Both the position numbers and the translations under genes were made by a program. Shown here piece by piece: positions 1-55,946 of a stretch of DNA of 55,946 bases. The stretch's first letter is position 1. Each line of letters opens with the position of its first letter. Source of the stretch: Betaproteobacteria bacterium (GTDB taxonomy: Bacteria > Pseudomonadota > Gammaproteobacteria > Burkholderiales > SG8-39); NCBI GenBank assembly GCA_025356085.1, contig JANXUV010000229.1:1-55946 (forward strand), read 5' to 3'. The notes under the pieces are model-generated. The model saw nothing but the letters and a program-made list of their open reading frames with translations, did no database searches and had not been told where the DNA came from.

Positions 1-1
1 C

Positions 2-280
2 ACTGATCGAGGCATCGAATACGCGGCCGGCGCGTTCAAGGAGAGGCTGGCCGAGCTGGGCATCACCCAGAGCATGAACCGCCCCGGCAAGGTCACCGAC
101 AACGCCTTTATCGAGTCATTCTTCCATTCGATGAAGTCGGAGATCGTGCATGGTCTGACCTTCACCCAGGACGACGAGATCGAATCAGCGGTGCGTGACT
201 ACATTCCCTTCTATAACGGCACTCGAATACACTCTTCGTTGAATTACGTGTCGCCAGCGACGTATGAACGGCTGGCATGA
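2..280 (+). mobile_element. IS3-family transposase (OrfB, rve integrase core), C-terminal fragment cut by window edge
   Basis: Frame 2 reads TDRGIEYAAGAFKERLAELGITQSMNRPGKVTDNAFIESFFHSMKSEIVHG...YNGTRIHSSLNYVSPATYERLA, typical of the IS3 OrfB C-terminus including the second D and the E of the DDE motif. Confidence 0.9.
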
Positions 281-312
281 AAACCCGGTGTCAACAAAAT
301 CGGGGGAAGATT

Positions 313-350
313 CCGTGCCTTCGGCACGCCGCTTAAGTCAAACGTTAGGC
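313..350 (+). other. Partial attC site (3' half), truncated on the 5' side next to the IS end
   Basis: cgtgccttcggcacg hairpin, then ccgcttaagtcaaacGTTAGGC. The R' core GTTAGGC fits GTTRRRY and the context resembles classical attC 3' arms. The 5' arm is missing. Confidence 0.7.
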
Positions 351-375
351 GTGACAACGATAGCGCCCAAGCCCA

Positions 376-648
376 ATGAAGTTTGAATGGGACCCGAAGA
401 AGGCGGATTCCAATCTTCGGAAGCATGGCGTCTCGTTCGACGAGGCGGCGTCCGTTTTTCTCGATACTTTGGCCGTCTCCGGCCCGGACCCCGACCATTC
501 AGTGGGTGAGCACCGCTTCGTCACGTTCGGTCAATCGAGCCTTGTCCACCTAGTCGCAGTCCATCATTCTCATCGACCCGGTACCATACGAATATTCAGC
601 GCACGGCGCATGACTCGCGCCGAAAGGAAACTCTATGAAGAAGGCTAG
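376..648 (+). CDS. brnT: BrnT-family (DUF497) toxin
   Basis: MKFEWDPKKADSNLRKHGVSFDEAASVFLD...RFVTFGQSS...IRIFSARRMTRAERKLYEE is the characteristic BrnT pattern. Confidence 0.88.
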   Translation: MKFEWDPKKADSNLRKHGVSFDEAASVFLDTLAVSGPDPDHSVGEHRFVTFGQSSLVHLVAVHHSHRPGTIRIFSARRMTRAERKLYEEG

Positions 649-889
649 AAACGGAATGCGGCGTGAGTACAAGCGTACTGATTTCGGGAGGCTGGAGCGT
701 GGCAAGTTCTACGAAGAGGTCGCGAAAGGCACCACGGTAGTACTTATCTCGCCTGAGAACGCCAAGGCTTTTCCATCGTCCCAGGCGGTCAATAACGCGC
801 TCGCTGGTTTGCGAGCCATTGGTGTGCGGCCATCACGCATAACCGCGCGCTCAGCCCGGACGCGCGCGAAGGCGGCGCGCGCCGGCTAG
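635..889 (+). CDS. Putative antitoxin partner of BrnT-like toxin; C-terminal tail encoded by attC
   Basis: Overlaps the brnT 3' end by 14 bp. Small MRREYKRTDFGRLERGKFYEEVAKGTTVVLISPENAKAFPSSQAVNNALAGL protein. The last residues, RSARTRAKAARAG, lie within the attC stem. Confidence 0.6.
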   Translation: MKKARNGMRREYKRTDFGRLERGKFYEEVAKGTTVVLISPENAKAFPSSQAVNNALAGLRAIGVRPSRITARSARTRAKAARAG

Positions 890-902
890 CGCAACGTTAG
901 CC
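837..902 (+). other. attC site 2
   Basis: R'' GCATAAC (837-843) and R' GTTAGCC (896-902). Arms gcgctcagcccggacgcgcgc / gcgcgcgccggctagcgc pair with unpaired extra bases on one side, as in attC sites. Confidence 0.85.
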
Positions 903-911
903 ATCGAGCAA

Positions 912-1562
912 ATGAAAATTTTGCAATTGATGACCGCAGCCCTGCTGTGCGCGTCCTCGTTTGCGTTCGCTCAGTACCCACCCGGAGGTCGGGAACGTGC
1001 GAATAGCTTCTGGGGTGCGCTCACCAAGGCCGACGAAGATCTGATGGTGAAGGCGCGCGACGCAACGAATGCTGCGCTCGTCGAATACTTTCACGGAACA
1101 ATGGAACGCGCGATTCCTCTCCTGCAGCGAAGCATCGATTTAGATCGGCAGCAAGTGCAAGCGTTTGCGGCAGCCTGGAAGAAGGCCGGCTTGCCGGACT
1201 GGGATCAAATGGAAGCAGGCTACGATCATCTGCTCGCACTCTCACACGGTCGCCTTGCGCGCGCCTATTTTATGACAAGGCGTCGCAAGGAATGTCTCAA
1301 CGAACTCGCACTTGCGGTCAAACTTGGCACTCGAGCCGTCGAAATCTGGAAGCGCGATGTAAATCTTGAGGTGTTGGCCCAAAAGTCGGGGATGGACTCT
1401 CCGGAAAAGGTATTCGCCGTCGTCCATGAATTTGATGAAGGCGACCGAGAGAATGTTCAACCTGCCAAGCGCGATGACTTGGGTAAGCCTGCTACTGGGA
1501 CTCAGTACACACCGGGAATGGCTAACTGCTTGCTTGAAAGCGACGCCAAAGTTTCCCCGTAA
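912..1562 (+). CDS. Secreted hypothetical protein, cassette-borne
   Basis: N-terminal signal peptide MKILQLMTAALLCASSFAFAQ. Single ORF filling the interval between two attC sites. The C-terminus runs into attC 3. Confidence 0.65.
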   Translation: MKILQLMTAALLCASSFAFAQYPPGGRERANSFWGALTKADEDLMVKARDATNAALVEYFHGTMERAIPLLQRSIDLDRQQVQAFAAAWKKAGLPDWDQMEAGYDHLLALSHGRLARAYFMTRRRKECLNELALAVKLGTRAVEIWKRDVNLEVLAQKSGMDSPEKVFAVVHEFDEGDRENVQPAKRDDLGKPATGTQYTPGMANCLLESDAKVSP

Positions 1563-1571
1563 ACGTTAGCC
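1520..1571 (+). other. attC site 3 (short, weaker stem)
   Basis: R'' GGCTAAC (1520-1526) and R' GTTAGCC (1565-1571) are exact reverse complements. Internal pairing is weak by eye. Confidence 0.65.
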
Positions 1572-1600
1572 ATCACGAAAACATCGTCGAAGCGGGGGCG

Positions 1601-1606
1601 TATACT
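1601..1606 (+). promoter_or_regulatory. Candidate -10 box (TATACT) placing the transcription start at or near the ATG of the addiction-module gene
   Basis: TATACT at 1601-1606, ATG at 1613. The -35 is weak (AAAACA, 17-bp spacer). Confidence 0.45.
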
Positions 1607-1612
1607 GGGCAC

Positions 1613-1822
1613 ATGAGCACGGTTGACATCGCCAAATTGGATCCCAACGAGCGGTTGGAGCTGCTAGAGCAGCTCTGGGATAGCCTATCCCCCGAGGCTA
1701 TCCCGATGACTAACGCTCAGACGGAGGAGCTTGACCGACGGCTCGACGAGCTCGATCGCGAAGGCCCGGTTGGCATTCCCTGGAATGAAGTTCTCGACCG
1801 CATCCGCAATCGCGCGCTCTGA
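1613..1822 (+). CDS. Addiction module component (antitoxin of RelE/ParE-type pair)
   Basis: MSTVDIAKLDPNERLELLEQLWDSL...LDRRLDELDREGPVGIPWNEVLDRIR matches the addiction-module component family pattern. Followed immediately by a ParE-like gene. Confidence 0.85.
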   Translation: MSTVDIAKLDPNERLELLEQLWDSLSPEAIPMTNAQTEELDRRLDELDREGPVGIPWNEVLDRIRNRAL

Positions 1823-2112
1823 TGCATTGTATTGTCCGCCCTGCGGCAGCGGCGGACATTGATGAGGCGTTTCTCTGGTACGAAGGTCAACGCCCAGGCT
1901 TGGGCCATGAGTCTCTGGCGGCGGCAAATTCTCTGGTTGATGCCATCTCGGAACATCCTCTCAGATACCCTGTCGTCCGCCGAAATACACGTCGCGCGCT
2001 TCTGCGTCGTTTTCCCTACGCCATCTACTTCCGACTCTACGACGAGGCTATCGTCGTGGTTGCATGCATGCACGGTCGTCGCAATCCAAAACGATGGCAG
2101 GCGCGCCAGTGA
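1822..2112 (+). CDS. ParE/RelE-family toxin
   Basis: MHCIVRPAAAADIDEAFLWYEGQRPGLG...ALLRRFPYAIYFRLYDEAIVVVACMHGRRNPKRW is a ParE signature. Its start overlaps the antitoxin stop. Confidence 0.9.
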   Translation: MHCIVRPAAAADIDEAFLWYEGQRPGLGHESLAAANSLVDAISEHPLRYPVVRRNTRRALLRRFPYAIYFRLYDEAIVVVACMHGRRNPKRWQARQ

Positions 2113-2113
2113 T

Positions 2114-2178
2114 GGCTAACAACGCGGCGGAGATCACGCGCGCGAGGGCGGCGCGCGCCGGCTAGCTCCACGTTAGAC
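2114..2178 (+). other. attC site 4
   Basis: R'' GGCTAAC (2114-2120) and R' GTTAGAC (2172-2178). Shares the ggcgcgcgccggctagc 3' arm with attC 2 and attC 5. Confidence 0.8.
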
Positions 2179-2202
2179 CTTGCCGCTGGTTGGTGGCGTA
2201 GA

Positions 2203-2220
2203 TATAGCGGATATGCTATA
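2203..2220 (+). promoter_or_regulatory. Candidate HigA-type operator overlapping the cassette promoter -10
   Basis: Perfect inverted repeat TATAGC-ggatat-GCTATA just upstream of higB, overlapping the candidate -10 TATAGT (2217-2222). Confidence 0.5.
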
Positions 2221-2222
2221 GT

Positions 2223-2574
2223 TTGCCGGTGAGCTGGCAGGTCACTTTCTATAGTTCTGATTTCCGAGGTGAACTGCTGCAGCTGCCGGCAGGGTTCGTT
2301 GCCCGCTTCTTGCGGTACGCAGAGCGTATGGAGATTTACGGTCCCAACTTGGGCATGCCCCACACCCGTGCCATGGGTGATGGCCTGTTCGAGCTTCGGC
2401 TCAAGGCGGCTCAAGGCGGCTGAAGGCATCGCGCGGGTGTTCTACTGCACGTTGATTGGGCAGAAGATTGTGATGCTTCACCAGTTCGTCAAGAAGTCCG
2501 AGAAGACTCCGCGAAAAGAACTTGAGATCGCCCGACGGCGAATGAAGGAAACGAAAGATGCGCAAAGAACTTAG
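2223..2574 (+). pseudogene. higB: HigB-like (phage Gp49/RelE superfamily) toxin, frameshifted by a 10-bp tandem duplication
   Basis: ORF 2223-2423 ends ...GLFELRLKAAQGG*. The remainder ...AAEGIARVFYCTLIGQKIVMLHQFVKKSEKTPRKELEIARRRMKE is in another frame. CTCAAGGCGG is duplicated at 2400-2409 and 2410-2419; removing one copy restores a single ORF. Confidence 0.8.
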
Positions 2575-2899
2575 GCACTTTAAGACCCGTGCGCTGGCGC
2601 GCCCCGAGGTTAAACGCGAGTACGATCGGCTCGCAGAGGAGTTCGAGTTTCTTGACGAAATCCTTAAGGCGAGAGCTTCTGTCGGTCTTAGCCAGGCCGA
2701 TGTGGCGGCCCGCATTGGCACGACCCAATCGGCTGTTGCGCGTCTTGAGTCATCGGTCGGAAAGCATTCACCTTCAATCGCCACATTGCAGCGGTACGCA
2801 TCGGCACTTGGTTATCGACTGCAGGTCCGGCTTGTTAAGGGGCAAGGTCTAACCCGGCGCTCAGCCCGGACGCGCGCGAAGGCGGCGCGCGCCGGCTAG
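2558..2899 (+). CDS. higA: HigA-like XRE-family antitoxin; C-terminal tail encoded by attC
   Basis: HTH region LKARASVGLSQADVAARIGTTQSAVARLESSVGKHSPSIATLQRYASALGYRLQV. Tail RSARTRAKAARAG lies in attC. Confidence 0.85.
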   Translation: MRKELRHFKTRALARPEVKREYDRLAEEFEFLDEILKARASVGLSQADVAARIGTTQSAVARLESSVGKHSPSIATLQRYASALGYRLQVRLVKGQGLTRRSARTRAKAARAG

Positions 2900-2912
2900 C
2901 TCCACGTTAGAA
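2847..2912 (+). other. attC site 5, array end
   Basis: R'' GTCTAAC (2847-2853), the exact complement of this cassette's 5' GTTAGAC (2172-2178). The stem sequence is nearly identical to attC 2. The R' side reads GTTAGAA (2906-2912), joining chromosomal DNA. Confidence 0.8.
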
Positions 2913-3962
2913 CGCCAGCACTACCCGGCCAAGGACTTTGCCGGCCTTGAGGTCTTCCAGGATCTGCGTGACCTCGCCGGCGGGACGGGTGCTGACCGGC
3001 GTGGCTTTCAGTTTCTTCTTTTTCGCCAGCGCGACCACTTCCTTCAGTTCCTGCAGGTTGCCGACGTAGGAGCCGACGATGCCGATGCCGCGCTGCGCGA
3101 TCGGCGGCAGCGGATAGACCAGCTCGCCGCCGAACAGGCCGCACAGCACGTAGCGGCCGCCTTTCCTCAGCGCGCCCAGCGCCAGCCCGGCCGTGGCCGG
3201 CATGCCGACCAGGTCGATGGCGCCGGCGAGCTGGCCCATCGCGAGGCCCTGCAGCTTTTGCGCGGCATCCGGCGTGCGCGTGTCCAGCGCAAGCTTGGCG
3301 CCCAGCTTCTTCGCCGCTTCCAGCTTCGCCGGGTCGATGTCGCAGGCGACGATGTTTTTCACGCCCTGCGCGCGCAGCACCGAAACGCAGATGAGGCCGA
3401 GGCCGCCGCAGCCGAGCACCGCCACCCAGTCCTTGGGCCCCAGGTCCGGAAGTTTCGCGACGGCGCTGTAGGTGGTGAGGCCGGAGCAGGCGAGCGTGGC
3501 GGCGAAACCGTCCTCGATGCCGGCCGAATCGACCAGGTATTTCGGGTGCGGGATCAGCACGTGGCTGGCGTAGGCGCCGGGGCGGTTGACGCCGAGAAAG
3601 CGCGAGCCGGAGACGCAATAGTTGTCCAGTCCTTCCTTGCAGACCGGGCACTTGCCGCAGCCGATCCAGGGGAAGACGATTCTCTTCTGGCCGATCTTCA
3701 CGCCTTTTGCTTGCGGACCTATTGCTTCTACGACTCCAAAAGGTTCATGGCCGAGGGTAAACGGCGGAATGCAGCCGCGGTCCTTTACGTAGAATTTTTT
3801 CCCATTGCCCCAGTCGAAGTAGCCGTCCCAGATGTGCAGGTCGGAATGGCACACGCCCGAGCGCGTGACGCGCACCAGAACTTCCGTTCCCTTCGGACGC
3901 GGCGTGTCGTGCAGCACTTTCTGCAGCGGCTTGCCGTGTTCCATGAACTGGTAGCTGATCAT
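2907..3962 (-). CDS. Zinc-dependent alcohol dehydrogenase
   Basis: GVCHSDLHIWDG..., GHEPFGVVEAIG, GCGKCPVCKEGLDNYC, and Rossmann VLGCGGLGL motifs. Confidence 0.92.
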   Translation of the reverse strand: MISYQFMEHGKPLQKVLHDTPRPKGTEVLVRVTRSGVCHSDLHIWDGYFDWGNGKKFYVKDRGCIPPFTLGHEPFGVVEAIGPQAKGVKIGQKRIVFPWIGCGKCPVCKEGLDNYCVSGSRFLGVNRPGAYASHVLIPHPKYLVDSAGIEDGFAATLACSGLTTYSAVAKLPDLGPKDWVAVLGCGGLGLICVSVLRAQGVKNIVACDIDPAKLEAAKKLGAKLALDTRTPDAAQKLQGLAMGQLAGAIDLVGMPATAGLALGALRKGGRYVLCGLFGGELVYPLPPIAQRGIGIVGSYVGNLQELKEVVALAKKKKLKATPVSTRPAGEVTQILEDLKAGKVLGRVVLAF

Positions 3963-5248
3963 GCTTTCCCCGAGGCTGTAAGTGCTTGATCGATGTCCCA
4001 GAGAATGTCGTCCAGGGACTCTATGCCAACCGACATGCGAACCATGTCGGGCGTGACGCCCGCCTTCAACTGTTCTTCGTCGCTCATCTGCCGGTGCGTG
4101 GTCGAGGCCGGGTGGATGATCAGCGTCTTGGCGTCGCCGATGTTGGCGAGGTGGCTCATGAACTCCGAGGCGTCAATGAACTTCTCGCCCGCATTCGCGC
4201 CGCCTTTGACGCCGAAGTTGAGAAGGCCGGACGCGCCCTTCGGCAGATACTTCTTCGCCAGGGCGTGATATTTGCTGCCCGGCAGCCCGGGGTAGTTCAC
4301 CCAGGCCACGCGCGGATGGTCCTGCAGGTACTTCGCCACCGCCAGCGCGTTCGAGCAATGCCGGTCCATGCGCACCGGCAGCGACTCCAGGCCCTGCAGC
4401 AGCAGCCAGGCGTTCATCGGCGACAGCGACGGGCCGAAGGTGCGCATGATCTCCATACGCGCCTTCATGGTGTAGCCGAAATCACCGAAGGTCTCGTGGA
4501 AAATGACGCCGTGGTAGCCGGGCGAGGGCGTGGTGAATTCCGGGAACTTGCCGTTGCCCCAGTTGAAATTGCCGGATTCGACGATCACTCCGCCCATGGT
4601 GGTGCCGTGACCGCCGATGTACTTGGTGGCCGAATGGATGACGATGTCCGCGCCCCAGTCCATCGGCCGGCACAGGTAGGGCGAGGGCACCGTGTTATCC
4701 AGAACTAACGGGAGTTCCGCCTCATGCGCGATTTTCGCCAGCGCCTCGATGTCGACGATGTTGATGAGCGGATTGCCGAGCGTCTCGGCGTAGATCAGCT
4801 TCGTATTCTTTTTTATATTATTTTTAAAAGAAACATGATCGTCAGGATCGACAAATGTGGTGTCGATGCCCAGTTTCTTCAGGTTGACGCCGAGCAGCGT
4901 GTGCGTGCCGCCGTACAGCGTCGAGGCTGAAACGATATGGTCGCCGGCCTGGCACAGCGTCAGGATTGCGGTGGCTTCGGCGGCCTGGCCGGTGGCGCAG
5001 GCGAGCGCCGCGCGGCCGTTCTCGACCGCCGCCATGCGCTCCTCGAACACCGCCACCGTCGGATTGGAGATGCGCGAGTAGACGTTGCCGAAAGTCTGCA
5101 GGTTGAAGAGGCTCGCCGCGTGCTGCGCGGAATCGAACACGAACGAGGTGGTCTGGTAGATCGGCGCGGCGCGCGCGCCGGTGGCTGGATCGGGGATCTG
5201 GCCCGCGTGCAGGCAAAGGGTTTCAAAGCCGTACTTGCGATCCGCCAT
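3959..5248 (-). CDS. metY: O-acetylhomoserine aminocarboxypropyltransferase (Cys/Met metabolism PLP enzyme)
   Basis: ETLCLHAGQIPDPATGARAAPIYQTTSFVFDS..., PLP-Lys HSATKYIGGHGTTMGGVI, and about 429 aa. Confidence 0.92.
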   Translation of the reverse strand: MADRKYGFETLCLHAGQIPDPATGARAAPIYQTTSFVFDSAQHAASLFNLQTFGNVYSRISNPTVAVFEERMAAVENGRAALACATGQAAEATAILTLCQAGDHIVSASTLYGGTHTLLGVNLKKLGIDTTFVDPDDHVSFKNNIKKNTKLIYAETLGNPLINIVDIEALAKIAHEAELPLVLDNTVPSPYLCRPMDWGADIVIHSATKYIGGHGTTMGGVIVESGNFNWGNGKFPEFTTPSPGYHGVIFHETFGDFGYTMKARMEIMRTFGPSLSPMNAWLLLQGLESLPVRMDRHCSNALAVAKYLQDHPRVAWVNYPGLPGSKYHALAKKYLPKGASGLLNFGVKGGANAGEKFIDASEFMSHLANIGDAKTLIIHPASTTHRQMSDEEQLKAGVTPDMVRMSVGIESLDDILWDIDQALTASGKA

Positions 5249-5257
5249 GAAAATATT

Positions 5258-6148
5258 CTACTGCGGCGTGACTGTGACCCGGACTTCAAGCTCCTGCTCG
5301 CCGCCGCCGAGGATAACGCCGCGCATCGGCGTGACGTCGCTGAAATCCCGGCCCCAGGCGAGGGTGATGTGCTGCTCGCCGACCAGCATGTTGTTGGTCG
5401 GATCGAAATCCACCCAGACCGCATTTCCTCCCGCTCCGCCGCAATACACCGAGACCCAGGCATGCGAGGCGTCGGCGCCGATCAGGCGCGGCTTGCCGGG
5501 CGGCGGCGTGGTCTGGATGTAGCCGCTCACGTAGCGCGCCGGCAGACCCAGCATACGCAGGCAACCGGTCATGAAGTGGGCGTAATCCTGGCAGACGCCG
5601 CGGCGCTTGGCGAGCACTTCACGCAAGGGCGTGGACACGCTGGTCGCTTTCGGATCGAAGGTGAAATCGGCGTGGATGCGGCGCGTGAAATCCAGCGTGG
5701 CGGCCAGCAGGTCGCGCTCCTTGCCGAAGCTCGGCTCGGCGTAGGCCGCCAGGTCGCGGAAAAACTCGATGTGCGGCGATTCGTAAATGAATTGCATCGG
5801 CTCGAGCAGCGCTTGGGAAACCCGGTCGCCGCCGCCGGCGCGCAGCCGGTCGCGCGCCTGCTCCCAGGGTTCGCTCGCCGAGGGGATCTTGCGGGCCAGG
5901 ACTTCGACGCTCGAGCGCGTGTGCACGGTAAGCGAGGCGTGCGGCGCGGCGAGCATGATCTGGGTCACCGGATTGCCGAAATAGTCGTCGCGCGTGCTGG
6001 TTTCGGCCGGCGCCGGCTGCACCTCGATGCGGTGCGCGCCCAACCGCTGGAAATCGACCACGCGCGGCGTCAAATGCAGCAGCTGCTGCGACAGCACCAC
6101 CGGGCTTTCGTAGCTGTACACGGTCTCGTGGAGGATGTCGTATTTCAT
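5258..6148 (-). CDS. Transglutaminase-like protein (bacterial N-domain + catalytic core)
   Basis: MKYDILHETVYSYESPVVLSQQLLHLTPR N-domain. C/H/D triad in RRGVCQDYAHFM, DASHAWVSVY and VDFDPTNN. Confidence 0.92.
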   Translation of the reverse strand: MKYDILHETVYSYESPVVLSQQLLHLTPRVVDFQRLGAHRIEVQPAPAETSTRDDYFGNPVTQIMLAAPHASLTVHTRSSVEVLARKIPSASEPWEQARDRLRAGGGDRVSQALLEPMQFIYESPHIEFFRDLAAYAEPSFGKERDLLAATLDFTRRIHADFTFDPKATSVSTPLREVLAKRRGVCQDYAHFMTGCLRMLGLPARYVSGYIQTTPPPGKPRLIGADASHAWVSVYCGGAGGNAVWVDFDPTNNMLVGEQHITLAWGRDFSDVTPMRGVILGGGEQELEVRVTVTPQ

Positions 6149-6160
6149 TGCGTTGCCGCA

Positions 6161-8686
6161 TCAAGTCGCAAACGTCTGGCGGTTGACTTCCCCCACATGG
6201 GAGAAGAAGCGCAGGCCGAGCTGCTCCGAGAGCCGCGCCGAAGCGTCGTTCCATTCCTGCAGCAGCGCGGCCAGGCGCGCGCTGCCGTGCCGCAGGTCGG
6301 CGCCCGGATCGATTGATTCCAGCGCCAGCACCGCGGCGTCCATCCGCTCCGAGACGCTGTCGGCCGTAGTGTCCGTGATGCCGAAGGCGCCGTACACGCG
6401 GCCGACGAAATCATTCAGGCCTTTCAACTGGAAATACACCGAGCGCGGGTTGTGTACGTCGCGCACCAGCAGGTCCAGCACCGGCAGCCATTCCGGGCGC
6501 GCCATGTAGCGCGAGCGGTAGGTGATGCTCGAATCGGCGAGCTCCAGCACCCAGCCCAGATCCGCGTCCGCCGGCCCGGCCAGCGCCTGCTGCAGCAGGC
6601 TGCAGATGAACTGCAGGCGCTCGATGCGCCGGCCAATGGAGAGGAAGCGCCAGCCGGTGTCGCGCGTCATGCCGTCGAGCGCGAAGCCCGAAAGCGTCAT
6701 GAAGGCGACGATGTCGCGGTCCAGTTCGGCCAGCGTTTCCGACAGCGGGATCTGCCGGCCGCGGTCGCGCTGCAGGCGCCGCGCCATCTGGTTGAGCGTG
6801 CGCCAGTTGTCCCGCGACAGGCGCTCGCGCAATTGCGACGCGACGCGCAGCAGTTCTTTCAGGCCGCCGGCGAGGCCGGGGCGGGTTTCGTCCACCACTG
6901 CGGCGCGCAGGGCGCGCGCGATCGCCACCTCGTTGGCGGGCGCGTCCCTGTCGCTGAAGATGCCGGTCTGCACGAGCATGCCGGCGATGCCGCTCCAGGC
7001 CTTGTCGCGCTCGGCCGGTCCTTCCTCGATCACGCGCGTCAGCGCCACGCGCAGCAGGCGCGCCATGCCATCGCAGCGCTCCGAGTCGCGTCCGAACCAG
7101 TACAGGTTTTCCACCACGCGGCTGGACAGGTTGAGGCCGGTGCGCACCAGGTCCTGGGGCCCGGTTTCCCTCTTCAGCAGGCTGAAGCTGCTGACCGGCC
7201 CGGTCGAGAGCACCCAGGTGTCCTTGCTCGAGCCGCCGCGCTGCATGGAAATCACCCGCGCATCCGTCCCGGTCGCCGCGCGCGTCAGGCCGCCCGGCAT
7301 CACCACGTAGCCGTTCGGGCTGGCGCAGGCATAGACGCGCAGCCCGATGGCGCTGGCCCGCAATTGCGCGCCGGACAACTGCGGGTCGCAGACCGGCGCC
7401 TGCGACAGTTGCACCAGTTCCTGCGCCACGTACATCTGCGGGCGCGCCTTCAGCATCGCGGTGACGCGCGCGCGGCCGCGCTCGTCCAGGTCCTCGCCGA
7501 ACATCGGCTCGACGCGCATTTGCGAATAGGCGCCCTTGATCACCACGCGGTCGAGCTTCGCCACCACGTCGGCGAGCGCCGCCGGTTCGCCGCACCACCA
7601 GGTGGCGACCGAGGGCATCTTCAGCGATTCGCCCAGCAGGCGCTCGCACAGGCGCGGCAGGAAGCCGAGCAGCGCGCCGGTTTCGAGCAGGTTGGAACCC
7701 AGGCCATTTGCCACCAGCACATTGCCGCGCCGCGCCGCTTGCACCAGGCCGGGAATGCCGAGCGCCGAATCGCTGCGCAGCTCGAGCGGGTCGCAGTAGT
7801 CGTCGTCCAGGCGCCGCAGGATCGCATGCACGCGCTGCAGCCCGGAGAGCGTTTTCAGCCAGACCTTGTCCTCGCGCACCGTGAGGTCGCTTCCCTCGAC
7901 TAACGGGAGGCCGAGGTAGCGCGCGAGATAGGTATGCTCGAAATAGGTTTCGTTGAGGGGCCCCGGCGTCAGCAGCACCGTCAGCGGCGCCGCACCGTCG
8001 GCAGGCGCCCAGTGCGCAAGGCTGTCGCGCAGCGTGGCGAAGAAGCCGGCCAGGCGCTGCACGCGCAAGTCGCGGAACAGGTCCGCGTACAGGCGCGATA
8101 TCACCAGCCGGTTCTCCAGCGCGTAGCCCGCGCCCGAGGGCGCCTGGGTGCGGTCGTCCACCACCCACCAGCGCCCGTCGGGGGAGCGCGCGAGATCCGC
8201 GGCATACATATGGAGCAGCACCCCGCCAGGAGATCGGACACCGCGGCAAGGGCGCAGGAAGCCCGCGTGGCCGTAGACCAGCGCCGGCGGCAGCATGCCT
8301 TCGGCGAGCAGCCGCTGCTCGCCGTAGACATCCACCAGCACCTGGTTGAGCAGCGTCGCGCGCTGCTTGATCGCCGCCTCGATGCCGGCCCATTCGTCCG
8401 CCGGCAGGATCAGCGGCAGCGTGTCGAGTTCCCACGGGCGGTCGGCGCCCTCGGAATCCGCGTAGACGTTGTAGGTGACGCCGTTCTCGCGCACCTGGCG
8501 CTGCACCCATTTCACCCGCTCGCGCAGCGCTTCGGGCGAGGCGGCGGCGAGCTGGTCGAACAGCTGCTGCCAGTGCGCGCGCGGAACGTGGGTGCCGTGG
8601 GTGCCGTGGGTACCTTGCGGCGCGCCGAGCATCTCGTCGTAGCGCGCGGTCGCGGCTGGGTAGTTGGCGAGCAGTTCGCGCATCAT
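6161..8686 (-). CDS. Fused circularly permuted type-2 ATP-grasp + alpha-E domain protein
   Basis: N-terminal half is like COG2308 (YDEMLGA..., VLLTPGPLNETYFEHTYLARYLGLPLVEGSDL, VIKGAYSQ). C-terminal half is like COG2307 alpha-E (LSSRVVENLYWFGRDSERCDGMARLLRV). Confidence 0.9.
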   Translation of the reverse strand: MMRELLANYPAATARYDEMLGAPQGTHGTHGTHVPRAHWQQLFDQLAAASPEALRERVKWVQRQVRENGVTYNVYADSEGADRPWELDTLPLILPADEWAGIEAAIKQRATLLNQVLVDVYGEQRLLAEGMLPPALVYGHAGFLRPCRGVRSPGGVLLHMYAADLARSPDGRWWVVDDRTQAPSGAGYALENRLVISRLYADLFRDLRVQRLAGFFATLRDSLAHWAPADGAAPLTVLLTPGPLNETYFEHTYLARYLGLPLVEGSDLTVREDKVWLKTLSGLQRVHAILRRLDDDYCDPLELRSDSALGIPGLVQAARRGNVLVANGLGSNLLETGALLGFLPRLCERLLGESLKMPSVATWWCGEPAALADVVAKLDRVVIKGAYSQMRVEPMFGEDLDERGRARVTAMLKARPQMYVAQELVQLSQAPVCDPQLSGAQLRASAIGLRVYACASPNGYVVMPGGLTRAATGTDARVISMQRGGSSKDTWVLSTGPVSSFSLLKRETGPQDLVRTGLNLSSRVVENLYWFGRDSERCDGMARLLRVALTRVIEEGPAERDKAWSGIAGMLVQTGIFSDRDAPANEVAIARALRAAVVDETRPGLAGGLKELLRVASQLRERLSRDNWRTLNQMARRLQRDRGRQIPLSETLAELDRDIVAFMTLSGFALDGMTRDTGWRFLSIGRRIERLQFICSLLQQALAGPADADLGWVLELADSSITYRSRYMARPEWLPVLDLLVRDVHNPRSVYFQLKGLNDFVGRVYGAFGITDTTADSVSERMDAAVLALESIDPGADLRHGSARLAALLQEWNDASARLSEQLGLRFFSHVGEVNRQTFAT

Positions 8687-8696
8687 GCGCGACGGA

Positions 8697-9464
8697 TTAT
8701 GCCTTGCCGGGAGGGGAAGCCGTCGCCTGCGTGAGCGTCAGCAGGATGTCGGCGTACCAGGCGAAGTTGAGGTCCAGGCTCTCGTCCTGACTGCTGTCTC
8801 GGTTGACGATGTCGAGCTTGGCGGAGTGGACGCCCAGCAGCATCCACGGGAAATCGCCGCGGCCGTCGCCGCCGCTTTTTCCGAGCCCGACTTTGCGCGC
8901 CACCACCGGCGCGCCGCTGGTGCCGCGGTGCATGCGCGCATCGGTGAGGAAGCAGCCCTTGCCCTGGAAGCGGATGCCGAAGGAGGAGGCGATCACCGCC
9001 TGGCGCGCCACCGGCAGGCGGTGCAGCGTGTCGTGCACGCCGAGCGGAAAGCCGACGATCAGCAGCGGGGCGCCCATCTCCACCAGGTCGAGCTTGCGGA
9101 ACAGCTGCGCCGGCTTGAAGGCGTGGTAGAGCATCTTCGCGGGCAGCGCGAGGCGCTCCAGTTCGATCGCCACCACGTCGATGGCACCGGCCGAGTCCGT
9201 GCCCTCGCGCCAGACGGATTTGCCGTCGCGGTACAGCGGGATCGAGAACTTCACCGTGTCGCCGAGATTCTTCTCGTTGACGTGCAGCTCGATCTCGATG
9301 CGGTCCGGATGATGCTCGCTTGCCTCGTCGAGCACCACGTGCCGGCTGGTCACCACGAACAGATTGCCGTCGCGCTCGAAGAAGAACCCGGTCGCGTGGG
9401 TCAGGATCCGGTCCCCGAGCAGCGTGGTGACGCCGGTCACCGCCAGCGGCAGCGATTCGATCAC
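8697..9464 (-). CDS. Trypsin-like serine peptidase domain protein, no evident signal peptide
   Basis: VTSRHVV (His), AIDVVAIE (Asp), HRGTSGAPVV (Ser). GTG start overlaps the TGA of the upstream gene. Confidence 0.8.
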   Translation of the reverse strand: MIESLPLAVTGVTTLLGDRILTHATGFFFERDGNLFVVTSRHVVLDEASEHHPDRIEIELHVNEKNLGDTVKFSIPLYRDGKSVWREGTDSAGAIDVVAIELERLALPAKMLYHAFKPAQLFRKLDLVEMGAPLLIVGFPLGVHDTLHRLPVARQAVIASSFGIRFQGKGCFLTDARMHRGTSGAPVVARKVGLGKSGGDGRGDFPWMLLGVHSAKLDIVNRDSSQDESLDLNFAWYADILLTLTQATASPPGKA

Positions 9465-10279
9465 CGCGGCGCCTTGTCGCGCTCGGGCGGCGCCACCGCC
9501 AGGTCGGCGAAACCGGCGCCGTCCAGCGCGCGCCGCACCGTGCCGTTGGTTTTCCCCTCTTCGATGAACCTGCTCACGTAAGCCAGCGCCGCGGGTCGGC
9601 CCTTGGGCACGGCGACCGCGGTGCCGGCGGCGTGGAAGTGGCCGTCCAGCACGCGCGCGCCGGGCAATTGCGGCGCGAGGCCGCGCAGCGACTCGCGGCC
9701 GAGCGCCACCGCGTCAACTTCGCCCGCCTTCATTTTCGCGACGATCTCATCCACGGTGCGAAAGCCGATCACCTTGGTGTTCTTCAGCGTCGCCATGGCG
9801 GTGCGCGCGGTGGTGGTGTTGGCGATGCCTGCGACGCGGACCCCCGGCTGGTCCACCTCCGCGAGGCTCTTGATCGGCGAGCCGGGTCTCACCATGTAGG
9901 TGCTGGTGGACAGGTAGTAGGCCGGGCCGAACTCGATGATTTTTCTGCGTTCGTCGTCCATCGGCACGAAGGTCACGTCCCATTCGCCTTTCGGGCCGGC
10001 GGCGGTGACTTCGCCAGAATTCGGATAGACGACCAGTTCGAGCGGCACGCCGAGTTTGTCGGCGAGCGCCTGGCCGAGGTTCACCGTCACGCCGCTCGGC
10101 TTGCCGGTAGCGGGATCCTTTGTCGTCCAGAACGCGGAGGGTGAGGCGCCGATACCGACGCCGACCCGCAGTTTGCCAGTGGGCGCGAGCTCGCGGCGCG
10201 CGTCGTCCGGGACGTGACCGGAAACTGCGGCACAAGCCGAGAGCGCGAGCACGAAGACGACGATGAAAGCGCGCGTCAA
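9461..10279 (-). CDS. Solute-binding protein family 3 lipoprotein, orphan
   Basis: Lipobox LALSAC. GKLRVGVGIGASPSAFW..., GEWDVTFVPMDDERRKIIEFGPAYYLSTSTYMV is amino-acid SBP-like. No adjacent permease or ATPase. Confidence 0.85.
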   Translation of the reverse strand: MTRAFIVVFVLALSACAAVSGHVPDDARRELAPTGKLRVGVGIGASPSAFWTTKDPATGKPSGVTVNLGQALADKLGVPLELVVYPNSGEVTAAGPKGEWDVTFVPMDDERRKIIEFGPAYYLSTSTYMVRPGSPIKSLAEVDQPGVRVAGIANTTTARTAMATLKNTKVIGFRTVDEIVAKMKAGEVDAVALGRESLRGLAPQLPGARVLDGHFHAAGTAVAVPKGRPAALAYVSRFIEEGKTNGTVRRALDGAGFADLAVAPPERDKAPR

Positions 10280-10399
10280 GATTCGCCCTTGCCAGGCCTC
10301 ATCAGCAGCCCGGCGCCGATGGCGCCGGTGCGCGAACGATGACGCATATTCAATTCTCCAGAAACCGGAACGGATCCCGATTATTTCACGCGCTGTCGT

Positions 10400-13300
10400 T
10401 CAGCGCCGCAGATCGAGCGTGAACGGGAAGTTCGGGTTGCGCTCTTCGGGGCGCACTTCGATGCGGCCGGGGGTGAGGCCCATTTTCACGAAGCGCGCGA
10501 GGCGGCGCCCTTCGGCGGCGTAGGCGTTGACGGGAAAGTCCTCGTGCGCGCGGCCGCCGGGGTGGGAGACGTGGTACTGGCAGCCGCCCAAGGAGCGGTT
10601 CATCCAGGTGTCCACAAGATCGAAGGCGAGCGGCGCGTGCACGCCGATGGTCGGGTGCAGCGCCGAAGGCGGCGCCCAGGCGCGGTAGCGCACGCCGGCG
10701 ACGAACTCACCGACGTTGCCGGTGGGCGCGAGCGGCACCGGGCGGCCGTTGCAGGCGAGCACGTGCCGGTCTCCGACCAGGCCGGTGGCGCGCACTTGCA
10801 GGCGCTCGACCGACGAATCGACGTAGCGCACGGTGCCGCCGGGCGAGCCTTCTTCGCCCATCACGTTCCAGGGCTCAAGCGCGCCGCGCAGTTCGATGCG
10901 CGCGCCCTGCGAGGAGAACTCGCCCAGGCGCGGGAAGCGGAATTCGAAGTGCGGCGCGAACCACTCCGCCTTCAGGTCGTAGCCGGCCTCGCGCGTTTCG
11001 GCGATCACATCTTCGAAGTCCTGCCAGACGAAATACGGCAGCATGAAGCGGTCGTGCAGGCCGGTGCCCCAACGCGTGAGCCGCGCCGGCCGGTAGGGCT
11101 GCTGCCAGAAGCGGGCGACCAGTGCGCGCATCAGCAGCTGCTGCGTCAGCGACATGCGCGCGTGCGGCGGCATCTCGAAGGCGCGCAGCTCCAGCAGGCC
11201 CAGGCGCCCGGTCGGGCCGTCGGGCGAAAAGAGTTTGTCGATGCAGAATTCGGCGCGGTGCGTGTTGCCGGTAGCGTCAATCAGCAGGTTGCGGAACGCG
11301 CGATCCACGGTCCATGGGGGAATCGGTTTTCCCGACAGTTTTTTTATTTCATTGAATGCAATTTCGAGTTCGTAAATGGAATCGTTTCTGGCTTCGTCGA
11401 TGCGCGGATGCTGGCTGGTCGGTCCGATGAACATGCCCGAGAACAGGTACGACAGCGACGGGTGGTTGTGCCAGTAGGCGAGCAGGCTGGCCAGCAGGTC
11501 GGGCCGGCGCAGGAACGGCGAATCGGCGGGGCTGGCGCCGCCCAGCACGAAATGGTTGCCGCCGCCGGTGCCGGTGTGGCGGCCGTCGACCATGAATTTT
11601 TCGGTGGTGAGCCGGCTGAGGTGCGCCTGCTCGTAGAGAAAGCTGATGCTGTCGACCAGCTCGGGCCAGTTGTTCGCCGGCTGGACGTTCGCTTCCAGCA
11701 CGCCGGGATCGGGCGTGATGCGGCAGACGTCGAGGCGCGGGTCGCGCGGCGGCTCGTAGCCTTCCAGCACCACCGGCACGCCCAGTTCGGCGGCGGTGGC
11801 TTCCACCGCGGCCGCCAGCTCCAGGTAATCTTCGAGTTCTTCGGCGGGCGGCATGAAGATGTAAAGCGTGCCTTTCCTCGCCTCGGCGCAGAGGGCGGTG
11901 CGGGTGATCCAGCCGGCGGATTCCTGCAGGCCGGGCTTCTTGTCCTGCGGCGCGGCCACTTTCACCGCCGGCTTTATCTGCTCGATGACTTTCGGCCGCA
12001 GCGGCAGCGGCTTGTAGATCTGCATCTGGTCCGGCGCGTGCACCCACGGAAAATCGGTCTTCGATGTCCAGGGCAGCGAATCCAGCGGCAGGCGCAGGCC
12101 GAGCGGCGAATCGCCCGGCACCAGGTAGCAGCGCTCGTCGCGCAGGAACCATGAGCCCGTCTGCCAGCCCTTGATGTTTTTCAGAATCGGCAGGACATGC
12201 CCGGCCGTCTTGTCGAGCCCCTCGTGGAATATTTTGCGCAGGCGCGCCCGCTCGAGCGGGTCATCGAGCCGCGAATCGAAGGGATCGACGTTGCCCGGCA
12301 ACTGACGTTCGCGCCACAGGTAGTACCAGGTGTCCTCGAATGCCGGGAAGATGTATTTCGGGTCGAGCGAGAGCCTGGCCGCGAGCGCGCGCAGGAACTG
12401 CGCCGCCTGCGCTTCGGTGGCGCCGTTGTCGCGGCCTTCGTCGGCGAACAGCGCCGCGTTTTCCCAGATCGGCTCGCCGTCCTTGCGCCAGTAGCAGGAC
12501 AACGACCAGCGCGGCAGCTGCTCGCCCGGATACCATTTGCCCTGGCCGTAGTGAAGCAGGCCCTTTGGGGCGTATTTCTGTTTCAGCTTTTGCAGCAGTT
12601 GGGCGCCCAGCTTGCGCTTGTTGGGCCCCATTGCGTCAGTGGACCACTCGGGGTCGTCTCGGTTATCAACCGAAATAAATGTCGGTTCGCCGCCCATGGT
12701 GAGGCGCACGTCGCGCGCGGCCAGGTCGGCGTCCACTTTCAGGCCGAGCGCATTGATGGTGGACCACTGTTCCTCGGTATAAGGCTTGGTGACGCGCGGC
12801 GCTTCCCACACTCGCTCGACGCGCATCAGGTGCGTGAATTCGACTTCCGCCTTGTCGGTGGCGCCGGTGATCGGCGCGGCGCTGCCGGGCTCGGGCGAAC
12901 AGGCGAGCGGGATGTGGCCTTCGCCGGCAAACAGGCCCGAGGTGGCATCCAGGCCGACCCAGCCGGCGCCCGGCAGGTAGGCCTCGCACCAGGCGTGCAG
13001 GTCGGTGAAATCCACGTCGGTACCCGAGGGGCCGTCGAGCGATTTCACGTCGGGCTTGAGTTGGATCAGGTAGCCCGAGACGAATCGCGCGGCGATGCCG
13101 AGGTGGCGCAGCAGCTGCACCAGCAGCCAGCCCGAATCGCGGCAGGAGCCGCTCGCGCTGGTGAGCGTTTCCTCCGGCGTCTGGATGCCGGGTTCCATCC
13201 TGATCAAGTACCGGATGTCCTTCGCCAGGCGCGCGTTCAGCGCCACCAGGAAGTCCACGGTCGGCGTCGGCTCGCGCGGCACGGCATCGAGGTAACGCTT

Positions 13301-13681
13301 GAAGCGCGGCGTCAGCGCGCTGCGCACGAGATAGGGCGCGAGTTCGTGCAGTTGCGCCTCCTCGTACTTGAACGGTGTTTTCTCGGCGCGCGGCTCGAGG
13401 AAGAAGTCGAACGGATTGATCACCGACATTTCGGCCACCAGCTCGACTTCGATCTTCAGCTCGCGCACCGGCTCCGGGAAAACCAGGCGCGCGAGCCAGT
13501 TCGACTGCGGGTCCTGCTGCCAGTTGACGAAATGCTTGGCCGGCGTCACGCGCTGCGCGTAAGACAAGACCGGCGTGCGCGCGTGCGGCGCCGGGCGCAG
13601 GCGCACGATCTGCGGCCCGAGCGCGATCGGCCGGTCGTAGCGGTAGTGCGTGACATGGGTCAGCAGGACGTGGATGGACAT
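10400..13681 (-). CDS. Transglutaminase-like + DUF2126 protein (1093 aa)
   Basis: MSIHVLLTHVTHYRYDRPIALGPQIVRLRPAPHART N-domain. Triad GSCRDSGW, DLHAWCEAY, VGLDATSG. Long DUF2126-like C-terminal region. Confidence 0.92.
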   Translation of the reverse strand: MSIHVLLTHVTHYRYDRPIALGPQIVRLRPAPHARTPVLSYAQRVTPAKHFVNWQQDPQSNWLARLVFPEPVRELKIEVELVAEMSVINPFDFFLEPRAEKTPFKYEEAQLHELAPYLVRSALTPRFKRYLDAVPREPTPTVDFLVALNARLAKDIRYLIRMEPGIQTPEETLTSASGSCRDSGWLLVQLLRHLGIAARFVSGYLIQLKPDVKSLDGPSGTDVDFTDLHAWCEAYLPGAGWVGLDATSGLFAGEGHIPLACSPEPGSAAPITGATDKAEVEFTHLMRVERVWEAPRVTKPYTEEQWSTINALGLKVDADLAARDVRLTMGGEPTFISVDNRDDPEWSTDAMGPNKRKLGAQLLQKLKQKYAPKGLLHYGQGKWYPGEQLPRWSLSCYWRKDGEPIWENAALFADEGRDNGATEAQAAQFLRALAARLSLDPKYIFPAFEDTWYYLWRERQLPGNVDPFDSRLDDPLERARLRKIFHEGLDKTAGHVLPILKNIKGWQTGSWFLRDERCYLVPGDSPLGLRLPLDSLPWTSKTDFPWVHAPDQMQIYKPLPLRPKVIEQIKPAVKVAAPQDKKPGLQESAGWITRTALCAEARKGTLYIFMPPAEELEDYLELAAAVEATAAELGVPVVLEGYEPPRDPRLDVCRITPDPGVLEANVQPANNWPELVDSISFLYEQAHLSRLTTEKFMVDGRHTGTGGGNHFVLGGASPADSPFLRRPDLLASLLAYWHNHPSLSYLFSGMFIGPTSQHPRIDEARNDSIYELEIAFNEIKKLSGKPIPPWTVDRAFRNLLIDATGNTHRAEFCIDKLFSPDGPTGRLGLLELRAFEMPPHARMSLTQQLLMRALVARFWQQPYRPARLTRWGTGLHDRFMLPYFVWQDFEDVIAETREAGYDLKAEWFAPHFEFRFPRLGEFSSQGARIELRGALEPWNVMGEEGSPGGTVRYVDSSVERLQVRATGLVGDRHVLACNGRPVPLAPTGNVGEFVAGVRYRAWAPPSALHPTIGVHAPLAFDLVDTWMNRSLGGCQYHVSHPGGRAHEDFPVNAYAAEGRRLARFVKMGLTPGRIEVRPEERNPNFPFTLDLRR

Positions 13682-13694
13682 GGGTTGTTCCGGG

Positions 13695-14672
13695 CTAGGC
13701 GGTGCCCAGATAGGCCTTCTGAATGCGGCCGCCCAGTTCGTGCATGTCGGCGATGCATTCGGTCAGGTACTCGTGCAGGCCACCCTGGAAGATTTCCTCG
13801 ATGTCGGCGTGGGTGAGGCGCACGAAGATTTCCCCCGCCAGCCGGCGCGCGGCGCGGTCGTGCTGGCCCTGCAGGCGTTCCATCGCCTGCGTCACCTGCT
13901 CGAAGCAGGCGGCCAGCGATCGCGGCATGCGCCGTTCGAGGATCAGCAGCTGCGCCACCTTTATGGGGTAGATCTGGTCGCGGTAGAGGGCGCGGTAGGT
14001 CTCGAACGAGGATACCGAGCGCAGCAGCGCCGTCCACTGGTAGTGGTCCAGCGCGCCGCCGACATCTTCCACCGACGGCAGACGCACGTGGTATTTCACA
14101 TCCAGGATGCGCGCGGTGTTGTCCGCGCGCTCGAGAAAGGTGCCGAGGCGCGAGAAATTGAACGCCTCGCCGCGCACAATGGTGCCGTAGGTGACGCCGC
14201 GGAACAGGTGCGAGCGTTCCTTCACCCAGTCGAAGAAATCGGTCGCCGCGGCGCCCACCAGGTCAGCGCGCCGCACCCGCTTCATCTCGATCCAGGTGGC
14301 GTTCAGGGTTTCCCACATCTCGGAGGTGATTTGCCAGCGCACCGCGTGTGCGTTTTCGCGCGCCAGACGCAGGCAGCTGTAGATCGAGGACGGGTTTTCC
14401 GGGTCCAGGGCGAGGAAATCCACCAGCCCCCGCAACGTTGCCGGCTTCTTCTGGCTGAAGTAGCGCTCGCCGCTGTCGGTGATGGTGAGCGGCGCGAGCA
14501 GGTTCTGTTCGCGCGTCTCCTTGGTGCCGAACAGCACCATGGTCGAAGTCACGCCGAGGATGCGCGCCATGTTCTCGGCGCGCTCCATCTGGCGACTCAT
14601 CCAGTAAATCCGGTCGGCAACCCTCGAAAGCATCAGCAGGCAAAAATCGAAAGCATTCGATTTTTCATTCAA
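13695..14672 (-). CDS. Alpha-E domain-containing protein
   Basis: MLSRVADRIYWMSRQMERAENMARILGVTSTMVL is the characteristic alpha-E start. Confidence 0.92.
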   Translation of the reverse strand: MNEKSNAFDFCLLMLSRVADRIYWMSRQMERAENMARILGVTSTMVLFGTKETREQNLLAPLTITDSGERYFSQKKPATLRGLVDFLALDPENPSSIYSCLRLARENAHAVRWQITSEMWETLNATWIEMKRVRRADLVGAAATDFFDWVKERSHLFRGVTYGTIVRGEAFNFSRLGTFLERADNTARILDVKYHVRLPSVEDVGGALDHYQWTALLRSVSSFETYRALYRDQIYPIKVAQLLILERRMPRSLAACFEQVTQAMERLQGQHDRAARRLAGEIFVRLTHADIEEIFQGGLHEYLTECIADMHELGGRIQKAYLGTA

Positions 14673-16143
14673 CCACCCAGGTATCTTTCGTTCCCCCGCC
14701 CTGGGACGAATTCACGACCAGCGACCCTTCCTTCAGCGCGACGCGCGTGAGGCCGCCGGGCACCATCTTCACTTCCTTGCCCGAGAGCACGTAGGGCCGC
14801 AGGTCGACATGGCGCGGCGCCACGCCGCGCTGGACGAAAGTGGGGCAGGTGGAGAGCGACAGCGTCGGCTGCGCGATGTAGTTGGCCGGGTTGGCTTTCA
14901 GCAGCTTGCGAAAAGCCGTGAGCTCCTTCGGCGTCGCCGCCGGACCGACCAGCATGCCGTAGCCGCCCGAGCCCTGCACTTCCTTGACCACCATCTCGGC
15001 GAGATTCTCCAGAACGTGCGCGAGATCCTTCGGGTCGCGGCACTGCCAGGTCGGCACGTTGGCGAGGATCGGCTCTTCCTTGAGGTAGAACCTGATCATT
15101 TCCGGCACGAACGGATAGGTGGACTTGTCGTCCGCGACGCCGGTGCCAACCGCGTTGGCGAGCGACAGATTGCCCGCGCGGTAGGCCGCGAACAGTCCCG
15201 GCACGCCCAGCATCGAGTCCTTGCGGAAGGCTTTCGGATCCAGATAGGCGTCGTCGATGCGGCGGTAGATCGCGTCCACGCGCTGGCGGCCGCTGGTGGT
15301 GCGCATGTAGACCGTGTTGTCCTTGACGAACAGGTCCGGTCCTTCCACGAGTTCCACGCCCATCTGCTGCGCGAGGAAGGCATGCTCGAAGTAGGCGCTG
15401 TTGTGCTGGCCCGGCGTGAGTACCGCCACCATCGGGTCGCGCACGCGCGGCGGCGCCCCGGCGCGCAGCGTCTCCAACAGCATCGCCGGGTAGTGCTCGA
15501 CCGGCAGTACAGTCTGGCGCTCGAAGAGTTCCGGAAAGAGCCGCATCATCATCTTGCGGTTCTCGATCATGTACGACACACCCGACGGGGTGCGCAGGTT
15601 GTCCTCGAGCACGTAGTACTTGCCGTCGGAGTGGCGCACGAGGTCGATGCCGGCGATGCTCGAGTAGATGCCGTTCGGCAGGTCGATGCCGCGCATTTCC
15701 TTCTGGTAGCCCGGGTTCTTCAGCACCTGCTCGGGCGGAATCACGCCCGCCTTGATGATCGCCTGCCCGTGGTAGATGTCCTCAAGGAAGCGGTTCAGCG
15801 CATTGGCGCGCTGCGCCAGGCCCTTCGCCAGTTCGTCCCATTCCGTCTTGGGGATGACGCGCGGGATGGTGTCGAAGGGGATCAGCCGCTCCGCGCCCGC
15901 CTCGTCGCCGTAGACGGCGAAGGTGATGCCGACGCGGTGGAACAGCAGGTCGGCCTCGCGGCGCTTCTCGGCGACCCGCTTGGCGGGGGTCTTGGCGAGC
16001 CACTCCGCGATTGGGCCGAAGTGGGGCCGCACCTTGCCGTTGGCGGCGCGCATTTCATCGAACTGTTGACGTCGTTCCAAGCGGATTCCCCTCTCAGGAA
16101 CGAGCAAGACACGTGCCAGGGAACGTCGATCTGCCCCGCGCAA
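14665..16143 (-). CDS. Circularly permuted type-2 ATP-grasp protein
   Basis: QFDEMRAANGKVRPHFGPIAEWL..., DLLFHRVGITFAVYGDEAGAERLIPFDTIPRV, VLTPGQHNSAYFEHAFLAQQMGVELVEGPDLFV, SQGGGTKDTWV. Start codon uncertain. Confidence 0.92.
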   Translation of the reverse strand: MRGADRRSLARVLLVPERGIRLERRQQFDEMRAANGKVRPHFGPIAEWLAKTPAKRVAEKRREADLLFHRVGITFAVYGDEAGAERLIPFDTIPRVIPKTEWDELAKGLAQRANALNRFLEDIYHGQAIIKAGVIPPEQVLKNPGYQKEMRGIDLPNGIYSSIAGIDLVRHSDGKYYVLEDNLRTPSGVSYMIENRKMMMRLFPELFERQTVLPVEHYPAMLLETLRAGAPPRVRDPMVAVLTPGQHNSAYFEHAFLAQQMGVELVEGPDLFVKDNTVYMRTTSGRQRVDAIYRRIDDAYLDPKAFRKDSMLGVPGLFAAYRAGNLSLANAVGTGVADDKSTYPFVPEMIRFYLKEEPILANVPTWQCRDPKDLAHVLENLAEMVVKEVQGSGGYGMLVGPAATPKELTAFRKLLKANPANYIAQPTLSLSTCPTFVQRGVAPRHVDLRPYVLSGKEVKMVPGGLTRVALKEGSLVVNSSQGGGTKDTWVVE

Positions 16144-17010
16144 TCAGCCCTGGGGCTCGTCCTGCGGATCCGTGTTCGGCTTGCCCGCCGCGCGCCGGTA
16201 TTCCGAGGGCGGGATGCCGACCTGCTGCTGGAAGAAGCGGGTGAAATTGGATTGCGCCGAGAAGCCCAGCTCGGCCGACACCTCGGCGATTTTGGCGCTG
16301 CCCGAGGAAAGCTTGGCGATCGCCGACTCGACGCACAGCAGGTCGAGATAGGAGCGCGGCGAGCGGCCGGTGCTGGTCTGGAACAGGTCGTAGAAGCGCG
16401 AGCGCGACAGGCCGACCTGGCTGGCCAGGTCGTTCATGTTCACGTCCTTGTTCGGGTGCGCGCGCAGCAGCGCGAGCGCCTTGCGGATGCGGTTGTCGGC
16501 GAACGGCGAGCCGCGCCACATGCGCGCGCCGGACTGGCGCCGCGCGAGATAGGTTTCCACGATCGACAGCATCAGTTCCTGCAACATGAATTCAAGCCGC
16601 TCGTGGGAGAGGAACTGGTCGTTCAGCACTTCGACCACCAGCGTGTCGGCGAGCTGGCGGATGCGCGCGGTGATGTTCTCGCGCGACGGGCCGAAGGCGC
16701 GGCTGGCCGCGTCGAACACCGCCGGGAAGCTGCCGCGCAGCCAGTCGGTGGACGCATGAAAGCACAGTAGTTGCGCAGAAGTCGTACCGGGCTCGAAAAC
16801 GGTTTCGCTGGTCGCGCCAGGGCTCAGGAACAGCAGGCTCTCGCGCGTCAGGCGCAGCGGCACGCCGTCCACCCACAGGTCGAGATCGGCGCCCTCTTGC
16901 TTGACCACGATCAGGGGTACCGGGCTGGTCTGCGGGGGGTCGCCCGCGGCCGCCTCGATCAACTGCAGGCGCCCGAAACTGCCGTCGAATACGCGAATGG
17001 GGCGGGCCAT
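16144..17010 (-). CDS. AraC-family transcriptional regulator
   Basis: C-terminal double HTH: VNMNDLASQVGLSRSRFYDLFQTSTGRSPRSYLDLL...IAEVSAELGFSAQSNFTRFFQQQVGIPPSEYRR. Confidence 0.93.
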   Translation of the reverse strand: MARPIRVFDGSFGRLQLIEAAAGDPPQTSPVPLIVVKQEGADLDLWVDGVPLRLTRESLLFLSPGATSETVFEPGTTSAQLLCFHASTDWLRGSFPAVFDAASRAFGPSRENITARIRQLADTLVVEVLNDQFLSHERLEFMLQELMLSIVETYLARRQSGARMWRGSPFADNRIRKALALLRAHPNKDVNMNDLASQVGLSRSRFYDLFQTSTGRSPRSYLDLLCVESAIAKLSSGSAKIAEVSAELGFSAQSNFTRFFQQQVGIPPSEYRRAAGKPNTDPQDEPQG

Positions 17011-17067
17011 GTGAAGCAGCTTAGCCGCTGGACGGGGACTTGCCTAGTAGCTTCCGCAGCGGTGCCG

Positions 17068-17553
17068 CTAGTACGCCAGCCAGCGGGGCCTTTTCGCCGA
17101 AATCACCCGGGTATTGACCCCCACCCAGTTGAGGCCGCCGAACAGGCGCCCATGCTCGATCTTCACGCAGCGGTCCATGACGGTTTCCAGCCCCTTCGAG
17201 CGGGCCAGGGCGCCGGCCGCCTCGTTCTTCACCCCGAGCTGCTGCCAGAAGACCTTCGCGCCGATGGCGATCGCGTCCTCGGCGACCGGCAGCACGTCCG
17301 CGGTCTTGCGGAACACGTCCACCAGGTCGACCTGTGCGGCAATACTGCGGGGGATGTCGCGCAGCGAGGCGTAGCACTTCTGCCCGAGCACTTCCGGGTA
17401 TTGGGGGTTCACCGGGATCACGCGGTAGCCGTGCTCGAGCATGTACTTGGCGGCAAAATAACTCGGCCGGTGCCATTGCGCCGACAGGCCGACAACCGCG
17501 ATTACGCGGCTCTCTTTCAATATGCGGCGCAGCGTGTTGATATCGTCGTGCAT
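17068..17553 (-). CDS. CoA-binding domain protein
   Basis: SRVIAVVGLSAQWHRPSYFAAKYMLEHGYRVIPVNPQYPEVLGQKCYASLRDIP; start set at MHDDIN. Confidence 0.88.
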   Translation of the reverse strand: MHDDINTLRRILKESRVIAVVGLSAQWHRPSYFAAKYMLEHGYRVIPVNPQYPEVLGQKCYASLRDIPRSIAAQVDLVDVFRKTADVLPVAEDAIAIGAKVFWQQLGVKNEAAGALARSKGLETVMDRCVKIEHGRLFGGLNWVGVNTRVISAKRPRWLAY

Positions 17554-17596
17554 CGCACTACTATAATCGAAGTCCCACCCCGGAGGAGAGCGCGCG

Positions 17597-17938
17597 ATGT
17601 ACGTCGAGGAACGCATGTATACGCTGCAGGTCGGTACCGCAGGCCAGTACTTCAAGAATTACGAGGAGTTCGGCATGAAGGTGCAGCTGAAGCACCTGCC
17701 GCACATGGTGGGCTACTACGTTACCGAGTCCGGGCCGCTCAACCTGGTGGTGCACCTGTGGGCCTACGACGACCTGAACCAGCGCGACAAGTGCCGCGCC
17801 GCGATGCAGGCCGATCCGGAGTGGCAGACTTACCTCGCGAAGAATCGGCCGTTCATGATCTCGCAGGACACGCGCATCATGAAATGCGCGCCGTTCTTCG
17901 TCGAGCGGCTGAAGAAAATGCTGGGCGCGGCAAAGTAA
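17597..17938 (+). CDS. NIPSNAP family protein
   Basis: MYVEERMYTLQVGTAGQYFKNYEEFG...GPLNLVVHLWAYDDLNQRDKCRAAMQADPEW; good RBS GGAGGAG upstream. Confidence 0.9.
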   Translation: MYVEERMYTLQVGTAGQYFKNYEEFGMKVQLKHLPHMVGYYVTESGPLNLVVHLWAYDDLNQRDKCRAAMQADPEWQTYLAKNRPFMISQDTRIMKCAPFFVERLKKMLGAAK

Positions 17939-18882
17939 TGGCTCTGCATCCGCAACTGGTGGCCCTGCTCGAGCGTGCCGCAAAGTCTTTGCTGCCGGCC
18001 TATTTCGACGTGCCGCCCGCGGTCGCGCGCCGGCTCTACCGCGACACGCGAGGCGCGCTCACGCCCGATCCGCCCGCGGTCGAATACGTTCAGCTGATGA
18101 TGGCACCCGGAAAAGCCGGGCCGGTACCTTTCCGTACTTATCGCCCCAAAGGTGCGAGCAAGGACGAAATTCTCCCGGCACTCGTCTACTTCCACGGCGG
18201 CGGCTGGGTGATCGGCGACCTCGACACGCACGATGTCGTCTGTCGCACGCTGTGCAATGCCGCGCGATGCGCGGTGTTCTCGGTGGAATATCGGAAAGCA
18301 CCCGAGGCGCCTTTTCCGGCGGCGGTAGACGATTGCTGGTCGGCGCTGACGGCGATCGCCAGCGGCGGAGACATACTCAAAATAAACCCGAAGCAGATCG
18401 CCGTCGCCGGCGACAGCGCGGGCGGCAACCTCGCCACGGTGATGGCGCTGATGGCGCGCGATGCGGGCGGTCCGGCGATTTCCTTCCAGGTGCTGATCTA
18501 TCCTGGTGTGGACCAGCGCATGAAGCATCCGTCGATCGAGCGCAACGCCGTAGGGTACCTGCTGACGAAAAAAAGCATGGAGTATTTCCGCGGCCATTAC
18601 CTGCCGAACGAAAAAGACTGGCTTGACTGGCGCGCGTCGCCGCTGCTCGCGAAAAGTCTCGCGAAGCTCCCGCCGGTCTATGTGATTACCGCAGGCTTCG
18701 ATCCGCTGGTGGACGAGGGCAAGGAGTACGCGGAGCGAATGCAGAAGGAAGGCGTACCGGTCGAATACAAAAATCATCCCGACATGGTGCATGGCTTCAT
18801 CACCATGGGCCGCGTGCTGGACACCGCAAACACGGCGCTCTCCGATTGCGCGCGCGCCCTGAGAAAAGCCTGGGGAACTTGA
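17938..18882 (+). CDS. Alpha/beta hydrolase (HSL/esterase family)
   Basis: YFHGGGWVIGDLDTHD and VAGDSAGGNLATVMAL motifs; start overlaps the NIPSNAP stop. Confidence 0.92.
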   Translation: MALHPQLVALLERAAKSLLPAYFDVPPAVARRLYRDTRGALTPDPPAVEYVQLMMAPGKAGPVPFRTYRPKGASKDEILPALVYFHGGGWVIGDLDTHDVVCRTLCNAARCAVFSVEYRKAPEAPFPAAVDDCWSALTAIASGGDILKINPKQIAVAGDSAGGNLATVMALMARDAGGPAISFQVLIYPGVDQRMKHPSIERNAVGYLLTKKSMEYFRGHYLPNEKDWLDWRASPLLAKSLAKLPPVYVITAGFDPLVDEGKEYAERMQKEGVPVEYKNHPDMVHGFITMGRVLDTANTALSDCARALRKAWGT

Positions 18883-20555
18883 AACCCGATTTGAAAACCA
18901 GGCACGGTGGCCGCATCCTCGCCGATGCGCTAGCCGGCCACGGCGTGCGCGCCGCCTTCGGCGTGCCGGGCGAGAGCTTCCTGCCGGTGCTGGATGGCCT
19001 GCACGATCTCAGGGACAAGCTCAGGTTCATCATCTGCCGCCAGGAAGGCGGCGCTTCCTACATGGCCGAGGCCTGGGCCAAGCTCACCGGTGCACCGGGC
19101 GTGCTGTTCGTCACGCGCGGACCCGGCGCGACCAACGGCTCGGTCGGCGTGCATACCGCGTTTCAGGATTCCTCGCCGATGCTCGTCTTTGTCGGCCAGG
19201 TCGGCAACGATTTCGTCGAGCGCGAAGCCTTCCAGGAGCTGGACTACCGGCGCATGTATGGGCCGCTCACCAAGTGGGTGGCGCAGATCGACCGCGCCGA
19301 GCGCATCCCCGAGTACGTGAGCCACGCTTTCCACGTCGCCACCTCGGGCCGGCCCGGCCCGGTGCTGCTCGCGCTGCCGGAGGACATGCTGTTCTCGGAG
19401 GCTGCGGTTGCCGATGTGCCGCACTACCGCACGCCGCGCGCGGCGCCAGCGCCCGCGGACATGAAGGAACTCGAGCGCCTGCTCAATGGCGCGAAGCATC
19501 CATTCGTCATCGTCGGTGGCGGAGGCTGGACGAAAAGCGCGAGCGACGCGCTGCAGGCCTGGGCTGGGCGCGCCGGCATTCCGGTGGGCGCCTCGTTCCG
19601 CTGCCAGGATTATTTCGACAACCGGCATCCGAACTACGCCGGCGACGTCGGCATCGGCCTCAATCCGAAGCTTGCGCAGCGCGTGAAGGATGCGGACGTC
19701 CTGCTGGTGATCGGCGCGCGCCTGGGCGAGATGACCACCAGCGGCTACACGCTGCTCGAGGTGCCGGTGCCGAAGCAGAAGCTGGTGCACGTGCACGCCG
19801 GCGCCGAAGAGCTGGGACGGGTCTACCAGGCGACGTTGCCGATCAACTCGAACTATGAGGAGTTTGTTTCCGCGCTTGCTTCGTTGAAACTGAATACGAG
19901 CTGGAAAGAAAATTCAAAAGAGATTCACAATAATTATTTGGAATGGAACAAGCCCATTCCGATGCCGGGCGCGCTGCATTACGGCGAAGTCATCGCCTGG
20001 CTGTCGCAGAACCTGCCCGAGGATGCGATCCTCACCAACGGCGCGGGAAATTTTGCCAGTTGGCTGCACCGGCATTTCCAATATAAAGGCTGGCGTACGC
20101 AGCTCGCGCCTACCAGCGGCTCGATGGGCTACAGCGTGCCGGCGGCGGTGGCGGCGAAGATCGCCGCGCCGAAGCGCACAGTGGTCGCGCTGGCCGGCGA
20201 CGGCGAGTTCCTGATGAACGGCCAGGAGTTCGCCACCGCGATGCAGTACGGCGCCGCGATCATCGTGCTGGTGGTGAACAACGGCATGTACGGCACTATC
20301 CGGATGCACCAGGAACGCGAGTATCCGGGCCGAGTTTCAGGCACCGAGCTGGCGAATCCGGACTTTGCCGCCTATGCGCGCGCCTTCGGCGGCCATGGCG
20401 AGACGGTGGCACGCACCGCGGAATTCGCGCCGGCGTTCCAGCGCGCGGTGGCTTCCGGCAAACCGGCGATCCTGGAACTGCGGATCGATTCGGAGGCGAT
20501 CACGCCCTCGGCGACGCTCTCGAGCCTGCGCGCTGCGGCGCTGGCGAAGAAATAG
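18879..20555 (+). CDS. Thiamine pyrophosphate-dependent enzyme (acetolactate synthase-like)
   Basis: GRILADALAGHGVRAAFGVPGESFLPVLDGL, VTRGPGATNGSVGVHTAFQDSSPM, and TPP motif GDGEFLMNGQEFATAMQYGAAIIVLVVNN. Possible TTG start. Confidence 0.9.
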   Translation: MKPDLKTRHGGRILADALAGHGVRAAFGVPGESFLPVLDGLHDLRDKLRFIICRQEGGASYMAEAWAKLTGAPGVLFVTRGPGATNGSVGVHTAFQDSSPMLVFVGQVGNDFVEREAFQELDYRRMYGPLTKWVAQIDRAERIPEYVSHAFHVATSGRPGPVLLALPEDMLFSEAAVADVPHYRTPRAAPAPADMKELERLLNGAKHPFVIVGGGGWTKSASDALQAWAGRAGIPVGASFRCQDYFDNRHPNYAGDVGIGLNPKLAQRVKDADVLLVIGARLGEMTTSGYTLLEVPVPKQKLVHVHAGAEELGRVYQATLPINSNYEEFVSALASLKLNTSWKENSKEIHNNYLEWNKPIPMPGALHYGEVIAWLSQNLPEDAILTNGAGNFASWLHRHFQYKGWRTQLAPTSGSMGYSVPAAVAAKIAAPKRTVVALAGDGEFLMNGQEFATAMQYGAAIIVLVVNNGMYGTIRMHQEREYPGRVSGTELANPDFAAYARAFGGHGETVARTAEFAPAFQRAVASGKPAILELRIDSEAITPSATLSSLRAAALAKK

Positions 20556-20558
20556 GAA

Positions 20559-20912
20559 TCAGAGGAACCGGACGACCGTGCCGTTGCAGGCGAGGGAGCC
20601 GCGGCCGAAGCCGAAGAAGCCCTGCTTGGTGTAGCAAGCGAAATTGATGACGCCGTTGCCGCCAAGGTTCGCGGCCTTCTGCCGGAATGACGCCGCCGCT
20701 TCGTCTTGCGAACTGTAGGAAGGCGAGCCGAAGGCGCTGACCCAGGACTCGATCCATAGCCGCTTGATGATCCGGTAGTTCACGGGCGCGCTGGCGACCG
20801 ATTCATGCACGCTGACCTGATCCGCTGTCACAGGCGGTTCCGATGGCCGGGTCGCGCAGCCGGCCAGAGCGGCCAGGGCGGCAAGAACCAAAACGACATT
20901 GCGGTGTGGCAT
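20559..20912 (-). CDS. Small lipoprotein, hypothetical
   Basis: MPHRNVVLVLAALAALAGC lipobox. Confidence 0.75.
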   Translation of the reverse strand: MPHRNVVLVLAALAALAGCATRPSEPPVTADQVSVHESVASAPVNYRIIKRLWIESWVSAFGSPSYSSQDEAAASFRQKAANLGGNGVINFACYTKQGFFGFGRGSLACNGTVVRFL

Positions 20913-20932
20913 GGCTGAAGCTCCCTGTCGCG

Positions 20933-21304
20933 CTATCGTGTCATGGCGACGAACGTCTTGTCGTCCTGGAGTTTACGTTCGAATTGCAGGAACTGGTAGT
21001 AGCCGCAGCTCTTACTGTAGGGGTAGCCGCGGCAGGCTTCAGGGCGTGCCGCGTAGACCGTGCAGCGGCGCTCCTTGCGGTCGAAGAAGCGGCAGACGCT
21101 GCCGAAGGACTCGTCCTTATGCTTGCGCAGGCCGCGCACCTTTTCTTCCTTGTCGTACAGCGTGAAGCGCTCTTCGGCGGTTTCGTAGTCGAGCTCGAAG
21201 TGCTTCGCCAGGCGCGCGATGTCGGCGCGCGAAACCTCGATCAGGGGGTAGCTGCAGCAGTAACCGGGGCACTTGTTGCAGTCGTAGGTGGTTTTGCTCG
21301 TCAT
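20933..21304 (-). CDS. YkgJ-family cysteine cluster protein
   Basis: YDCNKCPGYCCSYPLIEVSRADIARLAKHF... and CRFFDRKERRCTVYAARPEACRGYPYSKSC. Confidence 0.88.
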   Translation of the reverse strand: MTSKTTYDCNKCPGYCCSYPLIEVSRADIARLAKHFELDYETAEERFTLYDKEEKVRGLRKHKDESFGSVCRFFDRKERRCTVYAARPEACRGYPYSKSCGYYQFLQFERKLQDDKTFVAMTR

Positions 21305-21415
21305 GTCGTTCCGCGGGGCTTCAGAAGGCCGCGAATTTTACGCGAACTGCCCAAACCCTTTCGGCCATTGTTCGCGTTTCACTCCTTCGTACCCACTTTT
21401 ATTGGAGGTAACGTC

Positions 21416-22228
21416 ATGAAATTCGTTCAATGGGCCGGTGCGGCGCTGCTGGCGGCCGTTTCGGCGGGTTGTTCCACCCCTGCTACCGCGGTCGGCGGCC
21501 TGGCCGACCTGACCGTCTACGACCGCAATGAGGGCCGCCCGCTGCCCGTGTACTGGCATGCGGGCCGGGCCTACGTGATCGGCAAGCCCGGCAACGAATA
21601 CCAGCTGAACCTGCGCAGCCGGCAGGGCGAGGAGGTGCTGGCGGTGCTGTCGGTCGACGGGGTCAATGTAATCAGCGGCGAGACCGCCACCGTGCAGCAA
21701 AGCGGCTACGTGCTGCAGCCCGGGCGCGCGCTGGAATTGAAGGGCTGGCGCAAGGATCTGTCGCGCACGGCGGCGTTCTACTTCACCACGCTGGCCGATT
21801 CCTATGCCACGCGTACCGGCCGGCCGGACAATCTCGGCGCGATCGGCGTGGCGGTGTTCCGGAAAAAGGCGCCGGAACCGGCGCCGATCTCAGAGATCGC
21901 CCCGGCGGCGCCGCTGGCGAAATCGGCGAACGGCGAAATAAGCGGACGACGCGACGCCGCGGCCAGCGGCGCTGCCAGTATGCTCCGTTCGGCCGAAGCG
22001 CCGCTCGGCACTGGGTATGGCCGCAGCGAGACATCGCCGGTCCGCTATGTGGGCTTCGAGCGCGCTTCCGGCGAGCCGGCCGAAACGGTGGTCATCTACT
22101 ACGACAGCTGCCAGAACCTGCTCGCGCGCGGGATCATTCCCAGGGCCAGCGCGCCCTGCGCGGTCCAGCCGGCTTCGCGGCCGGGGCCGAATCCGTTTCC
22201 GGGCTTCGCAGCCGAGCCGCCCGCGTGA
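21416..22228 (+). CDS. Hypothetical lipoprotein/secreted protein
   Basis: MKFVQWAGAALLAAVSAGC lipobox; RBS ggagg upstream. Confidence 0.75.
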   Translation: MKFVQWAGAALLAAVSAGCSTPATAVGGLADLTVYDRNEGRPLPVYWHAGRAYVIGKPGNEYQLNLRSRQGEEVLAVLSVDGVNVISGETATVQQSGYVLQPGRALELKGWRKDLSRTAAFYFTTLADSYATRTGRPDNLGAIGVAVFRKKAPEPAPISEIAPAAPLAKSANGEISGRRDAAASGAASMLRSAEAPLGTGYGRSETSPVRYVGFERASGEPAETVVIYYDSCQNLLARGIIPRASAPCAVQPASRPGPNPFPGFAAEPPA

Positions 22229-22260
22229 AGGACGCGGAGGCCCGGGTAGACTAGGAGGCG

Positions 22261-22800
22261 ATGGCCGCCGGCGACGAACAGCTGATGCTCGCGTACCGCG
22301 AAGGCGATGCCGGCGCCTTCGACGAGCTTTACCGCCGCCACAAGGGCGGCCTTTTCCGCTTCGTGCTGCGCAGCCTGCGCGATCGTGCGGTGGCCGAGGA
22401 GCTCTACCAGGAGATCTGGATGCGGGCGATCGAGGCGCGCGGACGGTATGAACCCCAGGCGAAGTTCAGCACCTGGCTGTACACCATCGCGCACAACCGG
22501 CTGGTTGATCACTGGCGGAAAAAGGGGTTGCAAGTCGTTTCCTTGGACACTGAAAGCGAAATTTCCGCCAACCCCGGATTCGAACCCCCCAGAATCCTCG
22601 AAGCCAGGCAGGCACTCGAAAAATTCACGCGGGCGCTCGAGGCGCTGCCGCCCGCGCAGCGCGAGGCTTTCCTGCTGCACCAGGAGGCCGAGATGAGCGT
22701 GCCGGAGATCGCGCGCGCGACCGGCACCAACGAGGAGGCCGCGAAGAGCCGCTTGCGCTACGCGGTGTCCAAGCTGAAAGAGGCGATCGGCGATGGCTGA
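22261..22800 (+). CDS. ECF-type RNA polymerase sigma factor
   Basis: Region 2 DAGAFDELYRRHKGGLFRFVLRSLRDRAVAEELYQEIWMRAIEARGRYEPQAKFSTWLYTIAHNRLVDHWRK. Region 4 LPPAQREAFLLHQEAEMSVPEIARATGTNEEAAKSRLRYAVSKLKE. Confidence 0.93.
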   Translation: MAAGDEQLMLAYREGDAGAFDELYRRHKGGLFRFVLRSLRDRAVAEELYQEIWMRAIEARGRYEPQAKFSTWLYTIAHNRLVDHWRKKGLQVVSLDTESEISANPGFEPPRILEARQALEKFTRALEALPPAQREAFLLHQEAEMSVPEIARATGTNEEAAKSRLRYAVSKLKEAIGDG

Positions 22801-23659
22801 CGAGCAAAACCCCAAGGTGACGGCCGCCTACCGCGCGCTCGGCGCGGAGGAGCCGCCGCGCGCGCTCGACGAGGCGATCCTCGCCGCCAGCCGCCGGCCC
22901 CCTAAGGCCTGGACGCAACGCTGGGCCGTGCCGCTGTCGCTCGCCGCGGTGCTCGTCCTTTCGATTACCGTCACGCTGCGCATCCAGCAGGAAGCCCCGG
23001 AGCTCCAGTCGATGGCGCCGCCGCCCGCCCCGCCCATCCCACAGCAGGAAAAGGGGCAGGTTGCGTCCTTGAATCTGAAGGCCGATACACAGCTCAGGGC
23101 GGCCAAGTCCGCCGCTGCGACACGTGAATCACGTGACGAGCCCAAGGCCTTCAACGAACTGGGCCGCGACCAGGCGCCGGACGTTGCTGTGCCCGCGCCC
23201 GCCGCGCAGTCCACCGATCCATCCGACGGATTGGGCAACGTAGCCGGCATGATCGCGGGAAGATCCAAGGCGGAGCGCGACTCGATTCGGCCCGAGTCCA
23301 GCATCGCCGGACCCGCCGCGCGACAGGCCGAGGAGCGTGTCTCGCGTGACGCCGAAGCCGCCGCGCGAGCGCCGCAGGCGGGCGCGGCGCTTGCCAAGCG
23401 CAGCATGGCCGACGCCGGTAGCGCCGCTGCGCCGCCGCCCGCGCCTGCCGCCAGGCCTGCGCCGGTGCAGGAACGTCCCGCGCAGGTTGCCCGGCTGGAG
23501 GCGCCGCCCGAGCGCGAGCTGGAGCGCATCGCCACGCTGCGACTCGAAGGCAAGCACGAGGAGGCCGACAAGGCGCTCGCGGAATTCCGCAGGCGTTTTC
23601 CGGACTACCGGATGAGCGACGCGATGCGTGAGCGTGTCGAGCGCGTGGAGCGCCGCTAG
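22793..23659 (+). CDS. Putative membrane-anchored protein coupled to the ECF sigma factor (anti-sigma candidate)
   Basis: Overlaps the sigma gene by 8 bp. Single TM segment WAVPLSLAAVLVLSITVTL, then a Pro/Ala-rich periplasmic region. Confidence 0.7.
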   Translation: MADEQNPKVTAAYRALGAEEPPRALDEAILAASRRPPKAWTQRWAVPLSLAAVLVLSITVTLRIQQEAPELQSMAPPPAPPIPQQEKGQVASLNLKADTQLRAAKSAAATRESRDEPKAFNELGRDQAPDVAVPAPAAQSTDPSDGLGNVAGMIAGRSKAERDSIRPESSIAGPAARQAEERVSRDAEAAARAPQAGAALAKRSMADAGSAAAPPPAPAARPAPVQERPAQVARLEAPPERELERIATLRLEGKHEEADKALAEFRRRFPDYRMSDAMRERVERVERR

Positions 23660-24237
23660 GCTTTTTTTCCCGCGGTGCGCAGAAACTCCGTCAGCTCGGC
23701 GTCGTGCAGCAGCCGGATGTTGGATTGCGCCGCGAAGTTGCGCGCATTGTCGGTGATATCGCCCGCGACAACATATACGCTTTCGCCCGCTTCGCTTGCC
23801 CGCTTCGCGGCATCGAGTTCTTTCAGCGGCTCGACGCCGGTGCGGGTCGCTTTCCATCGCTTGCAGGCGACGAGGGAAACACGGCCGGCGCGAGTCAGTT
23901 CCAGATCGGCGCCCGCGCCCTTGAACCGGCTCACCGCATAGCCGTCGCGACGGAAGGCTTCTTCCATGGCAGCCGAGAAATCATCCCATGACAGCGCGCG
24001 CAGCGCTTCCAGCCTGCCGGCGATACGCTTCGCGCTGGGCGCACGCAGCTGCTTCCAGCCCGCGACGCTGCCGATGACCAGGAACGGCAGGGCGATGAAC
24101 GCCGCGTAGAACTCCGGAAACGAGAACTTCTCCAGCATGAAGCGCGATGCGGCCGCGGTCGCCAGGGCGATGCCGATGCTGATCCACCACGGCGAGCGCA
24201 GCAAAACCGCGAACAGCGAGTTCTCATGCATTTTCAT
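23656..24237 (-). CDS. Membrane protein with Mrr/restriction-endonuclease-like domain
   Basis: Two hydrophobic N-terminal segments, then GADLELTRAGRVSLVACKRWKATRTGVEPLKEL, like PD-(D/E)XK Mrr folds. Confidence 0.75.
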   Translation of the reverse strand: MKMHENSLFAVLLRSPWWISIGIALATAAASRFMLEKFSFPEFYAAFIALPFLVIGSVAGWKQLRAPSAKRIAGRLEALRALSWDDFSAAMEEAFRRDGYAVSRFKGAGADLELTRAGRVSLVACKRWKATRTGVEPLKELDAAKRASEAGESVYVVAGDITDNARNFAAQSNIRLLHDAELTEFLRTAGKKA

Positions 24238-24245
24238 GGCGGGGA

Positions 24246-24271
24246 AAATAAAGGGGTCTGACCCCCTTATT

Positions 24272-24272
<1 letters not shown>
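24246..24272. terminator. Palindrome aaataaaggggtc-t-gacccccttattt, terminator-like / REP-like
   Basis: 13-bp arms with one mismatch at the 3' end of gltL; T-rich on the minus strand after the stem. Confidence 0.6.
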
Positions 24273-25000
<728 letters not shown>

Positions 25001-25006
25001 TTTTTC

Positions 25007-25696
25007 CTACCGGATGATGGCGATGCGGGTTTGCAGGCTCTTCACGAGGGATGACAGGCCGAACGAGACGACGAAGTAGATCACGGCGACGAAGGTGTAC
25101 ATCTCGACCAGGCGGTAATCGCGGTTGGCGACCTTCGACGCGGCGCCGAGGAAGTCGGTGGCCGAGATCACGTAGACCAGCGAAGTATCCTGAAAAAGAA
25201 TGATGGTCTGCGTCAGCAGCACCGGCAGCATGTTGCGGAAGGCCTGCGGCAGCACGATCCTGCCCATCGTCAGCCAGTAGTTGAGTCCGAGCGCGTAACC
25301 CGCCCAGACCTGGCCGCGCGCCACGGACTGGATGCCGGCGCGCATGATCTCGCAGTAGTAGGCCGCCTCGAACATGGTGAAGGTGATGACGGCGGAGAGG
25401 AAAGAGCCGACCTTGACCGGATCCTTGGCGCCGATGACCCAGGCGCCGATGTAGGGCACCAGGAAGAAGAACCAGAAAATCACCAGCACCAGAGGCAGCG
25501 AGCGCATCAGGTTCACGTAGCCGCCGGCGGCCAGGCCGAGCAGCCGGAACTTCGACAGCCGCATCATCGCCAGCAGCGTGCCGAAGAAAATGCCGCCGAT
25601 CATCGCCAGCGCGGTCAGCGTCAGCGTGAAGGTCATGCCGTCCCGGAACAGGTAGACCCAGGAGCGCTGGATGACGTCGAAGTCGTAGCCGCTCAT
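25007..25696 (-). CDS. gltK: Amino-acid ABC transporter permease
   Basis: HisMQ-family permease pattern; position in operon. Confidence 0.9.
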   Translation of the reverse strand: MSGYDFDVIQRSWVYLFRDGMTFTLTLTALAMIGGIFFGTLLAMMRLSKFRLLGLAAGGYVNLMRSLPLVLVIFWFFFLVPYIGAWVIGAKDPVKVGSFLSAVITFTMFEAAYYCEIMRAGIQSVARGQVWAGYALGLNYWLTMGRIVLPQAFRNMLPVLLTQTIILFQDTSLVYVISATDFLGAASKVANRDYRLVEMYTFVAVIYFVVSFGLSSLVKSLQTRIAIIR

Positions 25697-25709
25697 TTTC
25701 CCGCCGCCA

Positions 25710-26465
25710 TCAGTGGCCCCCGGCCGTCGGCGAGGCGGCGATCAGCCCCGGCACGCGCACCCTGTTTTCCAGCATGCGCATGCCGATCACCACCAGCAGG
25801 TTGGTCAGCAGGTAGATGACGGTGGCCGCGGTGAAGGCTTCGAAGACGCGGAAGCTGAACTCCTGCATCGCGCGCGCGCGGCCGGTGAGCTCCAGCAGGC
25901 CGATCGTCAGCGCCACCGAGGAATTCTTGACTACGTTCATGGATTCCGAGGTGAGCGGCGGCAGCACGATCCTGAACGCCTGCGGCAGCAGCACGAAACG
26001 GTAGTTCTGGCCGAGCGTCAGCCCGAGCGCGGTGCCGGCCATGCCCTGGCCGCGCGACAGCGAGCCGATGCCGGCCTTCACCTGCACGGCGACGCGCACC
26101 GAGGTGAACAGGCCGAGGCACAGCACCGCCGGCACATACGAGCCCCAGGGCGGCGGCACCTGCTTGATCCAGTCGCCGATCGCCGTCGGCAGCAGTTCCG
26201 GCACCACGAAGAACCACAGGAACATCTGCACGATCAGCGGGATGTTGCGGAACAGCTCGACGTAAGCGTTGCCCAGCCGGACGATCCACTTATGCGGCGT
26301 GGTGCGCAGCGTGCCGACCACCGAGCCGATCGCCAGCGCGATCACCCACGCCGCGAGCGCGGTGAGCAGCGTCCAGCCGAGGCCGACGAACAGGTAGTGG
26401 AGGTAGCTGCCCGTGCCGCCAGGCTCAGGCTGCAGCAGGATTCCCCAGTTCCAGTGGTAGTTCAC
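25710..26465 (-). CDS. gltJ: Amino-acid ABC transporter permease
   Basis: MNYHWNWGILLQPEPGGTGSYLHYLFVGLGWTLLTAL...; HisMQ-family pattern. Confidence 0.9.
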   Translation of the reverse strand: MNYHWNWGILLQPEPGGTGSYLHYLFVGLGWTLLTALAAWVIALAIGSVVGTLRTTPHKWIVRLGNAYVELFRNIPLIVQMFLWFFVVPELLPTAIGDWIKQVPPPWGSYVPAVLCLGLFTSVRVAVQVKAGIGSLSRGQGMAGTALGLTLGQNYRFVLLPQAFRIVLPPLTSESMNVVKNSSVALTIGLLELTGRARAMQEFSFRVFEAFTAATVIYLLTNLLVVIGMRMLENRVRVPGLIAASPTAGGH

Positions 26466-26493
26466 GTGTCTGCCAACCCCGGCCTCAACAGAA

Positions 26494-26515
26494 ACGGGGA
26501 GCCGAAGCTCCCCGT
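26494..26515 (-). terminator. Intercistronic hairpin (9-bp stem, TTCG loop on minus strand) between gltI and gltJ
   Basis: Plus-strand acggggagc-cgaa-gctccccgt. Minus-strand reads ACGGGGAGC TTCG GCTCCCCGT followed by TTCTGTTG. Confidence 0.65.
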
Positions 26516-26532
26516 TGATTCACTGTTGCGGA

Positions 26533-27426
26533 TTACTCGTAAGCCTTCGGATCGCCCGAGTCGGTGGGCTTGGCGACCACCTTCTTGAACGCCGAACTCA
26601 TCGGCAGGTTCAGGTTGATGCCTTTCGGCGGCACCGGCTTCTCGAACCATGTCGAGTAGATGGCGTTGATCTGGCCCGAGCTGTAGACCGCGGACATCGC
26701 CTTGTCGGCGACTGCCTTGAAGGCCTTGTCGTCCTTCCTCACCATGATGCCGTAGGGCTCGACCGACAGTCCGATCGCCGATATTTCGTAGTCGCCCGGC
26801 TTCTGCGACTGGGCGGCCAGGCTGGCGAGCAGGATGTCATCCATCACGAACGCCACCGCGCGGCCGGTTTCCACCATCTGGAAGGCTTCCGGGTGGCCGT
26901 TGGCCGAGATGATGTTCATGCCGAGGCTCTGCGCCGCGTTGATCTCAGTGATCTGCTTGATGTTGGTGGTGCCGGCTGTCGAGACGATGGTCTTGCCCTT
27001 CAGGTCGGCCAGCGTCTTGATGTTGGCGGACTTCTTGGCGATCCAGCGGTTGGCGGTAACGAAGTGCGTCATCGTGAACCAGACCTGCTCCTGGCGCGCG
27101 ACGTTGTTGGTGGTGGAGCCGCACTCGAGGTCGATGGTGCCGTTGGCCATCAGCGGGATGCGGTTGGCCGAGGTGACCAGCTGATAGTTGACCTTCAGCG
27201 CCGGCATCTTCAGTTCGGCCTTGACCGCGTCGACGATCTTCAGGCACAGGTCCATGGCATAGCCGATGGGCTCCTGCTTGTCGTTGTAGTAGGAGAAGGG
27301 CACCGAAGCGTCGCGATGGCCGACGGTAATGGCGCCACTGGACTTGATCTTGCCGAGCGTGCCGTCCTGCGCGGCGGCCGAGAAGCTGACGGCGAGGGCG
27401 CAGGCGAGAATTGCGAGACGTTTCAT
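26533..27426 (-). CDS. gltI: Glutamate/aspartate ABC transporter substrate-binding protein
   Basis: Signal peptide MKRLAILACALAVSFSAAAQ; TLGKIKSSGAITVGHRDASVPFSYYNDKQEPIGYAMDLC. Confidence 0.93.
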   Translation of the reverse strand: MKRLAILACALAVSFSAAAQDGTLGKIKSSGAITVGHRDASVPFSYYNDKQEPIGYAMDLCLKIVDAVKAELKMPALKVNYQLVTSANRIPLMANGTIDLECGSTTNNVARQEQVWFTMTHFVTANRWIAKKSANIKTLADLKGKTIVSTAGTTNIKQITEINAAQSLGMNIISANGHPEAFQMVETGRAVAFVMDDILLASLAAQSQKPGDYEISAIGLSVEPYGIMVRKDDKAFKAVADKAMSAVYSSGQINAIYSTWFEKPVPPKGINLNLPMSSAFKKVVAKPTDSGDPKAYE

Positions 27427-27456
27427 GAAGCTCTCCCTATTGAAAGTGAAACAATT

Positions 27457-29130
27457 CTAATCTAGCTGACCGCCCAGCACCACGCCCTCGCGGCGGGGGT
27501 CGACGCCCCCCTGCAGCCCGCGGGACGTGCGCGCGATGCCCTGCGATCCGCTGACCTGGTCAATGACCGCCACGGGGTGGCCCATGGCCCGCAGGGTTGC
27601 CGCGGTGCTTTCCAGTGCACTGCCGCGCTCGATTTCGGTGTCGCGGTTGCGGCTGCCCATATTCGGTGCGGCGATCGCCTGCTGCAGGCTCTGCTTCCAG
27701 TCGATGACGCCGACCAGCGCCTTGGCGACGTAGTTGATGATCGCGGTGCCGCCTGCGGATCCGACCGCCATCGAAAATGCCCCATCGGGAGCGAACACCA
27801 GGGTCGGCGCCATCGAGCTGCGAGGGCGCTTGCCCGCCTCGACGCGGTTGGCGAGCGGCTTGCCGCCTTCCTCCGGCACGAAAGAGAAATCGGTGAGCTG
27901 GTTGTTGAGCAGGAAGCCATGCACCAGGATCCGGCTGCCGAACGCCGATTCGACGGTGGTGGTCATCGCTACCGCGTTGCCCTGCGCGTCGACGACCGAC
28001 AAGTGGCTGGTGCCCGCCGATTCCAGCGTCGCATCCGCACCCAGCGTCACGGTTGCGCCCGCCGGCTTTCCGGGCGATGCCCGGATCATGCTTTTTTCCG
28101 CTCTGATCAGCGTTGCGCGTTCGTGCAGGTAATCCGGATCAATCAGTCCAGCGGTCGGAACCCGCACCCATTCAGGATCGCCGACGTAGTGGTCGCGATC
28201 GGCGTAAGCGAGGCGCCCTGCCTCCGAGAACAGGTGCACCGCCTGGCTCGAGTTAGGGCGTACTTTCGCCATGTCGAAGCGCTCGAGAATGCCGAGCATC
28301 GCCAGTATCGCGATGCCGCCGGAACTCGGCGGCGGCATGCCGCAGATGCGTTGCCTGCGATAGCTGCCGCACACGGCTTCTCTCTCGAGCGCGCGATAGC
28401 CGACGAGATCCTGTTCGGTGAGATCACCGGGCAGCGGGTGGGAAGCGACGGCCGCGACCATGTCGCGCGCGATGTCGCCGCGGTAGAACGCATCGGCGCC
28501 TTCGTCCGCCACGCGGCGCAGAACGGCGGCGAGTTCCGGATTCTTCAGGAGATGGCCCACAGGCAGCGCGCGGCCTTCGGGAAGATAGAAATAAGCGCGC
28601 GCTGCCGCGTTCCGCTGCAGCAAGGGATCGCTGGCGATCAGCCGGTGCAGGCGCGGCGACACCGCAAAGCCCTCCTCGGCCAGGCGGAGGGCAGGCTCGA
28701 ACAGGCGCCGCCACGGCAGGCGGCCATGTTTTGCGTGCGCCAACTCCAGCACCCGCAACACGCCGGGCACGCCCACTGAGCGTCCCGAGCCGATGGCTTC
28801 GCCCAAGCCCATCGGCGAACCGTCCGGGCGCAGAAAACGGTCTGGACGCGCGGCAGCCGGCGCGGTTTCCCGGCCGTCATAGGCCGAGATGCGCTTTTCC
28901 GCGGCGTTCCAGTGCAGCACGAAGGCGCCACCGCCGATGCCGGAGGATTGCGGCTCCACCAGGTTGAGCACCATCTGCACCGCGATCGCTGCGTCCACGG
29001 CGCTGCCGCCGGCGCGCAGGATCTCGATGCCTGCGCGCGCGGCAAGGGGATTGGCGGCGGCCACCATCGCTGGAGCAGCATGCGCAGGCAATGCCAGCGC
29101 AACCAGAAGAACTTGAAGAAAGAGCTTCAT
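27457..29130 (-). CDS. ggt: Gamma-glutamyltransferase
   Basis: AANPLAARAGIEILRAGGSAVDAAIAVQMVLNLVEPQSSGIGGGAFVL; catalytic TSHLSVVDAQGNAVAMTTTVE; signal peptide. Confidence 0.93.
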   Translation of the reverse strand: MKLFLQVLLVALALPAHAAPAMVAAANPLAARAGIEILRAGGSAVDAAIAVQMVLNLVEPQSSGIGGGAFVLHWNAAEKRISAYDGRETAPAAARPDRFLRPDGSPMGLGEAIGSGRSVGVPGVLRVLELAHAKHGRLPWRRLFEPALRLAEEGFAVSPRLHRLIASDPLLQRNAAARAYFYLPEGRALPVGHLLKNPELAAVLRRVADEGADAFYRGDIARDMVAAVASHPLPGDLTEQDLVGYRALEREAVCGSYRRQRICGMPPPSSGGIAILAMLGILERFDMAKVRPNSSQAVHLFSEAGRLAYADRDHYVGDPEWVRVPTAGLIDPDYLHERATLIRAEKSMIRASPGKPAGATVTLGADATLESAGTSHLSVVDAQGNAVAMTTTVESAFGSRILVHGFLLNNQLTDFSFVPEEGGKPLANRVEAGKRPRSSMAPTLVFAPDGAFSMAVGSAGGTAIINYVAKALVGVIDWKQSLQQAIAAPNMGSRNRDTEIERGSALESTAATLRAMGHPVAVIDQVSGSQGIARTSRGLQGGVDPRREGVVLGGQLD

Positions 29131-29153
29131 GCGGGTCTAGAATCGGCCTCAGT

Positions 29154-30584
29154 ATGAACCAAGCAGTCCGCGTCGAGCACGACCTGATCGGCGACCGCCA
29201 GGTGCCGGCCGCGGCCTACTACGGCGTGCACACGCTGCGGGCCCTGGAGAATTTCCCGATCACCGGCACCTCGATCTCCATCTATCCGCACCTCGTCGAG
29301 GCGCTGGCCTGCGTCAAGCAGGCCGCGGCGATGGCCAATCGCGACCTCGGGTTGATCGACGGCGAGCGTGCCGGCGCCATCGTGCGCGCCTGCGAGGAGA
29401 TCCGCCAGGGCGCGCTGCTGGACGAATTCGTCGTCGACGTCATCCAGGGCGGCGCCGGCACCTCGACCAACATGAACGCCAACGAAGTCATCGCCAACCG
29501 CGCGCTCGAGCTGCTGGGCGCGCAGAAGGGCGATTACGCGCGGCTGCATCCGCTCGACCACGTTAACCTTTCGCAGAGCACCAACGACGTCTATCCGACG
29601 GCGGTCAAGCTCGCGCTGCAATTCGGCATCAGGAATTTGTGTTCTGAAATGGTTTTTTTAAGAAAAGAATTTGAAAAAAAAGCAGAGGAGTTTTCCGACG
29701 TTTTGAAGGTCGGCCGTACGCAGCTGCAGGACGCGGTGCCGATGACGCTCGGGCAGGAATTTTCGACCTACGCGGTGATGCTGCAGGAGGACGAGAGCCG
29801 GCTGGGCGAGGCGGGCAGCCTCGCGCGCGAGATCAACCTCGGCGCTACCGCGATCGGCACCGGCATCAACGCGCACCCGGAATACGCGAAGCGCGTCACG
29901 CGCATCCTGTCCGACATCACCTCAGTCAGCTTCATCGTCTCGCCCAACCTGATCGAGGCGACGCAGGACGCCGGCGCCTTCGTGCAGCTCTCGGGCGTGC
30001 TGAAGCGCGTGGCGGTGAAGCTCTCCAAGGTCTGCAACGACCTGCGCCTCCTCTCCTCGGGGCCGCGCGCCGGCTTCGGCGAAATCAACCTGCCCGCGGT
30101 GCAGGCCGGCTCCTCGATCATGCCCGGCAAGGTCAACCCGGTGATCCCGGAGGTCGTGAACCAGGTCGCCTTCGAAGTCATCGGCAACGACATCACCGTC
30201 ACCATGGCCGCCGAAGGCGGGCAGCTGCAGCTGAACGCCTTCGAACCGGTGATCGCGCACAGCCTGTTCAAGAGCATTTCGCACCTGTCGGCGGCCTGCC
30301 GGGTCCTCGGCGAGCGCTGCGTGCGCGGCATCAGCGCGAATCGCGAACATGCGCGCCGCCTGCTGGACGATTCCACCGCGCTGGTGACCGCGCTCAACCC
30401 CTACGTCGGCTACGCGCGCTCCAGCGAAATCGCCAAGGAGGCGCTCGCCACCGGCAGGCGCGTCTACGACCTGGTGCTGGAGAGGAAGCTCATGACGCGC
30501 GCCGATCTGGACGCGCTGCTGCGGCCCGAGGTGCTGACCCAGCCGCATTTCAGTACCGTGCACCGGCCCAAGACCGAGCCCTGA
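29154..30584 (+). CDS. aspA: Aspartate ammonia-lyase
   Basis: VEHDLIGDRQVPAAAYYGVHTLRALENFPITG; signature GSSIMPGKVNPVIPEVVNQV. Confidence 0.95.
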   Translation: MNQAVRVEHDLIGDRQVPAAAYYGVHTLRALENFPITGTSISIYPHLVEALACVKQAAAMANRDLGLIDGERAGAIVRACEEIRQGALLDEFVVDVIQGGAGTSTNMNANEVIANRALELLGAQKGDYARLHPLDHVNLSQSTNDVYPTAVKLALQFGIRNLCSEMVFLRKEFEKKAEEFSDVLKVGRTQLQDAVPMTLGQEFSTYAVMLQEDESRLGEAGSLAREINLGATAIGTGINAHPEYAKRVTRILSDITSVSFIVSPNLIEATQDAGAFVQLSGVLKRVAVKLSKVCNDLRLLSSGPRAGFGEINLPAVQAGSSIMPGKVNPVIPEVVNQVAFEVIGNDITVTMAAEGGQLQLNAFEPVIAHSLFKSISHLSAACRVLGERCVRGISANREHARRLLDDSTALVTALNPYVGYARSSEIAKEALATGRRVYDLVLERKLMTRADLDALLRPEVLTQPHFSTVHRPKTEP

Positions 30585-30586
30585 CC

Positions 30587-31201
30587 ATGGACGAGACCAG
30601 CCAACGTACGCTGGCGCATTACGACCAGCGCGCGGAGGAATTCTGGAGCGGCACGCGCGACCATGACGTAAAGCAGAACATCGCCGCGCTATTGAGTGCG
30701 ATCGAAAGCACGCCGCCTTTCACCATTCTCGATTTCGGCTGCGGACCCGGGCGCGACCTGAAGACCTTCCGCGATTTTGGTCATGCAGCGACGGGCCTGG
30801 AAGGCTCGGCGCGTTTCGCCGCCATGGCGCGCGAATACAGCGGCTGCGAGGTGCTGGAGCAGGATTTCCTCAAGCTCGACCTGCCGCCGGCATGGTCGGC
30901 ACGCTTCGACGGCGTGTTCGCCAACGCCTCGCTGTTCCATGTCCCGGGCACGGAGCTGCCGCGCGTGCTGGGGGAACTGCACGCCACGCTCAAGCCGGGC
31001 GGCGTGCTGTTCAGTTCGAATCCGCACGGCAGCAACGAGGAAGGCTGGAACCGCGGCCGCTACGGCGCCTACCACGACCTGGAAACCTGGCGGCGCCACG
31101 TGGCGGCCGCGGGTTTCACGGAGCTATCCCACTACTACCGGCCGCACGGCCTGCCGCGCGAACAGCAGCCCTGGTTGGCGATGGTCTGGCGTCGGCGATA
31201 A
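30587..31201 (+). CDS. Class I SAM-dependent methyltransferase
   Basis: ILDFGCGPGRDLKTFRDFGHAATGLEGS; LKPGGVLFSSNPHG. Confidence 0.9.
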   Translation: MDETSQRTLAHYDQRAEEFWSGTRDHDVKQNIAALLSAIESTPPFTILDFGCGPGRDLKTFRDFGHAATGLEGSARFAAMAREYSGCEVLEQDFLKLDLPPAWSARFDGVFANASLFHVPGTELPRVLGELHATLKPGGVLFSSNPHGSNEEGWNRGRYGAYHDLETWRRHVAAAGFTELSHYYRPHGLPREQQPWLAMVWRRR

Positions 31202-31210
31202 TGTCGGGCC

Positions 31211-33172
31211 ATGGAACCGATCTGGTCACCGACCGAGAAGGCGATCGAGCAGGCGCAGCTCACGCAGTTCGCGCGCCACATCGTGCGCAAGTACAAGCTC
31301 GAATTGAATACCTACCCCGCGTTCTACCAGTGGACGATCGATAACCCCGAGGAGTTCTGGTCCGAGGTCTGGGACTGGTGCGGGGTGGTGGCCTCGAAAA
31401 AGGGCAGCACGGTGCTGGTGGACGGCGACAAGATGCCGGGCGCGAAGTGGTTTCCGGAGGCGCGCCTCAACTTCGCCGAGAACCTGCTCAAGCGCGGCGA
31501 CCAGGGCGATGCCTTTGTGTTCTGGGACGAACGCGGCTTCCAGCGGCGCCTCAGCTATTCGCATCTCACTAGCGACGTGTCGCGCGCCGCGCAGGCGCTG
31601 GCGCAGCTCGGCCTCAGGCCCGGCGACCGCGCCGCGGCTTTTATCCCGAACATGCCCGAGACCGGCGTGCTGGCGCTGGCCGCGCTGTCGCAGGGCATCG
31701 TCTGGTCTTCCTGCTCGCCGGATTTCGGCACCAGCGGCGTGCTCGACCGCTTCGGCCAGATCGAGCCGAAAGTCCTCTTCGTCGCCGACGGCTACCGCTA
31801 CGGCGGGCGCGAGTTCGACGTGCTGGAGCGCGTGAAGGAAATCGCCGAGGGGCTGCCGACGCTGCGCAAGGTGGTGGTGGTGCCGAACCTGCAGCCGCGG
31901 CCGGACATCGCCGACATTCCCAAGGCCGTCCTGCTCGACGAATGGCTGCGCAAGCACACGCCGGCCGACATCAACTATGCCCAGATGCCCTTCGAGCATC
32001 CGGCCTACATCCTGTTCAGCTCCGGCACCACCGGCACGCCCAAGTGCATCGTCCATGGGGCCGGCGGCGCGCTGCTGCAATCGTTGAAGTCGCTCAAACT
32101 GCAGTACGACATCCGGCCCGGCGACCGCTTCTTCTACTTCTGCACCACCAACTGGGTGGTGTGGAACATGCTGTTGCACGGCCTCGCGGCCGAGGCGACG
32201 GTGATGATGTACGACGGCTCGCCGTTCGAGCGCAACGGCAAGATCCTCTTCGACTATGCCGAGAAGGAGCGGATCACCCACTTCGGCACCTCGGCGAAAT
32301 TCATCGACGCGCTGGAAAAGCGCGGCATGGCGCCGATCGAGACCCACCAGCTGGCGGAAATGCGCATGATCATTTCCACCGGCTCGCCGCTGGTGGCTGA
32401 GAGCTACGACTACGTCTACGAAAAAGTGAAGGCCGACGTCTGCCTCGCCTCCATCTCGGGCGGCACCGACGTGATGGCCGCGTTCGCCGACGCCAACGCA
32501 GTGCTGCCGGTGCACCGCGGCGAGATGCAGTGCCGCTCGCTCGGCACAGCGGTGGAAGTCTGGAACGACGCGGGCGAGCCGGTGGTGGGCGAGAAGGGCG
32601 AGCTGGTCTGCGTGAAGCCCCTGCCCTCCATGCCGCTCGGCTTCTGGAACGACAAGGGCGGCGAGAAATACCGCAGCGCCTACTACGAGAAATTCCCCGG
32701 CGTCTGGACGCACGGCGACTGGTCCGAGCTCACCGAGCGCGGCACCATGATTGTCTACGGCCGCTCGGACGCCACGCTCAACCCCGGCGGCGTGCGCATC
32801 GGCACCGCGGAAATCTACCGCCAGGTGGAGAAGATCGACGAGGTGGAGGAGTCGGTCGCCATTGGCCAGCTCTGGCCGCCCGAAAAGCCGACCGATACAC
32901 GCGTCGTGCTGTTTGTCCGCCTGCGCCCCGGCTTCAACCTCGATGAGGCGCTGACAGACAAAATAAAGAAGCGCATCAGGGAAAACACCACTCCCCGCCA
33001 CGTGCCGGCAAAAGTCATCCAGGTGCCCGACATCCCGCGCACCAAGAATGGCAAGGTGGTCGAACTTGCGGTGAGAGCCATGGTGAACGGCATGCAGGTC
33101 GGCAACACCGACGCGCTCTCGAATCCCGAGGCGCTCGAACTCTTCAGGGACATCCCCGCGCTGGCCGCTTAG
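31211..33172 (+). CDS. Acetoacetyl-CoA synthetase (acetoacetate-CoA ligase)
   Basis: AMP-binding motif [25 protein letters not shown]; long N-terminal region typical of acetoacetate-CoA ligases; about 653 aa. Confidence 0.92.
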
Positions 33173-33177
33173 CCTGG

Positions 33178-34146
33178 CTACTCGCTGGCCCTGATGCCGG
33201 CCCCTTTGATCACCTTGGCCCATTGCGGAATCTCGCGCTCGATCAGCGCCGCCAGCTCCGCCGGCGTGCCGCCAATCGCGTCGGCGCCGATGTCGCTGAG
33301 TTTCTTCCGTACGTCGGGCATCTGCATGATCTTCGCCGCCTCGCGATGCAGCCGGTCGATGATCGCCTGCGGCGTGCCGGCCGGCGCCATCAGCCCGAAC
33401 CACGGCACCGCCTCGAAGCCGGGATAGCCGGACTCCGCCATGGTCGGCAGATCGGGCGCGATCCCCGAACGCTTGATCGATGTCACCGCGAACGCCCGCA
33501 GCTTGCCGTCGCGCACGAGCGGCAGCACGTTGACGACATTGCCGAACGACATGCTGACGCGGCCCGCGAGCAAATCCGGCAGCAGCACCGTGGTGCCGCG
33601 GTAAGCAATGGGCTGGATATCGAGCTTGGCCATCGATTTGAACAACTCCGCCGCCAGATGCTGCGACGTCCCCGCGCCCGCATGCGCATACGTGAGCTTC
33701 CCCGGCTGCGATCGCGCCAACGCCACCAGCTCCGGCAACGTCTTTGCAGGCGAGTCAGCAGGAACCACCAGCAAATTCGCCGCGACAAAAATCTGCGAGA
33801 TCGGCGCGAAACTCTTGACGGGATCAAAGTCCAGCTTGTCGTACATGCTTGGACTGAAGATGAGCGACCCATTTCCGACCATGCCGAGCGTATACCCATC
33901 CGGCGCAGCTTGCGCAACGCGCGCGGCGCCGATATTTCCGCCAGCCCCGGTGACGTTCTCGACAATCACAGGCTTTGCGAGCGCTTCAGAAAGTTTTTCC
34001 GCAACCAGGCGCGCCGCCACGTCCGGCGCCACGCCAGGAGTAAAGCCGACGAGGATGCGCACCGGCTTCTCCGGGTAATTCCCTTGCGCGAACGCAACAC
34101 TCGAAGCGAGAAGAATCGAAAGGGCAGCGGCGATTTCGCGCTTCAT
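33178..34146 (-). CDS. Bug-family tripartite tricarboxylate transporter substrate-binding protein
   Basis: YPEKPVRILVGFTPGVAPDVAARLVAEKLSEALAKPVIVENVTGAGGNIGAARVA. Confidence 0.94.
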   Translation of the reverse strand: MKREIAAALSILLASSVAFAQGNYPEKPVRILVGFTPGVAPDVAARLVAEKLSEALAKPVIVENVTGAGGNIGAARVAQAAPDGYTLGMVGNGSLIFSPSMYDKLDFDPVKSFAPISQIFVAANLLVVPADSPAKTLPELVALARSQPGKLTYAHAGAGTSQHLAAELFKSMAKLDIQPIAYRGTTVLLPDLLAGRVSMSFGNVVNVLPLVRDGKLRAFAVTSIKRSGIAPDLPTMAESGYPGFEAVPWFGLMAPAGTPQAIIDRLHREAAKIMQMPDVRKKLSDIGADAIGGTPAELAALIEREIPQWAKVIKGAGIRASE

Positions 34147-34157
34147 TTTTCTGTTGG

Positions 34158-34544
34158 CTATTTTTGTCCGCGACGCACGAAGTGCAGTTTGTTGCCTTCA
34201 GGGTCGCGGACGTAGGCGCCATAGTAATCGGGCGCATAGGACGAGCGCACTCCTGGCGGTCCCTCATCGACGCCCCCTGCGGCAATTGCCGCAGCGTAGG
34301 CAGCATCCACTGCGGTTCGCGAAGGAGCTGCAAACGCAGTCATGCAGCCATTGCCCCGGTTTGCAGACTGTCCATTGAACGGAAGACCGACCCAGAGCTT
34401 TCCTTCCTCGCCTGGACGCTGCCATGCCGCCCACCCGGGGTATTTGCCCGGGACGCGCTCAATGCCAAGCGGCGCCAACACCGCGTCGTAAAAGGCGATG
34501 GCGCGCGGCAGGTCGTTAGTGCCGAGGGTTACATGGCTGAACAT
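34158..34544 (-). CDS. VOC family (glyoxalase-like) protein
   Basis: MFSHVTLGTNDLPRAIAFYDAVLAPLGIER...YYGAYVRDPEGNKLHFV. Confidence 0.92.
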   Translation of the reverse strand: MFSHVTLGTNDLPRAIAFYDAVLAPLGIERVPGKYPGWAAWQRPGEEGKLWVGLPFNGQSANRGNGCMTAFAAPSRTAVDAAYAAAIAAGGVDEGPPGVRSSYAPDYYGAYVRDPEGNKLHFVRRGQK

Positions 34545-34563
34545 CCAAGACTTCCGTCACTCG

Positions 34564-35226
34564 CTAGTGAAGCGTTGCCCGACGACGTTCGTAGATTCCT
34601 TGAAGCAGGCGTAGCGATCCGCGGCAGATGGCCTCGTGAGTGAGCGCGTGGCCGAGCTCTTCGATGATGTCCAGGGTGACGGGGACGTGCAGGCCTGAGA
34701 GGACGCGCGCAGCGCGTTCGGCGTAGACGCGGGAGACGACGGAGTCATAGCCGCCGTGGACGAGGTGGATGCGCGAGTGCATGCGTGATTCGGGCTGGGG
34801 CAAGCGGGCGAAGCGGGCGGAGTAGGCGACGACCGCGCCGGCGAGTTCCGGGAAAGCTTTGACAGCTTCAAGTGCGACGGTGCCGCCTTGTGAGTAGCCG
34901 ATCAGCACGGTGCGTTCGCTCGGCACGCGGTGGTTGGTTTGTTCGCGGCGGATCAGTTGCTCGACGCGCGGCAGGATCGCGGAGATGCGATCCATGCGGT
35001 TGTCGTCGGTGAGGCCCGAGGTGGAGAACCATTGCTGGCGGTTGATGTCTTTGCCGTAGCGGGCGAAGCCGCTGGGCACCACCAGTGCGGCGCTCGGGAA
35101 GCGCCCCTGGTACTTGAAGGCGGTGGGGATCATCGAGCGGGCATCGGCGCCGCTCGCGTGCAGGAAGACGAAAAGATGTCGGGCGGGGTGTTCCGGGGCA
35201 GGACCAAAGCGGTAGACCTGCTGCAT
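34564..35226 (-). CDS. Alpha/beta hydrolase (phospholipase/carboxylesterase type)
   Basis: LFVFLHASGADARSM and VLIGYSQGGTVALEAV motifs. Confidence 0.88.
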   Translation of the reverse strand: MQQVYRFGPAPEHPARHLFVFLHASGADARSMIPTAFKYQGRFPSAALVVPSGFARYGKDINRQQWFSTSGLTDDNRMDRISAILPRVEQLIRREQTNHRVPSERTVLIGYSQGGTVALEAVKAFPELAGAVVAYSARFARLPQPESRMHSRIHLVHGGYDSVVSRVYAERAARVLSGLHVPVTLDIIEELGHALTHEAICRGSLRLLQGIYERRRATLH

Positions 35227-35300
35227 GAGGGCATTCTGGCCCTGTCGTAGCCGTTCTGTAAACTGGCCGCAGAAAAAAATGCGTTCTCCGAGGTAACTCC

Positions 35301-36989
35301 ATGCAAAAGAAAAGATTCCTGGCTGCCCTGTGGAAGCTGACCAAGCCCTACTGGCTGTCGGAGAAGCGCGGCACCGGGCTGATCCTGCTCGCCACGGTGG
35401 TCGGCCTCGCGCTGCTGGGAGTTTGGCTGGAAGTCCAGTTCAACACCTGGAATCGCGATTTCTACAACACCTTCGAGACCAAGGACCAGGAGGAGTTCTT
35501 CCGCCAATTGGGCACATTCACGCTATTGGCCGCTGTTTTCATCGTCAATTACGTCTATCGCACCTATTTCAAGCAGATGTTGATGATTGAGTGGCGGACC
35601 TGGATGACAGACCGCTTTCTCGCCGACTGGCTGAAAGACCTTGCCTACTACCGTATGCAGTTGCTGGATAAGGGCACGGACAATCCCGACCAGCGAATCG
35701 CCGACGACCTGAATTCCTTTGTCGATTTGACGCTCTCGCTTGCGCTGGGTCTTTTGTCGGCGGTGGTTACACTCGTCTCTTTTATTGGAATCTTGTGGGC
35801 GATTTCTGGTTCGCTGACTGTATTTGGTTACGAGATTCCGGGATATCTGGTCTGGGTGGCCTTTCTATATGCGCTTCCAGCTACGTGGATTGCTCATGTC
35901 ATTGGGCGACCGCTTATAGGCATTAACTTCAATCTTCAGAAGAACGAGGCCAACTTCCGATTTTCCCTGGTCCGCCTGCGTGAGAACTCGGAAGGTGTCG
36001 CGCTCTATCGTGGCGAGGCGGGGGAGTACGCAAACTTCCGAGCAAGTTTTTCTGGCGTGATTGCGGTCTGGTGGTCAAAGATGCTTAAGCAAAAGCAACT
36101 TGGTTGGTTTCAAGCGTTCTACGGTCAAGTTGCACTTATTTTTCCATTCCTTGTTGCCGCGCCTCGCTACTTCTCCGGCGCGGTGCCACTTGGCGCTATT
36201 TTTCAGATTGCCTCCGCCTTCGGCCAAGTGCAGGGAGCTCTGTCTTGGTTTATCGATTCCTATCCTACGTTCGCCAATTGGAAAGCGACGGTGGATCGCT
36301 TGACCAGTTTCACTGAGGCGCTTGAGTTGGCTCGAAAAGAGGCCGACCGGCTGGACGGCGACCGTCGGGAGGGCAAGCCAGCCGTGCTGGAACTGGAAGG
36401 CCTGGAACTCGCGTTGCCGCAGGGCCGGCCGCTGCTCGCGCCGACCACGCTGTCACTCAAGCAGGGCGAGTCGGTGCTGGTCACCGGGCCTTCGGGCGCG
36501 GGCAAGTCGACGCTGTTCCGCGCGCTGGCGGGCATCTGGCCCTACTGGAAGGGAAAAATCTCGCTGCCGAAGGGAGCAAAACTTCTTTTCCTGCCGCAGC
36601 GACCCTACCTGCCGATCGGGTCGCTCAAGAACGCCGCCTGCTACCCGGAAGACGCGGCGCCTATCGCGGATGATGCCGTGCGCGATGCGCTAACCGCGGT
36701 GGGTCTCCCGCACTTCGCCGTCGATCTGGCGCGTGAGGAAAACTGGGCGCAGTTGCTGTCCGGCGGCGAGCAGCAGCGGCTGGCCATCGCGCGCGCTCTG
36801 CTGAACCGTCCCGACTGGCTGTTCATGGACGAACCGACCGCCGCGCTGCCGGACGATGCGCAGGCCGCGCTTTACAAACTTCTGAAGGAAAAGCTGCCGG
36901 GCACAACGCTGGTGTCCATCGGACATCGCGAGGGGCTCGCGGAATTCCATCCGCGCCGCCTCGCCTGGGGAGAACTCAGCCCAAGATGA
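35301..36989 (+). CDS. ABC transporter permease/ATP-binding protein, SbmA/BacA/YddA-like
   Basis: FNTWNRDFYNTFETKDQEEFFRQLGTF..., EWRTWMTDRFLADWLKDLAYYRMQL, Walker A GPSGAGKST, LSGGEQQRLAIARALLNRPDWLFMDEPTAAL. Confidence 0.93.
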   Translation: MQKKRFLAALWKLTKPYWLSEKRGTGLILLATVVGLALLGVWLEVQFNTWNRDFYNTFETKDQEEFFRQLGTFTLLAAVFIVNYVYRTYFKQMLMIEWRTWMTDRFLADWLKDLAYYRMQLLDKGTDNPDQRIADDLNSFVDLTLSLALGLLSAVVTLVSFIGILWAISGSLTVFGYEIPGYLVWVAFLYALPATWIAHVIGRPLIGINFNLQKNEANFRFSLVRLRENSEGVALYRGEAGEYANFRASFSGVIAVWWSKMLKQKQLGWFQAFYGQVALIFPFLVAAPRYFSGAVPLGAIFQIASAFGQVQGALSWFIDSYPTFANWKATVDRLTSFTEALELARKEADRLDGDRREGKPAVLELEGLELALPQGRPLLAPTTLSLKQGESVLVTGPSGAGKSTLFRALAGIWPYWKGKISLPKGAKLLFLPQRPYLPIGSLKNAACYPEDAAPIADDAVRDALTAVGLPHFAVDLAREENWAQLLSGGEQQRLAIARALLNRPDWLFMDEPTAALPDDAQAALYKLLKEKLPGTTLVSIGHREGLAEFHPRRLAWGELSPR

Positions 36990-37467
36990 TGCAGGTGGTG
37001 GTGCCGTGGGCGTACAACTTGCCCGTGGCGTCTTCGATGCGGCCCTCGGCGGTGGCGGTCTTGCTGCCGAAATGGATCACCTTGCCGATTGCGCGGATGG
37101 TGCCGGTCTTGGCGGTGATCGCGCGCACCATGTTCACTTTTGCTTCCAGCGTGGTGTAGCCGGTCTTCGCCGGCAGCCGCGTGTGCACACAGCAGCCCAT
37201 CGCCGAATCGAGCAGCGTCATCGCCAGGCCGCCATGCACCACGCCGATCGGGTTGTAATGCTGCTCGCCTGGCATGCATTCGAAAACCGCCAGGCCTTCG
37301 CCGACTTCGACCAGGCGGAAGCCCATCAGGTGCATGATCGGCGGCCCGGGAATGCGCCCGGCAATCATCTCCTTCATGTAGTCGATGCCGGCGAGGTTCT
37401 TGCCGGCATCGAAGGCTGCCAGCGGATCTTCCCAGGTGATGTTCAGCGAACGGGTCATTTCCTTCAT
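36976..37467 (-). CDS. PaaI-family (hotdog) thioesterase
   Basis: HYNPIGVVHGGLAMTLLDSAMGCCVHTRLP...GYTTLEAKVNMVRAIT. Confidence 0.9.
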   Translation of the reverse strand: MKEMTRSLNITWEDPLAAFDAGKNLAGIDYMKEMIAGRIPGPPIMHLMGFRLVEVGEGLAVFECMPGEQHYNPIGVVHGGLAMTLLDSAMGCCVHTRLPAKTGYTTLEAKVNMVRAITAKTGTIRAIGKVIHFGSKTATAEGRIEDATGKLYAHGTTTCIILG

Positions 37468-37484
37468 TCTCCCTTTTTAAAAGT

Positions 37485-37862
37485 TTAACCCGCGGCCTGC
37501 AGTGCGAGCGCCGCGCCCAGCGCGAGGCAAAGGGGCGAATAGAGCAGCGTATCGAGGCGCGCGAAGCGGGAGCCGCGCACGCGCTTGAAGAAGCCGACCA
37601 GCCGGAAATCGCCGATCGCGCGCAGGATCATCACTGCGGCGGCGCCGGCGACCAGCAGCGTCACATCCAGCAGCACGATTGCCGCCGTCCCCAGCAGCAC
37701 CAGGCCGACGATCGCGGTGGCCGCCTTCGAGGGCTTGAATGCGGGCGCGCCGTCGATTTGCGGGATCGCCGCGCTGTTTCCCGGCACGCCTCTCAGCGCC
37801 CAGTAGAAATGCAGCAAGCCGAGCAGCGCGAAAATCGCGGCGGTGACGGGCGCCATGATCAA
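37485..37862 (-). CDS. Small integral membrane protein (DUF3995-like)
   Basis: AIFALLGLLHFYWALRGVPGN...; four hydrophobic segments. Confidence 0.75.
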   Translation of the reverse strand: MIMAPVTAAIFALLGLLHFYWALRGVPGNSAAIPQIDGAPAFKPSKAATAIVGLVLLGTAAIVLLDVTLLVAGAAAVMILRAIGDFRLVGFFKRVRGSRFARLDTLLYSPLCLALGAALALQAAG

Positions 37863-38758
37863 TACACCGGCGCCGGCGGCGGCAGCGCGGGCGCCGCGGG
37901 GCTCGCCACCTCCGATTTGCCGGCGATGAAATCCGCCGCCGCGCGCGTGGTGATATCGCTCTCGAGGATACGGCCGTGGCCGAGGCCCACGGTGCTGAGC
38001 AGCCGCGCGCCGGGCCAGGCGCGCGCCAGCGCCGCGCCCTGCGTCCAGGGGACGACGGCGTCGCGATGGTCATGGATCACCAGCGCCGGCGTCTTCAGGC
38101 GCGGCGCGAGGCGCGGGATCTCGAACTCGAACCAGCGCAGGCCGAAGCGCTCCTCGATCGCCGCCTGCATGGCGCGGCGCAGTGCCTCGGGCATCCAGTA
38201 CCAGCGCGCGAAGCGGCGCGAGTAGCCGACCAGGTCGGAGGGCGGGCTGACCAGGACAGTGCTGGTCAGCCGCAGGCCGCGCGAAACCGCCATCGCTGCG
38301 GCGGCGCCGGCAAGCGAATGGGTGATGACGTGCCGGACGCTACCGTGGTGCGCGGCGACGGCTTCGAGCGCGCCAGCGAAATCCGGCAGCCCGGTGAGCT
38401 TGCCTTCCGACAGGCCATGCGCCGGCTGGTCATAGGCGATGACGCGGAAGCCCTCGGCAAGCAGGCGCGGCACGAAGCCGCGCATCTGCGCGGCATGGCC
38501 GCCCCAACCGTGCGCGAGCAGCACCGCCGGCGCATCCAGCGGACCCCAGCGCCAGGTGGCGAGGTTGCGGCCGCGGTATTCGACGAAGCTCGCGCGCGCG
38601 TCGAGGAAGTCGAAGAAGGTGCTCTGCGGCAGCCTGGCTTTCGGCGGCGTGAGGAACAGGCGCTCAGCGAGCGCCGCGGCGTACTCGGGCAGCAGCAGCG
38701 AGCCGGTCAGGAAGCGAACGTTCGTGCTTATTCTGTGCAGTTCGTGGCCGAGGTGCAT
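37859..38758 (-). CDS. Alpha/beta hydrolase
   Basis: VLLAHGWGGHAAQMRGFVPRLLAEGFRVIAYDQPAHGLSEGKLTG; start chosen at MHLGHELHRI. Confidence 0.88.
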   Translation of the reverse strand: MHLGHELHRISTNVRFLTGSLLLPEYAAALAERLFLTPPKARLPQSTFFDFLDARASFVEYRGRNLATWRWGPLDAPAVLLAHGWGGHAAQMRGFVPRLLAEGFRVIAYDQPAHGLSEGKLTGLPDFAGALEAVAAHHGSVRHVITHSLAGAAAAMAVSRGLRLTSTVLVSPPSDLVGYSRRFARWYWMPEALRRAMQAAIEERFGLRWFEFEIPRLAPRLKTPALVIHDHRDAVVPWTQGAALARAWPGARLLSTVGLGHGRILESDITTRAAADFIAGKSEVASPAAPALPPPAPVY

Positions 38759-39325
38759 GACGACTCCCTTCTCTAGCGCGATGCGGCGCGCAGTTTTGCG
38801 CGCGGGGAGGAAATAGCGTGGCGTTCGATCAGTGCGTCGAAGGCGGCGAGCGCGCGCGAGCGCGCTTTTGCGTAGCCGAGCAATCGCCGATGGTGGTGCA
38901 CCACCAGCGCGATGCCGAACAGTTCGAAGGAGATCTGCTCCGGGTCGGTGCCCTCGGCGAGCTGGCCCTGCTCGATCGCCTGGCGCGTGGCGCGCGTCAG
39001 CGTGTCGATCCAGGCGCGCTGGCCGGTGGCGAGCGCGTCGCGCACCACGCCGGGCTTGTCGTCGAACTCGATGGCGCCGCCGATCATCGGGCAGCCGCCG
39101 GGCAGGTCCGCCGATTCGGTCCAGCCGAGCCAATCGACGAACAGCGCCTTCAGGCGCGGCAGCCCGCGCGGCTTGGCGAGTGCGGGGTTGACGACCAGCT
39201 TGAGGAATTCCTGCTGGCCGCGGTCCATCACCGCCAGGATCAATTCTTCGCGCGAGCCGAAGTGCGCGAACAGGCCGGACTTCGACATGCCGGTGGCATC
39301 CGCCAGCGTGCCGATGGTCAGGCCT

Positions 39326-42268
<2,943 letters not shown>

Positions 42269-42381
42269 GTGCGATTTTCGGTAGGCGAAACCCGCTACTA
42301 TAGCCCCTTCGTTCCACCTCGCTCCAGCTTTTCATGGAGTCCGAACGGAGGCGGGCGGTCAACCCGCAGCAAGGCCAGGCG

Positions 42382-42397
42382 TTGTATATTCATACAG
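42382..42397. promoter_or_regulatory. LexA (SOS) box in the uvrA-ssb divergent region
   Basis: TTGTATATTCATACAG, one base from CTGT-N8-ACAG. Confidence 0.7.
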
Positions 42398-42418
42398 TAC
42401 TCGACCAAGGGGATTGTG

Positions 42419-42901
42419 ATGGCATCCGTGAACAAAGTAATCATCGTGGGCAATCTGGGGCGGGATCCGGAGACGCGCTATCTGCCGAGCGGCGAAGCGG
42501 TCACCAACATCAGCGTCGCCACTACCGAGTCCTGGAAGGACAAGACGAGCGGCGAAAAGAAGGAAGCCACTGAGTGGCACCGCATCAGCTTCTTCGGCAA
42601 GCTGGCCGAGATCGCCGGCGAATACCTGAAGAAGGGCTCGCAGGTCTACGTCGAGGGACAGTTGCGCACGCGCAAGTACCAGGACAAGGAAACCGGCAAG
42701 GACCGCTACAGCACCGAGATCCGCGCCGACCGCATGCAGATGCTCGGTTCGAGGCCCGGCGCGGGCGAGCCGCGCGGCGAACCTCGCATGGAATCCGACG
42801 GCGATCCGGCGCCGAAAAGCAGCGCGCCGGCAAAACCGGGCGGCGCAGCGAAGAAGCCGGCCGGCAAGTTTGACGACATGGAAGACGACATCCCGTTCTG
42901 A
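42419..42901 (+). CDS. ssb: Single-stranded DNA-binding protein
   Basis: [39 protein letters not shown]...DDMEDDIPF acidic tail. Confidence 0.97.
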
Positions 42902-42954
42902 GAGCTGGCTGTGGCGGTATAATCCACGCCAATTCAGGAACTTGAAGCACAACG

Positions 42955-43326
42955 ATGCCGATTTACGATTACAAGTGTTCGGCCTGCGGCCATCAGGAGG
43001 ACCACCTCCAGAAGCTGAGCGAGGCACCGTTGAGCAAGTGCCCGGCCTGCGGCAAGAAAAAATACGCCAAGCAACTGACGGCGGCCGGCTTCCAGCTGAA
43101 GGGTTCGGGCTGGTACGCGTCGGACTTCAAGGGCGGCAAGAAATCGACCGAAGAGAAGCCAGACGCAAAGCCCGAGGCCAAGACGGACGCGAAGGCGGAA
43201 ACCAAGACCGAAGCGAAATCCGAAGCGAAATCCGAAACGAAAACCGAAACGAAAACCGAAACGAAAACCGAAACCAAGACTGAAGCCAAGCCGCCTAAAA
43301 AGACGCCGGCCAGCACCACGAATTGA
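42955..43326 (+). CDS. FmdB-family zinc ribbon protein with Lys/Glu/Thr repeat tail
   Basis: MPIYDYKCSACGHQEDHLQKLSEAPLSKCPACGKKKYAKQLTAAGFQLKGSGWYASDF. Confidence 0.93.
   Translation: MPIYDYKCSACGHQEDHLQKLSEAPLSKCPACGKKKYAKQLTAAGFQLKGSGWYASDFKGGKKSTEEKPDAKPEAKTDAKAETKTEAKSEAKSETKTETKTETKTETKTEAKPPKKTPASTTN
43177..43290 (+). repeat. 12-bp tandem (4-codon E-x-K-x) repeats in the fmdB 3' region
   Basis: Repeated gaaacgaaaacc / gaagcgaaatcc units giving KTETKTETKTETK. Confidence 0.85.
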
Positions 43327-43347
43327 CCATTAAAGGGCCACGCAATC

Positions 43348-43373
43348 GGCCCGGCGACCTGCCGGGCCTTTTT
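43348..43373 (+). terminator. Rho-independent terminator after fmdB
   Basis: ggcccggc-gacct-gccgggcc-ttttt, perfect 8-bp GC stem plus T tract. Confidence 0.88.
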
Positions 43374-43384
43374 GTTTCCACCAC

Positions 43385-43990
43385 ATGAAGAAATATCTCA
43401 TCACCGGACTCCTGATCTGGATTCCGCTCGTCATCACGTTGTGGGTGCTGAAGCTGATCGTGGATGCGCTCGACCAGACGCTGCTGCTGCTGCCGCGCGA
43501 GTTTCAGACCGAGAACTGGCTCGGGCTGCACGTGCCCGGCATGGGCGTGGTGATGACGCTGGTGATCGTGTTCGCCACCGGCCTGCTGACCACCAACCTG
43601 ATCGGCGCGCGCCTGGTGCACTTCTGGCACGACATCCTGTACCGGATTCCGGTGGTGCGCTCGATCTATTCGAGCGTGAAGCAGATTTCGGACACCCTGT
43701 TCTCCTCCAGCGGCCAGGCGTTCAGGAAGGCGCTGCTGGTGCGCTGGCCGCACCAGGACATGTGGACCATCGCCTTTCTCACCGGCCGGCCCGGCGGCGA
43801 CATCGTCAATCACCTGAAGGGCGACTACGTCGGCGTCTATGTGCCGACCACGCCCAACCCGACCGGCGGCTACTTCGTCATCGTCGCGCGCAAGGACGTG
43901 ATCGAGCTCGACATAAGCGTGGACGAGGCGCTGAAGTACATCATCTCGATGGGCGTGGTGCCGCCGAACGGCAAGGTGGGCGGCAGATGA
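43385..43990 (+). CDS. DUF502 family membrane protein
   Basis: [37 protein letters not shown]...[27 protein letters not shown]. Confidence 0.9.
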
Positions 43991-45762
43991 GCATGCGCAC
44001 CCACTACTGCGGTGAACTGAATGCGGCGCTGATCGGCAAGACGGTGACCATCGCCGGCTGGGCGCATCGCCGCCGCGACCATGGCGGCGTGATCTTCATC
44101 GACCTGCGGGATCGCGAGGGACTGGCGCAGGTGGTCTGCGATCCGGACCGCGCCGAGGCCTTCAGGCGGGCCGAGGGAGTGCGCGGGGAATTCGTCCTCC
44201 GCATTGTCGGCATGGTGCGGGCACGGCCCGCCGGGACCGTCAATCCGAACCTGCGCTCGGGCGAGGTCGAAGTGCTGGCGCACGAAGTAGAGATTCTCAA
44301 CCCTTCGCTGACGCCTCCGTTCCAGATCGACGACGAAAATATCTCGGAAACGGTGCGCCTGGAGCATCGCATCCTCGACCTGCGCCGCGACGTGATGCAG
44401 AAGAACCTGCGCCTGCGCCACCGCACCGCAATGGCGGCGCGCAGTTTCCTCGACGGCCATGGATTCATCGACATCGAGACGCCGGTGCTCTACAAGTCGA
44501 CGCCGGAAGGCGCGCGCGAGTTCCTCGTTCCCTCGCGCATCAACGACGGCCAGTTCTACGCGTTGCCGCAGAGCCCGCAGCTGTTCAAGCAGATGTTGAT
44601 GATCGCCGGCTTCGACCGCTACTACCAGATCGTCAAGTGCTTCCGCGACGAGGACCTGCGCGCCGACAGGCAGCCGGAGTTCACGCAGATCGACATCGAG
44701 ACCTCGTTCCTCGGCGAGCAGGCGATCCGCGACCTGATGGAAGCGCTCGCGCGCCATCTGTTCAAGGAAGTGCTCGGTGTCGAACTGGCGAACCCGTTCC
44801 CGGTGATGACCTACGAGGATGCCATTCGCGACTACGGCGTCGACAAGCCGGACCTGCGCATCCCGCTCAAGCTCGCGGAGCTGACCGACGTTATGAAGGA
44901 TGTCGATTTCAAGGTCTTCTCGGGGCCAGCCAACACCGCTGGCGGGCGTGTCGTGGCGCTGTGCGTGCCGGGCGGCGCGACGATATCGCGCAAGGAGATC
45001 GACGACTACACGGAATACCTGCGCGCCCTCGGCGCGAAGGGGCTCGCGTGGATCAAGGTAAATGAAACTGCCAAAGGGGCAGAGGGCCTGCAATCGCCGA
45101 TCGTGAAGAACATTCATCCGAAGGCGTTGACGGCAATTCTCGAAAGAACCGGCGCAAAAGACGGCGATCTCATCTTCTTCGGCGCGGACAGGGCCGAGGC
45201 ATGCAACGCCCACCTGGGCGCACTGCGCCAGAAGGTCGGCCACGACCGCGGCCTTGCCGAGAAGAGCTGGCGGCCGCTGTGGGTGGTGGATTTCCCGATG
45301 TTCGAGTACGACGAGGAATCGAAGGAGTGGAAGGCGCGCCACCACCCGTTCACCAGCCCGAAGGACGGCCACGAGGCGTTCATCGAAACGGACCAGGCGA
45401 AGGCCTACGCCAAGGCCTACGACATGGTGCTGAACGGCTGGGAAGTCGCCGGCGGCTCGGTGCGGATTCACCGCCAGGAAGTGCAGCAGCAGGTATTCCG
45501 GGCGCTGAAAATTTCGCCCGAAGACCAGCAGGCGAAATTCGGCTTCCTGCTGCAGGCACTCCAGTACGGAGCTCCTCCGCACGGCGGTATTGCTTTTGGC
45601 TTTGATCGGCTGGTGACGTTGATGGCCGGCGCGGAAGCGATCCGAGATGTGATCGCCTTCCCCAAGACCCAGCGCGGCCAGGACCTCGTCACCGGCGCGC
45701 CCTCGGCCGTCACCGAGCGCCAGCTGCGCGAACTTCACATCCGGCTGCGAAAGCAGGAATAG
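43987..45762 (+). CDS. aspS: Aspartate-tRNA ligase
   Basis: [43 protein letters not shown]...[20 protein letters not shown]. Confidence 0.97.
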
Positions 45763-45775
45763 AGGCGCCACGCCG

Positions 45776-46105
45776 GTGAGGCTGTTTGCCGGGCTGCTGG
45801 CACTGGTTTTTTCGTTCAGCGCTTTTTGTTTTCCTGAATTGGAAAAAAACCAGCTTCCCAGGGAAGCGATCGAAACCCTCGCCTTGATCAAAAAGGGCGG
45901 TCCCTATCCGAACGAGCGTGACGGTGTCGTGTTCAGCAATCGGGAGAAGCTGCTGCCCGCTCGCGAACGCGGCTGGTACCGCGAGTACACCGTCCGCACC
46001 GGAGGCGAAAGAACGCGCGGCGCGCGGCGCATCGTCGCCGGGCGCGATGGTACGCTGTACTACAGCGACGACCATTACCGGAGCTTCAAGCGCATTCTGG
46101 AGTGA
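45776..46105 (+). CDS. Secreted guanyl-specific ribonuclease (barnase-like)
   Basis: Signal peptide; LPREAIETLALIKKGGPYPNERDGVVFSNREKLLP...WYREYTVRT...RRIVAGRDGTLYYSDDHYRSFKRI with conserved E, R and H. Confidence 0.9.
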   Translation: MRLFAGLLALVFSFSAFCFPELEKNQLPREAIETLALIKKGGPYPNERDGVVFSNREKLLPARERGWYREYTVRTGGERTRGARRIVAGRDGTLYYSDDHYRSFKRILE

Positions 46106-46109
46106 GACG

Positions 46110-46535
46110 ATGAGCAAGCTACTGCAGCGGCTGAGCGATGCGTCCAAATCCGGCGTCTACCGGACCTCGCGCACGGACGAGATCGTGCAGGCCACGCTGG
46201 GCAGCGCGCTTCAGGTGATTCCGATCGGGCTCAAGGGTGCGGACGGCAAGGATGCGCTGATGGCCCGCATGGCGCAGACGCTTGCGTTTCCGCCCTGGTT
46301 CGGCGGCAACTGGGATGCGCTGGAGGATTGCCTCTCCGATCTTTCCTGGTCGGACGCCGCCGGCCGCGTGCTGCTGTTCGAAGGTGCGGCGGAACTGCCG
46401 GTCGATGAGCGCGGCATCCTGATCGATATCCTCGCCTCTGCGGCGGCAACATGGGCGGAGCGCAAGCGCCCCTTCTTCGCCGTGTTTCTGGGCGGTCCGC
46501 CGACGCTGCCCGAGCTCTACAAATCGAACCGGTAA
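46110..46535 (+). CDS. Barstar-family RNase inhibitor
   Basis: FPPWFGGNWDALEDCLSDLSW motif; immediately downstream of the RNase. Confidence 0.9.
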   Translation: MSKLLQRLSDASKSGVYRTSRTDEIVQATLGSALQVIPIGLKGADGKDALMARMAQTLAFPPWFGGNWDALEDCLSDLSWSDAAGRVLLFEGAAELPVDERGILIDILASAAATWAERKRPFFAVFLGGPPTLPELYKSNR

Positions 46536-46545
46536 AGGTCAACCG

Positions 46546-47001
46546 GTGATGCCGAAACTTCCGGTCTCGGTGCTGGTCGTCGTGCATACGGCGCGCGACG
46601 AGGTGCTGCTGCTCGAACGCGCGTCGCGCCCCGGGTTCTGGCAATCGGTGACCGGGTCGCTGGACCGCCCGGATGAGCCGCCGGCCGAGGCCGCGCGGCG
46701 CGAACTGCGCGAGGAGACCGGCATCGACGCGCAGGCGGCACCACTGGGGGCGCAGCTGCGGCGCTGGAATCTCGCGTACACCTTCGAGATCTACGCGCAA
46801 TGGCGCCACCGCTTCGCGCCAGGGACTACGCACAATACCGAGCATGTCTTCAGCCTGGAATTGGCGCAGCGGGTGCCGGTGGTGCTGGCTCCGCACGAGC
46901 ACGTCGCCAGCCTCTGGCTGCCGTTGCGGGAAGCCGCCGCCAAGTGCTTCTCATGGTCGAATCGCGATGCGATCGGCATGCTGAGGCAGGGCGCGCAATG
47001 A
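46546..47001 (+). CDS. nudB: Dihydroneopterin triphosphate diphosphatase (Nudix)
   Basis: SVTGSLDRPDEPPAEAARRELREETGI Nudix box; aspS neighbourhood. Confidence 0.9.
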   Translation: MMPKLPVSVLVVVHTARDEVLLLERASRPGFWQSVTGSLDRPDEPPAEAARRELREETGIDAQAAPLGAQLRRWNLAYTFEIYAQWRHRFAPGTTHNTEHVFSLELAQRVPVVLAPHEHVASLWLPLREAAAKCFSWSNRDAIGMLRQGAQ

Positions 47002-47747
47002 GCACGAAACTGCGCGTCGTCACTCTCAATATTCACAAGGGGCTGTCGCAGTTCAACCGACGCATGGTGATCCACGAGCTGCGCGAGGGCCTGCGGCTGC
47101 TCAAGCCCGACGTGGTGTTCCTGCAGGAGGTGGCGGGCGACAACCGGCGCGACGCGAAACGCTTCGCCGCCTGGCCCGGCAAGGGCCAGCACGAGTTCCT
47201 GGCCGGCGACGAACTGCAACATGTCTATGGCCGCAATCGCGTACACCAGTACGGCCACTACGGCAACGCCATGCTGTCGCGCTTCCCAATCGTCTCGCAC
47301 GAGAACATGGATGTGTCGGATCATCGCTTCGAGCGCAGGGGGCTGCTGCACACGGTGCTCAAGGTGCCCGGCTGGCGGCGCAACCTGCATTGCGTCTGCG
47401 TGCATCTCTCCCTGCACGAGCGCGGCCGCAAGCGCCAGCTGGATGCGCTCGGGGAGCGGCTGCAGGAACTGGTGGCGCGCAACGCGCCGCTGATCATCGC
47501 CGGCGATTTCAACGACTGGCGCCAGCGCGCGAGCCCGATTCTCGAAAAAAGCCTCGGCATGACCGAAGCGTCGCTCGCGGCGTTCGGCCGCCACCAGAAG
47601 ACCTATCCGAGCCTGCTGCCGATGTTCAAGCTCGACCGCATTTACGTGCGCGGCTTCGAGGTGGTGAAGTCCCAGGTGCATCGCGGCCCGCCCTGGTCGC
47701 TGCTCTCGGACCACCTCGCGGTGAGCGCGGAGCTGGAGCGTGCCTGA
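46998..47747 (+). CDS. Endonuclease/exonuclease/phosphatase family protein
   Basis: LRVVTLNIHKGLSQFNRR...PDVVFLQEV...IIAGDFNDWR...LSDHLAV. Confidence 0.93.
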   Translation: MSTKLRVVTLNIHKGLSQFNRRMVIHELREGLRLLKPDVVFLQEVAGDNRRDAKRFAAWPGKGQHEFLAGDELQHVYGRNRVHQYGHYGNAMLSRFPIVSHENMDVSDHRFERRGLLHTVLKVPGWRRNLHCVCVHLSLHERGRKRQLDALGERLQELVARNAPLIIAGDFNDWRQRASPILEKSLGMTEASLAAFGRHQKTYPSLLPMFKLDRIYVRGFEVVKSQVHRGPPWSLLSDHLAVSAELERA

Positions 47748-48939
47748 CTACGCCGGCGGCAACCGCCTCGCGCTGCTGAAAAACGGCGAGCAGTACTTCC
47801 CGGCGCTGATCGCCGCGATCGATGCGGCGGCGGCGGAAGTGTTCCTCGAGACCTACATCTTCGCCGACGACCGGACCGGAGGCCTGGTCGTGGCAGCGCT
47901 GGCGCGCGCGGCGGAACGCGGCGTCGCCACGCACCTGCTGATCGACGGCTTCGGGGCGCACGATTTCCCGCCGCGCTTTCGCGAGATGCTGTCGAAGGCG
48001 AAGGCGGAAATCCTGGTGTTCCGGCCGTCGGTGAGCCCCTGGCCGTTCTGGAAGCAGCGCAGCCGCCTGCGGCGAATGCACCGCAAGTTGGCGAGCATCG
48101 ACGGCGCGCTGGCGTTCGTCGGCGGCATCAATATCATCGACGACTACGACACGTCGGCCCAGGTACCGCCGCGCTACGACTACGCCGTGCGCATCGAAGG
48201 CCCGCTCGCGGCGCGCGTGCGCGCGGAGGCATCGAAGCTCTGGACGCGCGTTGCCTGGGCGACGTCCGGCAATCGCTGGCGCCGCTGGCCCGGGTTTGCG
48301 ATGCTATTGGGCCGCGCGGCGCTCCACGCGCCGCCGCAGGCAAGTCCGGCGGTCGGCGGCCAGCTCGCTCGGCTGGTGGTGCGCGACAGCGTGCGGCACC
48401 GGCGCGACATCGAGGATGCCTACCTGGAACAGATCGACGCAGCGCGCTCGGAAGTGATCATCGCCAATGCCTACTTCTTCCCGACGCGCCGCTTCCGCCG
48501 CGCGCTTCATCAAGCGGCGCATCGCGGCGTCGAAGTAGCGCTGCTGCTGCAGGGAAAGTCGAACCACCCGCTGCTGTTTTACGCGTCCCGGGCGCTGTAC
48601 CGCTCCCTGCTCCGAGCGGGCGTGCGCATCCACGAGTACTACCCTAGCGAGCTGCATGCGAAGGTGGCGGTCTTCGACAGCCGCGTGGCCACGGTCGGCT
48701 CGTCGAACATCGACCCGTTTAGCCTGGGCCTGGCGCGCGAGGCAAACGTGTTCGTGGACGACGGGCCGTTCGCCACCGAGCTGCGCGCCAGCCTGCGCGA
48801 GGCGATCGAGAAGAAGGCGCGCGCGGTGCCCGCCGACTACTGGCAGCGCCTGGACTTCGCGCTGAAGCTGCGCATCTGGCTCGCCTATCGCGTCGCACGC
48901 GTGATCATGTCGGTCTACGGCGTCGACTGGTTGCGATAG
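47740..48939 (+). CDS. clsB: Cardiolipin synthase B (two HKD/PLD motifs)
   Basis: RMHRKLASIDGALAFVGGINI and ELHAKVAVFDSRVATVGSSNIDPFS. Confidence 0.93.
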   Translation: MPDYAGGNRLALLKNGEQYFPALIAAIDAAAAEVFLETYIFADDRTGGLVVAALARAAERGVATHLLIDGFGAHDFPPRFREMLSKAKAEILVFRPSVSPWPFWKQRSRLRRMHRKLASIDGALAFVGGINIIDDYDTSAQVPPRYDYAVRIEGPLAARVRAEASKLWTRVAWATSGNRWRRWPGFAMLLGRAALHAPPQASPAVGGQLARLVVRDSVRHRRDIEDAYLEQIDAARSEVIIANAYFFPTRRFRRALHQAAHRGVEVALLLQGKSNHPLLFYASRALYRSLLRAGVRIHEYYPSELHAKVAVFDSRVATVGSSNIDPFSLGLAREANVFVDDGPFATELRASLREAIEKKARAVPADYWQRLDFALKLRIWLAYRVARVIMSVYGVDWLR

Positions 48940-48955
48940 CCGGTAGACTGCCGGC

Positions 48956-49657
48956 GTGACATCGTTTCGCCGCCACGCCGAATGGCACCGCACCGACCGG
49001 ATCGGGTGGCTGCGCGCCGCGGTGCTCGGCGCCAATGACGGCATCGTCTCCACCGCGAGCCTGGTGGTCGGCGTGGCGGCCGCCCATGCAAACCATGAGG
49101 CCATTCTGGTGGCCGCGGTCGCCGGGCTTGTGGCCGGTGCGATGTCGATGGCGGCCGGCGAATATGTATCCGTCCATTCTCAGGCCGACACCGAGAGCGC
49201 CGATCTGTCGCGCGAGCGCGCCGAGTTGGTGTCGGATCCGGCGGCGGAATTGCGCGAGCTGACGGCGATCTATGTTGCCCGTGGATTGGAGCAGACTCTC
49301 GCGCGGCAGGTCGCGGAGCGCCTGACGGCGCACGACGCCCTTGGCGCGCATGCGCGCGACGAACTCGGAATTTCCGCGACGCTCAGTGCCCGGCCGGTTC
49401 AGGCGGCGCTGGCTTCGGCGGTCAGCTTTGCGATCGGCGCGCTGTTGCCGCTGGCGGTGACGGCCCTGGCGCCGGCGCAGGGACTGATCGCATGGGTCTG
49501 CGGCACTTCCCTTGTCTTCCTCGCGCTGCTGGGTGCGATCGCGGCGCGCGCCGGGGGCGCCGGCGTCGCCATGGGCGCATGGCGGGTCACCTTCTGGGGT
49601 GCGCTCGCGATGGCGATCACCGCAGGCGTGGGGGCTGCCTTCGGGGCCGTGACTTGA
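48956..49657 (+). CDS. VIT1/CCC1 family metal transporter
   Basis: GWLRAAVLGANDGIVSTASLVVGVAAA...MSMAAGEYVSVHSQADTE. Confidence 0.94.
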   Translation: MTSFRRHAEWHRTDRIGWLRAAVLGANDGIVSTASLVVGVAAAHANHEAILVAAVAGLVAGAMSMAAGEYVSVHSQADTESADLSRERAELVSDPAAELRELTAIYVARGLEQTLARQVAERLTAHDALGAHARDELGISATLSARPVQAALASAVSFAIGALLPLAVTALAPAQGLIAWVCGTSLVFLALLGAIAARAGGAGVAMGAWRVTFWGALAMAITAGVGAAFGAVT

Positions 49658-49676
49658 CGGCAGGGCAGTCGGCGAC

Positions 49677-50147
49677 TTAGCCGGGCGGCTTGCCGGAAGG
49701 CCGGCGGCGGAACATGCCCCAGCCCTCCATCGTCATTACCATCTCGCCGCGCTGGTTGACTGCTTCCCAGCGCGATTGCAGCAGGCCGATCCCGGGCTTG
49801 CTCTCGGACACGCGCGCGCCTGTGGTGAGGCGGCGATAGGTGATGGTGTCCCCCGCGCGCACCGGCGCCAGCCAGCGGATGTTGTCCAGTCCGGGCGAAC
49901 CCAGGCTCGCGGAGCGGTTGACGTATTTGTCCACCATCAGCCGCATCGCCATCGCGCAGGTGTGCCAGCCGCTCGCGATCAGGCCCTTGAAAAATGATTT
50001 TTTCGCCGCCTCCGGGTCGATATGGAAAGGCTGCGGGTCGAACTGGCGGGCGAAGGCGATGATGTCCTCCTCCGTGAAGGTGTGGCTGCCAATTTCGAGC
50101 GTGCCGGCTTCCTGCAGGTCTTCCCAATAGAGCAGTTCATCTGCCAT
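49677..50147 (-). CDS. MaoC-family dehydratase
   Basis: FARQFDPQPFHIDPEAAKKSFFKGLIASGWHTCAMAMRL. Confidence 0.93.
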   Translation of the reverse strand: MADELLYWEDLQEAGTLEIGSHTFTEEDIIAFARQFDPQPFHIDPEAAKKSFFKGLIASGWHTCAMAMRLMVDKYVNRSASLGSPGLDNIRWLAPVRAGDTITYRRLTTGARVSESKPGIGLLQSRWEAVNQRGEMVMTMEGWGMFRRRPSGKPPG

Positions 50148-50148
50148 C

Positions 50149-50604
50149 TCAATTCTCCGCGGGGGCAGTGCGTTCATGCGAGCGCACGCGGGCCCGCACA
50201 TCCTCGGGCAACGGCGCTGGCTTCATGGTTTTCGGGTCGGCGTTTACATACACCAGTTCCGCAGTGATCAGCGGTGCCGGCGAAGGATCGGGCCGTTCGC
50301 GCCAGATCTCGAACTGGAAGGTCATGCTGCTGCGGCCGAGCTTCGCTACCCGGCAGTGCACCGCGAGTTCTTCGTCGTAACGCGCAGAGCCGAGGTATTC
50401 CACCGCGGCCTTTCTGAGGAAAATGTCGTTGGCGTACTTGTCGACGTAGCCCTCGGGGTAGGCAACGCCGATGGCGCGGAAGTATTCGGCGAACGCGGTG
50501 TCGATGTAGGTCAGGTAGTGGCCGTTGAACACCACTTTCTGCATGTCCACCTCGGCCCACCGCACGCGCAGCCGGTGGACACAGTTGTAGTCTTGTTTTG
50601 CCAT
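50149..50604 (-). CDS. Acyl-CoA thioesterase (YbgC-like hotdog)
   Basis: HRLRVRWAEVDMQKVVFNGHYLTYIDTAFAEYFRAIG. Confidence 0.9.
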   Translation of the reverse strand: MAKQDYNCVHRLRVRWAEVDMQKVVFNGHYLTYIDTAFAEYFRAIGVAYPEGYVDKYANDIFLRKAAVEYLGSARYDEELAVHCRVAKLGRSSMTFQFEIWRERPDPSPAPLITAELVYVNADPKTMKPAPLPEDVRARVRSHERTAPAEN

Positions 50605-50620
50605 TGCCGCCGAGTGTAAT

Positions 50621-51043
50621 CTAGCTGCGCGCTTGATCGTGCAGCAGGCGCACTTCGAGCATGTTGCGTATCCGTGTCTGTCCCTCCTCGGGATCGAAGG
50701 GCTGGGAGATGAAATCCTTTGCGCCCGCCCTGAGCGCGTGCGGCTTGTGGGAGGGCTCGGCGGTGATCGCGAGCACTGGCACGTACCCCTCGGATTCGAT
50801 TTCGCTGAGTTCTTCCATCACATGAAAGCCGTTCATCCCCGGCATTTGCAGGTCGAGCAGAATCAAATCGTAGCGGTGGGTGCGATGCAGCTCGCCCACC
50901 TCGCTGGCGTTCGTCGTGAACGACGTGGCGCTGCAGCCGGCCTCGCGCAGCATTTCCGTCAGCATGCGCGCGGTCATTTCCTGGTCGTCGACGACCAGGA
51001 TCCTGCCGTTCAGGATGTCGGAAGGCGTGATCGCGAGCGGCAT
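50621..51043 (-). CDS. Single-domain response regulator (CheY-like)
   Basis: RILVVDDQEMTARMLTEMLREAGC...YDLILLDLQMPGMNGFHVMEEL; start set at MPLAIT. Confidence 0.9.
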   Translation of the reverse strand: MPLAITPSDILNGRILVVDDQEMTARMLTEMLREAGCSATSFTTNASEVGELHRTHRYDLILLDLQMPGMNGFHVMEELSEIESEGYVPVLAITAEPSHKPHALRAGAKDFISQPFDPEEGQTRIRNMLEVRLLHDQARS

Positions 51044-51151
51044 TTTGGGCAGTCCGGGCGGGACAAGAAGTAGGCGAACGGCGCGAAGGTCTGTAGGACG
51101 GGGGCGGAAGTCGGCATTGCGAGGATTTCCAACGCGTACTATTGCCTCCCG

Positions 51152-51610
51152 ATGGATGAAATCGTGGTGCGCAGCAAGGTCAAATGGCCGGACGTTCCCG
51201 ACGTCTACGGCTGGCTGTCGCTCGACCGGCGCGGTAACTGGCTGCTGAAACGCGAACGAATCGGCAATGCGGCACTGCGCGCGTTCATCAGTCGCAATTA
51301 CCAGCCCGACGCGCTTGGCCGCTGGTATTTCCAGAATGGCCCCCAGCGCGTGTTTGTATCGCTCGCCTATACACCACTCGTGCTGCATTTCGATGGCGAG
51401 GCACTGTTCGATCATTGCGGCAAGCCGTTTCAGTCGGAGCAGGCTTTTCTCGACGATGAGGGCTCGGTATTGATGATCGGGAAGCCCGGCATCGGCCTGC
51501 TGGATGACCGGGATCTGGCCGGCTATGCCGACCGGGCCCAGGGACTGCCGGGCATTGCCCGGGAGACCGTTCAGGCGCGCTTCGGCTTCGTCGCCCATCC
51601 TGCCGCATGA
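51152..51610 (+). CDS. Conserved hypothetical protein
   Basis: MDEIVVRSKVKWPDVPDVYGWLSLDRRGNWLLK...RWYFQNGPQRVFVSL; complete, with good coding character. Confidence 0.75.
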   Translation: MDEIVVRSKVKWPDVPDVYGWLSLDRRGNWLLKRERIGNAALRAFISRNYQPDALGRWYFQNGPQRVFVSLAYTPLVLHFDGEALFDHCGKPFQSEQAFLDDEGSVLMIGKPGIGLLDDRDLAGYADRAQGLPGIARETVQARFGFVAHPAA

Positions 51611-51614
51611 ATCC

Positions 51615-51643
51615 TTGCGCCACGGCAAAAACCTCTTTATAAT
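51615..51643 (+). promoter_or_regulatory. Promoter of the rpsL-rpsG-fusA-tuf operon
   Basis: TTGCGC-17 bp-TATAAT. Confidence 0.8.
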
Positions 51644-51666
51644 CCGGCCTCTTTTTTAGACCCCCT

Positions 51667-51699
51667 GGGCGGCTACGCGTGTAGCAAACGTGGCCGCCC
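51667..51699 (+). promoter_or_regulatory. rpsL 5' UTR hairpin (11-bp stem, 11-nt loop)
   Basis: gggcggctacg-cgtgtagcaaa-cgtggccgccc; one U-G wobble in RNA. Confidence 0.7.
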
Positions 51700-51734
51700 G
51701 GTTCGTTTCTGGATTAGCAAAACTTTCGGAAAAC

Positions 51735-52112
51735 ATGCCTACCGTCAATCAGTTAATGCGCCATGGACGCGGCGCCAAGAAGGCCAAGTCCAAGGTTCCG
51801 GCCCTGGTGGGCTCACCGCAAAAGCGGGGGGTCTGCACGCGCGTGTACACCACCACCCCTAAAAAGCCGAACTCCGCGCTGCGAAAAGTCGCCAAGGTGC
51901 GCTTGACCAACGGTTTCGAGGTGATCGGCTACATCGGCGGCGAAGGCCACAACCTGCAGGAGCACTCGGTGGTGCTGATCCGCGGCGGCCGGGTGAAGGA
52001 TTTGCCGGGCGTGCGCTACCACATCGTGCGCGGCTCGCTGGACACGCAGGGAGTGAAAGACCGCAAGCAGAGCCGCTCGAAGTACGGCGCCAAGATGGCG
52101 AAATCCGCCTGA
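51735..52112 (+). CDS. rpsL: 30S ribosomal protein S12
   Basis: [57 protein letters not shown]. Confidence 0.98.
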
Positions 52113-52141
52113 TCGCCTAAGAGAACAGAGAGAGTAAACGC

Positions 52142-52612
52142 ATGCCACGCCGCAGAGAAGTACCCAAGCGCGAGATCCTCCCGGACCCGAAGTTCGCCAA
52201 CCTGGACCTGGCGAAGTTCATGAACGTACTGATGACGAGCGGCAAGAAGTCAGTCGCCGAAAGCATCGTTTACGGCGCCCTGGAAATGATCAAGACCAAG
52301 TCCGGCAAGGACCCGATCGAGGTGTTCGCGACGGCGGTGCAGAACGTCAAGCCGGTGGTGGAAGTGAAGAGCCGCCGGGTCGGCGGCGCCAACTACCAGG
52401 TGCCGGTGGAAGTGCGCCCGGTGCGCCGCATGGCGCTGTCGATGCGCTGGATCCGCGAGGCGGCGCAGAAGCGCGGCGAGAAGTCGATGATGCAACGCCT
52501 GGCGGGCGAGCTCGCCGAGGCGGCCGAGGGCCGTGGCGGCGCGATGAAGAAGCGCGAGGAAGTACACCGCATGGCAGAGGCCAACAAGGCTTTCTCGCAC
52601 TACAGGTTCTAA
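52142..52612 (+). CDS. rpsG: 30S ribosomal protein S7
   Basis: [47 protein letters not shown]. Confidence 0.98.
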
Positions 52613-52628
52613 GGACACAGACAGGTAA

Positions 52629-54731
<2,103 letters not shown>

Positions 54732-54755
54732 CAACCGAATCGACCGGGAAACATC

Positions 54756-55946
54756 ATGGCAAAAGGCAAATTTGAGAGAACCAAGCCTCACTTGAATGTG
54801 GGGACGATAGGGCACGTGGATCATGGCAAGACGACGCTGACGGCGGCGCTGACGCATATTTTGGCGAAGAAGTACGGGGGCGAGGCGAAGAACTACGACC
54901 AGATCGATGCGGCGCCGGAAGAAAAGGCGCGCGGGATCACGATCAACACGGCGCACGTGGAGTACCAGACGGACAAGCGCCACTACGCGCACGTGGACTG
55001 CCCGGGGCACGCGGACTACATCAAGAACATGATCACGGGGGCGGCGCAGATGGATGGCGCGATCCTGGTGGTGAGCGCGGCTGATGGCCCGATGCCGCAG
55101 ACGCGCGAGCACATTCTGCTGGCAAGACAGGTGGGCGTTCCGTACATCGTTGTCTTCCTGAACAAGGCCGACATGGTGGATGACAAGGAGCTGCTGGAGC
55201 TGGTGGAGGTGGAGGTGAGGGAGTTGCTCTCCAAGTACGAGTTCCCCGGGGACAAGACCCCGATCATCATCGGCTCGGCGCTCAAGGCGCTGGAGGGTGA
55301 GGACACCGACATGGGGGTGAAGGCGATCCTGAAGCTGGCCGAGGCGCTGGACTCCTACATTCCGCAACCGAAGCGGGCGATCGATGGGCCCTTCCTGATG
55401 CCTGTTGAGGACGTGTTCTCGATCTCGGGCCGTGGCACGGTGGTGACCGGACGCGTTGAGCGCGGGATCATCAAGGTGGGCGAGGAGATCGAGATCGTGG
55501 GCCTGAAGCCGACGATCAAGACGGTGTGCACGGGCGTGGAGATGTTCAGGAAGCTGCTGGACGAGGGCCAGGCGGGGGACAACGTGGGAATTCTGCTCAG
55601 AGGCACCAAGCGCGAAGAAGTGGAGCGCGGGCAGGTGCTGGCCAAGCCAGGCTCGATCACCCCGCACGCGAAGTTCGAGTGCGAGGTGTACATCCTGTCC
55701 AAAGAGGAAGGCGGGCGGCACACGCCGTTCTTCAACAATTACCGGCCGCAGTTCTACTTCCGCACCACGGACGTGACGGGGGCGGTGGAGCTGCCCAAGG
55801 GCACCGAGATGGTGATGCCGGGGGACAACATCAAGATGGTGGTGACGCTGATCACCCCGATCGCGATGGAGCAGGGGCTGCGCTTTGCCATCCGCGAGGG
55901 CGGCAAGACCGTCGGCGCCGGCGTCGTCGCCAAGGTCATCGAATAG
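54756..55946 (+). CDS. tuf: Elongation factor Tu
   Basis: [70 protein letters not shown]. Confidence 0.98.

Follow-up and report, generated by a model that had tools for sequence, protein, structure and literature searches.

A trypsin-like serine protease that has repeatedly landed next to amidoligase/transglutaminase gene sets, and the unrelated lipoprotein beside it

Loci that group circularly permuted ATP-grasp (CP-ATP-grasp), Alpha-E and transglutaminase genes are known as the Anbu operon or COG2308-COG2307-transglutaminase locus (Fuchs 2017, PMC5666114; Piasecka 2018, PMC6376114), an amidoligase locus according to Iyer 2009 as cited in those two papers. The window analysed here, a contig of 55,946 nucleotides from a genome of the order Burkholderiales (GCA_025356085.1), likewise groups CP-ATP-grasp, Alpha-E, transglutaminase and DUF2126 genes. 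It differs in that its genome is devoid of Anbu and in that a serine protease gene and a lipoprotein gene are added between the DUF2126 gene and a second, fused ATP-grasp/Alpha-E gene. This raises the question of what the two additional genes do in such an operon. The initial annotation of the locus proposed that the protease fills the peptidase role of the missing Anbu, and that the lipoprotein captures the product or the precursor.

On the minus strand, the genes run in the order AraC-family regulator, ATP-grasp, Alpha-E, transglutaminase+DUF2126, lipoprotein, protease, fused ATP-grasp/Alpha-E and transglutaminase (Table 1), bringing together in one window the CP-ATP-grasp (PF14403/PF04174), Alpha-E (PF04168) and transglutaminase genes of the known operon. 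The annotated coordinates and GTGA overlap of the protease and lipoprotein genes were recovered, both on the minus strand, and the Pfam assignments of the neighbours agree with their placement between the DUF2126 gene and the fused gene. The overlap is of 4 bases and only 10 bp separate the protease stop codon from the fused gene, which suggests co-translation. No ABC permease or ATPase gene was found in the amidoligase cluster, and in this sense the description of the lipoprotein as an orphan holds. A mini-ORF of 23 codons (10276-10347, minus strand), rich in Arg and carrying a Shine-Dalgarno-like GGAG motif, is also present. Its TGA shares bases with the TTG start codon of the lipoprotein gene; the mini-ORF is possibly a leader or a means of translational coupling for this gene, and was not seen in G103, a genome from another genus of the same family.

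Table 1. Features of the amidoligase/transglutaminase operon and its surroundings in the window.
Feature	Position	Strand	Basis
Transglutaminase-like protein (Bact_transglu_N + Transglut_core)	5258-6148	-	Pfam
Fused circularly permuted ATP-grasp + Alpha-E protein (CP_ATPgrasp+Alpha-E)	6161-8686	-	Pfam
Trypsin/HtrA-fold serine protease (predicted fold), Trypsin_2, 255 aa, GTG start	8697-9464	-	ORF list + Pfam
Family-3 solute-binding lipoprotein, 272 aa, TTG start, lipobox LSAC	9461-10279	-	ORF list + Pfam
Transglutaminase + DUF2126, putative amidoligase	10400-13681	-	Pfam
Alpha-E protein (PF04168)	13695-14672	-	Pfam
Circularly permuted ATP-grasp protein	14665-16080	-	Pfam; inferred start choice
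Sigma-54 (-24/-12) promoter-like site TGGCACGTGTCTTGCT	16103-16118	-	consensus match, no mismatch
AraC-family regulator, directly upstream of ATP-grasp gene	16144-17010	-	Pfam

The protease matches Trypsin_2 (PF13365) with 39.3 bits against a curated cut-off of 27.6 (1.4e-9), and this is the sole Pfam domain found in its 255 residues. Twenty homologues with 45-65% identity share its N-terminus and keep H42, D96 and S183 unchanged, and 32 more agree; no residue of the triad varies across the alignments of 21 and 33 sequences. Since the homologues begin at the same residue, the missing signal peptide is real and the enzyme is predicted to be cytoplasmic; the annotation of a His-Asp-Ser protease devoid of a signal peptide was thus borne out. 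A sequence search of the PDB returned no match for the protease. Its AlphaFold model, of moderate confidence (pLDDT 79, pTM 0.83), gave the DegP/DegS protease domains as best PDB matches in Foldseek (E 2.5e-9, TM about 0.5), pointing to a chymotrypsin-like fold of the HtrA family. The window protease would therefore share its fold, together with the His-Asp-Ser triad, with the protease domain of DegS, DegP and DegQ, but it differs from these HtrA-type enzymes by the absence of a PDZ domain and of a signal peptide, and by an identity of ~16%.

More than 580 relatives of the protease were found in public genomes, mostly of Betaproteobacteria but also of other groups. At ~100 loci, no neighbour family recurs beyond close relatives, and the protease is mostly a stand-alone gene; an amidoligase neighbour is absent at most homologues. 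The recurrent neighbour ORFs first found beside stand-alone proteases were rejected, being antisense to the protease itself. A gene tree of 101 proteases intermixes distant taxa, which together with the stand-alone loci suggests that the gene moves horizontally. The junction between the DUF2126 gene and the fused gene is also variable. In G103, the cluster reads alcohol dehydrogenase, O-acetylhomoserine sulfhydrylase, transglutaminase, fused gene, aldo/keto reductase and lipoprotein, followed further on by DUF2126, Alpha-E and ATP-grasp, whereas in G180 and G271 the junction is empty and the fused gene comes directly after DUF2126. Hence the junction is a cargo site, which the protease entered later or occupies as one alternative. 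At the G103 locus (L205, 9102-10979), the aldo/keto reductase stands in the place of the protease, between the lipoprotein and the fused gene, and a gene for a gamma-glutamyltranspeptidase is located ~3 kb past the transglutaminase. G241, from a different species of the window's genus, has a contig end at which the N-terminal end of the protease is found next to the fused gene.

The absence of conserved neighbours at most of these loci, the mixed tree and the different cargo in sister genera are what would be expected of a neutral passenger, i.e., a mobile stand-alone protease inserted by chance in a permissive junction with no functional tie to the operon. This is the strongest rival to a functional link, although it appears rather unlikely in view of the suggested co-translation and of the recurrence of the arrangement. 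In five other genomes, the protease directly adjoins an amidoligase set (gap <300 bp), each time in a different arrangement: downstream of Alpha-E (L055, genome G248), upstream of and co-directional with the ATP-grasp gene (L075), in divergent orientation to the ATP-grasp gene (L191, genome G390) or, in Ramlibacter, to the fused gene (L133), and in convergent orientation to the terminal transglutaminase (L073). At L104, it lies 6 kb from the set. By a rough estimate from cluster size and genome size, chance alone would yield ~0.4 direct adjacencies among ~108 loci (Poisson ~6e-5). On the tree of 101 proteases, the adjacent rows (the five, L104 and the window) require 5 changes of state, of which supported branches force at least 3; direct adjacency is found on at least three separate branches. 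Two loci with a single transglutaminase gene beside the protease (L101 and L121) were left out of the count because such paralogues are common; at L101, from a gammaproteobacterial MAG, the protease homologue is closely preceded, on the same strand, by the end of a lone transglutaminase-core gene (2154-3729).

The passenger reading is further opposed by co-occurrence in two samples. Among 300 genomes of the order, which are phylogenetically non-independent, Alpha-E was detected in 25 of the 26 with the protease and in 147 of the 274 others (p = 6e-6). The difference persists in genomes of at least 3 Mb (25/26 versus 104/151, p = 0.003; sizes compiled by hand, a few missing), and Alpha-E was present in 8 of 9 further genomes of the class that carry the protease (p = 2e-4). 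The lipoprotein family, used as a control, shows a weaker association (36/47 versus 70/143, OR 3.4); because this control is also enriched, part of the protease/Alpha-E co-occurrence is due to genome size and lifestyle. Together, adjacency and co-occurrence show that the association of the protease family with amidoligase sets exceeds chance expectation.

That the protease stands in for Anbu as peptidase in this amidoligase system is less probable. The annotated absence of Anbu at this locus extends to the whole window genome (96.7% complete), in which neither PF00227 nor an Anbu profile (A2) gave a match; the profile, for which seven Anbu proteins with matches to solved Anbu structures were used, is positive in 160 of the 300 genomes of the order. 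As the window genome (G000) is without any PF00227 match, HslV is missing besides Anbu, a lack shared by G180 and by the three remaining genomes sampled from the genus. Anbu was not found in the family members G103, G143, G180 and G271 either, and most sampled genomes of the window's family are without it, protease or not. In the order, Anbu follows Alpha-E closely (155 of 172 Alpha-E genomes) and is missing slightly more often from protease carriers (5/25 versus 12/147, p = 0.08). Together with the position of the protease within the operon, this would favour a replacement; however, the excess is not significant, and still less so once the window genome is removed (p = 0.25), and Anbu is retained by 20 of the 25 carriers, against 135 of the 147 genomes devoid of the protease. 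Furthermore, a single cluster of 8 kb in G248 encodes both Anbu and the protease, together with DUF2126, ATP-grasp and Alpha-E. G103 has neither Anbu nor the protease, yet its amidoligase set is intact, and the protease genes of G180 and G271 show no linkage to the set; since these three genomes, with no protease in the cluster, are also devoid of Anbu, the loss of Anbu is not a consequence of protease gain. The coexistence in carriers, the G248 cluster and the pattern within the window's family indicate that replacement is not a rule. As a general rule it is largely refuted, the proposed mutual exclusivity of Anbu and the protease was rejected across the 300 genomes, and for the window itself a replacement appears improbable. 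In addition, Anbu displayed no peptidase activity in assays (PMC6376114), which makes the peptidase role of the locus itself uncertain.

Still less probable is a single-gene anti-phage protease located here by accident. The protease matches the PADLOC phage-defence candidate PDC-S45 over residues 3-216 (3.1e-20), and its distribution is patchy and mobile, but PDC-S45 is itself merely a candidate model, no defence family recurs among the 106 nearest neighbour ORFs of the protease homologues, and the family is essentially absent from viral contigs.

The lipoprotein matches SBP_bac_3 with 51.6 bits against a curated cut-off of 26.4 (1e-13). Its nearest PDB entries are an ancestral cyclohexadienyl dehydratase and AncQR, which it matches over the whole domain; the resemblance to cyclohexadienyl dehydratase, one of fold family, was not taken as a sign of that activity. 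In amino-acid-binding family-3 proteins, an acidic residue contacts the amino group of the ligand. The lipoprotein keeps the Arg that binds the ligand carboxylate, but it differs from these binders in that the acid is gone, TDN of AncQR aligning with LGR (ALGRES/ALGKES in close relatives), and in the absence of a permease. The replacement of the acid by Gly-Arg in this subfamily argues for a ligand other than an ordinary amino acid.

The closest relative of the lipoprotein (79% identical) is that of G103, in a syntenic cluster devoid of the protease. Adjacent contig numbers seemed to link the lipoprotein of G052 to a fused gene, but contigs are sorted by length and such numbers imply no linkage. 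Although the 4-base overlap would suit a single capture-and-cleave unit, this idea can be practically dismissed, as no lipoprotein lies close to ~100 other protease homologues, no second locus carries both genes, the G103 lipoprotein does without the protease, and a predicted outer-membrane-type lipoprotein and a predicted cytoplasmic enzyme are unlikely to hand over a product directly. Of the initial interpretation, the missing Anbu and a tie between protease and amidoligase sets therefore stand, whereas the replacement of Anbu and the protease-lipoprotein pair do not.

The operon offers a further clue in its promoter region. The site TGGCACGTGTCTTGCT, read on the minus strand from 16118 to 16103, has 0 mismatches to TGGCACG-N4-TTGCW. 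The mechanical ORF of the ATP-grasp gene opens too early, at TTG 16143, and covers this site; the true start is likely TTG 16080 or ATG 16053, downstream of it. Across the ATP-grasp starts of eight loci, the best sigma-54 sites total 15 mismatches, whereas 3000 random placements averaged 32 and never went below 24. Comparable sites are located ahead of the ATP-grasp gene in G180, G103, G390, G248 and L075. The window genome contains rpoN. In Burkholderia cenocepacia H111, DUF404/407, DUF403 and two transglutaminase-like proteins were found within the NtrC/sigma-54 regulon (PMC5491218), and Anbu is reported to be up in nitrogen-limited Pseudomonas putida (PMC5666114). The perfect site, a promoter match new to this study, agrees with the published control of the Burkholderia counterpart, and its recurrence across loci points to nitrogen-limitation control of the whole system. 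We infer that the signal is nitrogen, and that the operon is probably switched on by nitrogen starvation. Lying downstream and in the same direction, the protease and lipoprotein genes of the window are probably under the same sigma-54 control, whereas at L075 and L191 the protease lies outside the sigma-54-controlled unit.

The reading that we favour, at roughly even odds (about 0.5), is that the window encodes, as an accessory to a nitrogen-limitation, sigma-54-type amidoligase/transglutaminase operon without Anbu, a cytoplasmic protease brought in as junction cargo, with the lipoprotein being independent. The ATP-grasp, DUF2126 and transglutaminase enzymes would attach or condense amino groups on cytoplasmic peptides or proteins, and the protease, a putative enzyme judged from its conserved triad, would act on the same substrates, either to trim or remove modified peptides or to provide precursors. 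The junction would have taken up the lipoprotein, which is shared with the sister genus, and, in the window's genus, a protease of a mobile family. The lipoprotein would work on its own in the periplasm on a carboxylate-type ligand, and the protease would not replace Anbu in general. The accessory-peptidase mechanism is drawn by analogy with RimB-RimK and RloA-RloC, in which a peptidase gene likewise lies beside an ATP-grasp gene and which provide a precedent for such a pairing (PMC12239564); however, peptidases of the RimB/RloA type are retropepsin-like aspartic enzymes and the window enzyme is a serine protease, and the ATP-grasp class also differs.

More broadly, it is tentatively suggested that this widespread family of HtrA-fold proteases may be an unrecognised partner of the Anbu-type system, working beside Anbu and trimming or removing amide-linked products in nitrogen limitation. 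The Anbu/amidoligase locus is found in more than half of the sampled genomes of the order. The present analysis provides two handles on its function, namely a protease whose occurrence follows that of the locus, and a sigma-54 promoter from which the likely inducing condition can be read; these point to nitrogen-limitation induction, and to amide-modified peptides cut by the protease as a candidate readout.
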